A stretch of DNA of 64,000 bases from Hexactinellida sp. DTS-2022. Lineage: Eukaryota; Porifera; Hexactinellida. Positions 1-64,000 of the stretch are shown piece by piece; position 1 is the first letter of the stretch, and the number at the start of each line of letters is the position of its first letter. The translations under genes were made by a program, and so were the position numbers. Location of the stretch: positions 2,976,001 to 3,040,000 of the forward strand of contig JAPNXP010000007.1 of NCBI GenBank assembly GCA_028753945.1. Reading direction: 5' to 3'. Under the pieces are notes generated by a model. The model made no database searches. It saw nothing but the letters and a program-made list of their open reading frames with translations, and was not told the origin of the DNA.

Positions 1-30
1 ATTTATAGTATTCGAATGTGGCCTGGCGAA

Positions 31-1006
31 CAGTTCAGTAGCGTATCCAATGGGGGAGCAGGGGGAGCAATCGATCCCCCTGACAGAATTCCAAACTGTT
101 CAACCCGGCTTTCATCAAGACAAAGATTTCTGCGCGCCTAGATTTAGTTTGAGCTCGTTCATTTTTAATTTTGTACGCCTAGTTTGCACAATTTGTATTA
201 AGTCTATGGGAGCATCTCTCGATATTGTACGCCTAGACATGATCTTTGTACGCCTAGATTAAAATTCCTCCAAATTACACTCCTTTGGAGCGTTCAATAC
301 GCCTGGATAACAGCCTGTGTCCAACCATCCCGATTTTCCGCAGGTAGTATAGTAGTCGGATTTCATAATGCTGCTATGCGGTATATATATATATTAAATG
401 GTGTAGTAACTTGTCAACTAATTAAGAATAGTTGAATTCAATATATTCAATAATTTAAGTACTTATTGGAATACGCACTTATTTTTATCTGATGGCTTCC
501 TATTTAGTAGTTTAACGATATTCTGATAAACCTGCAACTCATAATATGTTCTGCATAAGATTAAAATTACCCTCAGTAGTCTGTTAAATTTAGGATTAAA
601 TCAAAGAAAAATAAACTTGAATGTCATTTCAAGTCTGTGTAACTTAGTAAATATATCAGAGGAATAACAATAATATATTGCACTCATGGTTTTTAATGGG
701 AAACGAGCTTGAAGATTACGATCGTTTATAAAGCCATTTGACAGAAACCTGCTGCAAATGGGGTTTGATAACCTCCAGATCGCTAAAATTTACGGGTGGA
801 AGGAGGGGCTATCCCAGCTAGTTATCTGGGGCTTCGCCCTCGACTGAACGCTATGTAGTCAAAATTCCTAACGACAACTGTTAAGAGGTTGAGCAGTCGA
901 AATGTTCCTATTTTATACTCATATTCTGTCCATATATGAATAGTCTGCAATTTATTTTTCTGGAGCAAGCTTGGCTCCCCCTGACAATAACCTGGCTACT
1001 CCACTG
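31..1006. mobile_element. Non-autonomous hAT-like element with 8-bp target duplication
   Basis: The 8-bp direct repeat CTGGCGAA lies immediately outside both ends (23-30 and 1007-1014). The left end reads CAGTTCAGTAGC and the reverse complement of the right end reads CAGTGGAGTAGCC, so short imperfect terminal inverted repeats start with CAG. Eight-base duplications with CAG ends are typical of the hAT superfamily. The interior holds no transposase that I recognise. It contains a motif TTTGTACGCCTAG recurring near 170-260 and a G-rich stretch near the left end. Confidence 0.8.
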
Positions 1007-1436
1007 CTGGCGAACATTAAATCATTGAATAAATTATAATTTATAATTTACATTGATAATTATCAATGTATTGTTTAATTTCGAAAATATAAGGTACACC
1101 AAAGCTGGCCATCCGGAAAAGTGGTACGGCGCTCAATGTACCAGCCGTACCGGGTATGCCACCCCTGGGCGGCTATCGGGTGATGTAGCTGCGGATTCCA
1201 CAACAGCTGAAGAACAAGTTAATGATCGAGTAGCACAGCTTCAGGAAACAAAGATCCAGATTTAATTTGGATTTGAGAGTACAAAACACTGGGAGGCCAG
1301 AGAAGTGCACAATTTTCTTAGGAGTATGTGAGCGGTACCTTAAGTATAAATTGATACTATGGTTGATGAGGTCCGACTTCACAGTGGGCAAATGTGAAGT
1401 TTAGGGGATTAAACATTTTGGCAGCGGATATCCTCA

Positions 1437-2950
1437 AATGAAGTATTATTGACGTATAGGTTATTGATAGCTGAAACCCGAATCGCAACTACAAAAATTA
1501 TGTATGTAATTTAAAATACAGTAATTTTGGACGATTAATGGTAATTTTATGATTAATTATATTTTGGTTGTGTAACAATCCTTTATTATTAACCCATTGA
1601 TCAAAATTCTTAATCTTGGGAAAATAATTAAAAGCCTAGTCATATTATATGATAATATGATATTGCTATGATATTAATGTTGAGTAAAACTATCACAGGT
1701 GCAAATACTCTTAGGTTTTGCTCGACCCACACGATAAAATTTATATTTTCTATATTATCCATTGTTATATCAGTTAAAGTCTATACACTATGACTAAACT
1801 AATAACAAATACACTATCAAAATTGATTTCAAACAATATTCGCTCGAGTGATTGAGTGTAGTTCCAAATACGTAATTTTGAAATTCCTATACCTGACTTA
1901 AAATATTTGCGCAATTGAATCAAATAATACACATAAATTTAAGCTCTGATCAAGCTTTATTTATTCAATACATATACTAGTATAAAACCGAAGCCAATTT
2001 CTAAGTTAATTCCAATGCATTCTATATAATTATTAGTCATGAAAGTTGAGACTCAACAATGATTCATGATTATTTTGTACATTTTTGATCCAAATTCTTA
2101 TAACACTCTTCAGATGTATTTGAGACGTTAAAGATTGGCGTATGTTAAGTGGTAATTACTATACAGTTAATAATGCTAGATACTTAAATCATCAAATAGC
2201 TTCAAAGAATTTATGTTTGAATACGCAAGTTGGTACTTCTTTGCTGCTGAAAGTAATTTCTAAAATTCCTACATTTCTATTGTAAGTAATTTAGTTTGTG
2301 TACCATATTTCTTAAAGTGTTTAATATCGCTGGATGAATTTTGCAGGTAATATACATAACATACAGAGCATCCGAATTAAGCAATAAAACCAAATTAATT
2401 CAAAGTAAAATTCTGAAGGTGTGGGCCTAGCTCGTTATTGGTAACATAGTTGTCAATTATGGATAATAGCTAGCGCCTAATTTTCTTCCGAATCGAATAA
2501 ACTTAACTTACTGAAATTTCAAAAGCATGAATGAATTCCTAAGTTTATTTTATGATTGAGAGATTTGACCTTAAAATATCGTTAGCTACATTGTTGTTGA
2601 TTAGAAACAAATATATGTTGGGAACAATATGAGGACGTGATACTAAAATTCTAATTTTAGTTAAAAAAAAACTAAAATTGAAAGATGTTTTTGTAGCTAC
2701 TAGGCAAATGCATTTGATAGGGAATTTTCTCAACTTTAATGTAAAGTGGATTAATTTCTACCCAAAAAAACATCCCAAAAATTACGAAGACAAAATATGG
2801 GAAATAAATACCCATAAATATAAAATTGACATAGAGGGGGAATGATGAAATGTATGCTCACCTGAAACCGAAGGAATCTGGGTTGTAATAATTATTTAAG
2901 TATTAATCTATTATAAAAATTGATTAAAATAAGCTTATGAACAGTGCAGA
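1437..2950. repeat. Repeat R1, copy 1 (left part; right part at 7026-7180)
   Basis: This stretch has no convincing gene. It matches, in reverse complement, 27832-28797. The matching anchors include the CCCCCTCTATGTCAA segment near 2830 (28070 in the other copy) and the CAGCTATCAATA segment near 1470 (28760). A direct-orientation third copy covers about 51120-51640. The match resumes at 7026-7180 after the Ginger element, so R1 was about 1.6 kb and was split by that insertion. Its class is unknown. Confidence 0.7.
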
Positions 2951-3107
2951 TGTTGCAGTGTATATGCACTTTTGGTGTCATGTATGTACACCAGTGCACA
3001 TGCATGTACACCGGTGTATATGCACTTTATGAACTATATGGCTACAAGTTATATACACCAGTGTATACGCACTTTTGTTTATTTTTAACGTCAATGGGTG
3101 CTTATGA
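2951..3107 (+). repeat. Left terminal inverted repeat of Ginger element 1
   Basis: Pairs with 6859-7025. It is built from short alternating blocks such as GTGTATATGCAC and ATGTACACC, which are themselves partly palindromic and may be transposase-binding repeats. ORFs called here on both strands are by-products of the repeat. Confidence 0.85.
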
Positions 3108-3120
3108 TTCAATAATTGAA

Positions 3121-3468
3121 TACCGTATTTCCCCGAATATGCGCCCCGGCGATTATTGTTTTCGTGGGCCAAAATTATGGTGAAATATTTGTGAAAAATC
3201 GAGAATATAATATTTAGGTGGGTTCTAATGGTTTCCCCAACAGTATACCTAAGTTGTCAAAATCAATGGAATTATATTACAGTGATCAACTAATGTGTAT
3301 AAATTTTATTATACCAATGTCATTTTTATTGACCCGGCGCTTATTCGGGGAATATCGCTCAGTCATTCGTCTCATCTGAGTCATAAATTTTATTATACCA
3401 ATGTCATTTTTATTGACCCGGCGCTTATTCGGGGAATATCGCTCAGTCATTCGTCTCATCTGAGTCAT
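3121..3468. mobile_element. Tc1/mariner-type MITE with an 84-bp tandem duplication
   Basis: The left end is TACCGTATTTCCCCGAATA and the right end is the inverse GGCGCTTATTCGGGG. Related ends occur at 9335 and 24868-25127, so this is a MITE family. The right end is duplicated exactly: units 3301-3384 and 3385-3468, each 84 bp and identical by eye. Because 84 is a multiple of three, open frames run through both units on both strands, but they are not genes. The MITE is nested in the Ginger element. Confidence 0.7.
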
Positions 3469-3844
3469 ATTGGTGCAAATATGTTATGTTGTTAAGGAAT
3501 GCATAATGCATTTTATTTGAATTATTTCTAAATTCGACTTATATCAAAAGAAGGAAATGTTATCAAATCGTAGATAATTATACATTAATGTATTACTGAC
3601 AGTAAATCCCTAAAGAAAAAGTTGCCTTTTAAGATCCTTCTTTGAAGGTTCCAATCAATCATTGTTATGCGAAAATGTAATTGATTTGATTGTCATCTAA
3701 TTATGATACCTATGTCTTCTCTATATCTTTAATATCTATATAGTATCGAGTCATTTAGAAATCTCTTATCAAATTCATTATATCATGTTTATTATTATTG
3801 TATTTTGACCTTTTGCCTTGAACCCATCAGTTTTTTCAAAACTA

Positions 3845-3916
3845 CCCTACAAGCTTTTCTCAAAGCTTCCCTACAAGCTTTTCTCAAAGCTACCCTACAA
3901 GCTTTTTTCAGAACTA
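3845..3916 (+). repeat. 24-bp tandem repeat, three copies
   Basis: A unit beginning CCCTACAAGC starts at 3845, 3869 and 3893. The open frame through it encodes an eight-residue repeat, LQAFLKAS/T. It lies just inside the N-terminal open frame of the Ginger gene. Confidence 0.7.
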
Positions 3917-4158
3917 TCGAGCAATTTCATTTCAACTTCGCAGCATGGGCACATCTTGTGTGCAAATACCAAGTAATCCTCTACAAAGTAATGCTGACTT
4001 TTATTATTAATAATACCATACCCTCGTTTTTCTTTATACATGTTACCTCTAAACAATATTTTCCAAACAACAAGAGAATTCGAGTAATATATAAGAGTAA
4101 GCAAATTACCTACATGTCACAACTAATATCGTCGTATACGGCTAATTTATTTATATTT

Positions 4159-4203
4159 ATTCTGAAACTATCAGAAGCTATCGAATCTAACCCTGGCCCC
4201 ACC
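4159..4203 (+). other. 2A-like ribosome-skipping motif
   Basis: The open frame reads ILKLSEAIESNPGP followed by T. The 2A consensus is G-D-V/I-E-x-N-P-G-P; here the core I-E-S-N-P-G-P is kept but the G-D pair is E-A. Such motifs with a leucine-rich leader occur at the N terminus of many invertebrate transposon proteins. Its activity with E-A in place of G-D is uncertain. Confidence 0.6.
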
Positions 4204-6858
4204 CAATATGACGATTTTTGTGAGAAATTAAATTCTCTGATCAGCTCTAAGGATTCGACAAGTCAAATTACACAAAAAATGAAATTTCTCTAAAGATAAA
4301 TTCTTTGCTCGGCGCAAAACCTGAAAAGATAAATGAGATTGAAAAGTGGGCGAACATACAGAAGAACTACAAATTTGTTTCTTACCAAGGTACTCACATC
4401 CTCTACAAGAAAGAGAAAGGAAACATGCAAGCAAAGCGAGTAATTGCAATAGAGGAGATATTTGCAACCTTAAATAAAATACATGAAGGTGAAGGTAAGC
4501 ACTTTGGTAGAACAAAATTATACCAAAATGTTACTCAATTATATCATGGTATAACTGAAGAAATATGTGGAATGTATGTAAGTACCTGCAAGACATGCCA
4601 TCTGAAGAAAGGAAGAAAATCGCTCAAGACTATTGTCACCAAACCGATAAAGTCTCAAAGCTATCTCTCAAGAGGCCAAGTGGATCTTATTGGCCTAAGT
4701 GATATGAATTTAGCTGAAAATATGTCACCGGATCATGTTACACCTTTTAAGTATCTGTTGGTCTACATTGATCACTTTCCAAGAAACTAAGTTTAACTCC
4801 ATTAACGCGAAAAAGTGCAATTGAAGTATGTGAGGCCTTGTTAGATATTTTCTGTGAGCAGGGGCCACCTCACATACTGCATTCTGATAACGGAGGCGAA
4901 TTCAGTAATCAATTACTCTTCTCTACATTAGAATACAAGTTGCCTACAACTCAAATAATACATGGTAAACCTCGTCATCCAGAAAGCCAAGGAGCTGTTG
5001 AGAGAGTAAACCGCGAAGTCAAAGATGCCTTATTCACTATGATGTTGGATAACAATGATCAGTGCTGGGTAAAATATCTCAGATGGGTTAAATTAAACTA
5101 CAACACAAGTTATCATACTACAATAAAGATGACGCCCTATCAGGCTGTTTTTGGAAGGGAACCCTCTTTTGGATTACATCACTTCTCTATACCTAGTGAA
5201 TTTGTGGGTAATCTGCACGCTGAGGAAGAACTTTTTATCTTCATATCAGAGGTAAATATTTTATAACTTCCACAAGTGGTAATGCTATAATAAATTATTG
5301 ATTTCTAAGTTAAAATACTAACTACCGGGCAATTTCCTTTCATTTTCAACATGCAGAATGTTCTTTAGGTAAACAATACATCAGTGATGACAAATGATCA
5401 GCCGAATGACTCGGAAATCTCGATTTCCCAATCAACTGCACTCCAAGGCTTCTCTCCACTTTCCAAATTTTCACCAGTATCGCTGGTAGACGAATACGAA
5501 AGTCAAATATCACTACCACCACCGCCAGGCACAATTATATTAGAAAAAGATCAGATAATGCTGCTAGGGATTATTTTGATGATTATTTTGATGATTATTT
5601 CTCTTTAAATACTGGTGAACAGTCAGATAATTGGGACGTTTGTCATATCAACCTGATATACGGGATGAACTTTAACCACTTCTTCTCCGAACTCTTTCGA
5701 GAATATCATTCGCACTACTGGTTCAACATCAACGTTTGATAGCGATTGTTTAATGTGTGGTAGGAGACGAGCAAAGCACATTCTTGTCCTGGCTGTTCCA
5801 AATATTTACACATTATTTGTGGACGAGCAGACGCAGAAAACGAAGAAGGATTTGGATCAATGGTTTGGTGTCCTAGTTGTGATGTTAGAGAACAAAATAA
5901 AAATCGAAATTGCCTTAGATTATACATCAAACGCAACCAAGAATGCCTCCACAACAGAATGCCAAGCAGTAGCAGCAACAAAAGATCTAAATCTAGTGTA
6001 GAGGTTGGAGAATCTGTATTCATTCCCATTACACGTCCGGACACAATGAGTTCAATTGGACCGAGGAATATAACTGGGTGTATAACAGGCAGAGAAGATG
6101 ACATGTATACAATTTGGACTACTGAAGTTATTCTCGCAAGCTGCTATACCCGAAATCAATTTGATATTTGCACTTCGCAGCTTCTATCTGTTAAAGATAT
6201 TCCTTCAAGGGTAATTTCTCAAACTGAGGCAATGCGCAAAGCGTCACTTGGCATTGAATCGGGATCTTCATGCCGCTGCAAATTTCTGCAAGACCAATCG
6301 ATGCCCATGCAGGAAGGGAGGCCGAAATTGTAATAGTAGATGTCATAAGGGCAAGGCTTGTTGTAACTATTCAACCACTAAAACTAGTTTGCTAATTCAT
6401 AGCTAAGGATAATTCTTTTCTAATCTAGTTTTTCAGAGTAATAATAATAGTTATAATACCTAATTTCATGCTACTACTTGTATCAAACAACAAAATGAGT
6501 TGGATCAGAAAACCTCATAAATAATTCACATAATATGTATTAGTTATTTTGTTTATCACTCCTGCTGATGATTGTTTTGCTGGCTTAGGTATGTTAATAA
6601 TTGTAAGCCATTGATGACAATCTCATTGTTAGAAGCTAAGTGGAAATTCTATTACTTGTACAACAGGCAGGTTATTTATTATGACACACAAGCGACCAAA
6701 AATTATGTTCATAATAGAGAGACATCATAAAAAACTAACTCATGCAAACCCTATGTAAGTTGTTAATTAGAACCATAGGGCTTGTTCATAATTTCTCATA
6801 GTAGAGGGGGAAAATACAACAATAAGGAGAGTTGACTGTAATATCAAATAAAGAAATT

Positions 6859-7025
6859 CATAAGCACCCATTGACGTTAAAAATAAACAAAAGTGCGTAT
6901 ACACTGGTGTATATACACTTGTAGCCAATATAGCTCATAAAGTGCATATACACCCGTGAACATGCATGTACACCAACTTATCAGTGTACATTCATGTACA
7001 CCAAAAGTGCATATACACTGCAACA
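6859..7025 (-). repeat. Right terminal inverted repeat of Ginger element 1
   Basis: Reverse complement of 2951-3107, about ten bases longer because of an extra TGTACA-type block. The outer end reads CACTGCAACA. Confidence 0.85.
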
Positions 7026-7202
7026 CATATACGCATTCTGCTTTTATATTGTTACAATTATTTTAAATCTAATTGCATAATAGAAACTCTTGCAATCGCT
7101 TAAAATTCGTTTAAGATAACTACTACTCAAATTGAAATATTTGAACTACCAATTGGAATGTGCTAAAAATAATTAGGCCATGTAAATATCCAAAGATTAC
7201 AG

Positions 7203-7972
7203 CTGTGCCGACAGCATGTTCCATGGAGGCACTATCTTTTGGTGGCTACTTGCTAGTTTATTACTAGTGCCTCCAAACGAGAAATGCTGTCGGCAATACT
7301 GCAATTTTGGATTTTTTCGCCATGTCACCATCACTTCGAGGTGTTATGACCCATTTGTCAAGTGGTCAAGAGCTCAAGAACGATTGATAAATTGATAGTT
7401 TGTTTCTGCCTTAACCATCATTTGAGATAATTAAAGTTTGCTAAATATGCATAAATTCCATTAATCTAAAAAAATTTAAATTTTCAATAATATCCACAGT
7501 GATTTTAGTCAAGTCAAACAAATTCCTTGTTTAATTTAATTTGATTTATCCATTGTATAGTAATACAACCAGAGGGTCTGGATTGATTAAGCATCTACTG
7601 ATTTGGAAAAATTCTCAAATTCATTCCAAAGTCCGTAAATAACGGATTTTAAAGTATTTGTAATTATTCTCAAATCTATCAAAAATTCTTTATAGCCATA
7701 TGGCATTATGGATTTTGGATTGATAATATACTTTGTACCTTCTAAATTTAAATAAATATACATATAATGCTTACTATAAGGACTTCTAAACAAACCATTT
7801 GGATCTAGATATCTGTATGTACCCTATATGCAAACCCAAAGAATTTGGCAGTCCTATGGATTTTGGAAATTCGAATCCGTATGGATGTATATTAATTTGA
7901 AAATCAGCTATGGACAGAGGCAGTAAGATTAGAACTGGGCCACTATACTATAGTATTGTCGGCACAGCAATA
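7203..7972. mobile_element. Non-autonomous element with CTGTGCCGACA ends
   Basis: The left end CTGTGCCGACAG (about 7205) and the right end TTGTCGGCACAG (about 7970) are inverted. A second internal inverted pair lies at 7206-7297 (TGCCGACAGCAT against ATGCTGTCGGCA, with GGAGGCAC against GTGCCTCC), so the left end can fold into a hairpin. A similar right end sits near 12565 and a left end near 13535. I see no target duplication and cannot assign the superfamily. The minus-strand ORF at 7587-7793 is not convincing. Confidence 0.5.
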
Positions 7973-8289
7973 ATTAAATGTTTATCATTGGCTTTTTCGA
8001 GAAATACAGACTGCGGATTGGTTTTTAATTTATTTTTTATTTCCATTAATCATCTGAATTGAAGGAAGAGGTTTTCTCAATTTTTCTTCCCGCTTCAGCG
8101 CATACTATCAATTTAAAAGTGTTCGTTTTAATAATTGACCAATCGATGAAGAAATGTCAACAAAAATACAGATTCGAGGGAAAAACTAATGAAGAGTATA
8201 CAGAGACACTGAAAAATTCGTCACTATGTGCTTAGTGTAAAAAGTGTGGTAAACATTTGAACACCCCCTAGTTACCTAGCAACATTTTT

Positions 8290-8993
8290 TGTGACATCCA
8301 CCAACTTTCTGACCGAATCCCTGCGAAGGAAAAATTTATAGATTTTGAGGCGGTATTTGGGAGCCAGACTAGTGAGGAGTATCGACCATCTCTTACTCCG
8401 GTTGTAGAACAACATGGGATGCCATTCCACCCTCTATACAAGTACGCAAGAAGTGTTAAAATTACCATTCAATGCGGAGAATGTTCTAAGAATGTTCTTA
8501 TTTATTCCAAACTCGCGTTTAAAAATGCACAGCATAAGGAATTATAAAATAATACAGTAAACTTTAGAAAGTGAACACCCTGGGGACCAGCCAAAACGTT
8601 CACTTTTGTGAGGTGTTCACTTTTCATGATTTATCATAACGTGTGTCTAAAGCAATGGGAAAATTTGGGCCCGAGAAAATGTGTTCATATTTTGGAGTTG
8701 TTCATTTCTTGGAGGTGTTCACCTTTGGAGGATTTACTGTATTGAATGTATTGAATACATTGAATACACTTGTGGGAGTATTTTCTCACATATTGAATCA
8801 GAGTGTGATTCTGTATTCGGTTTTCGTGAATGGAATCTCACTTGTAATTTACCTATCGAAAAATCATATTAGTCAGGTGGAAACACCACAATTTGTTATT
8901 ATTGTGGAGATCAGGACGAACGGGTTCAGGTGGAACATCAATATTAACCAGTTTGTGTGTCCTGTTTGGACATGGGAGAATTTTTTTAAAATT
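8290..8993 (+). pseudogene. Cys-rich zinc-binding protein remnant, split by a MITE
   Basis: Before the MITE the plus frame reads a protein-like stretch (FEAVFGSQTSEEYRPSL, then QCGECSK and a LIYSKLAF segment). After the MITE it resumes with EYTCGSIFSHIE, CNLPIEKSY, ICYYCGDQDERV and PVCVSCLDMG. The paired CxxC knuckles and spacing look like a family of Cys-rich proteins found next to transposases in invertebrate genomes, which I remember only as hypothetical proteins. Two further in-frame stops (after EKSY and after VEHQY) show it is dead. No start codon could be fixed. Confidence 0.6.
8552..8741. mobile_element. TA-flanked MITE inserted in the Cys-rich pseudogene
   Basis: The ends are TACAGTAAACTTT and, inverted, AAAGGTGAAC/GATTTACTGTA, with GTGAACACC and GGTGTTCAC repeated inside. 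TA at both ends fits the Tc1/mariner superfamily. Removing it brings the two halves of the Cys-rich frame next to each other. Confidence 0.8.
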
Positions 8994-10267
8994 AAATCAT
9001 AATAGATAGATTGAGTGAATTATATAAGATAATTCTAATAGAATCGTGACAAATATATTCTTATTTTTAATGTTGATTGTATAACTTGTGGACAGGTGGG
9101 GCGCCAGGGCGTGCATGGGTTCAGCTGTCCTCCTTAGTTTAAATTCTGACCCACCGCAGTGGTTCAGGATTTAAAATCATATCTGATAACTTAGCCCAGG
9201 CTAACCCTGGAATCATGCCAAGAATTCCCTGGAATTGACTCATTCTCTTGGAGACATTTCTAGATGCTCGAATGTCTGAAAATTTAGTTCGCTCGCTACG
9301 ATCTCTAGATTTTAATCGAAAACCAACATATTAATACCGTATATCTCGAATACTACCCCCCCCCCATCCTTGAATAATTTCCCCCCACCCAAACACAGTG
9401 GTCAAATTTGGAGACAAATTGTGAAAATTATGGTGGTTAAAATTAAGTTATTTACTTCCTTTGGATTCAGTCTTGTCAAAAACCTAGATAGACCTTTCAA
9501 TAGTGGAGAATCATTGGGGATACATTCCAATTTCACCTACCTGAAGTTATAGATATGATATCAACTTGCTGGTTCAAATTTAAGGTGGTAAAAATACCAT
9601 TTCTCTTTAATCACTAGCATACCTTATTTAAATAGTAACAACAGACATGTTTCGAAAGTATTTTAAAATTGTACAGATTCATCAACTAATTATACCAAAT
9701 TTACTCTTTTCCACATTTCCCTTCGTTTGAATTAATTTGTATTGTTAGATAATCAAAAGTAATAAATATACAATTGAGGGCAATTGAGAAATTTATTATC
9801 AACATGAGTCATTAGTCTTTCATTTACCATAATAATTAAAACCATAATTAGATTCGCAGACACCCGCATACATTATTATTTTATGATAAAGTCCTACAAA
9901 ATATACTAAATTTCGAATTTTGGTCTACTGTTAAAAATACAATAAATATTCGCGAACTTAACTATCACTTCACGAATGCACACAAATTGGGCAGATTAAT
10001 GTCATTGGTACCCAATCCTTCAAGCAATTTGCAGAAGAACATCAGAAAGAGATATGGCATTCTCTTATTTCCAGAACGACAAGCAACCCAATCCCCTCCC
10101 AAAGCTGAGTATGATTCCGAAATGCTAGACGTGCTTTCTTCCGGAAAATATCATAAACAAAACATCTATACCCTTCGTTGTTTGGTGGGATGGCTCATAT
10201 AGCGAACTCTAGGTATTTTATGTTTTTTTCAGGTTTTTTTAACTTTTATGTTCCATTTATCTAACTA
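8994..10267. other. Gene-free stretch with one MITE end
   Basis: I see no coding region that I trust. At 9335 there is a lone MITE end (TACCGTATATCTCGAATA) of the same family as 3121 and 24868, followed by a run of ten C at about 9356. The ORFs at 9370 and 9987 have no recognisable content. Confidence 0.5.
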
Positions 10268-11142
10268 CAGTATTTCTCACTGTTTTATCCGATTGGGGCA
10301 TTCAATTATCCGATCATTTGATTGTCGTGAGAATCAGTTGGGCCACCTGTTATTCAAATCTAGCTTAGTTTAGTAAGATAAATCCTTATTTATATGTCTA
10401 TACATAGTGGAGTTTTTAAATACGTTCATTCTAATAAACATGTATGGCTTCAAATTCTACTTCTGTTTCTCGCGTTGGGAAAAAAATCCGAGCTGATATT
10501 CGGGCACGCCTATTAGATGCGCATGAAGCTGGATTCACATTCATTTTAGAATGATTATAGGCGGAGCAAAGCATGCGGATTTTGATGGTTCATCTCCGAA
10601 TTATTCCAGCTGAATTTTGGCGCGGCTTTAGAAACTTTGGAAGGAATAACAAAACAATTTATAATATTGGATAACGCACCATGTCATCGGGGAGTAGAAA
10701 ATCGGTTAGCAGGATGCATTCCTACTAATACAGAATTAATTCACCTTCCGCCTTACAGCTGCGAATTGAATCCAATTGAGTTTTGTTCAACACAATCAAA
10801 GCTTCATAAAGCGAAAGCTTAGTGTCCTGTTACACCAAAGGACAGACTTTATTCGGAGCAAGGAAGCAATTTTTAGTTAATTGTTTCCCACAAGCATTGT
10901 CTCAAATAACAGCAACAACGTCCTTAAATTCATTTTTATCACGTGTTAACTGTGACTGCCAGAAAAGCAATAATAATAATATATTATAAAGTGTCTCATA
11001 TTGTATTAAAGTGTATCCAATAGTATACACATTTAAATTATAAATAATCCCACTGATTCCCAAGCCAATCAAATAACCGAATGATTGAATGCCCGAATCG
11101 GTAATTGAATGTCCCAATCGGATAAAATAGTGAGAAATACAG
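10268..11142 (+). mobile_element. Tc1/IS630-like transposon, internally deleted
   Basis: The terminal repeats share GTATTTCTCACT followed by TTTTATCCGATTGGG at both ends, inverted (10268-10342 and about 11046-11142). A TA precedes the left end. The right outer end is mutated (AATACAG then TC). The right repeat carries an extra block of about 18 bp. The transposase remnant is on the plus strand inside. Confidence 0.8.
10444..10822 (+). pseudogene. Tc1/IS630-like DDE transposase remnant
   Basis: An ATG at 10444 opens a helix-turn-helix-like N terminus (VGKKIRADIRARLLDAHEAG) that ends after about 36 residues. After a deletion, the C-terminal catalytic part reads FIILDNAPCHRG and later HLPPYSCELNPIE, holding the second Asp and the final Glu about 35 residues apart. 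The first catalytic Asp and everything around it are missing, so the protein is inactive. These motifs are diagnostic of the IS630/Tc1 group. Confidence 0.85.
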
Positions 11143-11329
11143 TCAGGTCTAATATCTTCACGTAGAAGCGGCATCCAAATTATGACAACAAATGTGCAGA
11201 GGAAACGTCCCCACTTAGGAAAATGCAGCCCAAATATCTTATGTTGCAATAATTATGGGACAAACTGCTTGTTCAGTACATATATATTTATTATAATGTT
11301 TACTTTAGGAACTTCACTTCGTCCCAGCT

Positions 11330-11917
11330 CTACCTAATAATTTTCAAATTCACCACGATGGAGGACTGCATTTGATTGTATCTAGGAGCGACACCAACAA
11401 AACAGTCCATCTATACGATTCAATGTATTATGGATCATTAGGCAACCAAGTTAAAGTGCAGCTCAAAATCTTTGTATCGCGCAGAGCCTACCCGAGACCT
11501 AGATGTTGTTATAGAGATAGTCCAACAACCAAAACAGGGTGGATCGGATTGTGGGTTATTCGCAGCTGCTGTTTGTGTCACCCTTTCCCTTTGCAAGATC
11601 CTACTAAAATTAAATGGCGCCAAAACAGAATGCGAAATCACCTGAAGCAGTGTTTCGAAGCAAGGCACTTGACAGAATTTTCCCACACTCTACTAGTCAA
11701 AACCGTATCAAAAAGGAAAACAACAACCATTTTCACCATTCCTCTACCTCTAGTATGCGTTTGCAGGCTACCTGTAGATACCTTCAACTATAATGTGAAA
11801 AGTTTTCGTTGTCACAAAATATATCACGAATCATGTGTAGGGCTTAAAGAAAATCGAGAGGAATTACCAAGTTACGTTGTTCAGAGTGTCGCACTTAAAC
11901 AATTAGGGATAACTTAG
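11330..11917 (+). pseudogene. Ulp1-like (C48) cysteine protease with PHD-like tail, frameshifted
   Basis: The segment reads QIHHDGGLHLIVSRSD (catalytic His), VHLYDSMYYGSL (catalytic Asp), then in another frame QPKQGGSDCGLFAAAV, the Gln and nucleophilic Cys of Ulp1/SENP proteases. The first frame resumes with NRMRNHLKQCFEARHL and then a PHD-like CVCRLP...FRCHKIYHESC. At least two one-base shifts (near 11500 and 11600) disable it. Ulp1 domains followed by a PHD finger occur in invertebrate transposon proteins, including some Ginger-type elements as I recall. It is a 3' fragment; no upstream partner is visible. Confidence 0.75.
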
Positions 11918-12788
11918 TTATACGTAGTTCATTTATTGAATGATGCCAATAAATTGAAAAATACAGTCTATCTTTCAAATTCGAACTAGTTAACCATATG
12001 ATGTGCCCTGTGCAAGTTGTCCATTGCATAGGCACATAGACTTAGGGGTTCCCAATAGTTCCCGAACAGGTGTTGTGAATTCAACCAAAATATTTAGATA
12101 TCCAGTGTCGTTTCTCATTTTTTAATTATTATTTAAGTTCGATGAATTTTAATCAAAAACTCTCTATAGATGACATAGATTAGTTTAGTTACTTTAGTCT
12201 ATAAAATTACCACTGTTGATCTCTAAATTTACAGTGTTCTCAACCGTTCTGTTATAGTCCCATAAAACGAGTAATAAATATAGCTTAAAAAATTCCTAGA
12301 GTAAATCCAAAAATGCAAAAAAAATGGAGGTTTAGTAACATATTTTAGGAGCTATGGCCCAGACAAAGGTGTTAAAGTGTGTCCCAAATTTTATAAATCA
12401 AAATTCGTAACCCCAGGTACAAATTAGAAGCCCACTTCGCATCATCATGAAAGATTTGAGGCCTTAATCTATAAAGGTGTGATCAGGGCACCAACTCCGC
12501 AGAAAGAATGAAAATAACAATAATATTAACAAAGGCAGTGATTTCAATACTGGCCCACTACGTGGAAGTCGGCACAGTAAAAACCTCAACATGGAGACAA
12601 TAGAATAGTTAGCAAACAGCAATTATATGTGGACTATAATATTTATTTTATTATATCACTGTTAATAAGAGCAAGAAATTATCGTGTAGTACAAAATACA
12701 TTTTCTATACGCATGTAAGCTATCTGAGTAGAAATTCTTCGTATCGTTGAGAATAAATGTTCACATACCTGTGAATTTATCCTATTAA
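11918..12788. other. Gene-free stretch with a CTGTGCCGAC-family right end
   Basis: No coding region seen. Around 12553-12575 the sequence ACTGGCCCACTA...GTCGGCACAG matches the right end of the element at 7203-7972. Its left partner is not found upstream. Confidence 0.45.
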
Positions 12789-12904
12789 CCCTCGGCTGGC
12801 TTGGGGTAAAAGGTATAAATAGAAAAACCCCACTTTCACTTTCACTTTCAATTGAAATTCAATTAACTTTCAGTTTCAATTTTACATTCCTAGCCAGACG
12901 AGGG
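12789..12904. mobile_element. piggyBac-like MITE flanked by TTAA
   Basis: A 116-bp unit starts CCCTCGGCTGGC and ends GCCAGACGAGGG, with TTAA exactly at both sides (12785-12788 and 12905-12908). TTAA targets and CCC/GGG ends are the hallmark of piggyBac. Inside are CACTTT and TTTCAATT short repeats. Confidence 0.8.
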
Positions 12905-13830
12905 TTAAGCTTGTTTTTTGTTATGTGTTTCATAGAGTATAAAGGAGTACATCGATGAATCCGAGAGTGAAATCTATCGACAAGGAAGGTACATAGTATG
13001 TTTAAAGGCTTTTGGATCTCTAAAACATTGGGATAAATAAGTACATCTAGTATATTTATCGGACAGTTGCAAAAACGTTATAATTAATATTTACCTGAGC
13101 ATTCAAGTTCTGTGAAGGTTACATGCATTGTCTATATAATAATGTGCGGCTGTAGGCGAAAGTGAGCGAGCAAAAGGTGGAGAATACCCACAGTGGATTC
13201 TTTTGTTCTCAGTATTTGAAACCCATAACATACTTTATGTTGACATTTCATCATTACCATCCCAGGTGAGCATGTGTGATGTTTTGGGAACTTATTTGCG
13301 CATTTTTCGATAACTGATGAATTATCATCTTATTTTTTTATCTTAAAATTAATAACTCAGAAAAGTTACACTTAAGTACGCTTAGTACTTAAGTACTAAG
13401 TATATACTTATGCCATATTCATAAAGATTGGTATTCACTAAGAATTAAGTTAGTACTTACATTTAAAACGAATTTACAGTCGAAATTAGTCAAACTTGGC
13501 TTACTTTAGATTAGGTAGGCAACTTACTTGTTACTGTGCCGACAAAACGGTTGCTATATATCCTGTATAATTTATGTCGGTTATAAGAATATTTCGGTTA
13601 TAAGCACATTAAGTCCAGTTCCCGACGATGTGCTTATAACCGGCATCCACTGTACGTAGAAAAGCCACAATATTCAGTTAGGATAGTTATGTCGTAAAGC
13701 AGTACAGGCGTGTCTAAAACTAGTATACCTTTGGGTACACAATTTACCCGTTTTGTCAGGTAAATCATGCCAAGCATCTAGCCATAATACTATATGTGCA
13801 AAAATAAAAATCGTTCATTGTTTAAGATCA
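12905..13830. other. Gene-free stretch with two element fragments
   Basis: No gene seen. A left end CTGTGCCGAC of the 7203-type family lies near 13535. At 13565-13654 GGTTATAAG motifs face each other and the right end reads ACCGGCATCCACTGTA, a small Tc1/pogo-like MITE with a damaged left end. A palindromic CTTAGTACTTAAGTACTAAG cluster is near 13380. Confidence 0.45.
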
Positions 13831-16291
13831 ACAGTCTTGAGAGGCTATCATTTAAACGCGTCCCTTTGAACGGCGTATTTGATTGGAATATTTTCCAAAG
13901 AGTAAGAAGGATACTTATGAAACTAAATATAATATTACGATACTCCTGCAACGACTTTCATTTTGGATTTCAAGAGCAGATAGTGTAAGTTCGCAAACAA
14001 CCTTCAAAACCAATTTGACATTTTGCCTGTCTAAATTAGAAGGAAAACAAGCTTTACAGTCAAGTTAGGGGATAGTTTTGCTAAACTGTATCATTCAGAA
14101 CTCTAGAGAAGGCGTACATCTTGAATGGAAGCAGAATGGGGACTAAGGGGGTAGCTGCATTTATCAAACTCAATATATTCAAAATTTGGAAAATGCAATA
14201 TTTTATCAAAAATTTTATGATTTAACCAATTATTGCGTATACTTTTCAATATATGGACAAAATCAAATGTAAGGAAGTGAGGTCAATTTTCATCAAAAGG
14301 GTGGGGTACTCTAGTTTCCAGCTTTCCACTAAGAGAAAACAATTTTAACAAGTTTACATTCACTGGGTAGTCGGTAGAAAATTTTTGGTAGAAATTTTTA
14401 GGACCATTAAACCACAATGCTCAATAACGATTATACAAAAATTGGTAATGGGAAATATTTTTTTGCCGAGATAGCACATGGTAACAAACGGGTAATACAA
14501 GACCATTTCCTATGCAAACTAGACACCTTAATAGAAAATACAGTTCTCGTCGGATCCTCAGGGTTCAAATTTGGTGCAAATATTTCCCCCCTTTATAAGC
14601 AATATAAAATGTAACATGGATTTCATCCATTTGAATGCATACAATTTTCCTCGGAACTAAAGCAATATGTAGCTTGGGTGAAATAAGTAGGGCTGAAACG
14701 AATATTCGAAATGTAATGAACGAACCTTTTTCTAAACGAACGAAGATTCGTTCGTTTGGATGACTAAGCATTATATAAATTTCAAGTCACAAAATATACT
14801 GAAAAATAGGGGTTTGTTAATGTTACAATGGTTTAATAATAGTTACAAAGTGTATTAGACACAAGTTAGCTATCAATCAGCGAGTATTGGTAGGAATTCA
14901 TATTTACGATCAGACCAATCTAAACAAATGTCAATTTGTTGTCCAAAAGTAGTCTACGAATATCCGTTTTAGTCTTATCTCCCAAACGATATTCGTTTGG
15001 AAACGAACGAATATTCGTTCATACATTTCGAACGAATATTCGAATATTCGGTATATTTGATTTATCCCTAGAAATAAGTGCAAAAACCACTTTCAAGACC
15101 GAAGGAAGAATACAACTCATCTAATGTATGGACATGTGGTGGAGTAATACATTCTAAACCCTGAAGATTAATATAACAAGCTGGATAAATGAGATGAGTC
15201 TTAATGGACATAATTTTGTAATCTTATTGTATCTTCGCCTGTTTTAAAGAATAAATGTATTATCTAATTTGACAGAGGATAAATAGAAGCCTAGCAAAAT
15301 CTGAAGAATTGTATGTAGGTCCGTTGATACGCGCTAAATCATCAACAACATTCTTTATATGTTTTTTAGCAAGAGGAATATGGTATGAATGTGAGTTATA
15401 ACTAGAATCAGAGACAGATTTTAAGGACCTTTCATGCAGTATAGATTCAATTTGTCGAATATAATTAATTTAATTTACCGAAAGAGGTATACTTTTCCCA
15501 TGTAACCAGGCGGATACAGATAAATATTATTTACCTGCAGAAATAATTCGACAGAACAGCCCTATCAACCATGTTGGGTTGAATGAACCTAGTATTATGG
15601 GTATCAAGAAGCCATACTACCAATTATCAGGTAGGTAAAATCAAGATTTAAGATCCCGTAATTTTCTGATGATGTACTTATGTTTCTCCTCACTCTCAGA
15701 TAGTAAGCTAAGCTGTAGTGTCTGATTCATCAATTCTTCTTCTTTGCGTCATACGACAAGCGAGTCCGTTTGGTTGTTGAGATTGAAGAATAGTAGGATG
15801 GGCAACCAGGAAGGAAGCAGGGAACTGCACCGTATCTCAACTTGGGCTCGGCATTAGGTTTTCAGTGAAAGTGAGAACACCTACGTTAACTACCTTGAGG
15901 TTATCAAAATTATCTCGGTGAAGAGCCCGTAATCCAAGCTTGTCTGAGTTCTGTTGGATATTCAGGCATCCTGAGAACTCGATCATCTGGGCTGTTGTTA
16001 CTTCTGCATCCGCGGGCTGAGCAACTGCTGGGCATAATGTAAACGAATCTAATAGTTAGAATGAATAAGAACAGAAGTGAACAAGAAAATGACAAAAAAT
16101 ATAAAAGGGGCTAATAATCAATAAAAGTTCAAACTTAGTATTTAGTGGGATAATTGTAACAAAAAATGTGGTTCATTATAAATAGCAATATGAGTTAAAA
16201 TTTTGTGGTTGGTTAAATATTACCATCTATTAGTGCATCTCTAGTCCATAATTACAAGGTTACTGCTAGACCTGATATAGAGTAGCCTATG
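13830..16291 (-). pseudogene. P-like THAP transposase, decayed, copy B
   Basis: Read on the minus strand, an ATG at 16035 opens a THAP zinc-finger start (PSSCSARGCRSN, then TELRQAWITG) that breaks near 15905. Frame fragments similar to the better copy at 47.1-49.7 kb follow: a Ser/Thr-rich linker (15600-15830), IQMDEIHVTF...YKGG (about 14565-14640, holding a catalytic Asp), and segments at 13880-14070 that match 47.9-48.05 kb in order. A probable right terminal repeat at 16262-16291 (AGTAGCCTATGG) resembles the P-like TIR at 50041-50072. It is broken by many stops and by a hAT MITE. Confidence 0.7.
14688..15070. mobile_element. hAT MITE inserted in P-like copy B
   Basis: A perfect 8-bp duplication GAAATAAG flanks it (14680-14687 and 15071-15078). 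The ends are TAGGGCTGAAAC and, inverted, TAGGGATAAATC. Both arms are rich in AACGAATATTCG-type palindromes. No coding capacity. Confidence 0.9.
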
Positions 16292-17587
16292 GCTATACAA
16301 ATTGTAAATAAAGTGTAAGTCGTAGGTACGTATATAGTATATGCTAAGCTAATTATGGAAAACTTTTGTAAATCGTTCTTTGTTCGCAATCAACTAAACA
16401 TATATACTATTAGCTATTGTACCTTGATGGCAAGGAGATTCCATCATTTTTGGTTGCTGCTTTAAGATTACAATATCGATAACCGTTTTTCAAAAATCTT
16501 TATCTGGTTTAATATCAACAAGTAATTGAATTCCGTGGTTAAGTTGGTCTTCATATACTTGTGAAAGACGATCATTAAGGTAGAGTGGAATTTGAGTATT
16601 TGAGATTGTATCATAATACTATTGACAATATTCCACAATTTGGACATAGAATGTGGAATAACCTCTAATAATCAAGATTTTCGATTACAAGTATTAATGC
16701 AAGTTCTGCAATACCAATTTCCTTCCTATAGAATTCCTTGTATTAATTAATAAATCACCTTTATTCGAATATAAGTAAAGTATAAATAACAATTGATTAC
16801 CTTGCATTTGAATGAGTGAAATCCCGAATTCATCTATTAATATGACTAACTTTGCAGTTAAGAAGTAACAACCTATTTCAACATCATTTTTCGTCTCAAC
16901 TCGTGAAATAAGATATAATGTTGCTAGATGAGCAACATTCGCATTAAAGCATTGGTTATTCCCACATGCTGTGCAATTGAACGTATTGACAATCACAATG
17001 ATAGATTGTCGAAGGATTTGCTTCTCTATTTAACAACAAGCTTTAAAAAATTAAAATGTCATCTACTTATTATTTGGAACAAAAGATTTGCCTTCATCGT
17101 CCACAAAATCACACATTGCTATGATCTCTGTTCCTTTCAGCGGCCAAATATTCCGTGGTGTAAGAGTGAATACAAATATCTCTCAACAGGGGGAAGGTTG
17201 AAAATATGGAGACCCAATTCTATAACAGAATTTTCTAGAACAGCATCAGGGTTGTAATCAAGTTGGTCTAATTGGAGCAAATGTTAGTTTAGATGATCTT
17301 ATCAAATATTCAAGTAAGAAACTTACAGAGAGTTGAAGAGGAGTATGGGTTTGGAACTTGTAGATTGACCTCTATTTGGAGCTGAGATAAACTTAGGTCC
17401 TCGGTACGTCGGCGCTTTGTAGATACTGGTGGGAGTTCTTTTAAAGATATTGGCCATCAGTCGATTTAAAGATGACATAATATACGTATGTTAAGAGTTA
17501 CACGAATGCTAAGTCAATATTACACTATTAATGAACAAATTTTTTATGAAAAAATTACAATGATATTTTTAGTTGTTTTGTGTATCA
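16292..17587 (-). other. Unrecognised protein-like remnants on the minus strand
   Basis: Minus-strand frames contain protein-like runs: RTPTSIYKAPTYRGPKF (17327-17478, starting at an ATG and ending at a GTAAGT), NPDAVLENSVIELGLHIFN (about 17200-17260, after an AG), PLKGTEIIAMCDFVDD (about 17070-17150) and CTACGNNQCFNANVAHLATL (about 16900-16980). A 59-bp GT-AG intron (17268-17326) would join the first two, but the frame does not carry over. I do not recognise the family. It could be an old multi-exon transposon protein or chance. Confidence 0.3.
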
Positions 17588-17653
17588 TAGGATGATGATC
17601 TGTGTACCTTAGGATGATGATCTGAGTACCTTAGGACAATGATCTGTGTACTT
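17588..17653 (+). repeat. 22-bp tandem repeat, three copies
   Basis: Units 17588-17609, 17610-17631 and 17632-17653 each follow TAGGATGATGATCTGTGTAC with a few changes. Confidence 0.8.
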
Positions 17654-18241
17654 TTAGTTATATGGGAATGCTTTACAATTTCGGTTAGCATTATGACGGA
17701 TGTTGCATAGCAGGGTTCATTTAGCGGGGGAGTTTGCCCCACCCCCCTTGGGGTTTGAAAAATACATTGATCAAAGCTGAAGCCGCACCCCCTCACATTC
17801 CCAAAAACTTTACTTTGCCTCCCCATCGTTTAAATGTCTGGATGAAACACTGCATTGGATAGTGAATCTTGGTTTTATGTTAGAACTTGCTGGCAATATG
17901 TCAAAGTAATTTACATCACCTAGGAGGTCCTCTTAGTTTGGAATCATTTGACTCCTTTGTTGTGTTGATCCAATTAGCAAGCATATTACCGTAATTGTCA
18001 GCTAGTTTGAGAAGAGCTTCATTAAAAATGACCTCTACTGTATTTTCATCTAACTTTTATCTGTTGGAGTGAATAATGACATGAAATCTCATGAACCGCA
18101 CTAGCATTCAATTTGGAGTTATCAATTTACTTTACTTTCTCTCATTTCAGGCTTGTATAATTATCCCTCAAGACTCAAATAGTGCAGGTACAGGATAGCC
18201 TCTATCAGCCAATGTTTGATGGTTGTCAATGTCACTTGTCA
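17654..18241. other. Stretch with a short protein-like fragment
   Basis: Near 17925-18045 the minus strand reads FNEALLKLADNYGNMLANW, protein-like but unrecognised. Around 17720-17825 there is a C/G-run-rich segment (GAGTTTGCCCCACC), probably a repeat fragment. Confidence 0.3.
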
Positions 18242-19521
18242 TCAATCATCCAGAGTGTTAGCCATTGAGTTTACGAACGCTACTCCAAGTTGCTTGACAT
18301 ATGAAGCTTCCCATCTTAGTTTGTTCCTTTGAAGCCAGTAAATAACATCATTCTTGAGCTCGAGATTCTTGTTTGGTACTTCAACCTTCCATTTATCTGG
18401 CACGTGTAAAATTTCTCGTGCACCCTTTAGCAATACAGGTAAACCTCCCAAAGCGGCACCTCCGAGTAGCGGCAACCTCCGAGAAGCGGCACAAAATTAT
18501 TCTCCCGATGGGTGCCGCTTTGGGAGTTTTACCTTACGAGCAACCTCCCAAAGCGGCAACCTCCGAGAAGCGGCACAATATCATTCTCCCGATGGGTGCC
18601 GCTTTGGGAGGTTTACCTGTATATGAGAGCATCTGTTCTATGTTCGGCACTTTCAACATTCTCCTCATCCAACAACCCTCAGCCAGATGTGTTTCCAACA
18701 GTTCATCAGGATTAGTAGTTGATCCTCTTCTCATTATTTTCTTAATATTGTTCCAGCTACCTTCAATTCCTTGAGTATGCACACCAGTAGTTGGATTCAC
18801 GAAGTTCTCACTATGGTTCACAGTGTGATGCGTGTACTGGGGTGTATGAGCCAAGATATTGTATGTAGCCCACTCATCTGAGTATACAATGGAGCCAGGT
18901 AGGACGTAATGCTGGATAAGGGGTAGCAGAGATGCAGCAGATCTATCTGGTACACATAACATAACCAATCGGCCTGTATCTCTCTCGACTATTCCAAAAG
19001 TACCCACTACTAATCTTCCGTGGTTGTATTTACGTTTGCCGAACTTGGATTCATCAATCTCCACGATAATTCCGGGACAACCTAAGGGTTCAGCATCTTG
19101 TATGATCTCTTCAACACAGATATCCCTCATAGTTCTTCCAATCAACAACAGTAGCTGGTGCCCACTGCAACTGCTTCTCCATAATAGCGTGTGACTGAAT
19201 GTCCTCACACCAGAGATACATGAATTGGAGAAGCGAAGTAAGTGAGAGTTTGGAAGGATGAAAGAAGGAACCAAAACGGATTGAACAGGAACTCTTGCAT
19301 GCGCGACATTTCCACTTGTAACCATCGTGGGAGTTGGCGTAGGTACCCTCGTACATTTCCTCCCCACATTTGCATTGTATTGCACGAGCTAAAAGGCCAT
19401 AATCCCGTAACCAGTTAATTGTGTGTTGATAGTTTGATGTTAAAGAATACAGGTGAGGGAGAAGAAAGTCAGTTGGGATGTCGGGAATGTAAATTGGGAT
19501 TTGCAACGTTATGTAATCCAT
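18242..19521 (-). pseudogene. Merlin (IS1016/IS1595-like) transposase, interrupted
   Basis: From ATG at 19521 the minus strand reads a zinc ribbon (CKCGEEMYE...KCRACKSSC) followed by a helical region (EDIQSHAIMEKQLQWAPATV). After a one-base shift near 19138 it reads the catalytic core: VEIDESKFGKRKYNHGR (first Asp), SIVYSDEWATYN (second Asp) and HTQGIEGSWNNIKK (Glu). This is the DDE-type ISXO2/Merlin pattern. The frame then runs into a MITE at 18621; the original C terminus resumes at about 18433 with REILHVPDKWKVEV and ends at 18242. One shift plus one MITE insertion make it inactive, but it is well preserved, hence recent. I could not find its terminal repeats. Confidence 0.85.
18434..18621. 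mobile_element. TA-flanked MITE with perfect 26-bp ends, inside Merlin gene
   Basis: The left end starts TACAGGTAAACCTCCC and the right end is its exact reverse complement over 26 bp (GGGAGGTTTACCTGTA at the edge). The interior holds a segment of about 55 bp (CTCCGAGAAGCGGCAC to GTGCCGCTTTGGGAG) present twice, so several GCGGC hairpins can form. Small plus-strand ORFs here are artefacts. Confidence 0.9.
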
Positions 19522-20117
19522 TTAAAGTTTAGAATAAAATTAATCTGTGTTTATATACTATTTTTTTCCTAAGGTAGTAACAATATTTAATGTTTGGAAT
19601 TATTAAACTAAACTTGTTAATTAATAAGGCCAGGTCTAACAAATTCTTTGGTGCTCCTGGGAACCACCAAATGTAATATAACTTTTTAAGTGATATTTAA
19701 TCCAATCTAGAAATAAGATATTCGTAATCAGCATGGAATTTCCGTTAAATAGAGGGGTCACAAGGCCATATTAGATTAAAAAAGTTTCCTTGACAACGGT
19801 GGAATATTGAACATTCCATTCTCAAAAATGATAGCAACCCTATGGAGTGACCCATCTTTCGACAGCGCACTGTTCTGATAAAGACTATGTATAAAATAAC
19901 CTTATACGAAGTCATTTGACATGAGTTCGTGAATAAGGAGTTTTGTCCGAATAATATTAAAGTGACCATTTTGAAAATGCATGATGGAGGTCATACTGTA
20001 TCCGGCGGAAGTGGATCCTACGAAAAATCGAGTGCCCAAGTAATGGTCTGTACGTGGAAAAAATTTGGTGCTTTGGTCCGAGATGTCCACATCCATTAGA
20101 TAAATCTGCCCTACTAA
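19522..20117. other. Gene-free stretch
   Basis: Short minus-strand ORFs (19745-20096) have no recognisable motif. I see nothing else that I can support. Confidence 0.4.
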
Positions 20118-20599
20118 TCTATACTATTAAAACACAAGGCTGGGTATGTATATATATTTGTTTGTATGTTACGAATTGATCGAAGAAAGTGGACGGTTTT
20201 CAAATGTGATTTTTGGCATATGTGGGTAACTTTTGGCACCCGCCAATAAGTTGAGGTTTCCACTCAAAATTTCTAACACCTCGACAAGTTATGACGTCAT
20301 TGTCACATTTCGAGAACCCTGAAAATTAACTTAATCGCACATAATTCGCGCCCTTTAAGAGATAAAAATCTGAAAATTTAATGGAACATGTATATTAATG
20401 ATGCGGACACGTTGGTCACACCAGATCGCCAATATGCTAACTCATTATCGCATGATGACGTAATCATTAAAATTTCATATTGTTATATTTGACTATTTAG
20501 GCCTATTTACGCTTTATAATCAATATTAGGAGTATATAAACCACACACCAACCGCGAAGCGGTTGGTGTGTGGTTGTGTTCTGCCGCGAAGCGACCTAG
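20118..20599 (+). mobile_element. Non-autonomous Helitron, copy A
   Basis: The 5' end reads TCTATACTATTAAAACAC directly after an A, the usual Helitron start. Near the 3' end a perfect 9-bp-stem hairpin (ACCAACCGC, loop GAA, GCGGTTGGT) is followed by CTAG at 20596-20599. The last 330 bp match copy B at 28800-29129. The base after CTAG is C rather than the expected T, so the exact 3' boundary may be altered. No Rep/helicase gene. Confidence 0.8.
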
Positions 20600-21555
20600 C
20601 AAGCGAAGGCGCGCAAGTTTTTGTTTAAACCGCGACGCATACGAGTTCCTAAACTCAAATTCTCAATCAGAACTTGCAGAATTTATGGCAAACTACCAAT
20701 TGAATCAGAGCGAATCTTCGTCGGTACATTACAGTTTTTCTCAACTTAGGATCGAGGCGAGGCCGAGGGGATTTATATAGAAGGCGAAGAGATGTTTCAA
20801 CCTAAAAGTTCTTGTACATGTGATAATTAGACTCAGTAACCATATACCGTCATTATATTCAATGTATATATAATAGTTCCCAAGATATGATGACTTAGTT
20901 ATTTTTTAACATGTTCAAAAATTTTTCCAATATTAATCGGTGATGAATAATGGATTGGTAGCAAACCAAAATAAATCACTTAATGAAATTTTTAGAGATT
21001 GTCCGGAATTCCGTCTATGAGACTAGTTACATCATTTGAATGATGTTATTCAATTTGCAGCTATCTATAAAGTATAGGTCAATAATACTCACGAGTGGGT
21101 ACATGTTACCAAAATGACCTTCCATTAAAATGTCATTTAATTCCACTGTATGTAAGTTAGGACGACTTATTTCTAGTTAGGACCAAAGTTATGTTTTCAT
21201 TCCTAGCCATTATACTTGTATTTGAGCATATACACTGTGGTTAAAATTAATGAGGAACTATTCTCAATATTATAGATGTTTCCGCCGTATATGAAAAGCT
21301 AAATAAAGTTGAACATGCAACAATACTTGTAACTATTCATGATCACACAAAATATAATCAATGGCCTGGAAATTATTTTGGCAATTCTATGCCTAGCATT
21401 CCGTAGTAAATAGTAAGCCATGGGCAACCCTAATTTTTCTACATACAATGCTTACAGTCAACTCCCGAAATATCGAAGTCCAAGGAACATTCTCATTTAC
21501 TTTGATCTAAGTGGATTCAAATTAATTGTTAAATTAGTCAGTGGGATTATAATAA
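20600..21555. other. Stretch with one short unrecognised ORF
   Basis: An ORF at 20568-20780 begins inside the Helitron hairpin and continues with Arg- and Ser-rich sequence (KRPSKRRRASF, then NSNSQSELAEFMANYQ). It looks somewhat protein-like and is less AT-rich than its surroundings, but I do not recognise it. The remainder is AT-rich without genes. Confidence 0.35.
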
Positions 21556-22962
21556 TACAGTCAACTCCGCTTATAGTCCAGCAATATGGTGCAAGAAATG
21601 GTCGAATTGTGCATTTTCGAGATAAAAGTACCAAATTTTGCACAATTGTAGTATTATAGATTCTGATCAACTTCAGCTATGGCACATAGCAGAATTGTTG
21701 GAAGAACAAATTTTCAGGATAGCTCATTCAAATGCATCATTAACGACTTTATATTGTCATATTCGTGCTCAGCACTTAATTTCCAGCATTTTGATAGGTA
21801 TATTGACAATATTTGGAGAGAATATTTTTTGGTTTTCCATAGCAACGGTAAGAATGTGATAAACATTCCGATCTCCCAATTTGGAGTAATCATATCGAGT
21901 GACCCCTTCTTTTTCTCGGGTATGCGTACTGAGTGCGAATATACTATTAGATACTATTTCACCCAAATTTCAATACCTACGTACAAGTGCGATACTAGAA
22001 TATTCGAGGGTATTAATACAAAATGTGAGCATGAGGAAATTGAAACTCCAATAATATACAATTCAACCACAAATCCAAATGTCAGATATATCACAAAAGT
22101 TAACCTAGCCGGCGAGCCTCCCCCTAGCTACTGGCCTGACACAAGGTCGAATAAATGGGGAAGCATGTGCATTGCAGTATGGAACTATTGCCGGTCCAAG
22201 CCTGCCTAGAAGTAGTACAAGGACAAAGACATGATCTTGCGGCTTTTTCTGTGGTCAAAGTACAGAAGTGCTCCTTCAAGCAACTATGTACTACTTTTTA
22301 TCTTGGATAAATCTTGGCTTTGAGCTGGAATATGATAAATGCATACTTTTGGATTGACAATTAATATTTAGAGTGTTTCTAATAGTATATTCGCACTCAG
22401 TAAGCATACCCGAGAAAAACAAGGGGTCACTCGATATGGTTACTCCAAATTGGGAGATCGGAATGTTTAACACATTCTTACCGTTGCTATGGAAAACAAA
22501 AAAATCTCTCCAAATATAGTCAATATAACCTATCAAAATGCTGGAAATTAAGTGCTGGGCACGAATCTGACAATATAAAGTAGTTAATAATGCATTTGAA
22601 TGAGCTATCCTGTATTTATACTTCCGGCGATTCGATTGGGCACCAATTTTTGACTCCCAGAAAAATTTGTTCTTCCAAAAATTCTGATATGTGCCATAGC
22701 TGAAGTTGATCAGAACCTATAATACTACAATTGTGCAAAATTTTGTACTTTTATCTCGAAAATGCACAATCTTTCACCATATTGCTGGACTAATAGAGCC
22801 ACCGGTTAATCGGTTTCTCCGCTTAATCGGGTCAAAATTTCACAGGATTTATAGGACAGAATTACAGTTTGGCTTAAAATATTTCGGTTAATCGGTTTCT
22901 CCGCTTAATCGGGTCAAAACAACCTGGTCCCGAGGTGGCTCTATTAAGCAGAGTCGACTGTA
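21556..22962. mobile_element. Pogo/Tigger-like element with long inverted arms
   Basis: The outer ends are TACAGTCAACTCCGCTTATA and, inverted, TACAGTCGACTCTGCTTAAT, bounded by TA. Inside, about 21575-21960 and 22376-22790 are inverted copies of one another of roughly 400 bp each, enclosing about 415 bp of unique sequence. The right side also has a 32-bp direct repeat (TTAATCGGTTTCTCCGCTTA at 22806 and 22888). The long arms could form a large hairpin RNA. Confidence 0.7.
21679..22209 (+). CDS. 176-codon ORF of unknown function in the long-armed element
   Basis: The open frame starts in the left arm and ends in the unique centre. The central half contains YKCDTRIFEG, TKCEHEEIE, AGEPPPSYWPDTRSNKWG and a Cys/Trp-rich end (CIAVWNYCRSKP). 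I do not recognise it. The first half lies in an inverted-repeat arm and may be open by chance; the centre has a more protein-like composition. It could be a captured exon or chance. Confidence 0.3.
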   Translation: MAHSRIVGRTNFQDSSFKCIINDFILSYSCSALNFQHFDRYIDNIWREYFLVFHSNGKNVINIPISQFGVIISSDPFFFSGMRTECEYTIRYYFTQISIPTYKCDTRIFEGINTKCEHEEIETPIIYNSTTNPNVRYITKVNLAGEPPPSYWPDTRSNKWGSMCIAVWNYCRSKPA

Positions 22963-23409
22963 TAGCCGAAACTCGTATAGTAGTATAGTATATCTTATAG
23001 TGTGTTTATAATTATTTACAATTTTAATCTTGATATTCCCTATATTCTGCAAACTTTCTCAAATTTATTATTCCATGCCAATGCAATAATTATTAATTCC
23101 CGTAGTTTCTAATCACAAATAAATAATATCCCCCCCCTGGCTTCAAATTGGATATAGTTAACACGCGCTCCCCCGCCCTGAGTCAAAGTCTATATTCATC
23201 ACTGCTTGGCTCTAAATATTTAATAAAAGTAATTGTGCTAATGTTCCCAATAAATATAAACTGATTTTACAACTGGAACTAACTATAAGGTTAACAGTCA
23301 ATTTATGGGATATAAATGGTGGATACGGTTATGTACTGAACAAATAAACTTAATTGGAAAGTAGATATATAAACAATATTTATTATAAATTAATAATAAT
23401 AATCTAAAC
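22963..23409. other. Gene-free stretch
   Basis: AT-rich sequence with a run of C at about 23130. Nothing else seen. Confidence 0.4.
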
Positions 23410-24462
23410 TCAAAAGTAAATTAATCCATTTGATTTGGAGAAAATTAAGAAATTTTTGTTGGTAATTAAACAAATATTGTTTGATAGATTGGACAAATGA
23501 AGTCCCATATGGAGAAGTTGGGTTAAGAGGGGTAGACAACAAACTATTTTGGAAACACTGTGAATGTTTAACATAAGTGAACTGGTTGTAAACAGATCTT
23601 GTAAAAAACTTTCCTTTAAACAAATGAAGAAATAAAATTTTAAGGAAATATTCTTTGTATGATCGAAAATATCATTATTCGACAAGAAAATACGAATCTC
23701 ATGGTGAACGTCACAATTGATTTTGGGATAAAATTCTTGGCCTCTGTTAGAATTCACAGGAAAATTTCTAAGTGAATAGAAATACAATTGTTTGGAAATT
23801 CGCAGGATACATTGTAAAGAAATACAATTGCTTGGATGATTTTGAATAATGTTTGAAAAAATATAATCGAATGTACTTGCGAGGTTAAGTTTACATATAG
23901 AAAAATATTCAATAAATTGGACATTTTGATGTATCAAAATAATAAAAGTAACACAATTATTGCAGATGGTTTGCATATTCTGAGCAAAGTCTCGGTTCAT
24001 ACACATAAACTTAGTATAATAAATTCTAGAATTATTATTTAACACAAAATTACAATGATTCAAAAGTTTAGCATTTCGACAAATATCAACAGTAGTTTTA
24101 GTAATCAAACGTAGATGAGTAGGTGATATTTTCGGTGAGATGTTTTCAAAATAAAGAGATATATTATCAACATATAATTTATATTCAGCCAAACTGATTA
24201 TAGTACAATTATATAACCATATGTTTCGAATATGTTCAATAACAAATTCAAACATATATTCATCTATGGAAAATGATTCAATTTCCTTAGATGATAAATG
24301 AGCAAATTGCATAAATTTTCCATAAGATTTAATAATTTGTACACGAATATGAATACATTTGATCTTGATCAACTCGAGAATATTTTTCCAAGTTAAATCA
24401 AGTGGATATTCTACGAACAGTTTATTGATTTTCAAATCAAAAGTACTTGCATTATTGATCAT
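23410..24462 (-). CDS. Orphan 350-residue protein, AT-rich
   Basis: An uninterrupted 350-codon frame runs on the minus strand from ATG at 24462. In sequence this AT-rich so long a frame is unlikely by chance. The product is rich in Ile, Asn, Phe, Leu, Ser and Cys, with His and Asn clusters, for example HCNFVLNNNSRIYY and TICNNCVTFIILIHQN. I see no signal peptide, no clear membrane helix series and no known catalytic motif. Other short frames overlap its 3' end and are shadows. A TTTAG about 70 bp upstream could be a splice acceptor, so the true start may lie further up. No terminal repeats surround it. Function unknown. Confidence 0.5.
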   Translation of the reverse strand: MINNASTFDLKINKLFVEYPLDLTWKNILELIKIKCIHIRVQIIKSYGKFMQFAHLSSKEIESFSIDEYMFEFVIEHIRNIWLYNCTIISLAEYKLYVDNISLYFENISPKISPTHLRLITKTTVDICRNAKLLNHCNFVLNNNSRIYYTKFMCMNRDFAQNMQTICNNCVTFIILIHQNVQFIEYFSICKLNLASTFDYIFSNIIQNHPSNCISLQCILRISKQLYFYSLRNFPVNSNRGQEFYPKINCDVHHEIRIFLSNNDIFDHTKNISLKFYFFICLKESFLQDLFTTSSLMLNIHSVSKIVCCLPLLTQLLHMGLHLSNLSNNICLITNKNFLIFSKSNGLIYF

Positions 24463-24867
24463 GGTACATTTTGAAGAGATAGGGCATTCTTCACAATTGA
24501 ATAATAAACTAAATAGTTCAATTAAGGTGAGGTAGGAACAGGATACCTAAAGAGACACATATAATATTGAATTTAAATAAAATGCTAATTTATTTGATCG
24601 TGATATTATTTAACTCCTTGAATACAGGGATTATAGTAGGAAAATGATTTAAAATTCTGTTAAATTAAACTAAACTACCCAGAAGAATTTTAGATATCAT
24701 TTGTAATCGTTTCATCCTTATCTGCAGTTTCATTATCCTCTCTCGGTGGAATCAGAGTTCTACAATTGTATTATTATTTTTTTTATTTTTTTTATTTTTC
24801 ATATGTTATAAAATATAACCGTGGTTATAAGCCCATAATAAAACCTTACTTTTGAGGAGTGTATATA
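24463..24867. other. Gene-free stretch
   Basis: AT-rich with a T-rich run near 24770-24800. No gene seen. Confidence 0.4.
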
Positions 24868-25127
24868 CCGTATTTACTCGAATAGTAGCCTAGGCGATTA
24901 TTGTTTTTTACTCCATTTTTCGACCAATAATTTTGAGCAATTTTCTAGAATATCACATTTTATTACAATTTAATTATGATAATCGGTTGATAATCGTATT
25001 GTGAGTTATATTAGATGTAAATGTTTACTCCGGGTAGCAGTAATAAATTTTCATTTGCTACTTTAGGGGGGCGATTATTGGAGTTAGGCGATTATTCGAA
25101 TAGAGGCTACAATTCGAATAAATACGG
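24868..25127. mobile_element. Tc1/mariner-type MITE, intact ends
   Basis: The ends are CCGTATTTACTCGAATAGTA and the inverse, ATTCGAATAAATACGG, with TA at both sides. GGCGATTATT repeats inside face each other. Same family as 3121-3468 and the fragment at 9335. Confidence 0.85.
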
Positions 25128-25143
25128 TATGTATGAAAATAAT

Positions 25144-26629
25144 GGGGGCGCTGCATTAGGTCGAATTATATTGTTGGCATTAGGTCGAATATCATTTGTT
25201 GGCATTAGGTCGAATTTAAAATGTATGAATTAGGTCGAAATTAAAATGTATGCATTAGGCCGAATTTAATGTGTTGGCATTAGGTCGAATTTAAAATGTA
25301 TGCAATAAGTCGAACTTCTAGTTTACATTGTAGATGGTCGGATAGCTGTCATCTTCTTTCCAATCAAATTATACGATCTGCTCGCAGATATTACCAATAT
25401 CCAATTTGACGGTACATTCTACACCGTGCCAAACAATTTTCCAATTGTGGACTCTTTTTCTTACAGTCGGGAGACATGCAATTCCAGCCATTCGCTGCTT
25501 GCTGACTAATAAAGATGAGGAGTTATATGAGGCAGTTTTACAGAAGATAAGAGAACTAGTACCACAGCTAGAACCGGGTTGCGTAATGTCAGATTGGGAA
25601 CATGCAGCTAGGGATGCTGTCAAGCGAGTTTATCCTTGAATCAGGATGAACGGGTGCTGGTACCATAATACGCAAAGCTATTTGGAGAAAAACTCAAAAG
25701 TGTGGTTTGGCTTCGACTTACCGATGAAATTCAGAATGTGCATCATTCGTAAAGAAGATTATGGCAATTCCGTTTCTTCCAACATACCCCTTCTTCAAAT
25801 TCCAACATTGCAACATAGTCAAATGACCAAACTTGAAGTATTTTTGAATTATTTATGAAGCAGTGGCTGACTAAATTGGTCCAGAAGAACTATCAATTTT
25901 TAACCTTGACAATGTAACAAACAATGCAGCAGAAAGCTACCATGCAAATTTAAAGTGCATCATAAAATCAAGCCATCCATGAAATTGGAATTTCCTGGCT
26001 GTCATTAACGAAATAATTGCTGACTATGATTGTGAAATGGCCCGGATACAGCAAGGAAGAGAGATAACGAGACCAAGTAAAAGAATAACGTAATGAATAA
26101 TGAACGTCGAAAGCGATGCAAAGAAAACTGTTAAGTGGGAGTTACTCTCCCATACAATTTCTAGAAAGTGTTATTTGCTATAATGGCAATGCTACTTCAT
26201 TAGAAGAACAAATATCTCAGATGATTCTGATATAACTTTCGGCAGTAATGAAACAAATAAATGCGTAGTTTTCCAGCAAACAAGAGGAGCACCACATGGC
26301 TATTCATGCCTTGCAAGCATTAAAATTGTTGCACATAGTGTAGCGACACAATTGAACAACTTCAACAGACTTGTCCAAAGTGCAGAGGAATAATTGAAGC
26401 CAAATTTCACAATACATACCTAATATAACTTGATTTCATATTTTCACATTAAACTTCAATTCTCACATATATTTAGAAATGAATTACTTACTGAATATGA
26501 CATTTGGAATTCGACCTAATGCCAACACATTAAATTCGACCTAGGCATACATTTTAAATTCTACCTAATGCCAACACATGAAATTCGACCTAATGCCAGC
26601 ACCATAATTTGACCTAATGCATGAGGCCC
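25144..26629 (+). mobile_element. Mutator-like (MULE) element with repeat-built ends
   Basis: The 8-bp direct repeat AAAATAAT flanks it (25136-25143 and 26630-26637). The ends are GGGGGCGCTGCATTAGGTC and, inverted, GGGCCTCATGCATTAGGTC. Behind each end is an array of a roughly 25-bp unit (GCATTAGGTCGAATTTAA), about six copies on the left and four on the right. A MULE transposase remnant fills the centre. Confidence 0.85.
25395..26093 (+). pseudogene. MULE transposase remnant
   Basis: The frames give, in order, QFDGTFYTVPNN (first catalytic Asp), FQLWTLFLTVGRHAIPAI and CVMSDWEHAARDAVKRVYP (second Asp). GCWYHNTQSYLEK (the CxxH zinc-like motif of MULEs) follows, then, after further shifts, NNAAESYHANLKCIIK, a conserved MULE C-terminal block with a Glu, and QQGREITRPSK. 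Frameshifts near 25425, 25645 and 25860 disable it. The order and motifs match the MULE transposase domain. The N-terminal zinc finger is missing. Confidence 0.85.
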
Positions 26630-26636
26630 AAAATAA

Positions 26637-29129
26637 TCTATATGTACTATTAAAACACAAGGCTGTATATATACATATATAAGCGCGAAGGAACATTGTG
26701 TGTCCTCAAAGGGAAGTTGTACCAAGGGGAAATACATTTAATTTTTATCACGAATTACACGTGACACGAAATTCAAGGTCACGAATTGTACGTGTCACCA
26801 ATTGTCGGTGCAAATCATAAGGTCACGAAATATATGTATGACATGATTGAATCCACTTAAAGACAAAATTATCGAGAGTATTTGCTATATTTTCCGCGTT
26901 CTCCCAACCTATACCTACAATAAGTTATATTAACTATCAGGGAATGAAAGGTCATTACTATCAGGGAATGAAAACTCATTGAATTTAATTGAATGAATTG
27001 AACGCATAACTATTAATCAAGGGATTCCAGGTGAACGAACTGAACGAACGTATACGGTTGCCTGAACGGCAGTTGTACGAACTGAACGAACGCGGGTCAG
27101 CAAGTTGAACGAATTGAACTAACTCTGGTGGTGTTGAAGTTAGAAAGTGAACGTGAAAGAACAGAACGTTCGTCAATTTGAGATGAACTGAATTGGATTT
27201 ATTCTGTGCATTCGTGAATATTTCGTTCCCTGCTCTCCATATTGTTAGTTTTGGAAGTTTTGAAATAAATTTTGATCATCTAATAATATCTCACTCTTCC
27301 GGTGATTTACCTGATTATCTCTGACAACTCAATTTACAGTCACACTAATTTGACCATTTTTTAAATTCTGCGACCCAATTCTCCATAGAATTCAAGTTTG
27401 GCAATTATTTAATTGTAGTAAACGTATGTAATATGGATTTGTTCACAGAATAATATTTAGAATTTGAGACTACTACTTCTTTCCAATGTAATTTTCACAT
27501 GTGGTCCCTGTGGCACAAATACTACTAGTGGTAGGTGCACATTGATATTAGATACTACTAGGAACAATGAATCTGAAATTATCATCAATGGGTATTTTGG
27601 TGGGTAGAATTTTTTAAAAAGGGTCAAAATGGGTGTACCTAGTACGATTTACTGATAATTGAGGTGTCAGAGAGAATTAGTGCATTATCCAGGTAATGAG
27701 AGAAATTACCTCAAAACATAAATCATAGTGGGAAAACCAATGGCAGTAGCGTTATTTTTCATGCTACTATACGTGTGAAATTTAAATAGTATCTATTTCT
27801 AAGATACTTAAGGCTCAAAGAAATACAATTATTTTAGCACATTCCAATTGGTAGTTCAAAGATTTAATTGACTAGTAGTCATCATACACGAATTTCAAGC
27901 GATTGTAAGTTTCTATTATGCCATCAGAATAATATAAAGCAGCTTAAGGATATACACTATTCATAAGCTTATTTGATCAATTTATATCGTATAATAATAC
28001 TGAAATAGATATATTAACCCAGGTGTCTACGCTTTCAGATGAGCATATATTTCATCAATCCCCCTCTATGTCAATTTTACAAATATTTATTTCCCATATT
28101 TTGTATTCGGAAATCTTTGGCCTGTTTTGGGATGAAATATAATCCACTTTAAATTAAAATACCCTAGAGAAAATTCCCTATCAAATGCATTTGGTTGCTA
28201 AGTGATTGAAAACTTTCCTATCAGATCAAAGGTCTCTGCATACAGAAAGCCCCATCAATTTAGGAAAAGTGAATAATTTTAAATTTTAAACATAAAATAC
28301 TACATCCTCTTAATTTTCCAAGCATTTAATTGTTCTAATGAACAATAATGTATCTAATGACATTTTAAGGTCAAACCAATCAACACATAAGATATGAATT
28401 CATTCACGCTTTAAAATTCCAGTAAGATAATGTATTTGATACGAAAAAATTAGGAGCTAGCTATGTTCCACAATTAATAACTATGCTACTACTACCCTCT
28501 AGGGTTCCTAAGTGTATTTGCACCTGTGATAGTTTAACTCAGCACCAATCTACCCTATTTATATTCAATGTACATCTTATTATCCTGGATTATGAGGAAA
28601 TTAAAATAATTTATTACTAAGATGAAGATTTATTATCAATAATCATGGGAGAAAATAAAGGATTGTTGCAAAACATCATTAACGCAAAATACCATCAATC
28701 AACATAATTATTGTTTTGAGATTACATAAAACATTTTTGTTCGTGCAATTCGATTTCCAGCTATCAATAGCCTGAGTCAATTATACTTATAAACGTAGAT
28801 TTCTCACAACTCGACAAGTTATGACGTCATTGTCACATTTCGAGAACCCTGAAAAGTCAATTAATCGCACGTAATTCGCGCACTCTAAGAGATAACAATC
28901 TGAAAATTTAATAGAACATGCACATTAATGATGCGGACACTTTGGTCACACCAGATTGCCAATATGCTTACTCATTGTCACATGATGACGTAATCACTAA
29001 AATTTCACATTTAAAAATTTGACTATTTAGACCTATTTACGCTTTATAATCAATGTTAGAAGTGTATAAACCACATACCAACCGCCAAGCGGTTGGTGTG
29101 TGGTTGGGTTCTGCCGCGAAGCACGCTAG
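26637..29129 (+). mobile_element. Helitron-like element, copy B, holding R1
   Basis: The 5' end TCTATATGTACTATTAAAAC resembles that of copy A. The 3' end has the hairpin ACCAACCGCCAAGCGGTTGG and then CTAG (29126-29129) followed by T, as expected. The last 330 bp match copy A at 20270-20599. The MULE sits exactly at the 5' edge. No Rep/helicase coding is visible. GAACGAACTGAACGAACG-type repeats occur near 27030-27170. Confidence 0.65.
27832..28797 (-). repeat. Repeat R1, copy 2 (no Ginger inside)
   Basis: Reverse complement of 1437-2950 joined to 7026-7180. Near 27955 the sequence runs straight across the point where the Ginger element sits in copy 1. Confidence 0.75.
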
Positions 29130-29204
29130 TAGCTACATAGATTGATGCTATAGTATATCTATATAGACTAGGGCGCCTCGCTTGCTTGCATCTATGTTAA
29201 TAGA

Positions 29205-29720
29205 AAGTTATTCAATTCTATTAATATACAAGCTATTTGTGACCACGAATTTCGCTTCACTGATGATGTCGTTAAGTGGCCCGCCAGCAGCACTCATGAT
29301 GCGGCAATCAGGTTTAAACCGTAAATAGCAAGTGGTCAGATTTCCACTGTCCATGGGTGGTTTTTGGGTGACAGTGTGTATGGATTACGAACTAATCTAA
29401 AGACTCCCATACCTTCTCCCATCACCCCTGAGCAAAGAAGGTATAATCGAGCGTTTGTAAAAGTTCGATAGACCATCGAATGCACGTTCGGGATTTAGAA
29501 AAGTCGTTGGAGGTCGATGGATAAAACTGCCGATACCCTCTGTTATCTCCGGAAAGGGTTTGTAAAATAATCTTAGCCACTATGTTATTACATAACATGT
29601 GTATCAACCATGGACTATCAACGGATATCGATATTGATGAAGAACTTAATCTAGATATTGATCTCCCGGAAGCTTCAGGAAATGGAGCGACCATGAGACA
29701 ATAAATTGTATCGAATTTTT
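29205..29720 (+). pseudogene. PIF/Harbinger DDE transposase remnant
   Basis: The plus frames read ICDHEFRFTDDVVKWPASS (first catalytic Asp region), then THDAAIRF, FLGDSVYGLRTNLKTPIPS (second Asp), ITPEQRRYNRAFVKVR, and TIECTFGI...KSRWRSM (final Glu). This is the diagnostic order of the Harbinger nuclease. Stops replace residues in several places (before TIEC and after FGI), and the N-terminal half is missing. A Myb-like partner gene lies convergently downstream, as in complete Harbinger elements. Terminal repeats were not found. Confidence 0.8.
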
Positions 29721-30056
29721 TGATTAGCAAGTTACCCTGATTTAGTTATTCTATCAATTAAAGATTGATTGACTAGCATATATTTTGTTAAGTATTGTAA
29801 TTAGTACATTGAATGAAGCATAATGTAATATAAATCATTAGGAGGAGGTGGTAAGAATGGAAAATTAGAATAATATTTGGGTACGCTAGGAAAACCATAA
29901 GGTCCTAAAATATTAGGGTAGGAGGACTGTTGACTCAGTAGCGATATTATTATTTGCTGATTTCTGAGTATTTCTGGAGTGACTTTAGTTCCTGCAGTTG
30001 TTCTACTAAAAATCATTTCCTATATTAGTTAACAAAATCAATTTTTGCTCCTCCTT

Positions 30057-30596
30057 TTATAATAGAGTGCGTTTCGTGTTGTAAATATCTTCCGAATGTG
30101 GTGAGCATTTTCTTTTCCTTCTGAAAGGGACTCCGTCATCTCCCGAGAAAGTAGGACTAATCACCATTTGATCAGACACCTGAGAACTTTGAGGATCAAT
30201 GGATGTATCTATTCCGCAAAGAATTTTTTCGAAAATTTCTCTTCCCTTTATGCTATGAACTTTCCCCTCCAAGTAAGTAAATTGGGCCTCAAGTGAACCT
30301 CCAGTCTTTCTCACTGATGCGAGTTTATCAGAAATTAGCGGCTAGTGTTTTGTTAAGATATTCGCCCATTTCTTTGTAATTTCACCTTTTGTCCTCAAAA
30401 CTCCATGCAGTTGGGTTAATTTGGAAGAAATTTCTTCCCAAACTCTCATCTTTTCCTCAAATGTTAGGGACGCACTAAAGCTTCCAAATAAATTTGACAT
30501 ATTCTCTTGGGCTAAATCTACTAAAGATTTAGTTTCTTCGAGGTTGAAGTTTTTGATCGTGTCTTGGATTTCTCCTGTTGCATTGATCCGAAACAC
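30057..30596 (-). pseudogene. Harbinger Myb/SANT-like protein, one stop
   Basis: From the minus strand: LEETKSLVDLAQENMSNLF, SASLTFEEKMRVWEEISSKL and GEITKKWANILTKH form the three-helix Myb/SANT-like (MADF-type) domain that Harbinger elements encode as a second protein for DNA binding and nuclear import. A single in-frame TAG at about 30339 follows LTKH, then the frame continues with SDKLASVRKTGGSLEAQF and a basic KRKCSPHSED stretch. Another short frame at 29801-30016 (LPPPPND) may be part of its tail. Apart from the stop it looks well kept. Confidence 0.7.
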
Positions 30597-31052
30597 AATA
30601 TTTCTTATTAATGTTGGTTGTTTTAGTGATTTTTATAGTTTTGATCTTCTAAATCATTATGTGTTCAAATCATTGTAATGGTGTCTTTTGTCACCACTCC
30701 TAATCACGACTATTAGTAGTTTACATTTATCACCATCTCTGAAAAGAATCGAAGTAGTTTATTTTTGCCACCACTGCTTTGTAGCATCTCGGGTGCTATA
30801 TTGTTATCATTTTGTCTGAATGCATCTTGAGTGGTATCATATTCATAGAGCATGCAGAAGAATTAATGATCGTATACCAATTGAAAATTAAAGGTGCACT
30901 GTTTCGTTCCCTTTGTACTTTGACTAGGGTGCGCCCCCCTAGTCAAAGTACAATTGAACATTGAAGCTGAGGCAACAGAAAACACTGACATGATTCTACT
31001 TCTCTATGAGGATTATTAGACTTAACGAAAACAACATTTATAATACTTGTGA
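30597..31052. other. Stretch with a perfect hairpin
   Basis: No gene. At 30915-30951 GTACTTTGACTAGGG is followed after seven bases by its exact complement CCCTAGTCAAAGTAC. This could be a tiny foldback element or the end of an element. Confidence 0.5.
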
Positions 31053-31211
31053 TACAGTGAACTCTCGTTATAACGAAGTGCTTGGGACCTGTAAATTCCT
31101 TCGTTATATCCGGATATTCGTTATTAGCGAATAATAATTAATGCAGTTAGTGCTCTGGGGGAAATATCCATTCCGTTATATCCGACTTCGTTATAACGGG
31201 AGTTCACTGTA
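31053..31211. mobile_element. TA-flanked MITE (CAGTGAACT family), copy 1
   Basis: The ends are TACAGTGAACTCTCGTTATA and the inverse (AACGGGAGTTCACTGTA), with ACGAAGT next to both. The same family occurs at 57896-57987. Confidence 0.9.
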
Positions 31212-31789
31212 CTTATATATAAAATAGTAATAATTTCAAGACCAAATTAAACTATATTCATTAGTAAATTGAGATTTTGAACTCTTTTCGGACCGTTTTG
31301 GGCCCGCAGCCCGTGATTTAAATAAAGCCCGAACGGGTCGCACTCAAATACAATGATCTTTCATATTTCATCTCAAATAATTCAGTATTATAAAACGTAC
31401 GTTCCATTTTAATTTGTTGTATGTTATTTGTTGATCTTCATTAATAACCATGCTTTATCGAGTTATACCACCTTCATTGTGATTGTATTAAAAAAAATAT
31501 ATATTAATTTAATTATAAGGACTATTTGAATAACCTATAAGGGCATATAAGACTCTCCAGCAGGATCATTATTGTATGGAATGCCATCATCAGCATGAAG
31601 TTTAATAATATTCTAATTTTTCCTGCTGATTACAATATAAAAAAGGTATTTAATGAATTTCTAAATTTAATTGAATACCTAAATTTAAGTGTTTGCATGA
31701 AATTCTCACTTCTCAAAAGTATAAAAGAATTTTAATTAATAAACCTCTAAAATATTTGAGAAATCAAATTATTATATTAAATAATAGTA
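31212..31789. other. Gene-free stretch
   Basis: AT-rich; nothing seen. Confidence 0.4.
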
Positions 31790-32203
31790 AAAGGCTGGAT
31801 TCGGTTAACCAGCTGACCAGTTAACCGTTGCGGACATCGATTAACGGTTACAGATTTTATTAACCAGTTAGCCGGTATGTTGAATATCAGCAGAGTTATT
31901 GGGAACTTACTGTATAAAGTATCAAAAGATTTGCATTTTATTAGAATATGATACTCCTAATCCATTTCTCATCCCACTTAATACATTCTTAAAACAACAT
32001 TGTTTTAGTACCTAAAATACGAAATGTATCAGTCAATGTACTTATGGGATTATACTTTATACAGCAGAGTGTTATTCTGTAGTACAATCAAAAATTTCTA
32101 TAGGATTTATTGTATTGAGTAGGATGAGCGGTTAACCGGTTAACCGTGGAGGGAAATAGAATTGTAATCGTAGCTTCAGATTGGTTAACAGACCCCACCC
32201 TTG
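31790..32203. mobile_element. hAT-like non-autonomous element
   Basis: The direct repeat AATAGTA flanks it (31783-31789 and 32204-32210). The left end reads AAGGCTGGATTCGGTTAACC and the inverse of the right end reads AAGGGTGGGGTCTGTTAACC. GGTTAACC blocks recur inside both ends. Confidence 0.6.
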
Positions 32204-32220
32204 AATAGTAGATTAAAAAC

Positions 32221-32520
32221 TTAGGCTACAATCAAGTAACTTAAGTGAAAGTTAAGCAAATTCTAAGAATTTTGTTAAGTTTTGAAAATTTAAGAAAACA
32301 TAACGAAAACTTAGCAAAACTTAATATATAAATAAGTTTTGATTAAACTTATGTAAACTTAAGTTTTACTTAAAAGTTAAGCAAATTCTAAGAATTTTGT
32401 TAAGTTTTGAATATTTAAGAAAAATAAACGAACACTTACCAAAACTTAAGTTTTTCTTAGAATTTGAATAAGTTTTAATTAATTTTAAGTTAAGCAAAAC
32501 TTAAGTATTCTTAGAAAATA
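32221..32520 (+). repeat. Tandem repeat, unit about 129 bp, two copies and a part
   Basis: The block GTTAAGCAAATTCTAAGAAT followed by TTTGTTAAGTTTTGAA recurs about 129 bp later (32251 and 32380), and a partial third copy follows. All units are dominated by CTTAAGTTTT-like words. Confidence 0.65.
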
Positions 32521-34596
32521 AATGTATCAAAATGAGTTAATTTTGTATTGAGAATAAAATGATCAATATACGAATATTTTAAATTTTTCCTCTAAAAACA
32601 CAGTATTTTATAGCTTATAAATTTTTTCGGACAATCCATTATGTAATATATACAACATATTAAAATATTTAGATGCGCTTCGATACGCAACAAAATAATA
32701 TTTAAATTTCATTATCTATCTTCCGTCGCTCAGCAACTCTCAATAACTTTGCTACGTTGCATTCTGTAACAAATCACAATCTACGATGAACACTTCTATA
32801 TGGATAATTATATAAAACGATATATTAAGTATGATAAAAAAGCTATATTAGTAATTTGAATTTTTATAAAGGTGATAAACTTATTAAGTAATAATGAGAA
32901 ATTAAATAATAAATTTCGTATACTTTTGAGGCAATTTAAATATACAAATTTTGATACAAATTCGAATAGCACGGGGCTAATTACACTAGGTGCTAAACTT
33001 CAAATTATTTAATTATTTTGCACTGAGATAGACAAGTCCCCATTTGTGCCACAAGTGGATAATGTCTGAAAATGACCACAATTCACAATGTTTTAAAATT
33101 TCTAAATATAGCAATATATTTAAAGTCGTTTCAAGGTAGTAATGGCTTAAATACGCTGTTAGAAGATCATTGTTTCTGTATTACATTTCCTGTTGTCAAA
33201 TATTTTGGTCAGAGAGTGTATATATGTAAATTGTAACAAATATTTAGTGAACCATTACACTTTTCAGTATTCTAATTCAATTCAATACAATTTACCAATG
33301 GCTGAATTTACATTTCCAAGGAATCGTCGGGATTTTGAGTAAATTTGAAGAAGGAAACCTAACAAGGTATCTGTCAAATGTTCACGGCAATCCGGATCTT
33401 TGAAAATGTAAATTCAGTCTCATAGAAGAATGTCTCTCTACAGTGTTTCTTTGCAACAACAAAGAGTGAGAATATCTTTCATTTAGGAGCAGTGAGGGAA
33501 GCAATTGAAACCTTTCTCCAGTAAGTAATCTCTGTTATATCAATTCAACCTTTAGCCAGTGAAGAACAAACGGTCAGCTTGCCAGTGTGCTAAAGAAATA
33601 GTAGTCAATGGTGGGTTTAATAAACTAAAAATAAATTTGTTCCACTAGATAAAGCTTCATTTGTGCTCGAATTAGTTGGAGTGGGTAGAAGAAAATACAT
33701 AAAGTCATGATAGTGGATGGAAGCTGCATCAACACGAACCATTATAGACGCTAGACAGTTGTTCTCATATATTGAAGAGATAGATTACTTCTTTACACTC
33801 CAAAATATTGAGCGTTTCGTCTAAAATGACATACTATTTCCAGCATAGACATAAATTCAGCCTCTCCAGTACATTCGTTACTTGCATCTTTCGGTTGTTT
33901 AGTCTGTTGATTTATCATTTCCATATCGAAAATTAGAGCTGATCTGAAACTTCCCTCGCGTTCAAATAATCGATGATTTTACTCAAACAATAATTCAAGA
34001 AATAATGGTTTGAAAGTTGAGCAACAGACATTAGTGGTGGAACCACCCAACAGGAAACGTAGATGAAGGGCATTTTCTGACGAAACTAGTGATTTAGAGT
34101 GTGTATTATCTACTATTGCAATTCCCAATTGACTAGCATCAGCAAATAAACATACTCAACTATCCATATACTCAAAGTGTATCATAGTAGCATCAAATCC
34201 TCATGTAGCTATCTAGGTATGAGATAGCGCAATAAACTAAATATTTATTGATGGGAATTGCATTCATAGAATCCATTGATAAATTAGATTATTTAAATGA
34301 TTTCAGATGTGAAAGGTATGAAGTAATTGTCACATTTTAAAAAGTGCTAAATCAAGCCAAATTGCTCATAACTCACATTCCATGAGATAAAAATGAAGAT
34401 TTTATTACGTCATCATGATAATACAAAAAAAATGTGAAAATTCACATAATCGCTCAATAGAATATGTACATTTATGATGCGTACATGTTGGTCACACCAT
34501 ATCACCAACATCCATCTACTCGGTAAAACTTCATTTATAGTTTATTGAATCAATCTAAAAAACAGGGATCAACACTTTGGGAATGTAAATATACTG
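32521..34596. other. Long gene-free stretch with a Helitron-related relic
   Basis: No coding region that I can support. Near 34440-34500 the words TTATGATGCGTACATGTTGG and TCACACCATAT resemble the interior of Helitron copies A and B (TGATGCGGACAC, TTGGTCACACCAGAT), so an old relic is present. Confidence 0.4.
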
Positions 34597-34604
34597 TACT
34601 AGCC

Positions 34605-35410
34605 CAGTGGTTCCCAACCTGGCGTGCATGAACCCCTTGGGGGTGCACGGGATACGTCTCGGAGGTCCACGGACAAGGAGTGGAATGAATCTTGTTCATT
34701 TTAAATTAAGTTTTTAATATATAGTTATAATCTACAAGTTATATCCCTCGACGATACTGATTTATTACTATTGTGTTCTATAAGTTATCCGAAGCTTTTT
34801 CAAAGAGGGCTTGGTCCGTACTGGTCCATGTACCACAACCTACCTTTGGGAATTCGCCCCACAACCCCACCCCCAAATATTGGTGCACCTCATAATTTTA
34901 TCCTCCCTAATCAGCAAAATATTGTTTCCATAAATTGTTAGTAATATTCAATGATATTTGAAAATCCTCTTCACCCCAGAAAAATTTTCTCGCTCGCTCG
35001 TCTATAAATCCATGTATAATTAGATTAACCTTGTGATATTATTACATACTGACGCTTTTCATCCTAATGAAACCATATGATGTTCACCCCCAATCAGGGC
35101 CGGACTTACCATTAGGTTAAGTAGGCTATAGCCTTCGGGCCACTACAGGACCAATGTACAGGACACTACAAGACCAATGGGCCACTACAGGACCACTACC
35201 GACCAATGTCGATCATGTTCGGGCCACTTGTGTGGTTCAGCCTTCAGGCCACTCAAGGGTAAATCCTGCCCTGCCCCTAATCCTATTTTTAAAAATAATC
35301 GATGCCCTTGTAAATAGAATCCCTCAAACCTAGGTATGTCCTGGGGGTGCACCACCAAATTTTCGGGTATCAGGGGGTTCACGAGTTTTAAAAAAGGTTG
35401 GGAACCACTG
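34605..35410. mobile_element. hAT non-autonomous element with perfect 8-bp duplication
   Basis: TACTAGCC lies on both sides (34597-34604 and 35411-35418). The ends are CAGTGGTTCCCAACCTGG and the inverse, GGTTGGGAACCACTG. A second hAT MITE is nested inside. The ORFs at 35185-35583 are not genes. Confidence 0.95.
35095..35273. mobile_element. Nested hAT MITE
   Basis: The ends are CAGGGCCGGACTTACC and, inverted, CAGGGCAGGATTTACC. The flanks CCCCCAAT and CCCCTAAT (35087-35094 and 35274-35281) are an 8-bp duplication with one change. It holds repeated CACTACAGGACCA words. It is younger than the element around it. Confidence 0.85.
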
Positions 35411-35418
35411 TACTAGCC

Positions 35419-36862
35419 AATGTATTTCTGAAATCCGGGCAAATTATCAGTTACGGGAACCCTCCGAACAAGGGAAATATCCAGGAACGCGAGCCGCTCC
35501 TTTTGGAGTATGATTTTAGGAAAAAATTAATTAGGAGCGCGAAAAATTGGAATCTTCTCCTATACCGTAATATTAATTTGTGATTTAGGCGTATGAAAAT
35601 TGCATTAGGCCAGGATTAGGAGCGTATTTGCAAATTGGTGTAAAATACAAGGCTCCGAACAGCAGCGCCCGGAAAGGGAGATTTGAGAGTAGTTGTGAAT
35701 GGAGTGCATTATATCATGAAATCCATATTTCCATAAAATTTCACATTTTGTTCAGTATAACTTATTCAACCTAGTCTTGATATATTTAAAAGGAACTTAT
35801 TTAGCCCAAAACAAGTAGTTAGCTAGATTTGTCTAGATAATTGTGTGGTGTTCTGTATGAGTGACATGAATTAGTATTTTGGAAGTGAAATTAGATTATG
35901 GCATCCTCAAGGAGATGGAAATGTACTATCCAAATAGTTTCTGAAATAATTGTGGAGAATTAACATACTCAACAAAAGGCGCGAGTGATGGTACAGTAAG
36001 CAGTTTAACCATGATCATTTTTTGGACCCTGTTTGGGACAAATAAATTGTCTGGACTGTGGATATAATATAATAAATGCCTAATAAGAGGAAGGTAATAT
36101 GACATCTATTGCTTACACAAGTTAGATGTTGAGAATAAAATATTTTATCAATTTAAAGTCAAAATGGATTAATTCTAAAATAAGGCATGTTATATCAAAT
36201 AAAATCCTGACGTAACGGAAATGGATGCGTTTTAACATCAACAAAAAACAATGCTTATAATTAATGATAACTTGATTTGTCTATCGAAAATTGTTTCTTC
36301 TGTAGCCGGGTGTAATATGAGAAATATAAAACATAAGCGAATTACTCTTGCTAACAATTTTATAAAAGTTCGGAGGATTAGTTGTTCACTTAGATTCACC
36401 ATAAAAAAAAATTGCTACATGTGCCATAAGTATATGCAGGCCACTTTGCACATGTTGACTTAAGGTAGACCCAAACATTATTCTAACATTTTGTTAACTA
36501 AACTCGAAAAAATACTATATTTCTGACTAGTTTTATAAGAAGACACACATAAAATTCGGACACATTTCCGTATGTGCAATTTGAGGCACAAATTATTTAT
36601 TGGTAATACTTTTGGTAGGTCTGTGTACTATATTGGGTTAGTATTTTCCTTAACGTTTTGCTTTTATTATTATGATTAGGTTAGTACTGCTCGAATATAT
36701 TCAAAATAATTATTCTGACTAATTAACTAAGAATTCAATATATTTTTTGACTAGTTGAAGAATAATTACAGTTAGCTACTAATAATTCATTTCGAAATAT
36801 ATTAATGAATTATTAACCTAGCCGAGGAGTTACTACGTGATAATTCTAGTCATTGTCTAAAA
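35419..36862. other. Gene-free stretch
   Basis: AT-rich with short unremarkable ORFs. Nothing supported. Confidence 0.4.
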
Positions 36863-37022
36863 TAGGGGCGGTCGCAGAATCTGGCCATCCCGGTGCAGAC
36901 GAGGAACTTAGTATAAATCCGGGGATGCCCCGAGTAATTATACAAACAACCTGGGCTGGGCCGGGGCAGAATGTTTTAACCCGGGATTTTGCACCGGATT
37001 CACACCATTGGGACCGCCACTG
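36863..37022. mobile_element. hAT MITE, 160 bp
   Basis: The left end TAGGGGCGGTC and the inverse of the right end CAGTGGCGGTCC match in the core. GTCTAAAA (36855-36862) and GTCTCAAA (37023-37030) are a near-perfect 8-bp duplication. GC-rich compared with its surroundings. Confidence 0.7.
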
Positions 37023-37510
37023 GTCTCAAAAGCAGCTCGAAAGGTCTCGAGTATTGTAACAAAATGGTCAGAAGGTAGCGAGAGAATTTATCCCAAATAA
37101 ATTCTTCGAATCCAATGCTGTAGACATTTTCGTAGGGCTTTCATCTGAGAGTGATCCTTTATTGCTAAATCTAAGGGGTGAATGTGAAGAATATGGCTTG
37201 CAAGAAAATTCAAAATGTGTAAGTCCGAAGTACAGACCCAATCGGGAATTGAGAGCCTTAATGCTGTAAAGAGTAAGAATGATATTTGCCCTTGGAAATG
37301 TATGAACAATTAGTAGTTTAACTTGTCTACACATTTACCGAAATCTTCGGTTCAAATTAATTTAATATTCGTTGTATTGCTGATAGTTGATTATGGATTT
37401 GCTAAAGCAGATCTATGCTGAACTTCAACAATAAGACAAGTCGATTACTTTCGAATCCTCTAAAATGCTTTTCTTGCACGTTTCAAGTCTTAGTCGTACC
37501 TCCCAAACTC
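37023..37510. other. Gene-free stretch
   Basis: A minus-strand ORF at 37068-37334 has no recognisable motif. Nothing else seen. Confidence 0.35.
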
Positions 37511-37960
37511 GCTTTTTTAGGCCCCATGCGGCGAGACGAGTGTTATCTTAGCGGCGGATTCGCAGACCTCACGTTTAGCTAATAACTCAAAAAGTTTACG
37601 CTGTACGCGAAAAATTATCACATCAGCGGAAAGATTAAAGTTGTGACAACCCATATATAATCCCAAAATGTCAAAATTCCTTAAGACGACTTAGCAATTT
37701 TCGCTCAAATTTAGACCCCGGTTTTTCCGTAATAACTCAAAAATAATTCATTATATCAAACTTTTCTTTTAATCACATGTTTATCTCACCTATGACAACC
37801 TGTCATGTAAATTTCAAAACATAATATTCATTTTTGAAAAATATTAATAACATAAATTTCACTAAAATCTGCTTACAATGATGATTTTGCATTTCCAAAA
37901 TGTAGAAAATGTTGTCAACTCTAATACGTAATACTACATATTGATAATAATTTATTTGAT
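37511..37960. repeat. Outer inverted repeat, left arm
   Basis: Reverse complement, with small gaps, of 45595-46055. Shared words include CTTAGCGGCGGATTCGCAGA, GAGTTATTACGG in inverse, and TGTTGTCAACTCTAAT near the inner edge. The right arm has an extra GGCGGATTCATC block. Together with the inner pair it forms two concentric palindromes around the nuclease gene. Confidence 0.8.
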
Positions 37961-39004
37961 TTGCGTCACAGTGTTCACAGGAATTAAAGTTTTTGGTACC
38001 TCTGAAGAATAATTCATGACTGCACTCCCTAATTATATCAGGATTAGTGATTACTTTCTGTAAACACGATTGCAATAACTTACATAATACAAACAACTTC
38101 ATATACAACTGATTCAAGTATATTTGGAATGCAATATTCATTAAGATAGAATCAGACATATAAAAAATATAATTGTTACTACAACTATGTTAGGTATTTT
38201 AAGCAACTCCAGGTTTTTTTCATTTCCATAATCTGCGTAACTTCTATCTGAATGATCTTACTTGTGCCGGTGTTCTTCTCTCAAATATACGTATTTGGCT
38301 TTTAAAGAGGGCGAATCTATATAAATGTAAAGCTAATATTATCTCAGAATATGACTTACCAACGAGTGCATGATGTTAAAATGGTGAAAATATTAGTAAT
38401 GCTTATATGAGATAAGAAAGATCGAGATAACCAAAGGTATTCTAAAAAAGGTAGAGAACTAATTAGTAGAACATGGAAATAAAGAGAGAACTAGTTTATT
38501 GGTTTAGGATTTAACACATTAATGATAATATGCATTAATTCCTATCACTGGTACGATATTAAAAGGGCGCCATTAAATTTAACAGGTAGTACATCTACAT
38601 ATTGTGGTAACACAATTGCAACTCTTCTAAAACTCTGCCTTGTTCAATTAAAAAATTAATTAATTATTATTTTCGAATTTAACAGAAATAATAGGTTCAT
38701 AATGATTCCCAACATTTCGTATATAAATCCCATTTGGGATTGGCGCCTTCAGTAAATCTTCAAAAGTTGATCCATTCCCTGAAAATCCAATCCAACGTGT
38801 TCCCAACGGACCCAAGAATACCCAGATATCAATATAAATAACAAAGCAGTTGCAAAGAGTTCAAGATCTGTAGCCCATTTCCCGCTCTTCCTCATTCCTG
38901 TTTTGTTAACCAAGTAACGTACTGATCATTTGCTTTACGAGATGCTGAAAGTTTCCTCCATTCAATCTCCATTTGGAGCTGTAGTGCAGCCGATTAGCAA
39001 AATA
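37961..39004. other. Spacer between outer and inner left arms
   Basis: A minus-strand ORF at 37803-38159 (118 codons; NSCEHCDANQIN) overlaps the outer arm and extends inward; its CEHC is the only notable feature. No gene that I can support. Confidence 0.35.
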
Positions 39005-39346
39005 ATTGTGCATTGTATGGTACAAGCATGAAATTTTCCACAATGATTCTATAGGCCATGAAGTTCATTTTAAGATCGGGACCCATCTTGAAGGTCACCT
39101 GTATTGACCTTGGCGCCTATTTTGGTTTCTCACCTTTCCATATATGGTAATATTGTAAATAACTCCTATTATGTTCTAGTTAGACATGAAAAATGTATTA
39201 CTGTCGACTAGGAAGTGATATATGGGGAGTCGATTGGTTCTATTGAATTTACTTAAATATGTATGGACATTGCTTTTGCGGTTTCACACCTGTCCATATA
39301 TGGTAATGTTATGAATAACTCGTATTTAATTAAAATTACACTTGAC
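39005..39346 (+). repeat. Inner inverted repeat, left arm
   Basis: Pairs with 44232-44726. It holds two diverged units of about 156 bp, each with CCATATATGG and AATAACTCSTATT words. Confidence 0.85.
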
Positions 39347-39446
39347 AAATTAGTGCACTAGATAAATCACATATAAATGGTATTGTACTGAGTGCATCCT
39401 ATGGAACAAGTATGAAATTTTGATCAATGGTCATAAGTTCATGTGC

Positions 39447-41903
39447 CTAGTCCTGACAATTTCCTGAACACGCACATAGTGAAGTACATTTTAACACTGC
39501 TTTAACGCATTTGCATTGCCCACGACATCCCTTCTTACAACCACAGTGTATCAGTTCATAGCAAGACTTTGATGCTTCTGGGAGAGTGGTCCAGAGCGGC
39601 TGCCATTCAGTTAAGACCTTGGTCCATCCCCAGTCAGAAGGATTTGGCAACTGTGGATCGGATGACAGACACATATTCCAGCAATGGCACTGGTAACGGG
39701 CACGCTTTATGTGCTGTTCTAATGCAGCCTGAGTTGGTGGAATGTTCTCCAGAATACGAGATGTCTGGGAAAACAGTTGTTTCCTGGCATCATTGACCCT
39801 ATTGAGGTCACTTGTTCTGCTATACATTAGGATAACAAAGCGTTCTATAATTTCTATCGACGTGTTGCTAATAGCATCTGCCATGTCCATCAGCTCTTCA
39901 AATGCTTCAGTGACCTCGGGGTACACATTCCAGGTTGACCATGCAGTCTTCTTTCCTATACTTGCAAATGAAGACACAGTGTCACAGCCTGTAAGTGCGT
40001 GGAACATTGGAAGAGTTGCAGACTTCCTTGGGCCAATGGTTGCAACTATATCATGGATTGCTATGAATCTGAAATTTCCACCAGTACCAAACGCTACCCA
40101 CAGTTTATCGGGTTTTATGCTGTTTAGAGTCGCTATTGCCAGTACCACGACATCAGTATCAACTGTACGCACCAACAGTCTCTTGTGTCCCTTTTTGACA
40201 GCATCTACCACGTGCAAAAACAGACGCGTGTCGGCTTCCTCTTGTGAGCATGGCACCAGCTCTGCTAAATCAGCTTGTACCAAAGAACAAAGCACATTAT
40301 GTCCATCGGTTGTATACACTTCTTTTCCTTCTCTATGTATAAGAGCGACTTTGTGAGACAGGAAGCTGAACAGTTCTGTTTTGTTTTCGTCCACGCGTAA
40401 ATCTTTCCAGTTCTTTGGCATCGCTGCAGTAGGAACTACTCGTCTACGCACACCTTTGCCCCTCTTTTGTCTGAGAGTACCCTTAAGGCTATCTGGTTGA
40501 TAAACATCCCAAACAATGTCAACACGCATTGTATTCTCAAGTTGTGCTGATACATATGGGACAAACACTTGCTCTGCATACTCCAAAAAGGTCTTTGCTG
40601 TTCCGGGATTCAACATATGGACCACGGCGGCACCATCCAAAAATATCGCATCAACGACAGGGGATTCTTCCGATGCTGTTGTCTCTGCTTCGAGGCAAGG
40701 CATTAGATCGGCCTTTGTACCATACCGAAGTTTGCCTCCCAGTGACAGAGATGGTGGGCAAGCATGGTTTTCGTGACAGAAGAACTGGTCCACATCCCCG
40801 TCTCTTAACTGACAAGCCAGATATAACCGGGAGAATAAATTGCAGTCCCCTTTTACTGATTGCAGCTGTAGCTTCCCTTTAGAAGTAACTTTGACTGCAG
40901 GACGGCTGAAAAGTGGTAGCTTGTTCTTGGGCAATGTATCTGTAACAGGCTTCGCACACTTGGACAGCCTTTCATCAACAAACTTGTTGTATTGGTCTTG
41001 ACCAATGGTTTCCACTTTTCTGACAGTTTCAGCAACTGACTCGTTCATGATATATTTGGTGTCTAGAACCAGAAGCTCATTGCTTTCCTCCAGGAAGGGG
41101 TTTCCCATCTCTTGAATCACAGCTGTTAGCGATTTGACGTCTTTAAGAAAGGCAGACTGCACTTCAGGTTGCTGTTCATGGTGATGATCGAGGTTTTGTT
41201 TCGCTCTTCGCCCGCAAGCCACCTGACCGTCTTCAAATTCTGCAACCAATCGTGCAACTTCAGGACCTGCCAATGTCCAGCGCCTCAGTGCTGCGGGATT
41301 GTCTAACAGCCCAACTGCCCCTCCTGATCCTTTGACCAAACTGTTATTCTGCTCTTGACATTGGTCGATGGCCATTGCTGAAAACTTGTTACTTGTTTTG
41401 TAGACAACAAATTTTCCAGCACGAAATTCTGAAAGGATATTTGGATGCTTTTCCGGTAGAATCATCATGTCACGGATGTGGACAGACAACCAACGGGAAT
41501 AATGGGTGTGGTCTAATGCGAACATCCATGGTGTAATTTGTGCGAGGGATTGGACATACAGGTCAAAATTTCCTTCCCGAAGTGATCTAACATACAGAAG
41601 AAGCATGATCTCTAGTGACAGAACTTTGAGCCAGTAATCAAAATGAACACTTCGCTTTGTCTGCTGTGTGCACCATTCTTTGAATGTAGGAGTAGGAGTA
41701 CCATCTTCTTTTGTGAGTGGACAATGTTCAGTGTATGCCTGGATGATCAAACAATGCAGACTTGCTGCTGTAACTTGATGTGCATGACGTGTTTTCGTCA
41801 CATGGCTTGCTGAAATGAACGAGTCTGTTGTACCCGAGCTTGCAACATTGGCTAGGGTCAGTGCACTTGTCCATCCACTGTCTTCTAGCCAATTTCCTAA
41901 CAA
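39447..41903 (-). CDS. Transposase-like protein, exon 2: XPG/FEN-1-like nuclease with CXC tail
   Basis: An open frame of 818 codons, with no internal ATG needed because it is an exon. Residues 1-240 hold FALDHTHYSRWLSVHIRDM, FSAMAIDQCQEQNN and GGAVGL, similar to a transposase region. Residues about 417-690 follow the FEN-1 order: DAIFLDGAAVVHML (N-terminal Asp strand), VDIVWDVYQPDSLK with a basic KRGKGVRRR (FEN: FDGxPPxxK), then EEADTRLFLH at 555, RTVDTDVVVLA at 583 and HALTGCDTVSSF at 635. These supply the acidic metal-binding residues of XPG/FEN nucleases. The tail (about 787-818) is Cys-rich, CGCKKGCRGQCKC then CTSLCACSGNC, like CXC DNA-binding tails. The product should cut structured or nicked DNA. 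Ends at TAG/TGA near 39447. Confidence 0.75.
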   Translation of the reverse strand: MLGNWLEDSGWTSALTLANVASSGTTDSFISASHVTKTRHAHQVTAASLHCLIIQAYTEHCPLTKEDGTPTPTFKEWCTQQTKRSVHFDYWLKVLSLEIMLLLYVRSLREGNFDLYVQSLAQITPWMFALDHTHYSRWLSVHIRDMMILPEKHPNILSEFRAGKFVVYKTSNKFSAMAIDQCQEQNNSLVKGSGGAVGLLDNPAALRRWTLAGPEVARLVAEFEDGQVACGRRAKQNLDHHHEQQPEVQSAFLKDVKSLTAVIQEMGNPFLEESNELLVLDTKYIMNESVAETVRKVETIGQDQYNKFVDERLSKCAKPVTDTLPKNKLPLFSRPAVKVTSKGKLQLQSVKGDCNLFSRLYLACQLRDGDVDQFFCHENHACPPSLSLGGKLRYGTKADLMPCLEAETTASEESPVVDAIFLDGAAVVHMLNPGTAKTFLEYAEQVFVPYVSAQLENTMRVDIVWDVYQPDSLKGTLRQKRGKGVRRRVVPTAAMPKNWKDLRVDENKTELFSFLSHKVALIHREGKEVYTTDGHNVLCSLVQADLAELVPCSQEEADTRLFLHVVDAVKKGHKRLLVRTVDTDVVVLAIATLNSIKPDKLWVAFGTGGNFRFIAIHDIVATIGPRKSATLPMFHALTGCDTVSSFASIGKKTAWSTWNVYPEVTEAFEELMDMADAISNTSIEIIERFVILMYSRTSDLNRVNDARKQLFSQTSRILENIPPTQAALEQHIKRARYQCHCWNMCLSSDPQLPNPSDWGWTKVLTEWQPLWTTLPEASKSCYELIHCGCKKGCRGQCKCVKAVLKCTSLCACSGNCQD

Positions 41904-41977
41904 CTATAAAAGGAATGTAAAAGCATTATAAAGAGTACGTATAATGAAGTTAAAGCCAATTAGTATACTTAACTTAC
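41904..41977 (-). other. 74-bp GT-AG intron
   Basis: On the minus strand the donor is AAG/GTAAGT and the acceptor is TTTATAG/TTG. Splicing joins AVLK to LLGNWLEDSGW without a frame change. Both flanking frames end close to the splice sites, which supports it. Confidence 0.85.
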
Positions 41978-44090
41978 CTTCAAAACTGCCATTTCGATAT
42001 GTAGGCCACCAAACATTATTACGAAAGAGTTTTCTCCATGTGTAGACGGCCATGTCCATTGTATTTGCTTGGCCATCGCATACAAAGGCTGATCAGCAGC
42101 AAGGACTGGGACTTGACCAGGATTGAGAAACTGAACAACTGCATTGACAAGGTTCATGGAATGTTTGATCATGGCCACTGAGTGTGCATTGTCCAGGAAG
42201 AGAGGTAAAAGGGCATTTTAATGAAGCTGGAGGGATTGATTTTTGCTGGTTGTGAGCATGGTATGCTGACCAAGAAATCCAGTCTCCATTGACCAGTTCT
42301 TCCTTCTTTAGTGCAGTCATCACTGTGTTCAGCCACTCTGTCTCTTCTTCTTTAGCTTTAGCTACAAGCTGAAGTTCTGGAGGCTTTACATGCCCATAAA
42401 CCACCGGTGCTTTGAACACCTTTGTCTTCAGAGCAGCTGGAGGTACGGATGTGTAGCTTGCTGCTAATGGAGGTATTGATTTGGTCGAGGAATTCTCCTG
42501 ATTAGTGACGAGATCACCACGTATGATGCCAGTTAATCCATGGGACAAATTTTGAATGATGGAAATACTTGTACCATGAAAGGAATCGTGAGCAGTAGTT
42601 GAAGTTGGATTGTGGTCTATGTTATCAACTGCACCAATGGTAAAGAGTTCTTTACGCATTTTGGGTGGACACACGACCTTATCTGCTTCGAATCTTGTAC
42701 AAATTCCCTTTGCCAAGTCTGCAGTTATTTGTAGTACTCTGTCATATGATATACACATTCCCAGACTAAATAAAGTGTCAACCAGAGTTCTCTTGCGTGT
42801 GAGGCCATGAATTTTAAGAGCTATGTATATTGGAAGAGGACTTTCCCGGTCTCGACTATGGTGTGCTGAGCTGGTTGATTTGGCAGACCTTGTATGTTTT
42901 ACGCTGTTGAACATCAACAGCTGAGATATAGAAAGAGCAGCACTTGTATTCAATGAGGTACCCAACTGTGCCTGGTGTTTGATGTTTGGCCCTTCTTGTA
43001 TCATGTTCACGAGAGCCAACAAAGATGTTGGGATGGCCTCTTGTTGACAACCTTTCTCGAATGACCCATTAAAAGAGAACTTTCGATTGAACATTTCTTG
43101 GCGCACAATCTGAGCAGCTCTTGCCAAGTATAGAGCTTCAGTATCATGGTCACATGCCTTCCTGAGCGCATCCCCGAGATGCTGGTCAAACGTAAGGAGT
43201 ATGCCGCGGCCCTCTGTGTGTGCGGTGAGATCAGGAAATGCTGCTAATAATCTGATTTTCAGTCTTGTGCTATGAATTCGATTATGCACACTGGCCCCTA
43301 ACTGATTGAGCCTTGTTGTGTACAGCTCTACCAGACCGGTTAATTCAAAGACAGGAGCAGTGTCTTCCGCCTTGCGGAAGTCTTCCATGTATGCCACTAA
43401 CTGTGCGAATGCTATGCCATGCAAATCAGCATCAGTTATGTCACTATCTCTGCTGATATCAGCCCTTGATGCCTTGTTATAGAAGGCTACAAGACATTTA
43501 GCATGATATTTTGCCTCTATTGCTATCATGTCTCCCGGAGCTAACTTGGCCAAAAGCTTAGTATCTTGGAGTTCATGTGCACACTTACGGACTCGCAAGT
43601 CAATGTCAAAGGTTGAAGCTTGGCGAAGACTTGTTCGTCCTGCTGGTTCTTCACAGAAGAAACATGTTGGTTGAACCGATTTAGATTGACCTGTACTGCG
43701 TGTATGAAGGATTGAAGGAAAAGGTGTGTCCTTCACAGTCTGTTTCCTCAAAGCACGTTCTAACTTCATATCGCTGAAATTTAGCAAACATGTTTTGTGC
43801 CATACAGCGAAATTTGTATCTAGAGTTGCTTCTATGCCACTTCCATTATCAAGTCTTTCAAGGTCAATTTCCATGGGCAAGCATCCGAGTTTCTTAAATT
43901 CATTGAGGTTAATTGCTAAGGACGCATATCCACTTCCAACTACTGGTTTTATTTTTCTTCCGGGATTCTGAAGAGCATGGCCAGTGTCTTTCTGGCACAA
44001 TGCACACAGCTCCCAGTTAGTGGATGCAATTAGTTTTGGATGCTTTGAATTGCTTGAAGCAGGTTCTATCAACATAAAACGCTTGGCCAT
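41978..44090 (-). CDS. Transposase-like protein, exon 1: zinc-binding N-terminal part
   Basis: From ATG at 44090 the frame runs 637 codons with two Cys/His clusters. The first is CALCQKDTG with WHKTCLLNF about 75 residues on; the second is CFFCEEPAG with CAHEL and YHAKCLVAFYNKA. A long helical middle follows. Near 42225 the reading frame must shift by one base to continue as LPLFLDNAHSVAMIKHSMN, VPVLAADQPLYAMAKQIQW and VIMFGGLHIEMAVLK, the end of the exon before GTAAGT. The AADQP Asp and GGLHIEMA Glu are conserved in homologues as I remember them and may be catalytic. The family is widespread in invertebrates as hypothetical proteins. The single shift is either a true mutation or a sequencing error. 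Confidence 0.65.
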
Positions 44091-44231
44091 TGTACGATGA
44101 AAGGAAATGAAGAGGTACTCTGCAATACTCTCTACTAAACTCTACCTGAATATACAAGAAATATAGGACATTTTTAATGTCTAACTGTAACCGAATATAA
44201 TTTATTAACAACTAACGCTTCGCTTGTTTTA

Positions 44232-44726
44232 ATGTCTAATTTTAATTAAATACGAGTTATTCATAACATTACCATATATGGACAGGTGTGAAACCGCAAA
44301 AGCAATGTCCATACATATTTAAGTAAATTCAATAGAACCAATCGACTCCCCATATATCACTTCCTAGTCGACAATAATACATTTTTCATGTGTAACTAGA
44401 ACCAAATACGAGTTATTCATAACATTACCATATATGGACAGGTGTGAAACCGCAAAAGCAATGTCCATACATATTTAAGTAAATTCAATAGAACCAATCG
44501 ACTCCCCATATATCACTTCCTAGTCGACAGTAATACATTTTTCATGTCTAACTAGAACATAATAGGAGTTATTTACAATATTACCATATATGGAAAGGTG
44601 AGAAACCAAAATAGGCGCCAAGGTCAATACAGGTGACCTTCAAGATGGGTCCCGATCTTAAAATGAACTTCATGGCCTATAGAATCATTGTGGAAAATTT
44701 CATGCTTGTACCATACAATGCACAAT
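44232..44726 (-). repeat. Inner inverted repeat, right arm, with 156-bp tandem units
   Basis: Units begin at TACGAGTTATTCATAAC (44251), again at 44407 with few changes, and in diverged form near 44563. The arm is about 150 bp longer than the left arm because of the extra unit. CCATATATGG is palindromic and could be a binding site. Confidence 0.85.
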
Positions 44727-44817
44727 ACCTTGTATATTTGTGGCTAGTCTGCGCACTACTGAGAGAATCGCGCTTAGTAGCCTTCTTTTTCCCAAAAAGA
44801 ATAATTGACAATTTTCC

Positions 44818-44931
44818 CTAGACAGATTTTGGCTTATGTTTGTCTCCTTTGTTCAAAGCATCTCTTACGATATCGAAGCTTTCATAGCCCAGTTTCTGGA
44901 GAGCTTCGACGAATTGCTCTATTGAAGTCAT
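44818..44931 (-). CDS. 37-residue mini-ORF upstream of the nuclease gene
   Basis: From ATG at 44931 the minus strand encodes MTSIEQFVEALQKLGYESF followed by DIVRDALNKGDKHKPKSV and a stop. It reads as two amphipathic helices with a basic tail. It sits in the spacer between inner and outer arms, in the same direction as the big gene. It could be an exon or relic of a larger protein. Not recognised. Confidence 0.35.
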   Translation of the reverse strand: MTSIEQFVEALQKLGYESFDIVRDALNKGDKHKPKSV

Positions 44932-45002
44932 TACTAAATCAGTAGAAGAAATAATTATTATTATTTTAATTAATCAATAGTTATTCAATACATATAAGCT
45001 AC

Positions 45003-45176
45003 TACAGTAGAACCGCGTTAATACGAACACGGTTAATTAACACGAATTTCCGGGTAAGAAGAACAGTTCCACAAAATCAGGTCCCTACAATAGCGATTGA
45101 ATGGGTATTAATCCGGTTAATACGAACTCCGGGCAAAGCGAACAAATTTGTATCGTCCGTTGGTATCGACTGCATA
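45003..45176. mobile_element. Pogo/Tigger-like MITE
   Basis: The left end TACAGTAGAACCGCGTTAAT and the damaged right end (GGTATCGACTGCATA) are inverted. CGTTAATACGAAC and GGTTAATACGAAC words face each other. Lies in the right spacer of the concentric palindrome. Confidence 0.55.
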
Positions 45177-45594
45177 TAGTAATATTACATAATTATGTTA
45201 GTGTTCTAGGCCGGAGGTATTTCCTTCCGCCGGCCTTGGGCATCCAAACCTTGAGGGCCACGATATTGTAAATTAAATTTTAGATTTGATCCTTCAAAAT
45301 GTAGTGGTAAAATAACGGTCCGGCCATGGCCTGCCCTGGTATTATTAATAAATAAAAAAGTAACTAAGGAAAATAAAATCAATAAAATCACTTGAAATGG
45401 AAGAATCGACTTGGAGGAATAAAAAAGAGAGTAGAAAATGAAATGAGGAGAAAATGGAGATGAGAAATATGCTGTAAAGTCAAAAAGATGTTTGAAAAAA
45501 ATGGAAAATGTGTGTGTGAAAAAAAGGAAATAAATTTGTAGAAAATTAAGTAGAAGAAAAGCAGTGTATATTTATAATGAGAAATCATTAAATT
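45177..45594. other. Gene-free stretch, purine-rich
   Basis: 45400-45580 is strongly purine-rich on the plus strand (GGAGAAAATGGAGATGAG-like). No gene seen. Confidence 0.4.
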
Positions 45595-46055
45595 ATAATC
45601 AAAGGACATAATAAATTCTTATCAATAGTATTACGCATTAGAGTTGACAACATATTCTACATTATGGATATTGGATAGGTATGCAAATCATAATTGTAAG
45701 CCGATTTTAGTGAAATTTATGTAAATAATATTTTTTCAAAATTGAATATTTTGTTTCGAAATTTACATGACAGTTTGCCATAGTTGAGATAGACATGTGA
45801 CTAAAAGGAAAATTTGATAGAATGAATAATCTTTGAGTTATTACGGAAAAACCGAGGTCTAAATATGAGCAAAAATTGCTAAGTCATCTTGAGGAATTTT
45901 GACATTTGGGATTATACATGGGTTGTCACAACTTTCATCTTTCCGCTGATGTGATAATTTTTCACGTACGCGTAAACTTTTTGAGTTATTAGCATAAACG
46001 TGAGGTCTGCGAATCCGCCGATGAATCCGCCGCTAAGATTACACTCGTTGCGGCG
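45595..46055. repeat. Outer inverted repeat, right arm
   Basis: Inverse of 37511-37960; see that entry. The outer edge reads GTTGCGGCGAG. Confidence 0.8.
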
Positions 46056-46201
46056 AGTAAAAAGTCAGTTAAATGGCAATACTATAGTATCTAGATTATA
46101 AAAATATATAGCAAATCTAGAATATTAAAGCATGCTAAAAATTCCTTAAAATGTACAAAAATTAAAAATTGGCCTCGTAGAACATTTTTAGGCATTGCTG
46201 C

Positions 46202-46483
46202 TACCGGCCGCACCATAGAAGCATTCCGTAACCACAATTAAATTAACGTGTACAGTTTACTAGCTAATTTTGTTCTACAAAAACTAGTTAACTAGTGTAT
46301 CTAAATAAGTTTGAAAATTTTCTGGGGGCTTGCCCCCATAACGCCTTATAAGTTGCTCGCTACGCTGGTTTTCTTTATTGGGCCCCCCTTTTGAACATTT
46401 CTGGGTACACTAGTAAACGTATAGTAAGTGTAGAAGTCAATTAATTGAATACGTAAAGCAATTATTTAAAGATGCGGCCGGTA
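46202..46483. mobile_element. Small TA-bounded inverted-repeat element
   Basis: The ends are TACCGGCCGCA and the inverse TGCGGCCGGTA. Inside is a GGGGGCTTGCCCCC hairpin and a run of CCCCCC. No coding. Confidence 0.5.
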
Positions 46484-46582
46484 ATGTTATGACTTACCTA
46501 AATGTGGCCGCAATATTATAATTTCTACAACATTTCGATCTTGATGAATGTCCAGACGGACCACATAGTTCATGGGTTAAAC

Positions 46583-49500
46583 CATAGCCTACTTCACTCA
46601 TGCCTGACAGTAAAATACCATGGATAAAAACGAAGGCGAAAATCATGAATTGAAAATAGAATCATATGTAGGCGCTAGTTGGGCTACAATAATTTTTACA
46701 TCAGATAATGGCCTAGCCAATGGTTTACAATAAAGAAATAGTATTCATTTTTTGTTAAAATGAGGTTTATTAGTGTTTTTCACTATACACTAACACTATT
46801 GTTAATTAATTATTCATATAACAATTAAAATGCTGCGAAGTACTTGATTACTGAACTCTTAGTTTGTTAAATTTACGATTATCATCTCCTCTTGAGGATA
46901 CATGTGAATTATAATTTTTAACAATGTTGGAGATAAGACAGTTTGAGGCTACAAAACACAATTTACGTATGATCTCCCAAACATCAATATCAGAAATTGA
47001 GCATCTGTTGCGCCAGGGTTCACTAGAGTCATTCTCAAGGATTCTAATAGACAGATCAATTAATATTTGCCGAGGTTTTTCAGTGACAAATCTTATCCAG
47101 ACATCAATATCTTGTCTTAAGAGTGATTAGAATTCTCCAAACAATAATGATCGATTCTAAGACAGAATCTGAAGGCCACTTCAATGATCCTCTGTCCAAG
47201 ATTTCAATGAGCTTATATATTTTAGCCTCTTCTGGATCAAACAATAAGTAATTATCAATAAGTAATAAATCTTGGCAGACACGACAATGCGTTAATTTCT
47301 TATTCTTCAAGTAATGATGCACGCAATAACCTGCAATAAATGTCAAAGATTGAAGAGTTTCGCAACCAATGATTACAGTAGAAATATCTTGTAGCTTTGA
47401 GAGAAATGGTGCTAAATCTATGATAGGAGAATCACAGACGTCTTCTTTCGGTGAGAAAGATTTGATAAACGAACCCAGATGATATTATTTTGAAGAGGGT
47501 TCCTGGGAAAACAGTTTCAATATACTAGATATCTTGAGCCGTCGTTCAGTTTCTAGTATTTGGTCTATACAACCCGCATCATTCTATACAACCCGAAGTG
47601 GTGTTCTAGTGGATCTGTCTGGAGGAAATAGGTGAGTACATATGAAAATCCGCATTGAGAAGTTAAGTGATTGACTAAAATAGGCAGCGCTTCACAAGTA
47701 TGTTTGAAGCTTGTAAAAGTCTGGGGTGTTAATTTATCTTGTTTTCCTGGTAAGGATCTCCAAGTATATAGCCAGTTAACAATGCGAGTAATCAACCCAA
47801 ATCTAGGATCATTTAGTACTAGTTGTTTAGAAAATTCGTCATTCAACGAATGCATTTATCGGCCTATTGACATTAAAAATATTCCACACCATAACAATTA
47901 TATCAATGAATTCTGCAGTCTGTTGTTTAAACCTTTCGAGTCGGGGTTCATTAGAAATCTTTAAAACTACACTAGTAGAGTCATCAAATATGCGGAGAGC
48001 CAATTTAACATTCTGCCGTTCTAGTTTGGAAGGCCAACATGCTTTTGCTGTAAGACGCGGTGCAAGTTTCGCGATACTGTTTTGTTCCAACTTATAAATC
48101 GTTCGAATATCATCAAAAGAAGCTGTTTGTAGGTTAAGAGGGAATCGAGTGCAGTTAGGTGAAAAATATTCAAACTTTGGATACACAAAAGTATGGTTTT
48201 CATTTTTTAGATTCAGCCAATTGTTACGAATCGTCTTAAGTATATGCACAAAATCAAACATTAGTACAAGTGATCTGTTTGCGAATAATGGATGAGGGAC
48301 TACAGGTTGTAAGGTTTTTTGATCAGAGGAAAATAACTTAAAAATACTTACATTTAGTGGATAGTTATCAGTGCACAACACCTGAACTGAAAGTCCACAC
48401 CGTTCTATATCAGCAATTACCGGTATAATTACAGGATAAATAACTTGTGCACTAGTTGTAGTACGAGGAATTAATCGAAGAACAGTAGACCACTCTTTGT
48501 GCAAACTTGAAACCATTATTGCGAAAACTGTCTTAATAGGGTCGTCAGAATCAACACAAGAACTAATTATTCGCCCACCCTTATAAGAAACATCGGATGT
48601 AACGTGAATTTCGTCCATTTGAACAATTACGTTTCTTTCTTGAGAAGAAAAATTTGTAGTTGCTTGATTAAGATAACTCATATAGTCACTTTCTAACCCA
48701 ATAGAGGAATAAAGTTTATCAAGTGTATGTACATGAGGGAGAGATAGGCACTCTAGAGATTGTAGATATTTGTAGCAGCTAGGAGAGATAAGATGGAATT
48801 TCAGTGCAAAAACTTGGCTAAGGACGTTGTATCTTCTGCGGTTCTTGGGAATGGTAGAGTTCTCGAGTTGACAAATGATAAACTGAAGCCGAGCTAGTCT
48901 AGAAGAATCGTCGAGAGTAGTTGAGTCTCCGTCTATAGATTTTGATAAACTGACTTCAAGTTTAACAATTGCTCTGTTAATATTTCTACAAGCATTCGTG
49001 ATGTGTAGCTGGATAGAATTAGAGGTAGAATTAATAATTGATTTGCTATCGATCTCAGCAATTAGAAGCTCAATTTGTCTAACATCATTTATCACAGGTA
49101 ATGATAGAGATATAGGCTCTTCTCCCCGGAATGCTGTTATAGTTAGACTAGAATAGATAGTGAGGGAGACTGAACTGAAATGTGATGGTTTATTTTACAA
49201 AGTGATATTAGATGAAATTCACCATCGTTGGGTTACCAAGACACCCAATTAGAAGGAATGTTTGGGACAATAACTTCTCTTTCAACTCTTCTAAAGTAGT
49301 AACACGATAAAACTCTTCTTCTTCTTTTTGTGAAATACAACTTAGCTGTATGGCTGGAGTGAAATGATCATACTCCTTTTGCTCAAAAGATAGCCGATGA
49401 ATAGGACCTGATGGTTTTGAATAATATGAAGAACAACAAGGTAAGATAGATGGAACTGCTCCTGTTTGTAACTTAGGTTGGGCACTTGGGATTTCAGAAA

Positions 49501-50072
49501 AGGACCCATCAGGATTTGGCACTTTAAAAACATGCTCGATGTCGTCTTCACGAAAATGTTTAGCACAAACAAAGATATATTTAAAATTTGTCAAATTAAC
49601 TCGGCGCAGAGCAGTCATCCATTCCTGGCGTAATTCAGGCGGCTTGTTAGGAAGTTTAAATACTGGAATATAAGGATCGTCAGGGTAATAGTTGCTGAAA
49701 CCATTAGGTGCTGAGCACTTGTTAGGCATTAATTATTTCAGCTAAATAAAGTGATGGAGATAATATAATTACCTAGTGAGAATTAGGAGTTAAAATAAAA
49801 TTACTATATAAAAATAGTGGGGTAAGTTTGGGAAAATGTAACAAAATTTAACGTTCATTCAATTAACTTTATAACTAAATAATAAAGAAAAATATTATGG
49901 TTGTACAAAAATTAAACACGGAAATTTATTCCTAAACCACAATTATCGAAAAAATATTTAACATATCTCCAAGTAACGAACGACACTTTCACCCCAGTAT
50001 ATAACCGCCTTCGTTTGTATCCGTGGTGCCAAATTTTGATTATATTGTCAGGCCTGAGTAAAGTAGGCTATG
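46583..50072 (-). mobile_element. P-like element, complete ends and target duplication
   Basis: The ends are CATAGCCTACTTCACTCATG and, inverted, CATAGCCTACTTTACTCAGG; 27 of the first 30 bases match. GTTAAAC flanks both sides (46576-46582 and 50073-50079); with the shared G this can be read as an 8-bp duplication, as in P elements. An inner block AAACGAAGGCG is also inverted on both sides (about 46627 and 50005). A THAP transposase gene fills the interior. Confidence 0.85.
47104..49729 (-). pseudogene. P-like THAP transposase, nearly complete
   Basis: Segment 1 (49729-49208) is the THAP DNA-binding domain: MPNKCSAPNG, PELRQEWMTAL, YIFVCAKHF. Its second zinc Cys is Gly (NG instead of NC). Segment 2 (49095-47839) is the RNase H-like core: VIVQMDEIHVTSDV (Asp), VLCTDNYPLN (Asp), FDFVHILKTIRNNW (P-element D-x-x-H-x-x-K motif). 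Segment 3 (47855-47565) holds LTYFLQTDPLEHHFGLY (Glu). Segment 4 (47346-47104) is the C-terminal FIAGYCVHHYL with CRVC. Gaps between segments carry stops, at 47565, near 47480 and at the edge of segment 1, and a small duplication of TATACAACCCG near 47570. Some gaps may be introns. It is the best-kept of three copies. Confidence 0.8.
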
Positions 50073-53000
50073 GTTAAACATATTCGATACCTCACTTACA
50101 CGGATCACTTTTCCCTATTAATAGTTTGAAGATATCTTTAGGAGCGAAAGTTACTCTATATCTTCTCACCAATTTGTTTCATGGCTCTTCCCTTCTTAAG
50201 AGAATTCCTTTAAGCCAATTTCAGATTAGCCTCTCGATTCAATTCCTCAGAGTGGGCTAATTTTGTGTAGAGTTGGTGTGATACTCACCCAGGGAAATTT
50301 ATCTAAAATCACCATATAGCTGTATTTGCACAATTTCTCTACTCCACTGTTTTCACTTTTCTAATGGAATTATACCACAGTGGCACACCACCTCGAAGTG
50401 TACATTTCTTATATTTAAATTATCGTTTAATGCTAAACTGAATTTAATGCTAAACTGAATGTTCAATATCCTAGGACTGCAAAAATATATAAACAGCCAC
50501 ACTTTATATACTAGCTACAATTAGAATTCGCTTAGTGTTCAGAAATATTTATTCAAAACAACAAAAGAACAGTATGTCAACACGCTTAAAACTTATAAAT
50601 ACAACTTGCTCATTCTAACGACTTCTTTATGTTGCTATTATAGATGAGTTTAATATTATAGTGAGTATTTATTCCTAGTTCTAATAACACATAAAATAAT
50701 CACTTTCAATAATTGGCTAATTTAAGTTTTAGATATTTCATCCGTTAATTGACTTCCAAGCCTCAAAACTTTATCTGTCGAGTTCAAAGACTTAATCTAA
50801 AAAAACAAAAGGATACTTGTTTTAATTTCTATGCGAACAAACATTTATTCATCATATTAACTCACCCTTTGATTATGGATCTTACTAGCTTATGTACAGT
50901 GTTGGTCTTGCTGCTCTAATACTCGGAAATCTTTGATTCTTACACCCATCAACAGTTTATTAAAATGACTATCAAAAAGGATCAAATACCCATAAATGTC
51001 GAATATGTCGAGAAGAATCAGTAATGAAAATTATTGCCCAGAACTTCAGCGATGTTCCAAAATTGTCTACGTATGCTGTTTATAAACAATATTGTTTACT
51101 TCAAAATTGAGTAATATCGAATTCTATATATGACTGAAAATATGTGCTCCCTAGAATCAAACATACCACAGATACATTTACTAGTGTGAAACCGACGCAC
51201 ATTTTAGGTCAATTTGAATGCATACTATCTAATTATTAGTAATGAAAGTGAAATACAGACATTCATTCATTACTATTTACATTTTTCGATTCAAAATCTT
51301 ACAACAAGTATACTTTGAGAAGCTAAAATGATGCGTCGGTTATGCAGTAATAGGGCCTTGATAGTGATAAACACTTAAATCATTAAATACATTATACATT
51401 ATTTTGATTTGCGAGCGGAAGTTGGTACGTCTTGGGGAACCAAAATATGAGTTCTAAAATTAAACATATGAAATGGAGATAATCTAGTTCCGTTTAAATA
51501 TTTCCTAATATTTAATATTTCTGGATGAGATATGCAGGGAATATTAGCAATATATAGAGTATCCGAAATAAGCAATAAAACCTAATTAATGAAAAGTAGC
51601 TTCTCTGATGCGCGCACAGTGGTTCAACCTAAGGAAAATGGAAAATTTTATCATGTTTAATTTTGACCTCAATTGGAATTAAATATAATGTAGATATCCT
51701 AATAAGGTTGTTCTAATTAACTAATATCCTGTGATGTTTTAAAAAAATTAGATTATGATTATTTGAATTTTAGCATAATAGTGTTTTTCCATAAGCCTAT
51801 AAATGTTTCAGAGTATAGTCCAGTTTGTTCTCATTAAAGTTTTAAAAGGCAATACAATGTGCGTTATTTGATATTTTCTTAGACCAATTTTTCCCCTTCA
51901 ATTTAATGGAAGAAACAATAAGTAGATAATTGTAGTTGTTTTTTCTGTTAAACCCATTTTCTGAACTTGTCCTCTTCCAATTTTTCCCTGTCCGATTTCT
52001 TATTCTCTGTTACTACAATTTCGATGAGTTAGGTTGTATGTAATACCACCGGTTACATTTGAATGCTTATTCAATATAGAATCGAGTAGTGTTAATTCCA
52101 GATTGCCACAGGTTGACCCAAGTGCAAATTTTAACTCCTTTAATCGGCAGGTTTCGATAGTGAATTTCCACAAATATGAACGTAATTTATGTTTCTATGT
52201 CCAGGATTTATTCAATAGCCTAGAAAACTCACAGAGAATAATTATTGTATATAGGGAAATTTTACATGCCTCGGGCAAAAATTATAGTTTTTGGAAAAGA
52301 TTCACGCCAATTACACTATGTAACAACATTTTTGTTTATCTTGCTTACTCAACTAATCTTTGATAATTTGGACCTGGGGATTCAGAATATTACATTTGTT
52401 TTACCAATCGTCAATATTTTTCTAAAAAAATCAGAACTGTGTACTGAAATTTCTAAGTTGTGGCAACAAAATTAGAAATGTTCAATAAATTTAGGTCGAC
52501 GGAATACACTGAATGAAGTATTATTTAAAATCAGAAGGCAATAAAGTCGCTAAAATAAGGCAATTTTATAGATAAACAAAAAAAATTTTATAAATTGTTG
52601 CACAGTGTTATGAGGCTAGGAGGCAATTTCACTTTATAAATTCCGAAAATCGACTTATTGACCATTACTCACCCAATATTTTTGATAATTAGTGAAATTC
52701 AGACTGATGGGAGAGAAATAATATCTACCTGTCGGTCAAAACATTCACCAAATGGTAACTCATAGTGTGAATCATGTGTCATCGTGATTTAAATTTTGAA
52801 AATTCGCATAATTGAAAAAATTCATACTAAACATTATCTTACCGTGAACATTTTAATTAATTAGCCGTGAATGATTGACAAGCTTTGTTGAAATCAAGTA
52901 AATGTCTCTGATTTCACTCCAGAGTTTTCATAGGAATATAATTTTTCAGAAACCGACTTTAATACTTAATACAAGATATAATTTTAATAGCTTATTGGAT

Positions 53001-53231
53001 AGTGACTCACTACTCTAACTTACTTAATATTCATAGTTTCTATATACTATCTAGTATTTACTACATTCAACGGATCTTTCTGGAAAGGAAATAACTATTT
53101 CCCCTGATAATAACATTTATAAAAAATCATGATGACGTCATAGTTAATGAACCTGAATCCATACAAATTATCTGACTTGATCAATCGGTGTTTTAGGGGT
53201 CATATACTATACACCGATAATACAATCAATG
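50073..53231. other. Long gene-free stretch with repeat copies
   Basis: No gene that I trust. 51120-51640 is a third, direct copy of R1 (matches 1960-2400, for example GCAATAAAACC). The ORFs at 52034-52475 overlap and have no motif. From about 53075 to 53231 a unit of a tandem array precedes the Ginger element. Confidence 0.5.
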
Positions 53232-53662
53232 GGTCTGTTGCATGATATTTTGAGACGCGTGAGATTCTGAGACATTGTATTAGCAAACCATGGAGTGCTA
53301 TGAGAAATTATACAGTGATATTTTGAGAAACTAAAAAAGGAATTTTTGGCTTATTTTTACTTTTTATTATGAATTTAATTCAAGAATGAGACGCGTGAGA
53401 TTTTGAGACATTGTATTAGCAAACCATGGATGTGCTATTAGAATTTATACAGTGATATTTTGAGACACTACTATAAAAGTAATTTTTGGCATATTTTACT
53501 TTTTATTATGAATTTAAGAATATAACTATGATTTTGACATCATAATATACATAAACCCAATACTATTATCAAATTAGTTAACTATATAAGAAACTTAATA
53601 TATACATTAATTGTCTTATTCATTTACAACAAACAAACAATCAAATCGTTTCTTATTTTGAA

Positions 53663-56113
53663 ATGAATCCAAATGAATATGACGGAATCATTCACTTTAT
53701 TCGCGAAGAAAAATATCCTGAAGCATCTCAAGCTTCACGTCAGACAAAGGGAACTACAAAAGAATATTGTCTTCCTATTTTATTGGAGATACCAACAGGC
53801 TTTTCAAGGTAGTATTGACTTCCCTATTCCCCTAGACCATTTTTAAATATCCCATGGTTTAATTGAATTCTCCCTTTAGAGAGTAAAACTGCAAGGCACA
53901 GAGACAGATTTGGCAGTTCCAGTTCAGTCTGAGTTGGACAGCATCTATGAGAAGTTCCATTACGAAGTCGGTCATCCCGGAATAAACACGACCCTACATT
54001 CAGTTCAGCAAAGATACACATGGGCAGGCGTTTCCCAAGACGTTAAAGAATGTGAGTTTAATTATTCGGCATACTTTCCTAGGTAGCACGTGGGTTCGGT
54101 AATGGCCGGACCACTTGCCATTTACATTGACATTATTATAAAAGAAAGTACATCTTTGGCCGGACTACTTCTGTATTTGTTCATACTTTATAAAAAATTC
54201 CTACCTATCTCGTTTCATTTGAACATTATTATTTTTATTATTCAAATGGGCTATTTAATTTTGAATCATTTTAAATGTTATGATGCATTCTAACTAAATG
54301 TATACTAATCCACCAAAACCATTTGAAGAACTGAATTTTTATTTCTGAATTACAATATACTTCTCGTTTGCGTAATAAATTCTGCTGGATTAAACTACTC
54401 TCAAATGACTTAATCTTGCAATATAATTATAAATATCATAATATTATGATTTTAAGTAGCAAATTAACAAATTAACTCGTGTTTATCCAATAATTATCCA
54501 TGAAGTGGCATCTGTGTCTATGTCACGTGCTACTTGTGGGACAAGTGGCACATAAGGATATGTGGCTGTATATCATTGGAAAATAATCCCAAATTCATAA
54601 TCATTAGAAACTATTCACTTTGCTTTGTAACATAGTAATACTGTGCATGATATTTTGAGATACAATAGTAATGGTTTTCTTATATTATCAAGGTAAAGAC
54701 GAGCCATATACGTCAGATGACAGCGGCCTTGCCACCTCAACCGCAAAAGAAACTCCAACCAATACCACCTCCTTCTAAAACGTGGAGACATATAGGAATG
54801 GACCTTATATGCGACCTCCCTGAGAGTAAAGACGGCTATAAACACATTCAAGTCACTGTATGCTACCTGAGCAAATATGTTGCAGTACGCCCTCTCAAGA
54901 CCAAGTTTCACAAGAAGTTATTCAGAATCTGAAGGACACCTATCTCGATATGGGATTACCTGATATTATCCAGCACGACCAGGGCAAAGAGTTCACAAGC
55001 AATGTGAGTAGTATAATGTAATACTGTTTGTTAGATTAGTGTTAATTAATTAATTAATTAAAATTAAATAAGTTATATAATTATCATAATTATCCAATTT
55101 TACACACTAACATTATAGTATGTATTGTTATTTGTATTTATTTATTGTATTTTTATTTATTGTATTTAACAGAAATTTAAGGAATTCTACCAGAAATTGG
55201 GTATAGACAATCGTAGCACTCGTGCTTACCACCCGATGGCTAACGGCTTAGTCGAAGCGCACAAAAAGATTCTGAAACAGTTAGTAATGTAATATAATTT
55301 TAAGACCCATTTACGAATTATCTATATAGAAAACTGATTAAAATGGAGCCAGGTAGGGGATCATTGGTCCAAACTGCTGAAACAGGCTGTGCTTGCAATG
55401 AACTCCTGCAAGAAAAGATCACTCGGACAAACTCCATTCAAGGTTATGTGGGGAAGAGAGTCCCAGCATCAAGATCTCTTGTCCACCATTAACGACCTGC
55501 ATACCAACGATGAGGAAGACTTTGATTTGGAAGAATCGATTTTCTCTGAACTCACAGATCCACTAGATGATATCGAAGGTATAAACGACATTTTGCCCAC
55601 TTCCTGATAATCCCCTCGAAGCAGTTAGCAACATCGATGAATCTCGAACTTCTACACAGCAATCAGCTATGGACTGCATCAGTTTTGAATAACTCAAGCA
55701 GAAGATACAATATGATAAGAAAGTTAACACTAATCGGTTAGTTGAACTGATGAAGATATTTAATTCATACATAACACACAGTATATCTTGTTACTAAAGT
55801 TCGATTCATTCTTTCGATTATAATTATTTTCATAATTATCCTCTCTGTAATTAGTACACCTCTAAAGAAGGATGATAAGATCATCTATACCAACATGCCC
55901 AAAACAATGAAGCAAACGAAACATCTCGGGCCTTACACGATGTCGAAAGCAACAGAAAGCCATGTTATAATTTCTCAAACAGAATTAGGAACAAAGAAGG
56001 ACAAAAGATTCCAATCCATATCACAAGACCTTACTTCGAAAGATCATCAAGTCCCAAGAATACTAAGAAGAAAGTAAGCCTCGATACTAGCATCGGAATC
56101 AACACCTCACAGG
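53663..56113 (+). pseudogene. Ginger-type integrase, multi-exon, frameshifted
   Basis: Putative exons 53663-53808, 53882-54051, 54693-55003, 55173-55305 and 55350-55610 are bounded by GT/AG. Exon 1 starts MNPNEYDGIIHFIREEKYPE. Exon 2 holds the zinc His pair (FHYEVGHPGINTTLHS). Exon 3 holds the first Asp (HIGMDLICDLP) and second Asp (IIQHDQGKEFT); exon 4 holds NGLVEAHKK with Glu, giving DD35E spacing. A later part (to 56113) reads LGPYTM and ITRPYFERS, a chromatin/SH3-like C terminus. One zinc Cys is Ser. Single-base shifts near 54697, 54910 and 56000 break the frame. Confidence 0.8.
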
Positions 56114-56383
56114 TAAATTCATTGTGATTGAGTTGTTATTTGAAAGATAAAATAGTGTTAATACTAAAATATTCCTTTTTTAGATGTACCAGAATCTCTT
56201 CGGATTTTCTATGGAATCTATATTTCAACACCTTAATAACTTAAAAGTAAGCTTCCCGTTTCCACATCTATAGTCTAATTCATTGAGTGTAATCTATATT
56301 GACACTCATTGTTATTTTCGCTTTACACCTTCACTTGACGTCAATCCAGAATATTTGTAACATTCCGTAATATTTTTCTTACA

Positions 56384-57540
56384 ATGTTGTCATTTGAGGA
56401 AATCCTAAAGCTGAATAGATGTGGGCAGACCTTCATGACTCCTCTACATGAAGAGCTGGACCACTTGTTATACAAAGCGAACAGCTACACTCCCAACACG
56501 ATGTTATTCGAGTATTTGGATGGTGGAAAAGAAGAGGAAGTTGTAAGTTAATTAACAATGATTCATACGAAAACTACAAATTATCATTTTACCCATTTAT
56601 TGTAGAAGAGAGATATTATGGAGATTATACTCGGATGGACAACAGATCTCTACCCCAGGTCCCCAGCTATACAGATACCCAACGTGCTAGATACACACAC
56701 AAAGTACTGAATTTCTTGGTAAGTTAATTTAATCTAACAATATACTCATACAACTCATTTAAATTTAAATTAGTATGTTTGTTTAGTATATCAAAGCAAG
56801 TTGTGACATTAAAATCATTCATATATTTATTAAATTGTAAACAAATTAATATTTTAGGGAAGCAGTATCCAAACACAATGCTATGGGAATCATTTCACGA
56901 CGCAGTTCCGCTTCGTAATCCCTACGACACACCGATGGACCCAAGGATTACAGTGATAGATGAAAATTTGCAGCGAAGTAAATGTGATATGTTGGGGATA
57001 TCATTTGAATCCGTTTGCAGACAACCATTTAATAGCGTTGGGAAGTTACTTAGCGATTTTGAACCTTGCGAAGCGGAACATATCGAAGGAGATGGTAATT
57101 GTCTATTTCGATGCATATCCAAATTAATTACTGGGAGTGAAAACAGCCACCAACATCTTCGTTCCATCATCTCACGCTTTATCGTCAGTGAAGGCACAAG
57201 GAAACTAGGATGGTATTTTAAAACCAAACGAACGACACCGTGTGAATACCTTAGCACACAAAGACTTATGAATCGTGAATCCATTTGGGGAACAGATGTG
57301 GAAATTTATGCAGCTTCTGCTATTCTTGATGCCGATGTCTACATTGCCAATAACTTCTGAACAAAGAAAGACTCAGTAATTCGCGAGGTGCGGTGAAGTT
57401 TACACAGAGCCACAGATAACCCTACAGCCATCCTTTCTATCCAAAACTACTTCGACCACTATCAACCTGTCGTATTAATGCTGATCACGAATTACAAGAC
57501 TTATGGAACTATTTATGGTGATGTCCAAACGATTGAATAA
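56384..57540 (+). pseudogene. OTU-domain cysteine protease with two in-frame UGA
   Basis: Exons 56384-56542, 56606-56718 and 56858-57540 carry GT/AG borders. The OTU core reads HIEGDGNCLFRCISKLI (catalytic Asp and Cys) and, 120 residues on, YFDHYQPVV with the catalytic His. Between them the frame is open except for TGA at 57358 and TGA at 57394; both sit where Trp is plausible (NNF-stop-TKKD and EVR-stop-SLHR). OTU proteases remove ubiquitin and are known from Ginger-type and other large transposons. No other break was seen in the last exon, so decay is recent or the stops are bypassed. Confidence 0.8.
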
Positions 57541-57895
57541 CAGCTCACAACACTCAATCGAAAGCGTTCAAAGGCAAGGTACATCGAACTTTGTGGGATC
57601 TCTGCTAGAGGTTATACATACAACGCAAACCAATCATGGTGAGCCCAGATAATTGAAACGTGACGTGCAACGGCATATCCCCAGTAGCGAAAGACGAGCT
57701 GTTATCTACGATCTACGATGCAAAAGACTGACGAATAGTATGTAGGTAAATTATCTGTGGAATCAAGTGAGTTAACATTTTTAATTATCCACTAATATAC
57801 TTTATACTAAGTAATTAATTAGCTTCTATTTAGTAAGTCCACCATACATGATATAACTTTGTTACATCGTGTGATAATTATTAAGTACAGTGAAC

Positions 57896-57987
57896 TTCCG
57901 TTATAACGAAGTGCGGACATCGATTTCATATTTGTATAAATCAAATTTGTTATAAGCCGATTTATAGCCGACTTGGAGTTCACTGTA
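57896..57987. mobile_element. TA-flanked MITE (CAGTGAACT family), copy 2
   Basis: The ends are TACAGTGAACTTCCGTTATA and the inverse GGAGTTCACTGTA. Same family as 31053-31211 but shorter. Nested in Ginger element 2. Confidence 0.85.
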
Positions 57988-58706
57988 ATAGTGTTTATTT
58001 TCATAGTTTGAGTAATTCACTGTAACTTAACCTATTTTCCTTTGAGTGTCTTTTTGTACACTGGGAACCGCATTATCAGGGCCCATCAATGCGATGCTCA
58101 TTCTGTTATGTCGTTACAACATACGAACGAAGGCTAATTTAATTAAAAAATGGGGCCGTAGAATGGATAAAGATATGCGGTTTCCACTGTATGAATTGAG
58201 AGCATAGGGCGGCTGTGTGGGGAAAAGGAGGAGGCCCCTAAAAAGTAATTGCCTAATGCAATCAAAACTGATTAAAAACTAGTTTACCTTTTATTTATCT
58301 TGTAAATATATGCACGTATATCTCTTTCTAGACATTCTCCAAGTTTAAGTATGATACATTAAGAAATAAGTTAATCGTTGTGATAATTTCTTTTAGCTAG
58401 GATATTGGTAGGCTAGTAACCATAAGTCGTCAGAAATCTAGGAATATATTATAGAAATTCAGGAGAAATAAAAAGGTTAAACATTAAAAAAAATCGTTTA
58501 TTTCGTAACAACAAAGTTTGTTAGAAATATTTTGTTTGTATTATTTTGTTAATCGTAATATGATAAGGTAAGTGCTGGCAATTGAAGTAATTGACACTGT
58601 GTATTAGAATTTCGTAGGTTGGCTATGAAAATTTAATAACTATAAGTAATAGCTAACAAAGCTACATAATTTAAATGTTACTATTATATTTATTATTGTT
58701 TTAGTT

Positions 58707-58880
58707 AAAAAAGAGGGAAGGGGAGAGTAGGGATTGGGAAGGGGAGAGAAGGGATGGGAAGTTGAAAGGTTTTGGAAAGAGGGGGGAATTTTGACCCTGA
58801 GGGGATTGCTGAGGGAGAGAATGAGTAGGAGGAGGAGAAGGGAGGACAGGAGGAGGAGGCTGTGGAGGAGAAGGGGGGAA
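58707..58880 (+). other. Polypurine tract
   Basis: About 170 bases almost without pyrimidines at the start and end, with many GGG and GGGG runs (for example GGGAAGGGGAGAG twice). Could form triplex or G-quadruplex. Lies in the non-coding 3' part of Ginger element 2. Confidence 0.8.
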
Positions 58881-59454
58881 GTGTTGGGTGTTTTATAATA
58901 ATTTATTTAATGTTGTATTTTTTTATTTAGTTTATGTATTTATTATTAGGTTTCATTTATATTAATTTAGTATGTTTATTCTCTTTGTTTGTAATAGTTG
59001 TTTTTACTTAATTAAAGTTGTGTCTATGCAATTGTTAGTATTATAACCATATGGTGAATTGGGAAATTAGTAGAATAGGAAAACTAGTCAAATCAGATAT
59101 ACATTGGAAATTGGGCGTTTAAGTTGCTATACTTATCAGTAATTTAAATTAATTTGAAAGGGATACTTATTGCAGATATAAAATAACATATAGTGAGACG
59201 TTCAAAACAGGTAATCACTCAGAAATTGTTATATACCAGCGTCTCAAAAGAATATATAATAGCACATCTATGTCTCTGGTTTATCTTTACTATCGTCTCA
59301 AAATCATAGTATATTCATAAATTCATAATAAAAAGTAAAATAAGCCAAAAATTATATTTATAGTAGTGTCTCAAAATATCACTGTATAATTTCTAATAGC
59401 ACATCCATGGTGTGTTTAGTGTATCACATAGGCGTCTCATAATATCATGCAACA

Positions 59455-59700
59455 GGTCTATCTCGAAACGAAAGGCCTACTTCCCATAATAATAACATTT
59501 CCACAAATTTATGATGACGTCATAGTTAATAAACCTGAATCCATACAAATTATCTGACTTGATCAATCGGTGTTTAGGGATCATATACTATACACCGATA
59601 ATACAATTAATGGCTCTATCTCGAAAGGAAATGCCTACTACCCCATAATAATATTACCATAATTTTATGATGAAGTAATAGTTAATAGAGAATTATCTCT
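59455..59700 (+). repeat. Tandem array of about 155-bp units (right part)
   Basis: Units start TCTATCTCGAAA (59457 and 59614) and share ATGATGACGTCATAG and ACACCGATAATACAAT. A further unit lies left of Ginger element 2 (about 53075-53231), so the transposon split the array. Confidence 0.8.
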
Positions 59701-60505
59701 AGTTTAATATTAACTGATAAAATTTCTAGGCAAAACAGGACAAATAATTCAGAAGATTATATTTTGGAAATAGGTAGATATGTTGCAGTGTAATCGAAAC
59801 TTCTGTGTGTTCGCGAATACAATATGTTATTGTGTTGTATTTGAGTATTTCTTGATTATGGTTAATTTATATTCCATCCTTTATGCAATCATATGGATTA
59901 GGAATAGGGATTGGCAGGGCCGTTGTGAGTCGTGACTCAGAATTAAGTATGGTAGGGAATATATACTAGGACCACTTTTATTATAATTTACGATAGCTAC
60001 TTAAATTATAATTACAAGCTGCTCGTCCGCGATACGCGTGTTTTTATATCATTTATTGAATATGTTTAAATACAATATGGTCTTAAAATACTATGAAATC
60101 TGTTAGTTATGACCACTAAAGAACTGGCCAAAAATTGTCGTTATGTACTGGTGACTGCTATAGGGGCCGTTCAAATGACCGAAAATTATACACACCCTTC
60201 CTTGTGTCACGATTTTTGAAGTTTTGTAACAATAAAGATAGTCTGCCACATGAGTAGGATTCTCAACGTTCAAAGGCCCCATAGACAGGCCTATTATACT
60301 ACATGAATCATTTAATCTTTTAGCTGGAACTAGCCTATGTGCAAATGACCGTTGTATAGAGTAACCTTTAGCATATTATACTGTACAGCATATATTTATG
60401 TAGCTCGTGGTTACGGTGACTGTAACACCATTATTGTAGAGCAGGGATTCCCAGGCCTTATTGCGGTGTGGCTTCTAACTTGTATATATATCCGTTGACC
60501 TACTA
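59701..60505. other. Gene-free stretch
   Basis: Nothing supported. Confidence 0.4.
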
Positions 60506-60660
60506 CAGAACATAATAGATATAGTGATAATGGATATAGTGATATATTGGATATAGTGATAATTTTGCAGCTTTAGGTGCGTCCCCGAGCAAATCCCATA
60601 CAAATTTTATTGGTTATAGTGATATCATTATTGGATATAGTGATAATTTGTGTACAGATT
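60506..60660. repeat. GGATATAGTGATA repeat cluster
   Basis: At least five copies of GGATATAGTGATA or near variants lie in direct order, with spacers of 4-70 bp. The same word builds the MITE at 60815-60923 and occurs again at 62117. Confidence 0.7.
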
Positions 60661-60814
60661 ACACAAGAATATTGGATTTTTGACCTTCCTTGGACCCCAT
60701 AATCATATTTTACAGTATAAATATCGTTACCACTTGAATTTGATAAGGAATTTGATTATTCTTTTCAGAATATAAGTATTGACAATGTATACAGTCATAT
60801 ATTAGATGCGGTGG

Positions 60815-60923
60815 TACAGTGGATATAGTGATATAATGGGTATAGTGATATATTGGATATAGTGATAATTTGTCCACAAATGAGATGTACCCACCATTAT
60901 CACTATATCCAATATGTACTGTA
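60815..60923. mobile_element. TA-flanked MITE built from GATATAGTGATA words
   Basis: The ends are TACAGTGGATATAGTGATA and, inverted, TACAGTACATATTGGATATA. The interior is short. Confidence 0.7.
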
Positions 60924-62127
60924 TAGGTTTACGTAGATAAGGGAAAGTAGTTAATTGGAAAATACTATCCAGGAAGTGCCAATATTGTTGAATATTTATG
61001 TTAATTTGACTCAAGATTTTCTAGATTATAGAGCTTGTCCGTTATACCAACTCCAACTCCTTAATAGAAAATTAACCATCACCAAAGAATTGAATAACTC
61101 TGTGGCACCTTGACTTTGAGCTGTGGACCCAAGTTTGGGACTGTAATCTTTTCGTATATCTGAGTTCATTACAACGGTAGCTGAGTGTACATAACGAGAA
61201 ATATATATATTTATTATCCCACACATTTAATTGTAGCCAATAATATAAGGTTGCGTTTTCTGTACCACAGATTCAAACAAGGTTAGCGGTAAGAGAAGGA
61301 AGTATTAAAATTATTTCTTTTAATTTCTAAATTTAGTTCAATACAATATAATGCAACCAAACTAATTATCAAGGGCAAATAATTTATATTATAGCTACTA
61401 TATATTGAACATGCCCAATTATGAATTCAATGGTATGGAAATTCGGATATTGATGTTGTTAGAAGCTAAGCTTTGGAGTTATTTTTCAGTAGATAGAATT
61501 TCCTGTGTAATCAAAAGTTGTCGCATTTGTATGCCCTATTTGGTCAAAACTTCCAAATGATACGATTAGTGCATTTTAGTATCAGTATTGTTTAAGGAGT
61601 CGAGGATGTGAACTCCTATGCCTAGGGATTGATTCGAATGATGTTTGTTAATGAGTTATCATATTAACTATGAATATGACCCCATTATTGTTATTATGGG
61701 CCTATCCTCGGAGAATTGAGAATTTTCATTCATTAGCTTGTAATTCCTAATTGGTATCGCATAAAAAGTCTCAACAAACATAATTTATTATTAAATACAT
61801 TTGTAATACATTTTTAGAACTATGGCGGCGATGAAAAGAGCATAAATGCGGTGGTACTAACAAGGTAATCAACCATAAAAATGAATATAATAATGATAAA
61901 GTTCAAATCAAAATCTGATGCAAAGAATCCGTGAGATTAACCGTGAAATTCTTCAAAAATTTATTGGAATGTATTTTTTTGACCCTGGTTAATTCCCGAT
62001 TTGTTTTTGTGTTTGAATATTTTATTAATTATGACGTATAGATTAATATGAATGAACACAAGTCCTTTTATTACTATTTTAATTAATTTTCCTATCTGAT
62101 GAATGCAGTACATTATGGATATAGTGA
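60924..62127. other. Gene-free stretch
   Basis: Short ORFs without motif. Nothing supported. Confidence 0.4.
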
Positions 62128-62135
62128 TACATAGC

Positions 62136-62291
62136 CATAGGCGTCGTAAACCGCCCGGGTGCCCGGAAATGTCCGGGCGGGCCGAAGGGATTGTCCCCAT
62201 GCTACTAACACTATACTCCGAGTTTACCCGGACATTACCCGGAATTTCCGGGCGGCCCGATGGATTGACCTTTGCATTTACGACGCCTATG
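62136..62291. mobile_element. hAT MITE, 156 bp, perfect 8-bp duplication
   Basis: TACATAGC flanks both sides (62128-62135 and 62292-62299). The ends are CATAGGCGTCGTAAA, exactly inverted. GC-rich interior with CCCGGAAATGTCCGGGCGG hairpins. The ORFs on both strands here are artefacts. Confidence 0.9.
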
Positions 62292-62487
62292 TACATAGCA
62301 TACTCTATATAAGGCCTAACAGTAGATGTACCATGGATGCGGTAATAGATGGACATTAGAAATATAATAATCTTATGGGGAGTGAACACAAAAGCACTTA
62401 AGTGCATCTCAACTAGAATATTTCCCAACCCAGAATTTCCGGGGAAGAATAAACACAGAAATTTATTTGGAATTAATATATCTTAAT

Positions 62488-62600
62488 CAGGGGCGTCCTG
62501 GCCAGGGGGCCCCTTATTAAACTAGGAGCCCAAATTAGGGCCCCCCCAAGGGGGCCTCAGCGGGGATTCCCCGCTGGCTTGTATGGTCAGGACGCCCCTG
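62488..62600. mobile_element. hAT-like MITE, 113 bp
   Basis: The ends are CAGGGGCGTCCTGGCCA and, inverted, CAGGGGCGTCCTGACCA. Flanks ATCTTAAT and ATTATAAT agree in six of eight bases. Nearly all of it can fold into one hairpin (GGGGGCC and GGCCCCC blocks). Confidence 0.75.
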
Positions 62601-63241
62601 ATTATAATGCAAAATAAGTCAACCTAAATACAAAATACAAACATATAAACTACTGTAAACACAACAAATATACGAAATACATCACTGTCTTGGAATTTCT
62701 CTCTCTATCTTTCTCTCTCTCTCAAATTCACATCACTTGACAATTAGCTAACTTGATAGCGCGAAATCTAAGATACATATATAAAGAAATTAAGTGCTAA
62801 CAACAATAAATATTATGTAATGGTAAACAATAATTCATAAGAAATTTTCAATTTATGTTTATCGATACCTATTTGAAGCACAGAGGATTTGTAGTTGTTA
62901 ATTTTATTGTCAAGAAAACAATTAACAGCAGTAAAGATTAACTTGCTCAAAATAACCCATCTGTACACATCGCAATAATTATAATTTGATTTCCAGATAG
63001 TAATATAATCATCATCTTCCATGTATGTATATCAAGATGAGTTATACTAATAAACTTCTAGAGGGACCGTCTACAAGCAAATTCTACAGCTGATTATTGT
63101 TTTCTATTGCAATCAATATCTTCTATAAATTTATATCTGAAATAAGAACAGGCTCGGACGGATAGTTAAGTCAGCCATGATCTGTTTTTTGTAAGAGCTT
63201 GAACTCAGTGTGTGATTCAAAACATTAAAAAAAATTCTTTA
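62601..63241. other. Gene-free stretch with CT microsatellite
   Basis: A CT-rich run at 62699-62727. A minus-strand ORF at 62813-63022 has no motif. Confidence 0.45.
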
Positions 63242-63943
63242 TCATAAGTTAAAGTAATCGTGCGTGCACACATGGCATTCCTGAGATCCTTTCAAGAACT
63301 TATGGACCGTATAACCTGCGATAAAAGATAATGACTGAAGGATTTGTTGAGAGCATTCAATGGATGATAGAACGCCAATTTCATCAAGAAAAGGCATTAC
63401 AACTATTTCATCATCACTAGATGTATCAGAGTGGGTAGAAAAAGACATTACAAATGTCTGAATCGATTGGAAAAGGTCTTGTTGATCTGCAAACATGTTT
63501 AATTAATATACTAGAAAGTTAAGACGACGCTCGGATCAAGAATTTGAAGGTACGATTTCTCCTCACTTTCAGAAGGTAAGCTAAGGTGTGTGTCTGATTC
63601 ATCAATTCTTCTTCTTTTGCGTCATACGACAAGCGAGTCCGTTTGGTTGTTGAGGTTGAAGAATAGTAGGATGGGCAACAAGGAAGCAAGCAGGGAACGC
63701 ACAGTCTCTCAACTTGGGCTTGGCATGAGGTTTTCAGTGAAAGTGAGAAATTCGACATCTTCTTCCCGAAAATGCTTAACGCATAAGTTAACTACTTTGG
63801 GGTTATCAATAGTATCTCGGTGAAGAGCCCGTAATCCAAGCTTGTCTGAGTTCTGTTGGATTCTCAGGCATCCTGAATATAGGAACTCGATCATCTGGGC
63901 TGTAGTTACTTCTGCATCCGGGGGCTGAGCAACAGCTGGGCAT
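63242..63943 (-). pseudogene. P-like THAP transposase, internally deleted, copy C
   Basis: From ATG at 63943 the minus strand reads a THAP domain with all four zinc ligands: SCCSAPGCRSN and, after a one-base shift near 63825, NLCVKHFREEDVE. A linker (TKRTRLSYDAKEEE) follows, and then directly the C-terminal FIAGYTVHKFL with CHVC (63242-63320). The whole catalytic core, about 1.3 kb in the copy at 47-49 kb, is missing. The element continues beyond the window edge on its 5' side, so its end is not visible. It resembles the deletion derivatives known for P elements. Confidence 0.75.
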
Positions 63944-64000
63944 AATGTAAACGAATCTAATAGTTAGAAGTGAATAAGAACAGTAAGTGAAGAAGAAAAT

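What the first reader, a model, noticed from the sequence alone, without database searches (positions are those of the whole stretch)
37511..46055. Concentric double palindrome around an XPG/FEN-like nuclease gene
Two independent pairs of long inverted repeats (37511-37960 with 45595-46055, and 39005-39346 with 44232-44726) are nested around one two-exon gene. Exon 2 follows the FEN-1 order of acidic motifs and ends in a Cys-rich CXC tail; exon 1 has zinc clusters. Frames are almost intact (one shift), unlike nearly everything else in the window. If mobile, this transposon may use a structure-specific nuclease instead of, or together with, an RNase H-fold enzyme. Academ, as I recall, has an XPG-like nuclease, but the double shell is unusual. 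Either the outer pair are the real ends, or the element inserted in an older palindrome.
Basis: partly seen in the sequence, partly recalled or inferred. Interest (0 to 1): 0.9.

Follow-up and report, generated by a model that had tools for sequence, protein, structure and literature searches.

The report
Flap-nuclease transposon nested in another
A jumping gene whose transposase also carries a flap-endonuclease-type domain has landed inside an older, unrelated jumping gene, which explains the double palindrome; the kind appears to be known already (Academ-type), but what its second DNA-cutting domain does is an open and testable question.

The parts
37527..37535 (.). 9-bp target duplication TGCGGCGAG of the outer element, left copy
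37536..46048 (.). outer transposon (ends ACGAGTGTTATC...GATTACACTCGT), an internally deleted copy that contains the inner element
   Evidence: about 3.2 kb missing at 38915/38918 relative to L023
46049..46057 (.). 9-bp target duplication TGCGGCGAG of the outer element, right copy
38979..38981 (.). 3-bp target duplication CTG of the inner element, left copy
   Evidence: empty site
38982..44758 (.). inner transposon, 5,777 bp, ends TAGTGC...GCACTA
44759..44761 (.). 3-bp target duplication CTG of the inner element, right copy
   Evidence: empty site
38982..39350 (.). left terminal inverted repeat region of the inner element, with CCATATATGG-type palindromes at 39116, 39138, 39294
44227..44758 (.). 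right terminal inverted repeat region of the inner element with tandem 156-nt units; CC(A/T)6GG at 44272, 44428, 44584, 44606
41978..44090 (-). exon 1 of the transposase gene (putative ATG at 44090; one frame shift near 42,220)
   Evidence: the start codon is a choice, not tested
41904..41977 (-). 74-nt GT-AG intron; copies L009, L012 and L013 break at the same protein position
39447..41903 (-). exon 2 of the transposase gene
42606..42626 (-). DNIDHNP: putative first catalytic Asp of the DDE domain
   Evidence: (D81 13/14, D84 15/15)
42077..42100 (-). AADQPLYA: putative second catalytic Asp of the DDE domain
   Evidence: (D258 54/55)
41343..41366 (-). DQCQEQNN: putative catalytic Glu of the DDE domain
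   Evidence: (E475 78/78)
39606..40703 (-). FEN/EXO1/XPG-fold nuclease domain; acidic motifs at 40623-40643, 40500-40520, 40224-40241, 40146-40163, 39972-39992
39456..39545 (-). CXC (tesmin/TSO1-like) cysteine tail
   Evidence: relatives are named 'Tesmin/TSO1-like CXC domain-containing protein' by a source

Best explanation
The region is a nested insertion. An older DNA transposon (37536-46048; 9-bp target duplication; fuller copies carry an unrelated 1255-aa stop-to-stop frame with an OTU protease tail) lost about 3.2 kb of its inside. Into the remnant jumped a second transposon (38982-44758) that makes 3-bp target duplications. The second element encodes one large transposase with (N to C) Cys/His clusters, a probable RNase H-fold DDE domain interrupted by a helical insertion as in P-element transposase, a FEN1/EXO1/XPG-fold nuclease, and a CXC tail. 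Shown: the nesting, the ends, the copies, the 3-bp duplications, the predicted nuclease fold and the conservation of its acids. Indicated but not proven: the DDE fold. Inferred mechanism: the protein binds the subterminal repeats through its Cys/His clusters and/or CXC tail; the DDE centre cuts the transferred strand at the 3' ends of the element and joins it to target phosphates 3 bp apart; the nuclease centre acts on a 5'-ended or 5'-branched strand, most likely the non-transferred strand at excision. It is cut-and-paste with two different active sites in one polypeptide, best filed as a probable AcademX-type element.
Against: L010 and L019 have both ends but no matching triplet. No Pfam XPG/PIN profile matches any of 53 relatives at E <= 0.1; the nuclease rests on fold and residue pattern. 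The P-element match is one row (rank 49 of the 50 shown) with rmsd 5.2 in a partly helical region, and no domain-only model was made. Each inner copy that I scanned (window and L009-L016) has shifts or stops, so activity today is not shown. No Repbase comparison was possible.
Confidence: 0.85

Rival explanations
1. Same nest and same protein, but the FEN/EXO1-type domain takes no part in the cuts at the element ends; it processes repair intermediates (5' flaps at target gaps, or ends of the empty donor site) after a normal DDE transposition.
For: EXO1 and FEN1, the nearest folds, are repair and replication enzymes (established knowledge). 3-bp duplications are clean in 6 of 8, as for ordinary DDE elements.
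Against: The acids are near invariant in 78 relatives, so the activity matters to the element. A passage links the duplication length in Academ lineages to the partner enzyme, which suggests a role in transposition itself.
Confidence: 0.4
2. The nuclease is the only strand-cutting enzyme and the N-terminal part is no DDE transposase: transposition without an RNase H-fold enzyme.
For: The DDE call rests on one P-element row with rmsd 5.2 and on conserved D, D, E positions; Pfam knows this part at best as DUF6589, of unknown function.
Against: Strand and helix order with D81/D84, D258 and E475 as in DDE enzymes; the best-known structure of that part is a transposase; a bivalve study lists Academ among DDE/D superfamilies.
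Confidence: 0.07
3. A single transposon with concentric double terminal repeats, the outer pair being its real ends.
For: Both pairs are centred on the gene.
Against: Empty sites; inner copies lie in unrelated flanks without the outer pair; outer copies carry another gene; each pair has its own duplications, of different length.
Confidence: 0.01
4. A host gene that happens to lie between repeats.
For: Mostly open frames in the window copy.
Against: Multicopy with shared edges and duplications; 66 protein-level matches, 41 of 539 candidates scored, many with stops.
Confidence: 0.01

Closest known systems
AcademX (nuclease-bearing lineage of the Academ superfamily of DNA transposons)
   Same: 3-bp target duplications (AcademX: 3 or 4 bp, passage); a nuclease in the transposase; length 5,777 bp against a mean of 5,565 bp for curated bivalve Academ elements (passage).
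   Different: No difference found; sequence homology to Repbase Academ entries could not be tested.
AcademH
   Same: Sister lineage by name.
   Different: AcademH makes 9 or 10 bp duplications and encodes a helicase; here 3 bp, and no helicase family among the Pfam matches.
P-element transposase (6pe2)
   Different: Adds a nuclease and a CXC tail; 3-bp instead of 8-bp duplications (8 bp recalled).
EXO1 / FEN1 / XPG (Rad2 family) nucleases
   Different: About 13-16% identity in the EXO1 and FEN1 rows; part of a transposase; not found by Pfam profiles in 53 relatives.

Membership tests
AcademX | 3 or 4 bp target-site duplications (passage) | tested here: met
   6 of 8 copies or relatives read at both ends have 3-bp duplications; L010 and L019 do not
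AcademX | nuclease domain in the transposase (passage); XPG-like (recalled) | tested here: met
   predicted fold of the window's own sequence matches EXO1/FEN1/XPG
AcademX | DDE/D transposase core (Academ listed among DDE/D superfamilies) | tested here: inconclusive
AcademX | sequence homology to Repbase Academ transposases | not testable with these tools
   no Repbase sequences on hand; the AcademH paper is not held
AcademH | 9 or 10 bp target-site duplications | tested here: not met
   3 bp
AcademH | helicase domain | tested here: not met
   no helicase family in Pfam scans of the window exons, of 5 relatives or of 53 rows
P superfamily | 8-bp target-site duplications (recalled) | tested here: not met
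   3 bp
EnSpm/CACTA | termini 5'-CACTA...TAGTG-3' (recalled) | tested here: not met
   termini run the other way, 5'-TAGTGC...GCACTA-3'
Rad2/FEN nuclease fold | FEN/PIN-like fold with the set of metal-binding acids | tested here: met

The most novel reading that the evidence does not exclude
A P-element-like DDE transposase carries in cis an EXO1/FEN1-type nuclease that makes the second-strand cut at the element ends, so that double-strand excision is divided between two unrelated active sites on one polypeptide, and the choice of partner enzyme (nuclease here, helicase in AcademH) sets the length of the target duplication.
Probability: 0.3. Interest if true: 0.75.

Novelty: new member of a known kind. 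Interest (0 to 1): 0.42.

Why it matters
Most DDE transposases deal with the second DNA strand with one active site (hairpins, staggered cuts, or host repair; established knowledge). An element that keeps a flap/exonuclease-type domain nearly invariant beside a probable DDE centre allows a direct test: mutate either centre and see which strand stays uncut. The clean nest with empty sites gives exact ends and a precise 3-bp duplication for such a test. The nuclease is missed by the Pfam profiles tried, so such elements are easily filed as 'uncharacterized CXC protein' genes in animal genomes.

Tried and rejected
Single double-shelled transposon: rejected by empty sites and independent copies. 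Host gene: rejected by copy number. Detection of the nuclease by profiles: for the two window exons Pfam gave only three weak hits below cut-off, none a nuclease of this group; for P0001 it gave 5_3_exonuc at E 0.25, below cut-off; NCBIfam gave flap endonuclease Xni at E 0.082, 12.5 bits against a cut-off of 261; a profile search of solved-structure sequences gave one unrelated hit at E 0.62. Fold comparison settled it. Foldseek on the whole 1112-aa model put XRN2, Xrn1 and flap nucleases first, but with low TM-scores (query-normalised about 0.2) in a two-domain model, and only 2 matches at E <= 0.001. P0111 was considered as a DDE-only query and dropped, since it also holds the nuclease half. 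Literature: in the open-access library no paper holds Academ + XPG + transposon, Academ + flap endonuclease + transposase, DUF6589 + transposase or the three terms; the papers listed were not to the point. PMC12730594 does not mention Academ and PMC5753468 only lists it. The superfamily of the outer element was not pursued: the only Pfam match above cut-off is its OTU tail.

Papers, all seen only as found passages: PMC10045372, PMC10294476, PMC8290104, PMC10799480, PMC12730594, PMC5753468. The AcademH paper (Kojima 2020) was not readable; I saw only what others cite of it.

Full report
WHAT WAS CHECKED. The named sources among the protein matches are mostly animals (Capitella, Paramuricea, Amphimedon, Ciona, Patella, a hagfish, bony fishes), which suggests an animal host; I did not identify it. 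Both inverted-repeat pairs exist: inner arms 39005-39350 / 44381-44726, 346 nt at 98%; outer arms in blocks at 88-100% between 37529 and 46055.

THE INNER PAIR ARE THE ENDS OF A MOBILE ELEMENT. BLAST of the region against copies elsewhere in the genome gives alignments that begin at window 38980-38982 and, in the four copies that have the other end (L009, L010, L012, L013), stop at 44758-44759. Termini are TAGTGC...GCACTA. The three bases on either side are identical in the window (CTG), L009 (GTA), L012 (ATA) and L013 (TAA); L010 has both ends but no matching triplet (TAT / CAA). The 1-kb flanks of these five copies share nothing except two 51-53-nt stretches between one flank of L010 and one of L012. 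In L011, L014 and L016 I could read only one end, so they are not counted. L012 and L013 share the same extra stretch of about 640 nt at window position 42750-42757 (98.9% identical) but have different flanks and triplets: that version moved as such. A 24-base pattern of the left end occurs in 12 places with up to 3 mismatches, and the reversed control in 0. Three more distant relatives in the same genome were read at both ends, by eye: L021 (TAGTCCAGCG...CGCTGCACTA, triplet AAA), L039 (TAGTTAGG...CCCCACTA, triplet ATA, element about L039:100-5950) and L019 (no match, CTA / GTA). In all, 6 of 8 have a 3-bp target-site duplication.

THE OUTER PAIR BELONG TO ANOTHER FAMILY. The left outer arm has 57 matches (40 of 216 candidates scored, a lower bound). 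The sequences between outer arm and inner element, left and right, give 45 and 59 matches; by coordinates, apart from the window's own place, none of the listed places lies near any of the 12 inner left ends. The outer element in the window runs from 37536 to 46048 with a perfect 9-bp duplication TGCGGCGAG; of 5 outer copies read at both ends, 4 have perfect 9-bp duplications (window, L023, L030, L031) and L029 does not. Fuller copies L023 and L030 carry a 1255-aa stop-to-stop frame; in L023 the only Pfam match above cut-off is an OTU-like protease at the C-terminus. The window's outer copy lacks about 3.2 kb of this inside, with the break at 38915/38918.

EMPTY SITE. The flanks of the inner element, joined at one CTG, were searched against the genome. 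In 40 of the 40 scored places (of 147 candidates) the match runs through the junction, at 94-98% identity, from query position 59-63 to 218-220; in 31 of the 40 the matched stretch is exactly as long as the query stretch. The part before position 59 does not match because of the outer copy's own deletion. In 10 fetched outer copies, the 40+40 bases around the junction align without a gap in 8 and with one gap in 2 (L028, L032). The inner arms (98%) are also less diverged than the outer ones (88-95% in the longer blocks), as expected for the younger insertion.

THE PROTEIN. The gene is on the minus strand: exon 1 from a putative ATG at 44090, a frame shift near 42,220, a 74-nt GT-AG intron at 41904-41977, and exon 2 to 39447. 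A break at the same protein position is seen in copies L009, L012 and L013. Scanned with the Capitella relative P0019, each of the inner copies L009-L016 is broken into several frames or holds stops, and the window match holds 2 stops (L017 gave no match there). In the wider genome search one relative, in L039, has an uninterrupted frame over residues 3-1110 of P0001 (66 matches, 41 of 539 candidates scored). A protein search gave 545 relatives at E <= 0.001 among 7,996 scored candidates, of which the best 120 are listed; the alignments use 52 to 78 of these 120, chosen by me.

HOW IT LIKELY WORKS. Inference from the anatomy: subterminal repeats (including CCATATATGG palindromes; 7 of the 9 CC(A/T)6GG sites of the 64-kb window lie in the inner arms) are bound by the Cys/His clusters and/or the CXC tail; the DDE centre cuts and joins the 3' ends with a 3-bp stagger; the nuclease centre deals with 5' ends or flaps, either the non-transferred strand at excision (my preferred reading) or repair intermediates (rival).

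COMPARISON WITH THE KNOWN. A paper passage (PMC10045372) states that AcademX makes 3 or 4 bp duplications and AcademH 9 or 10 bp, and relates this to the nuclease and helicase they encode. Curated bivalve Academ elements average 5,565 bp (passage in PMC10294476); this one has 5,777. I therefore file it as a probable AcademX member, with the sequence test against Repbase open. It is not CACTA (termini the other way round), not P (3-bp, not 8-bp, duplication) and not AcademH.

VERDICT. Observation confirmed; interpretation partly right. The double shell is an ordinary nest. The inner element is a new member of a known kind, whose two-enzyme protein is of moderate interest.

Noticed in passing
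L023:1969-5733 (minus strand) and L030; window remnant 37536-38981 plus 44762-46048: The outer family: 9-bp duplications, arms built of tandem units of about 357 nt in L023-like copies, a 1255-aa frame with a C-terminal OTU-like protease (PF02338, E 3e-5) and no recognised transposase profile. Possibly MULE-like from the duplication length (inference).
   Followed up: partly
39116, 39138, 39294, 44272, 44428, 44584, 44606: CC(A/T)6GG palindromes (the consensus of SRF/MADS CArG boxes, recalled) are concentrated in the inner element's arms: 7 of 9 in the 64-kb window.
   Followed up: partly
G000:C10:2970273-2973878, C6:3740072-3742412, C4:3301317-3304928, C17:1142350-1145841 and others: Pairs of inverted stretches 73-76% like the subterminal part of the inner arm (query 125-323) but not like its tip, 2-4 kb apart: possibly related or non-autonomous elements that share subterminal repeats. 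Could not be fetched.
   Followed up: no
L039 (G000:C11:2283500-2291000), element about 100-5950: A 52%-identical relative with an uninterrupted frame over the DDE-nuclease-CXC part and a 3-bp duplication ATA.
   Followed up: partly
P0117: A protein labelled as from a Sedimenticola (bacterial) metagenome-assembled genome is 53% identical to exon 2; probably animal host DNA in a bacterial bin.
   Followed up: no
L012:3759-4394 and L013:3735-4372: The shared extra stretch of about 640 nt in two inner copies has short inverted repeats at its own ends (14 nt, 93%) and may be a small insertion that travelled with its host element.
   Followed up: no
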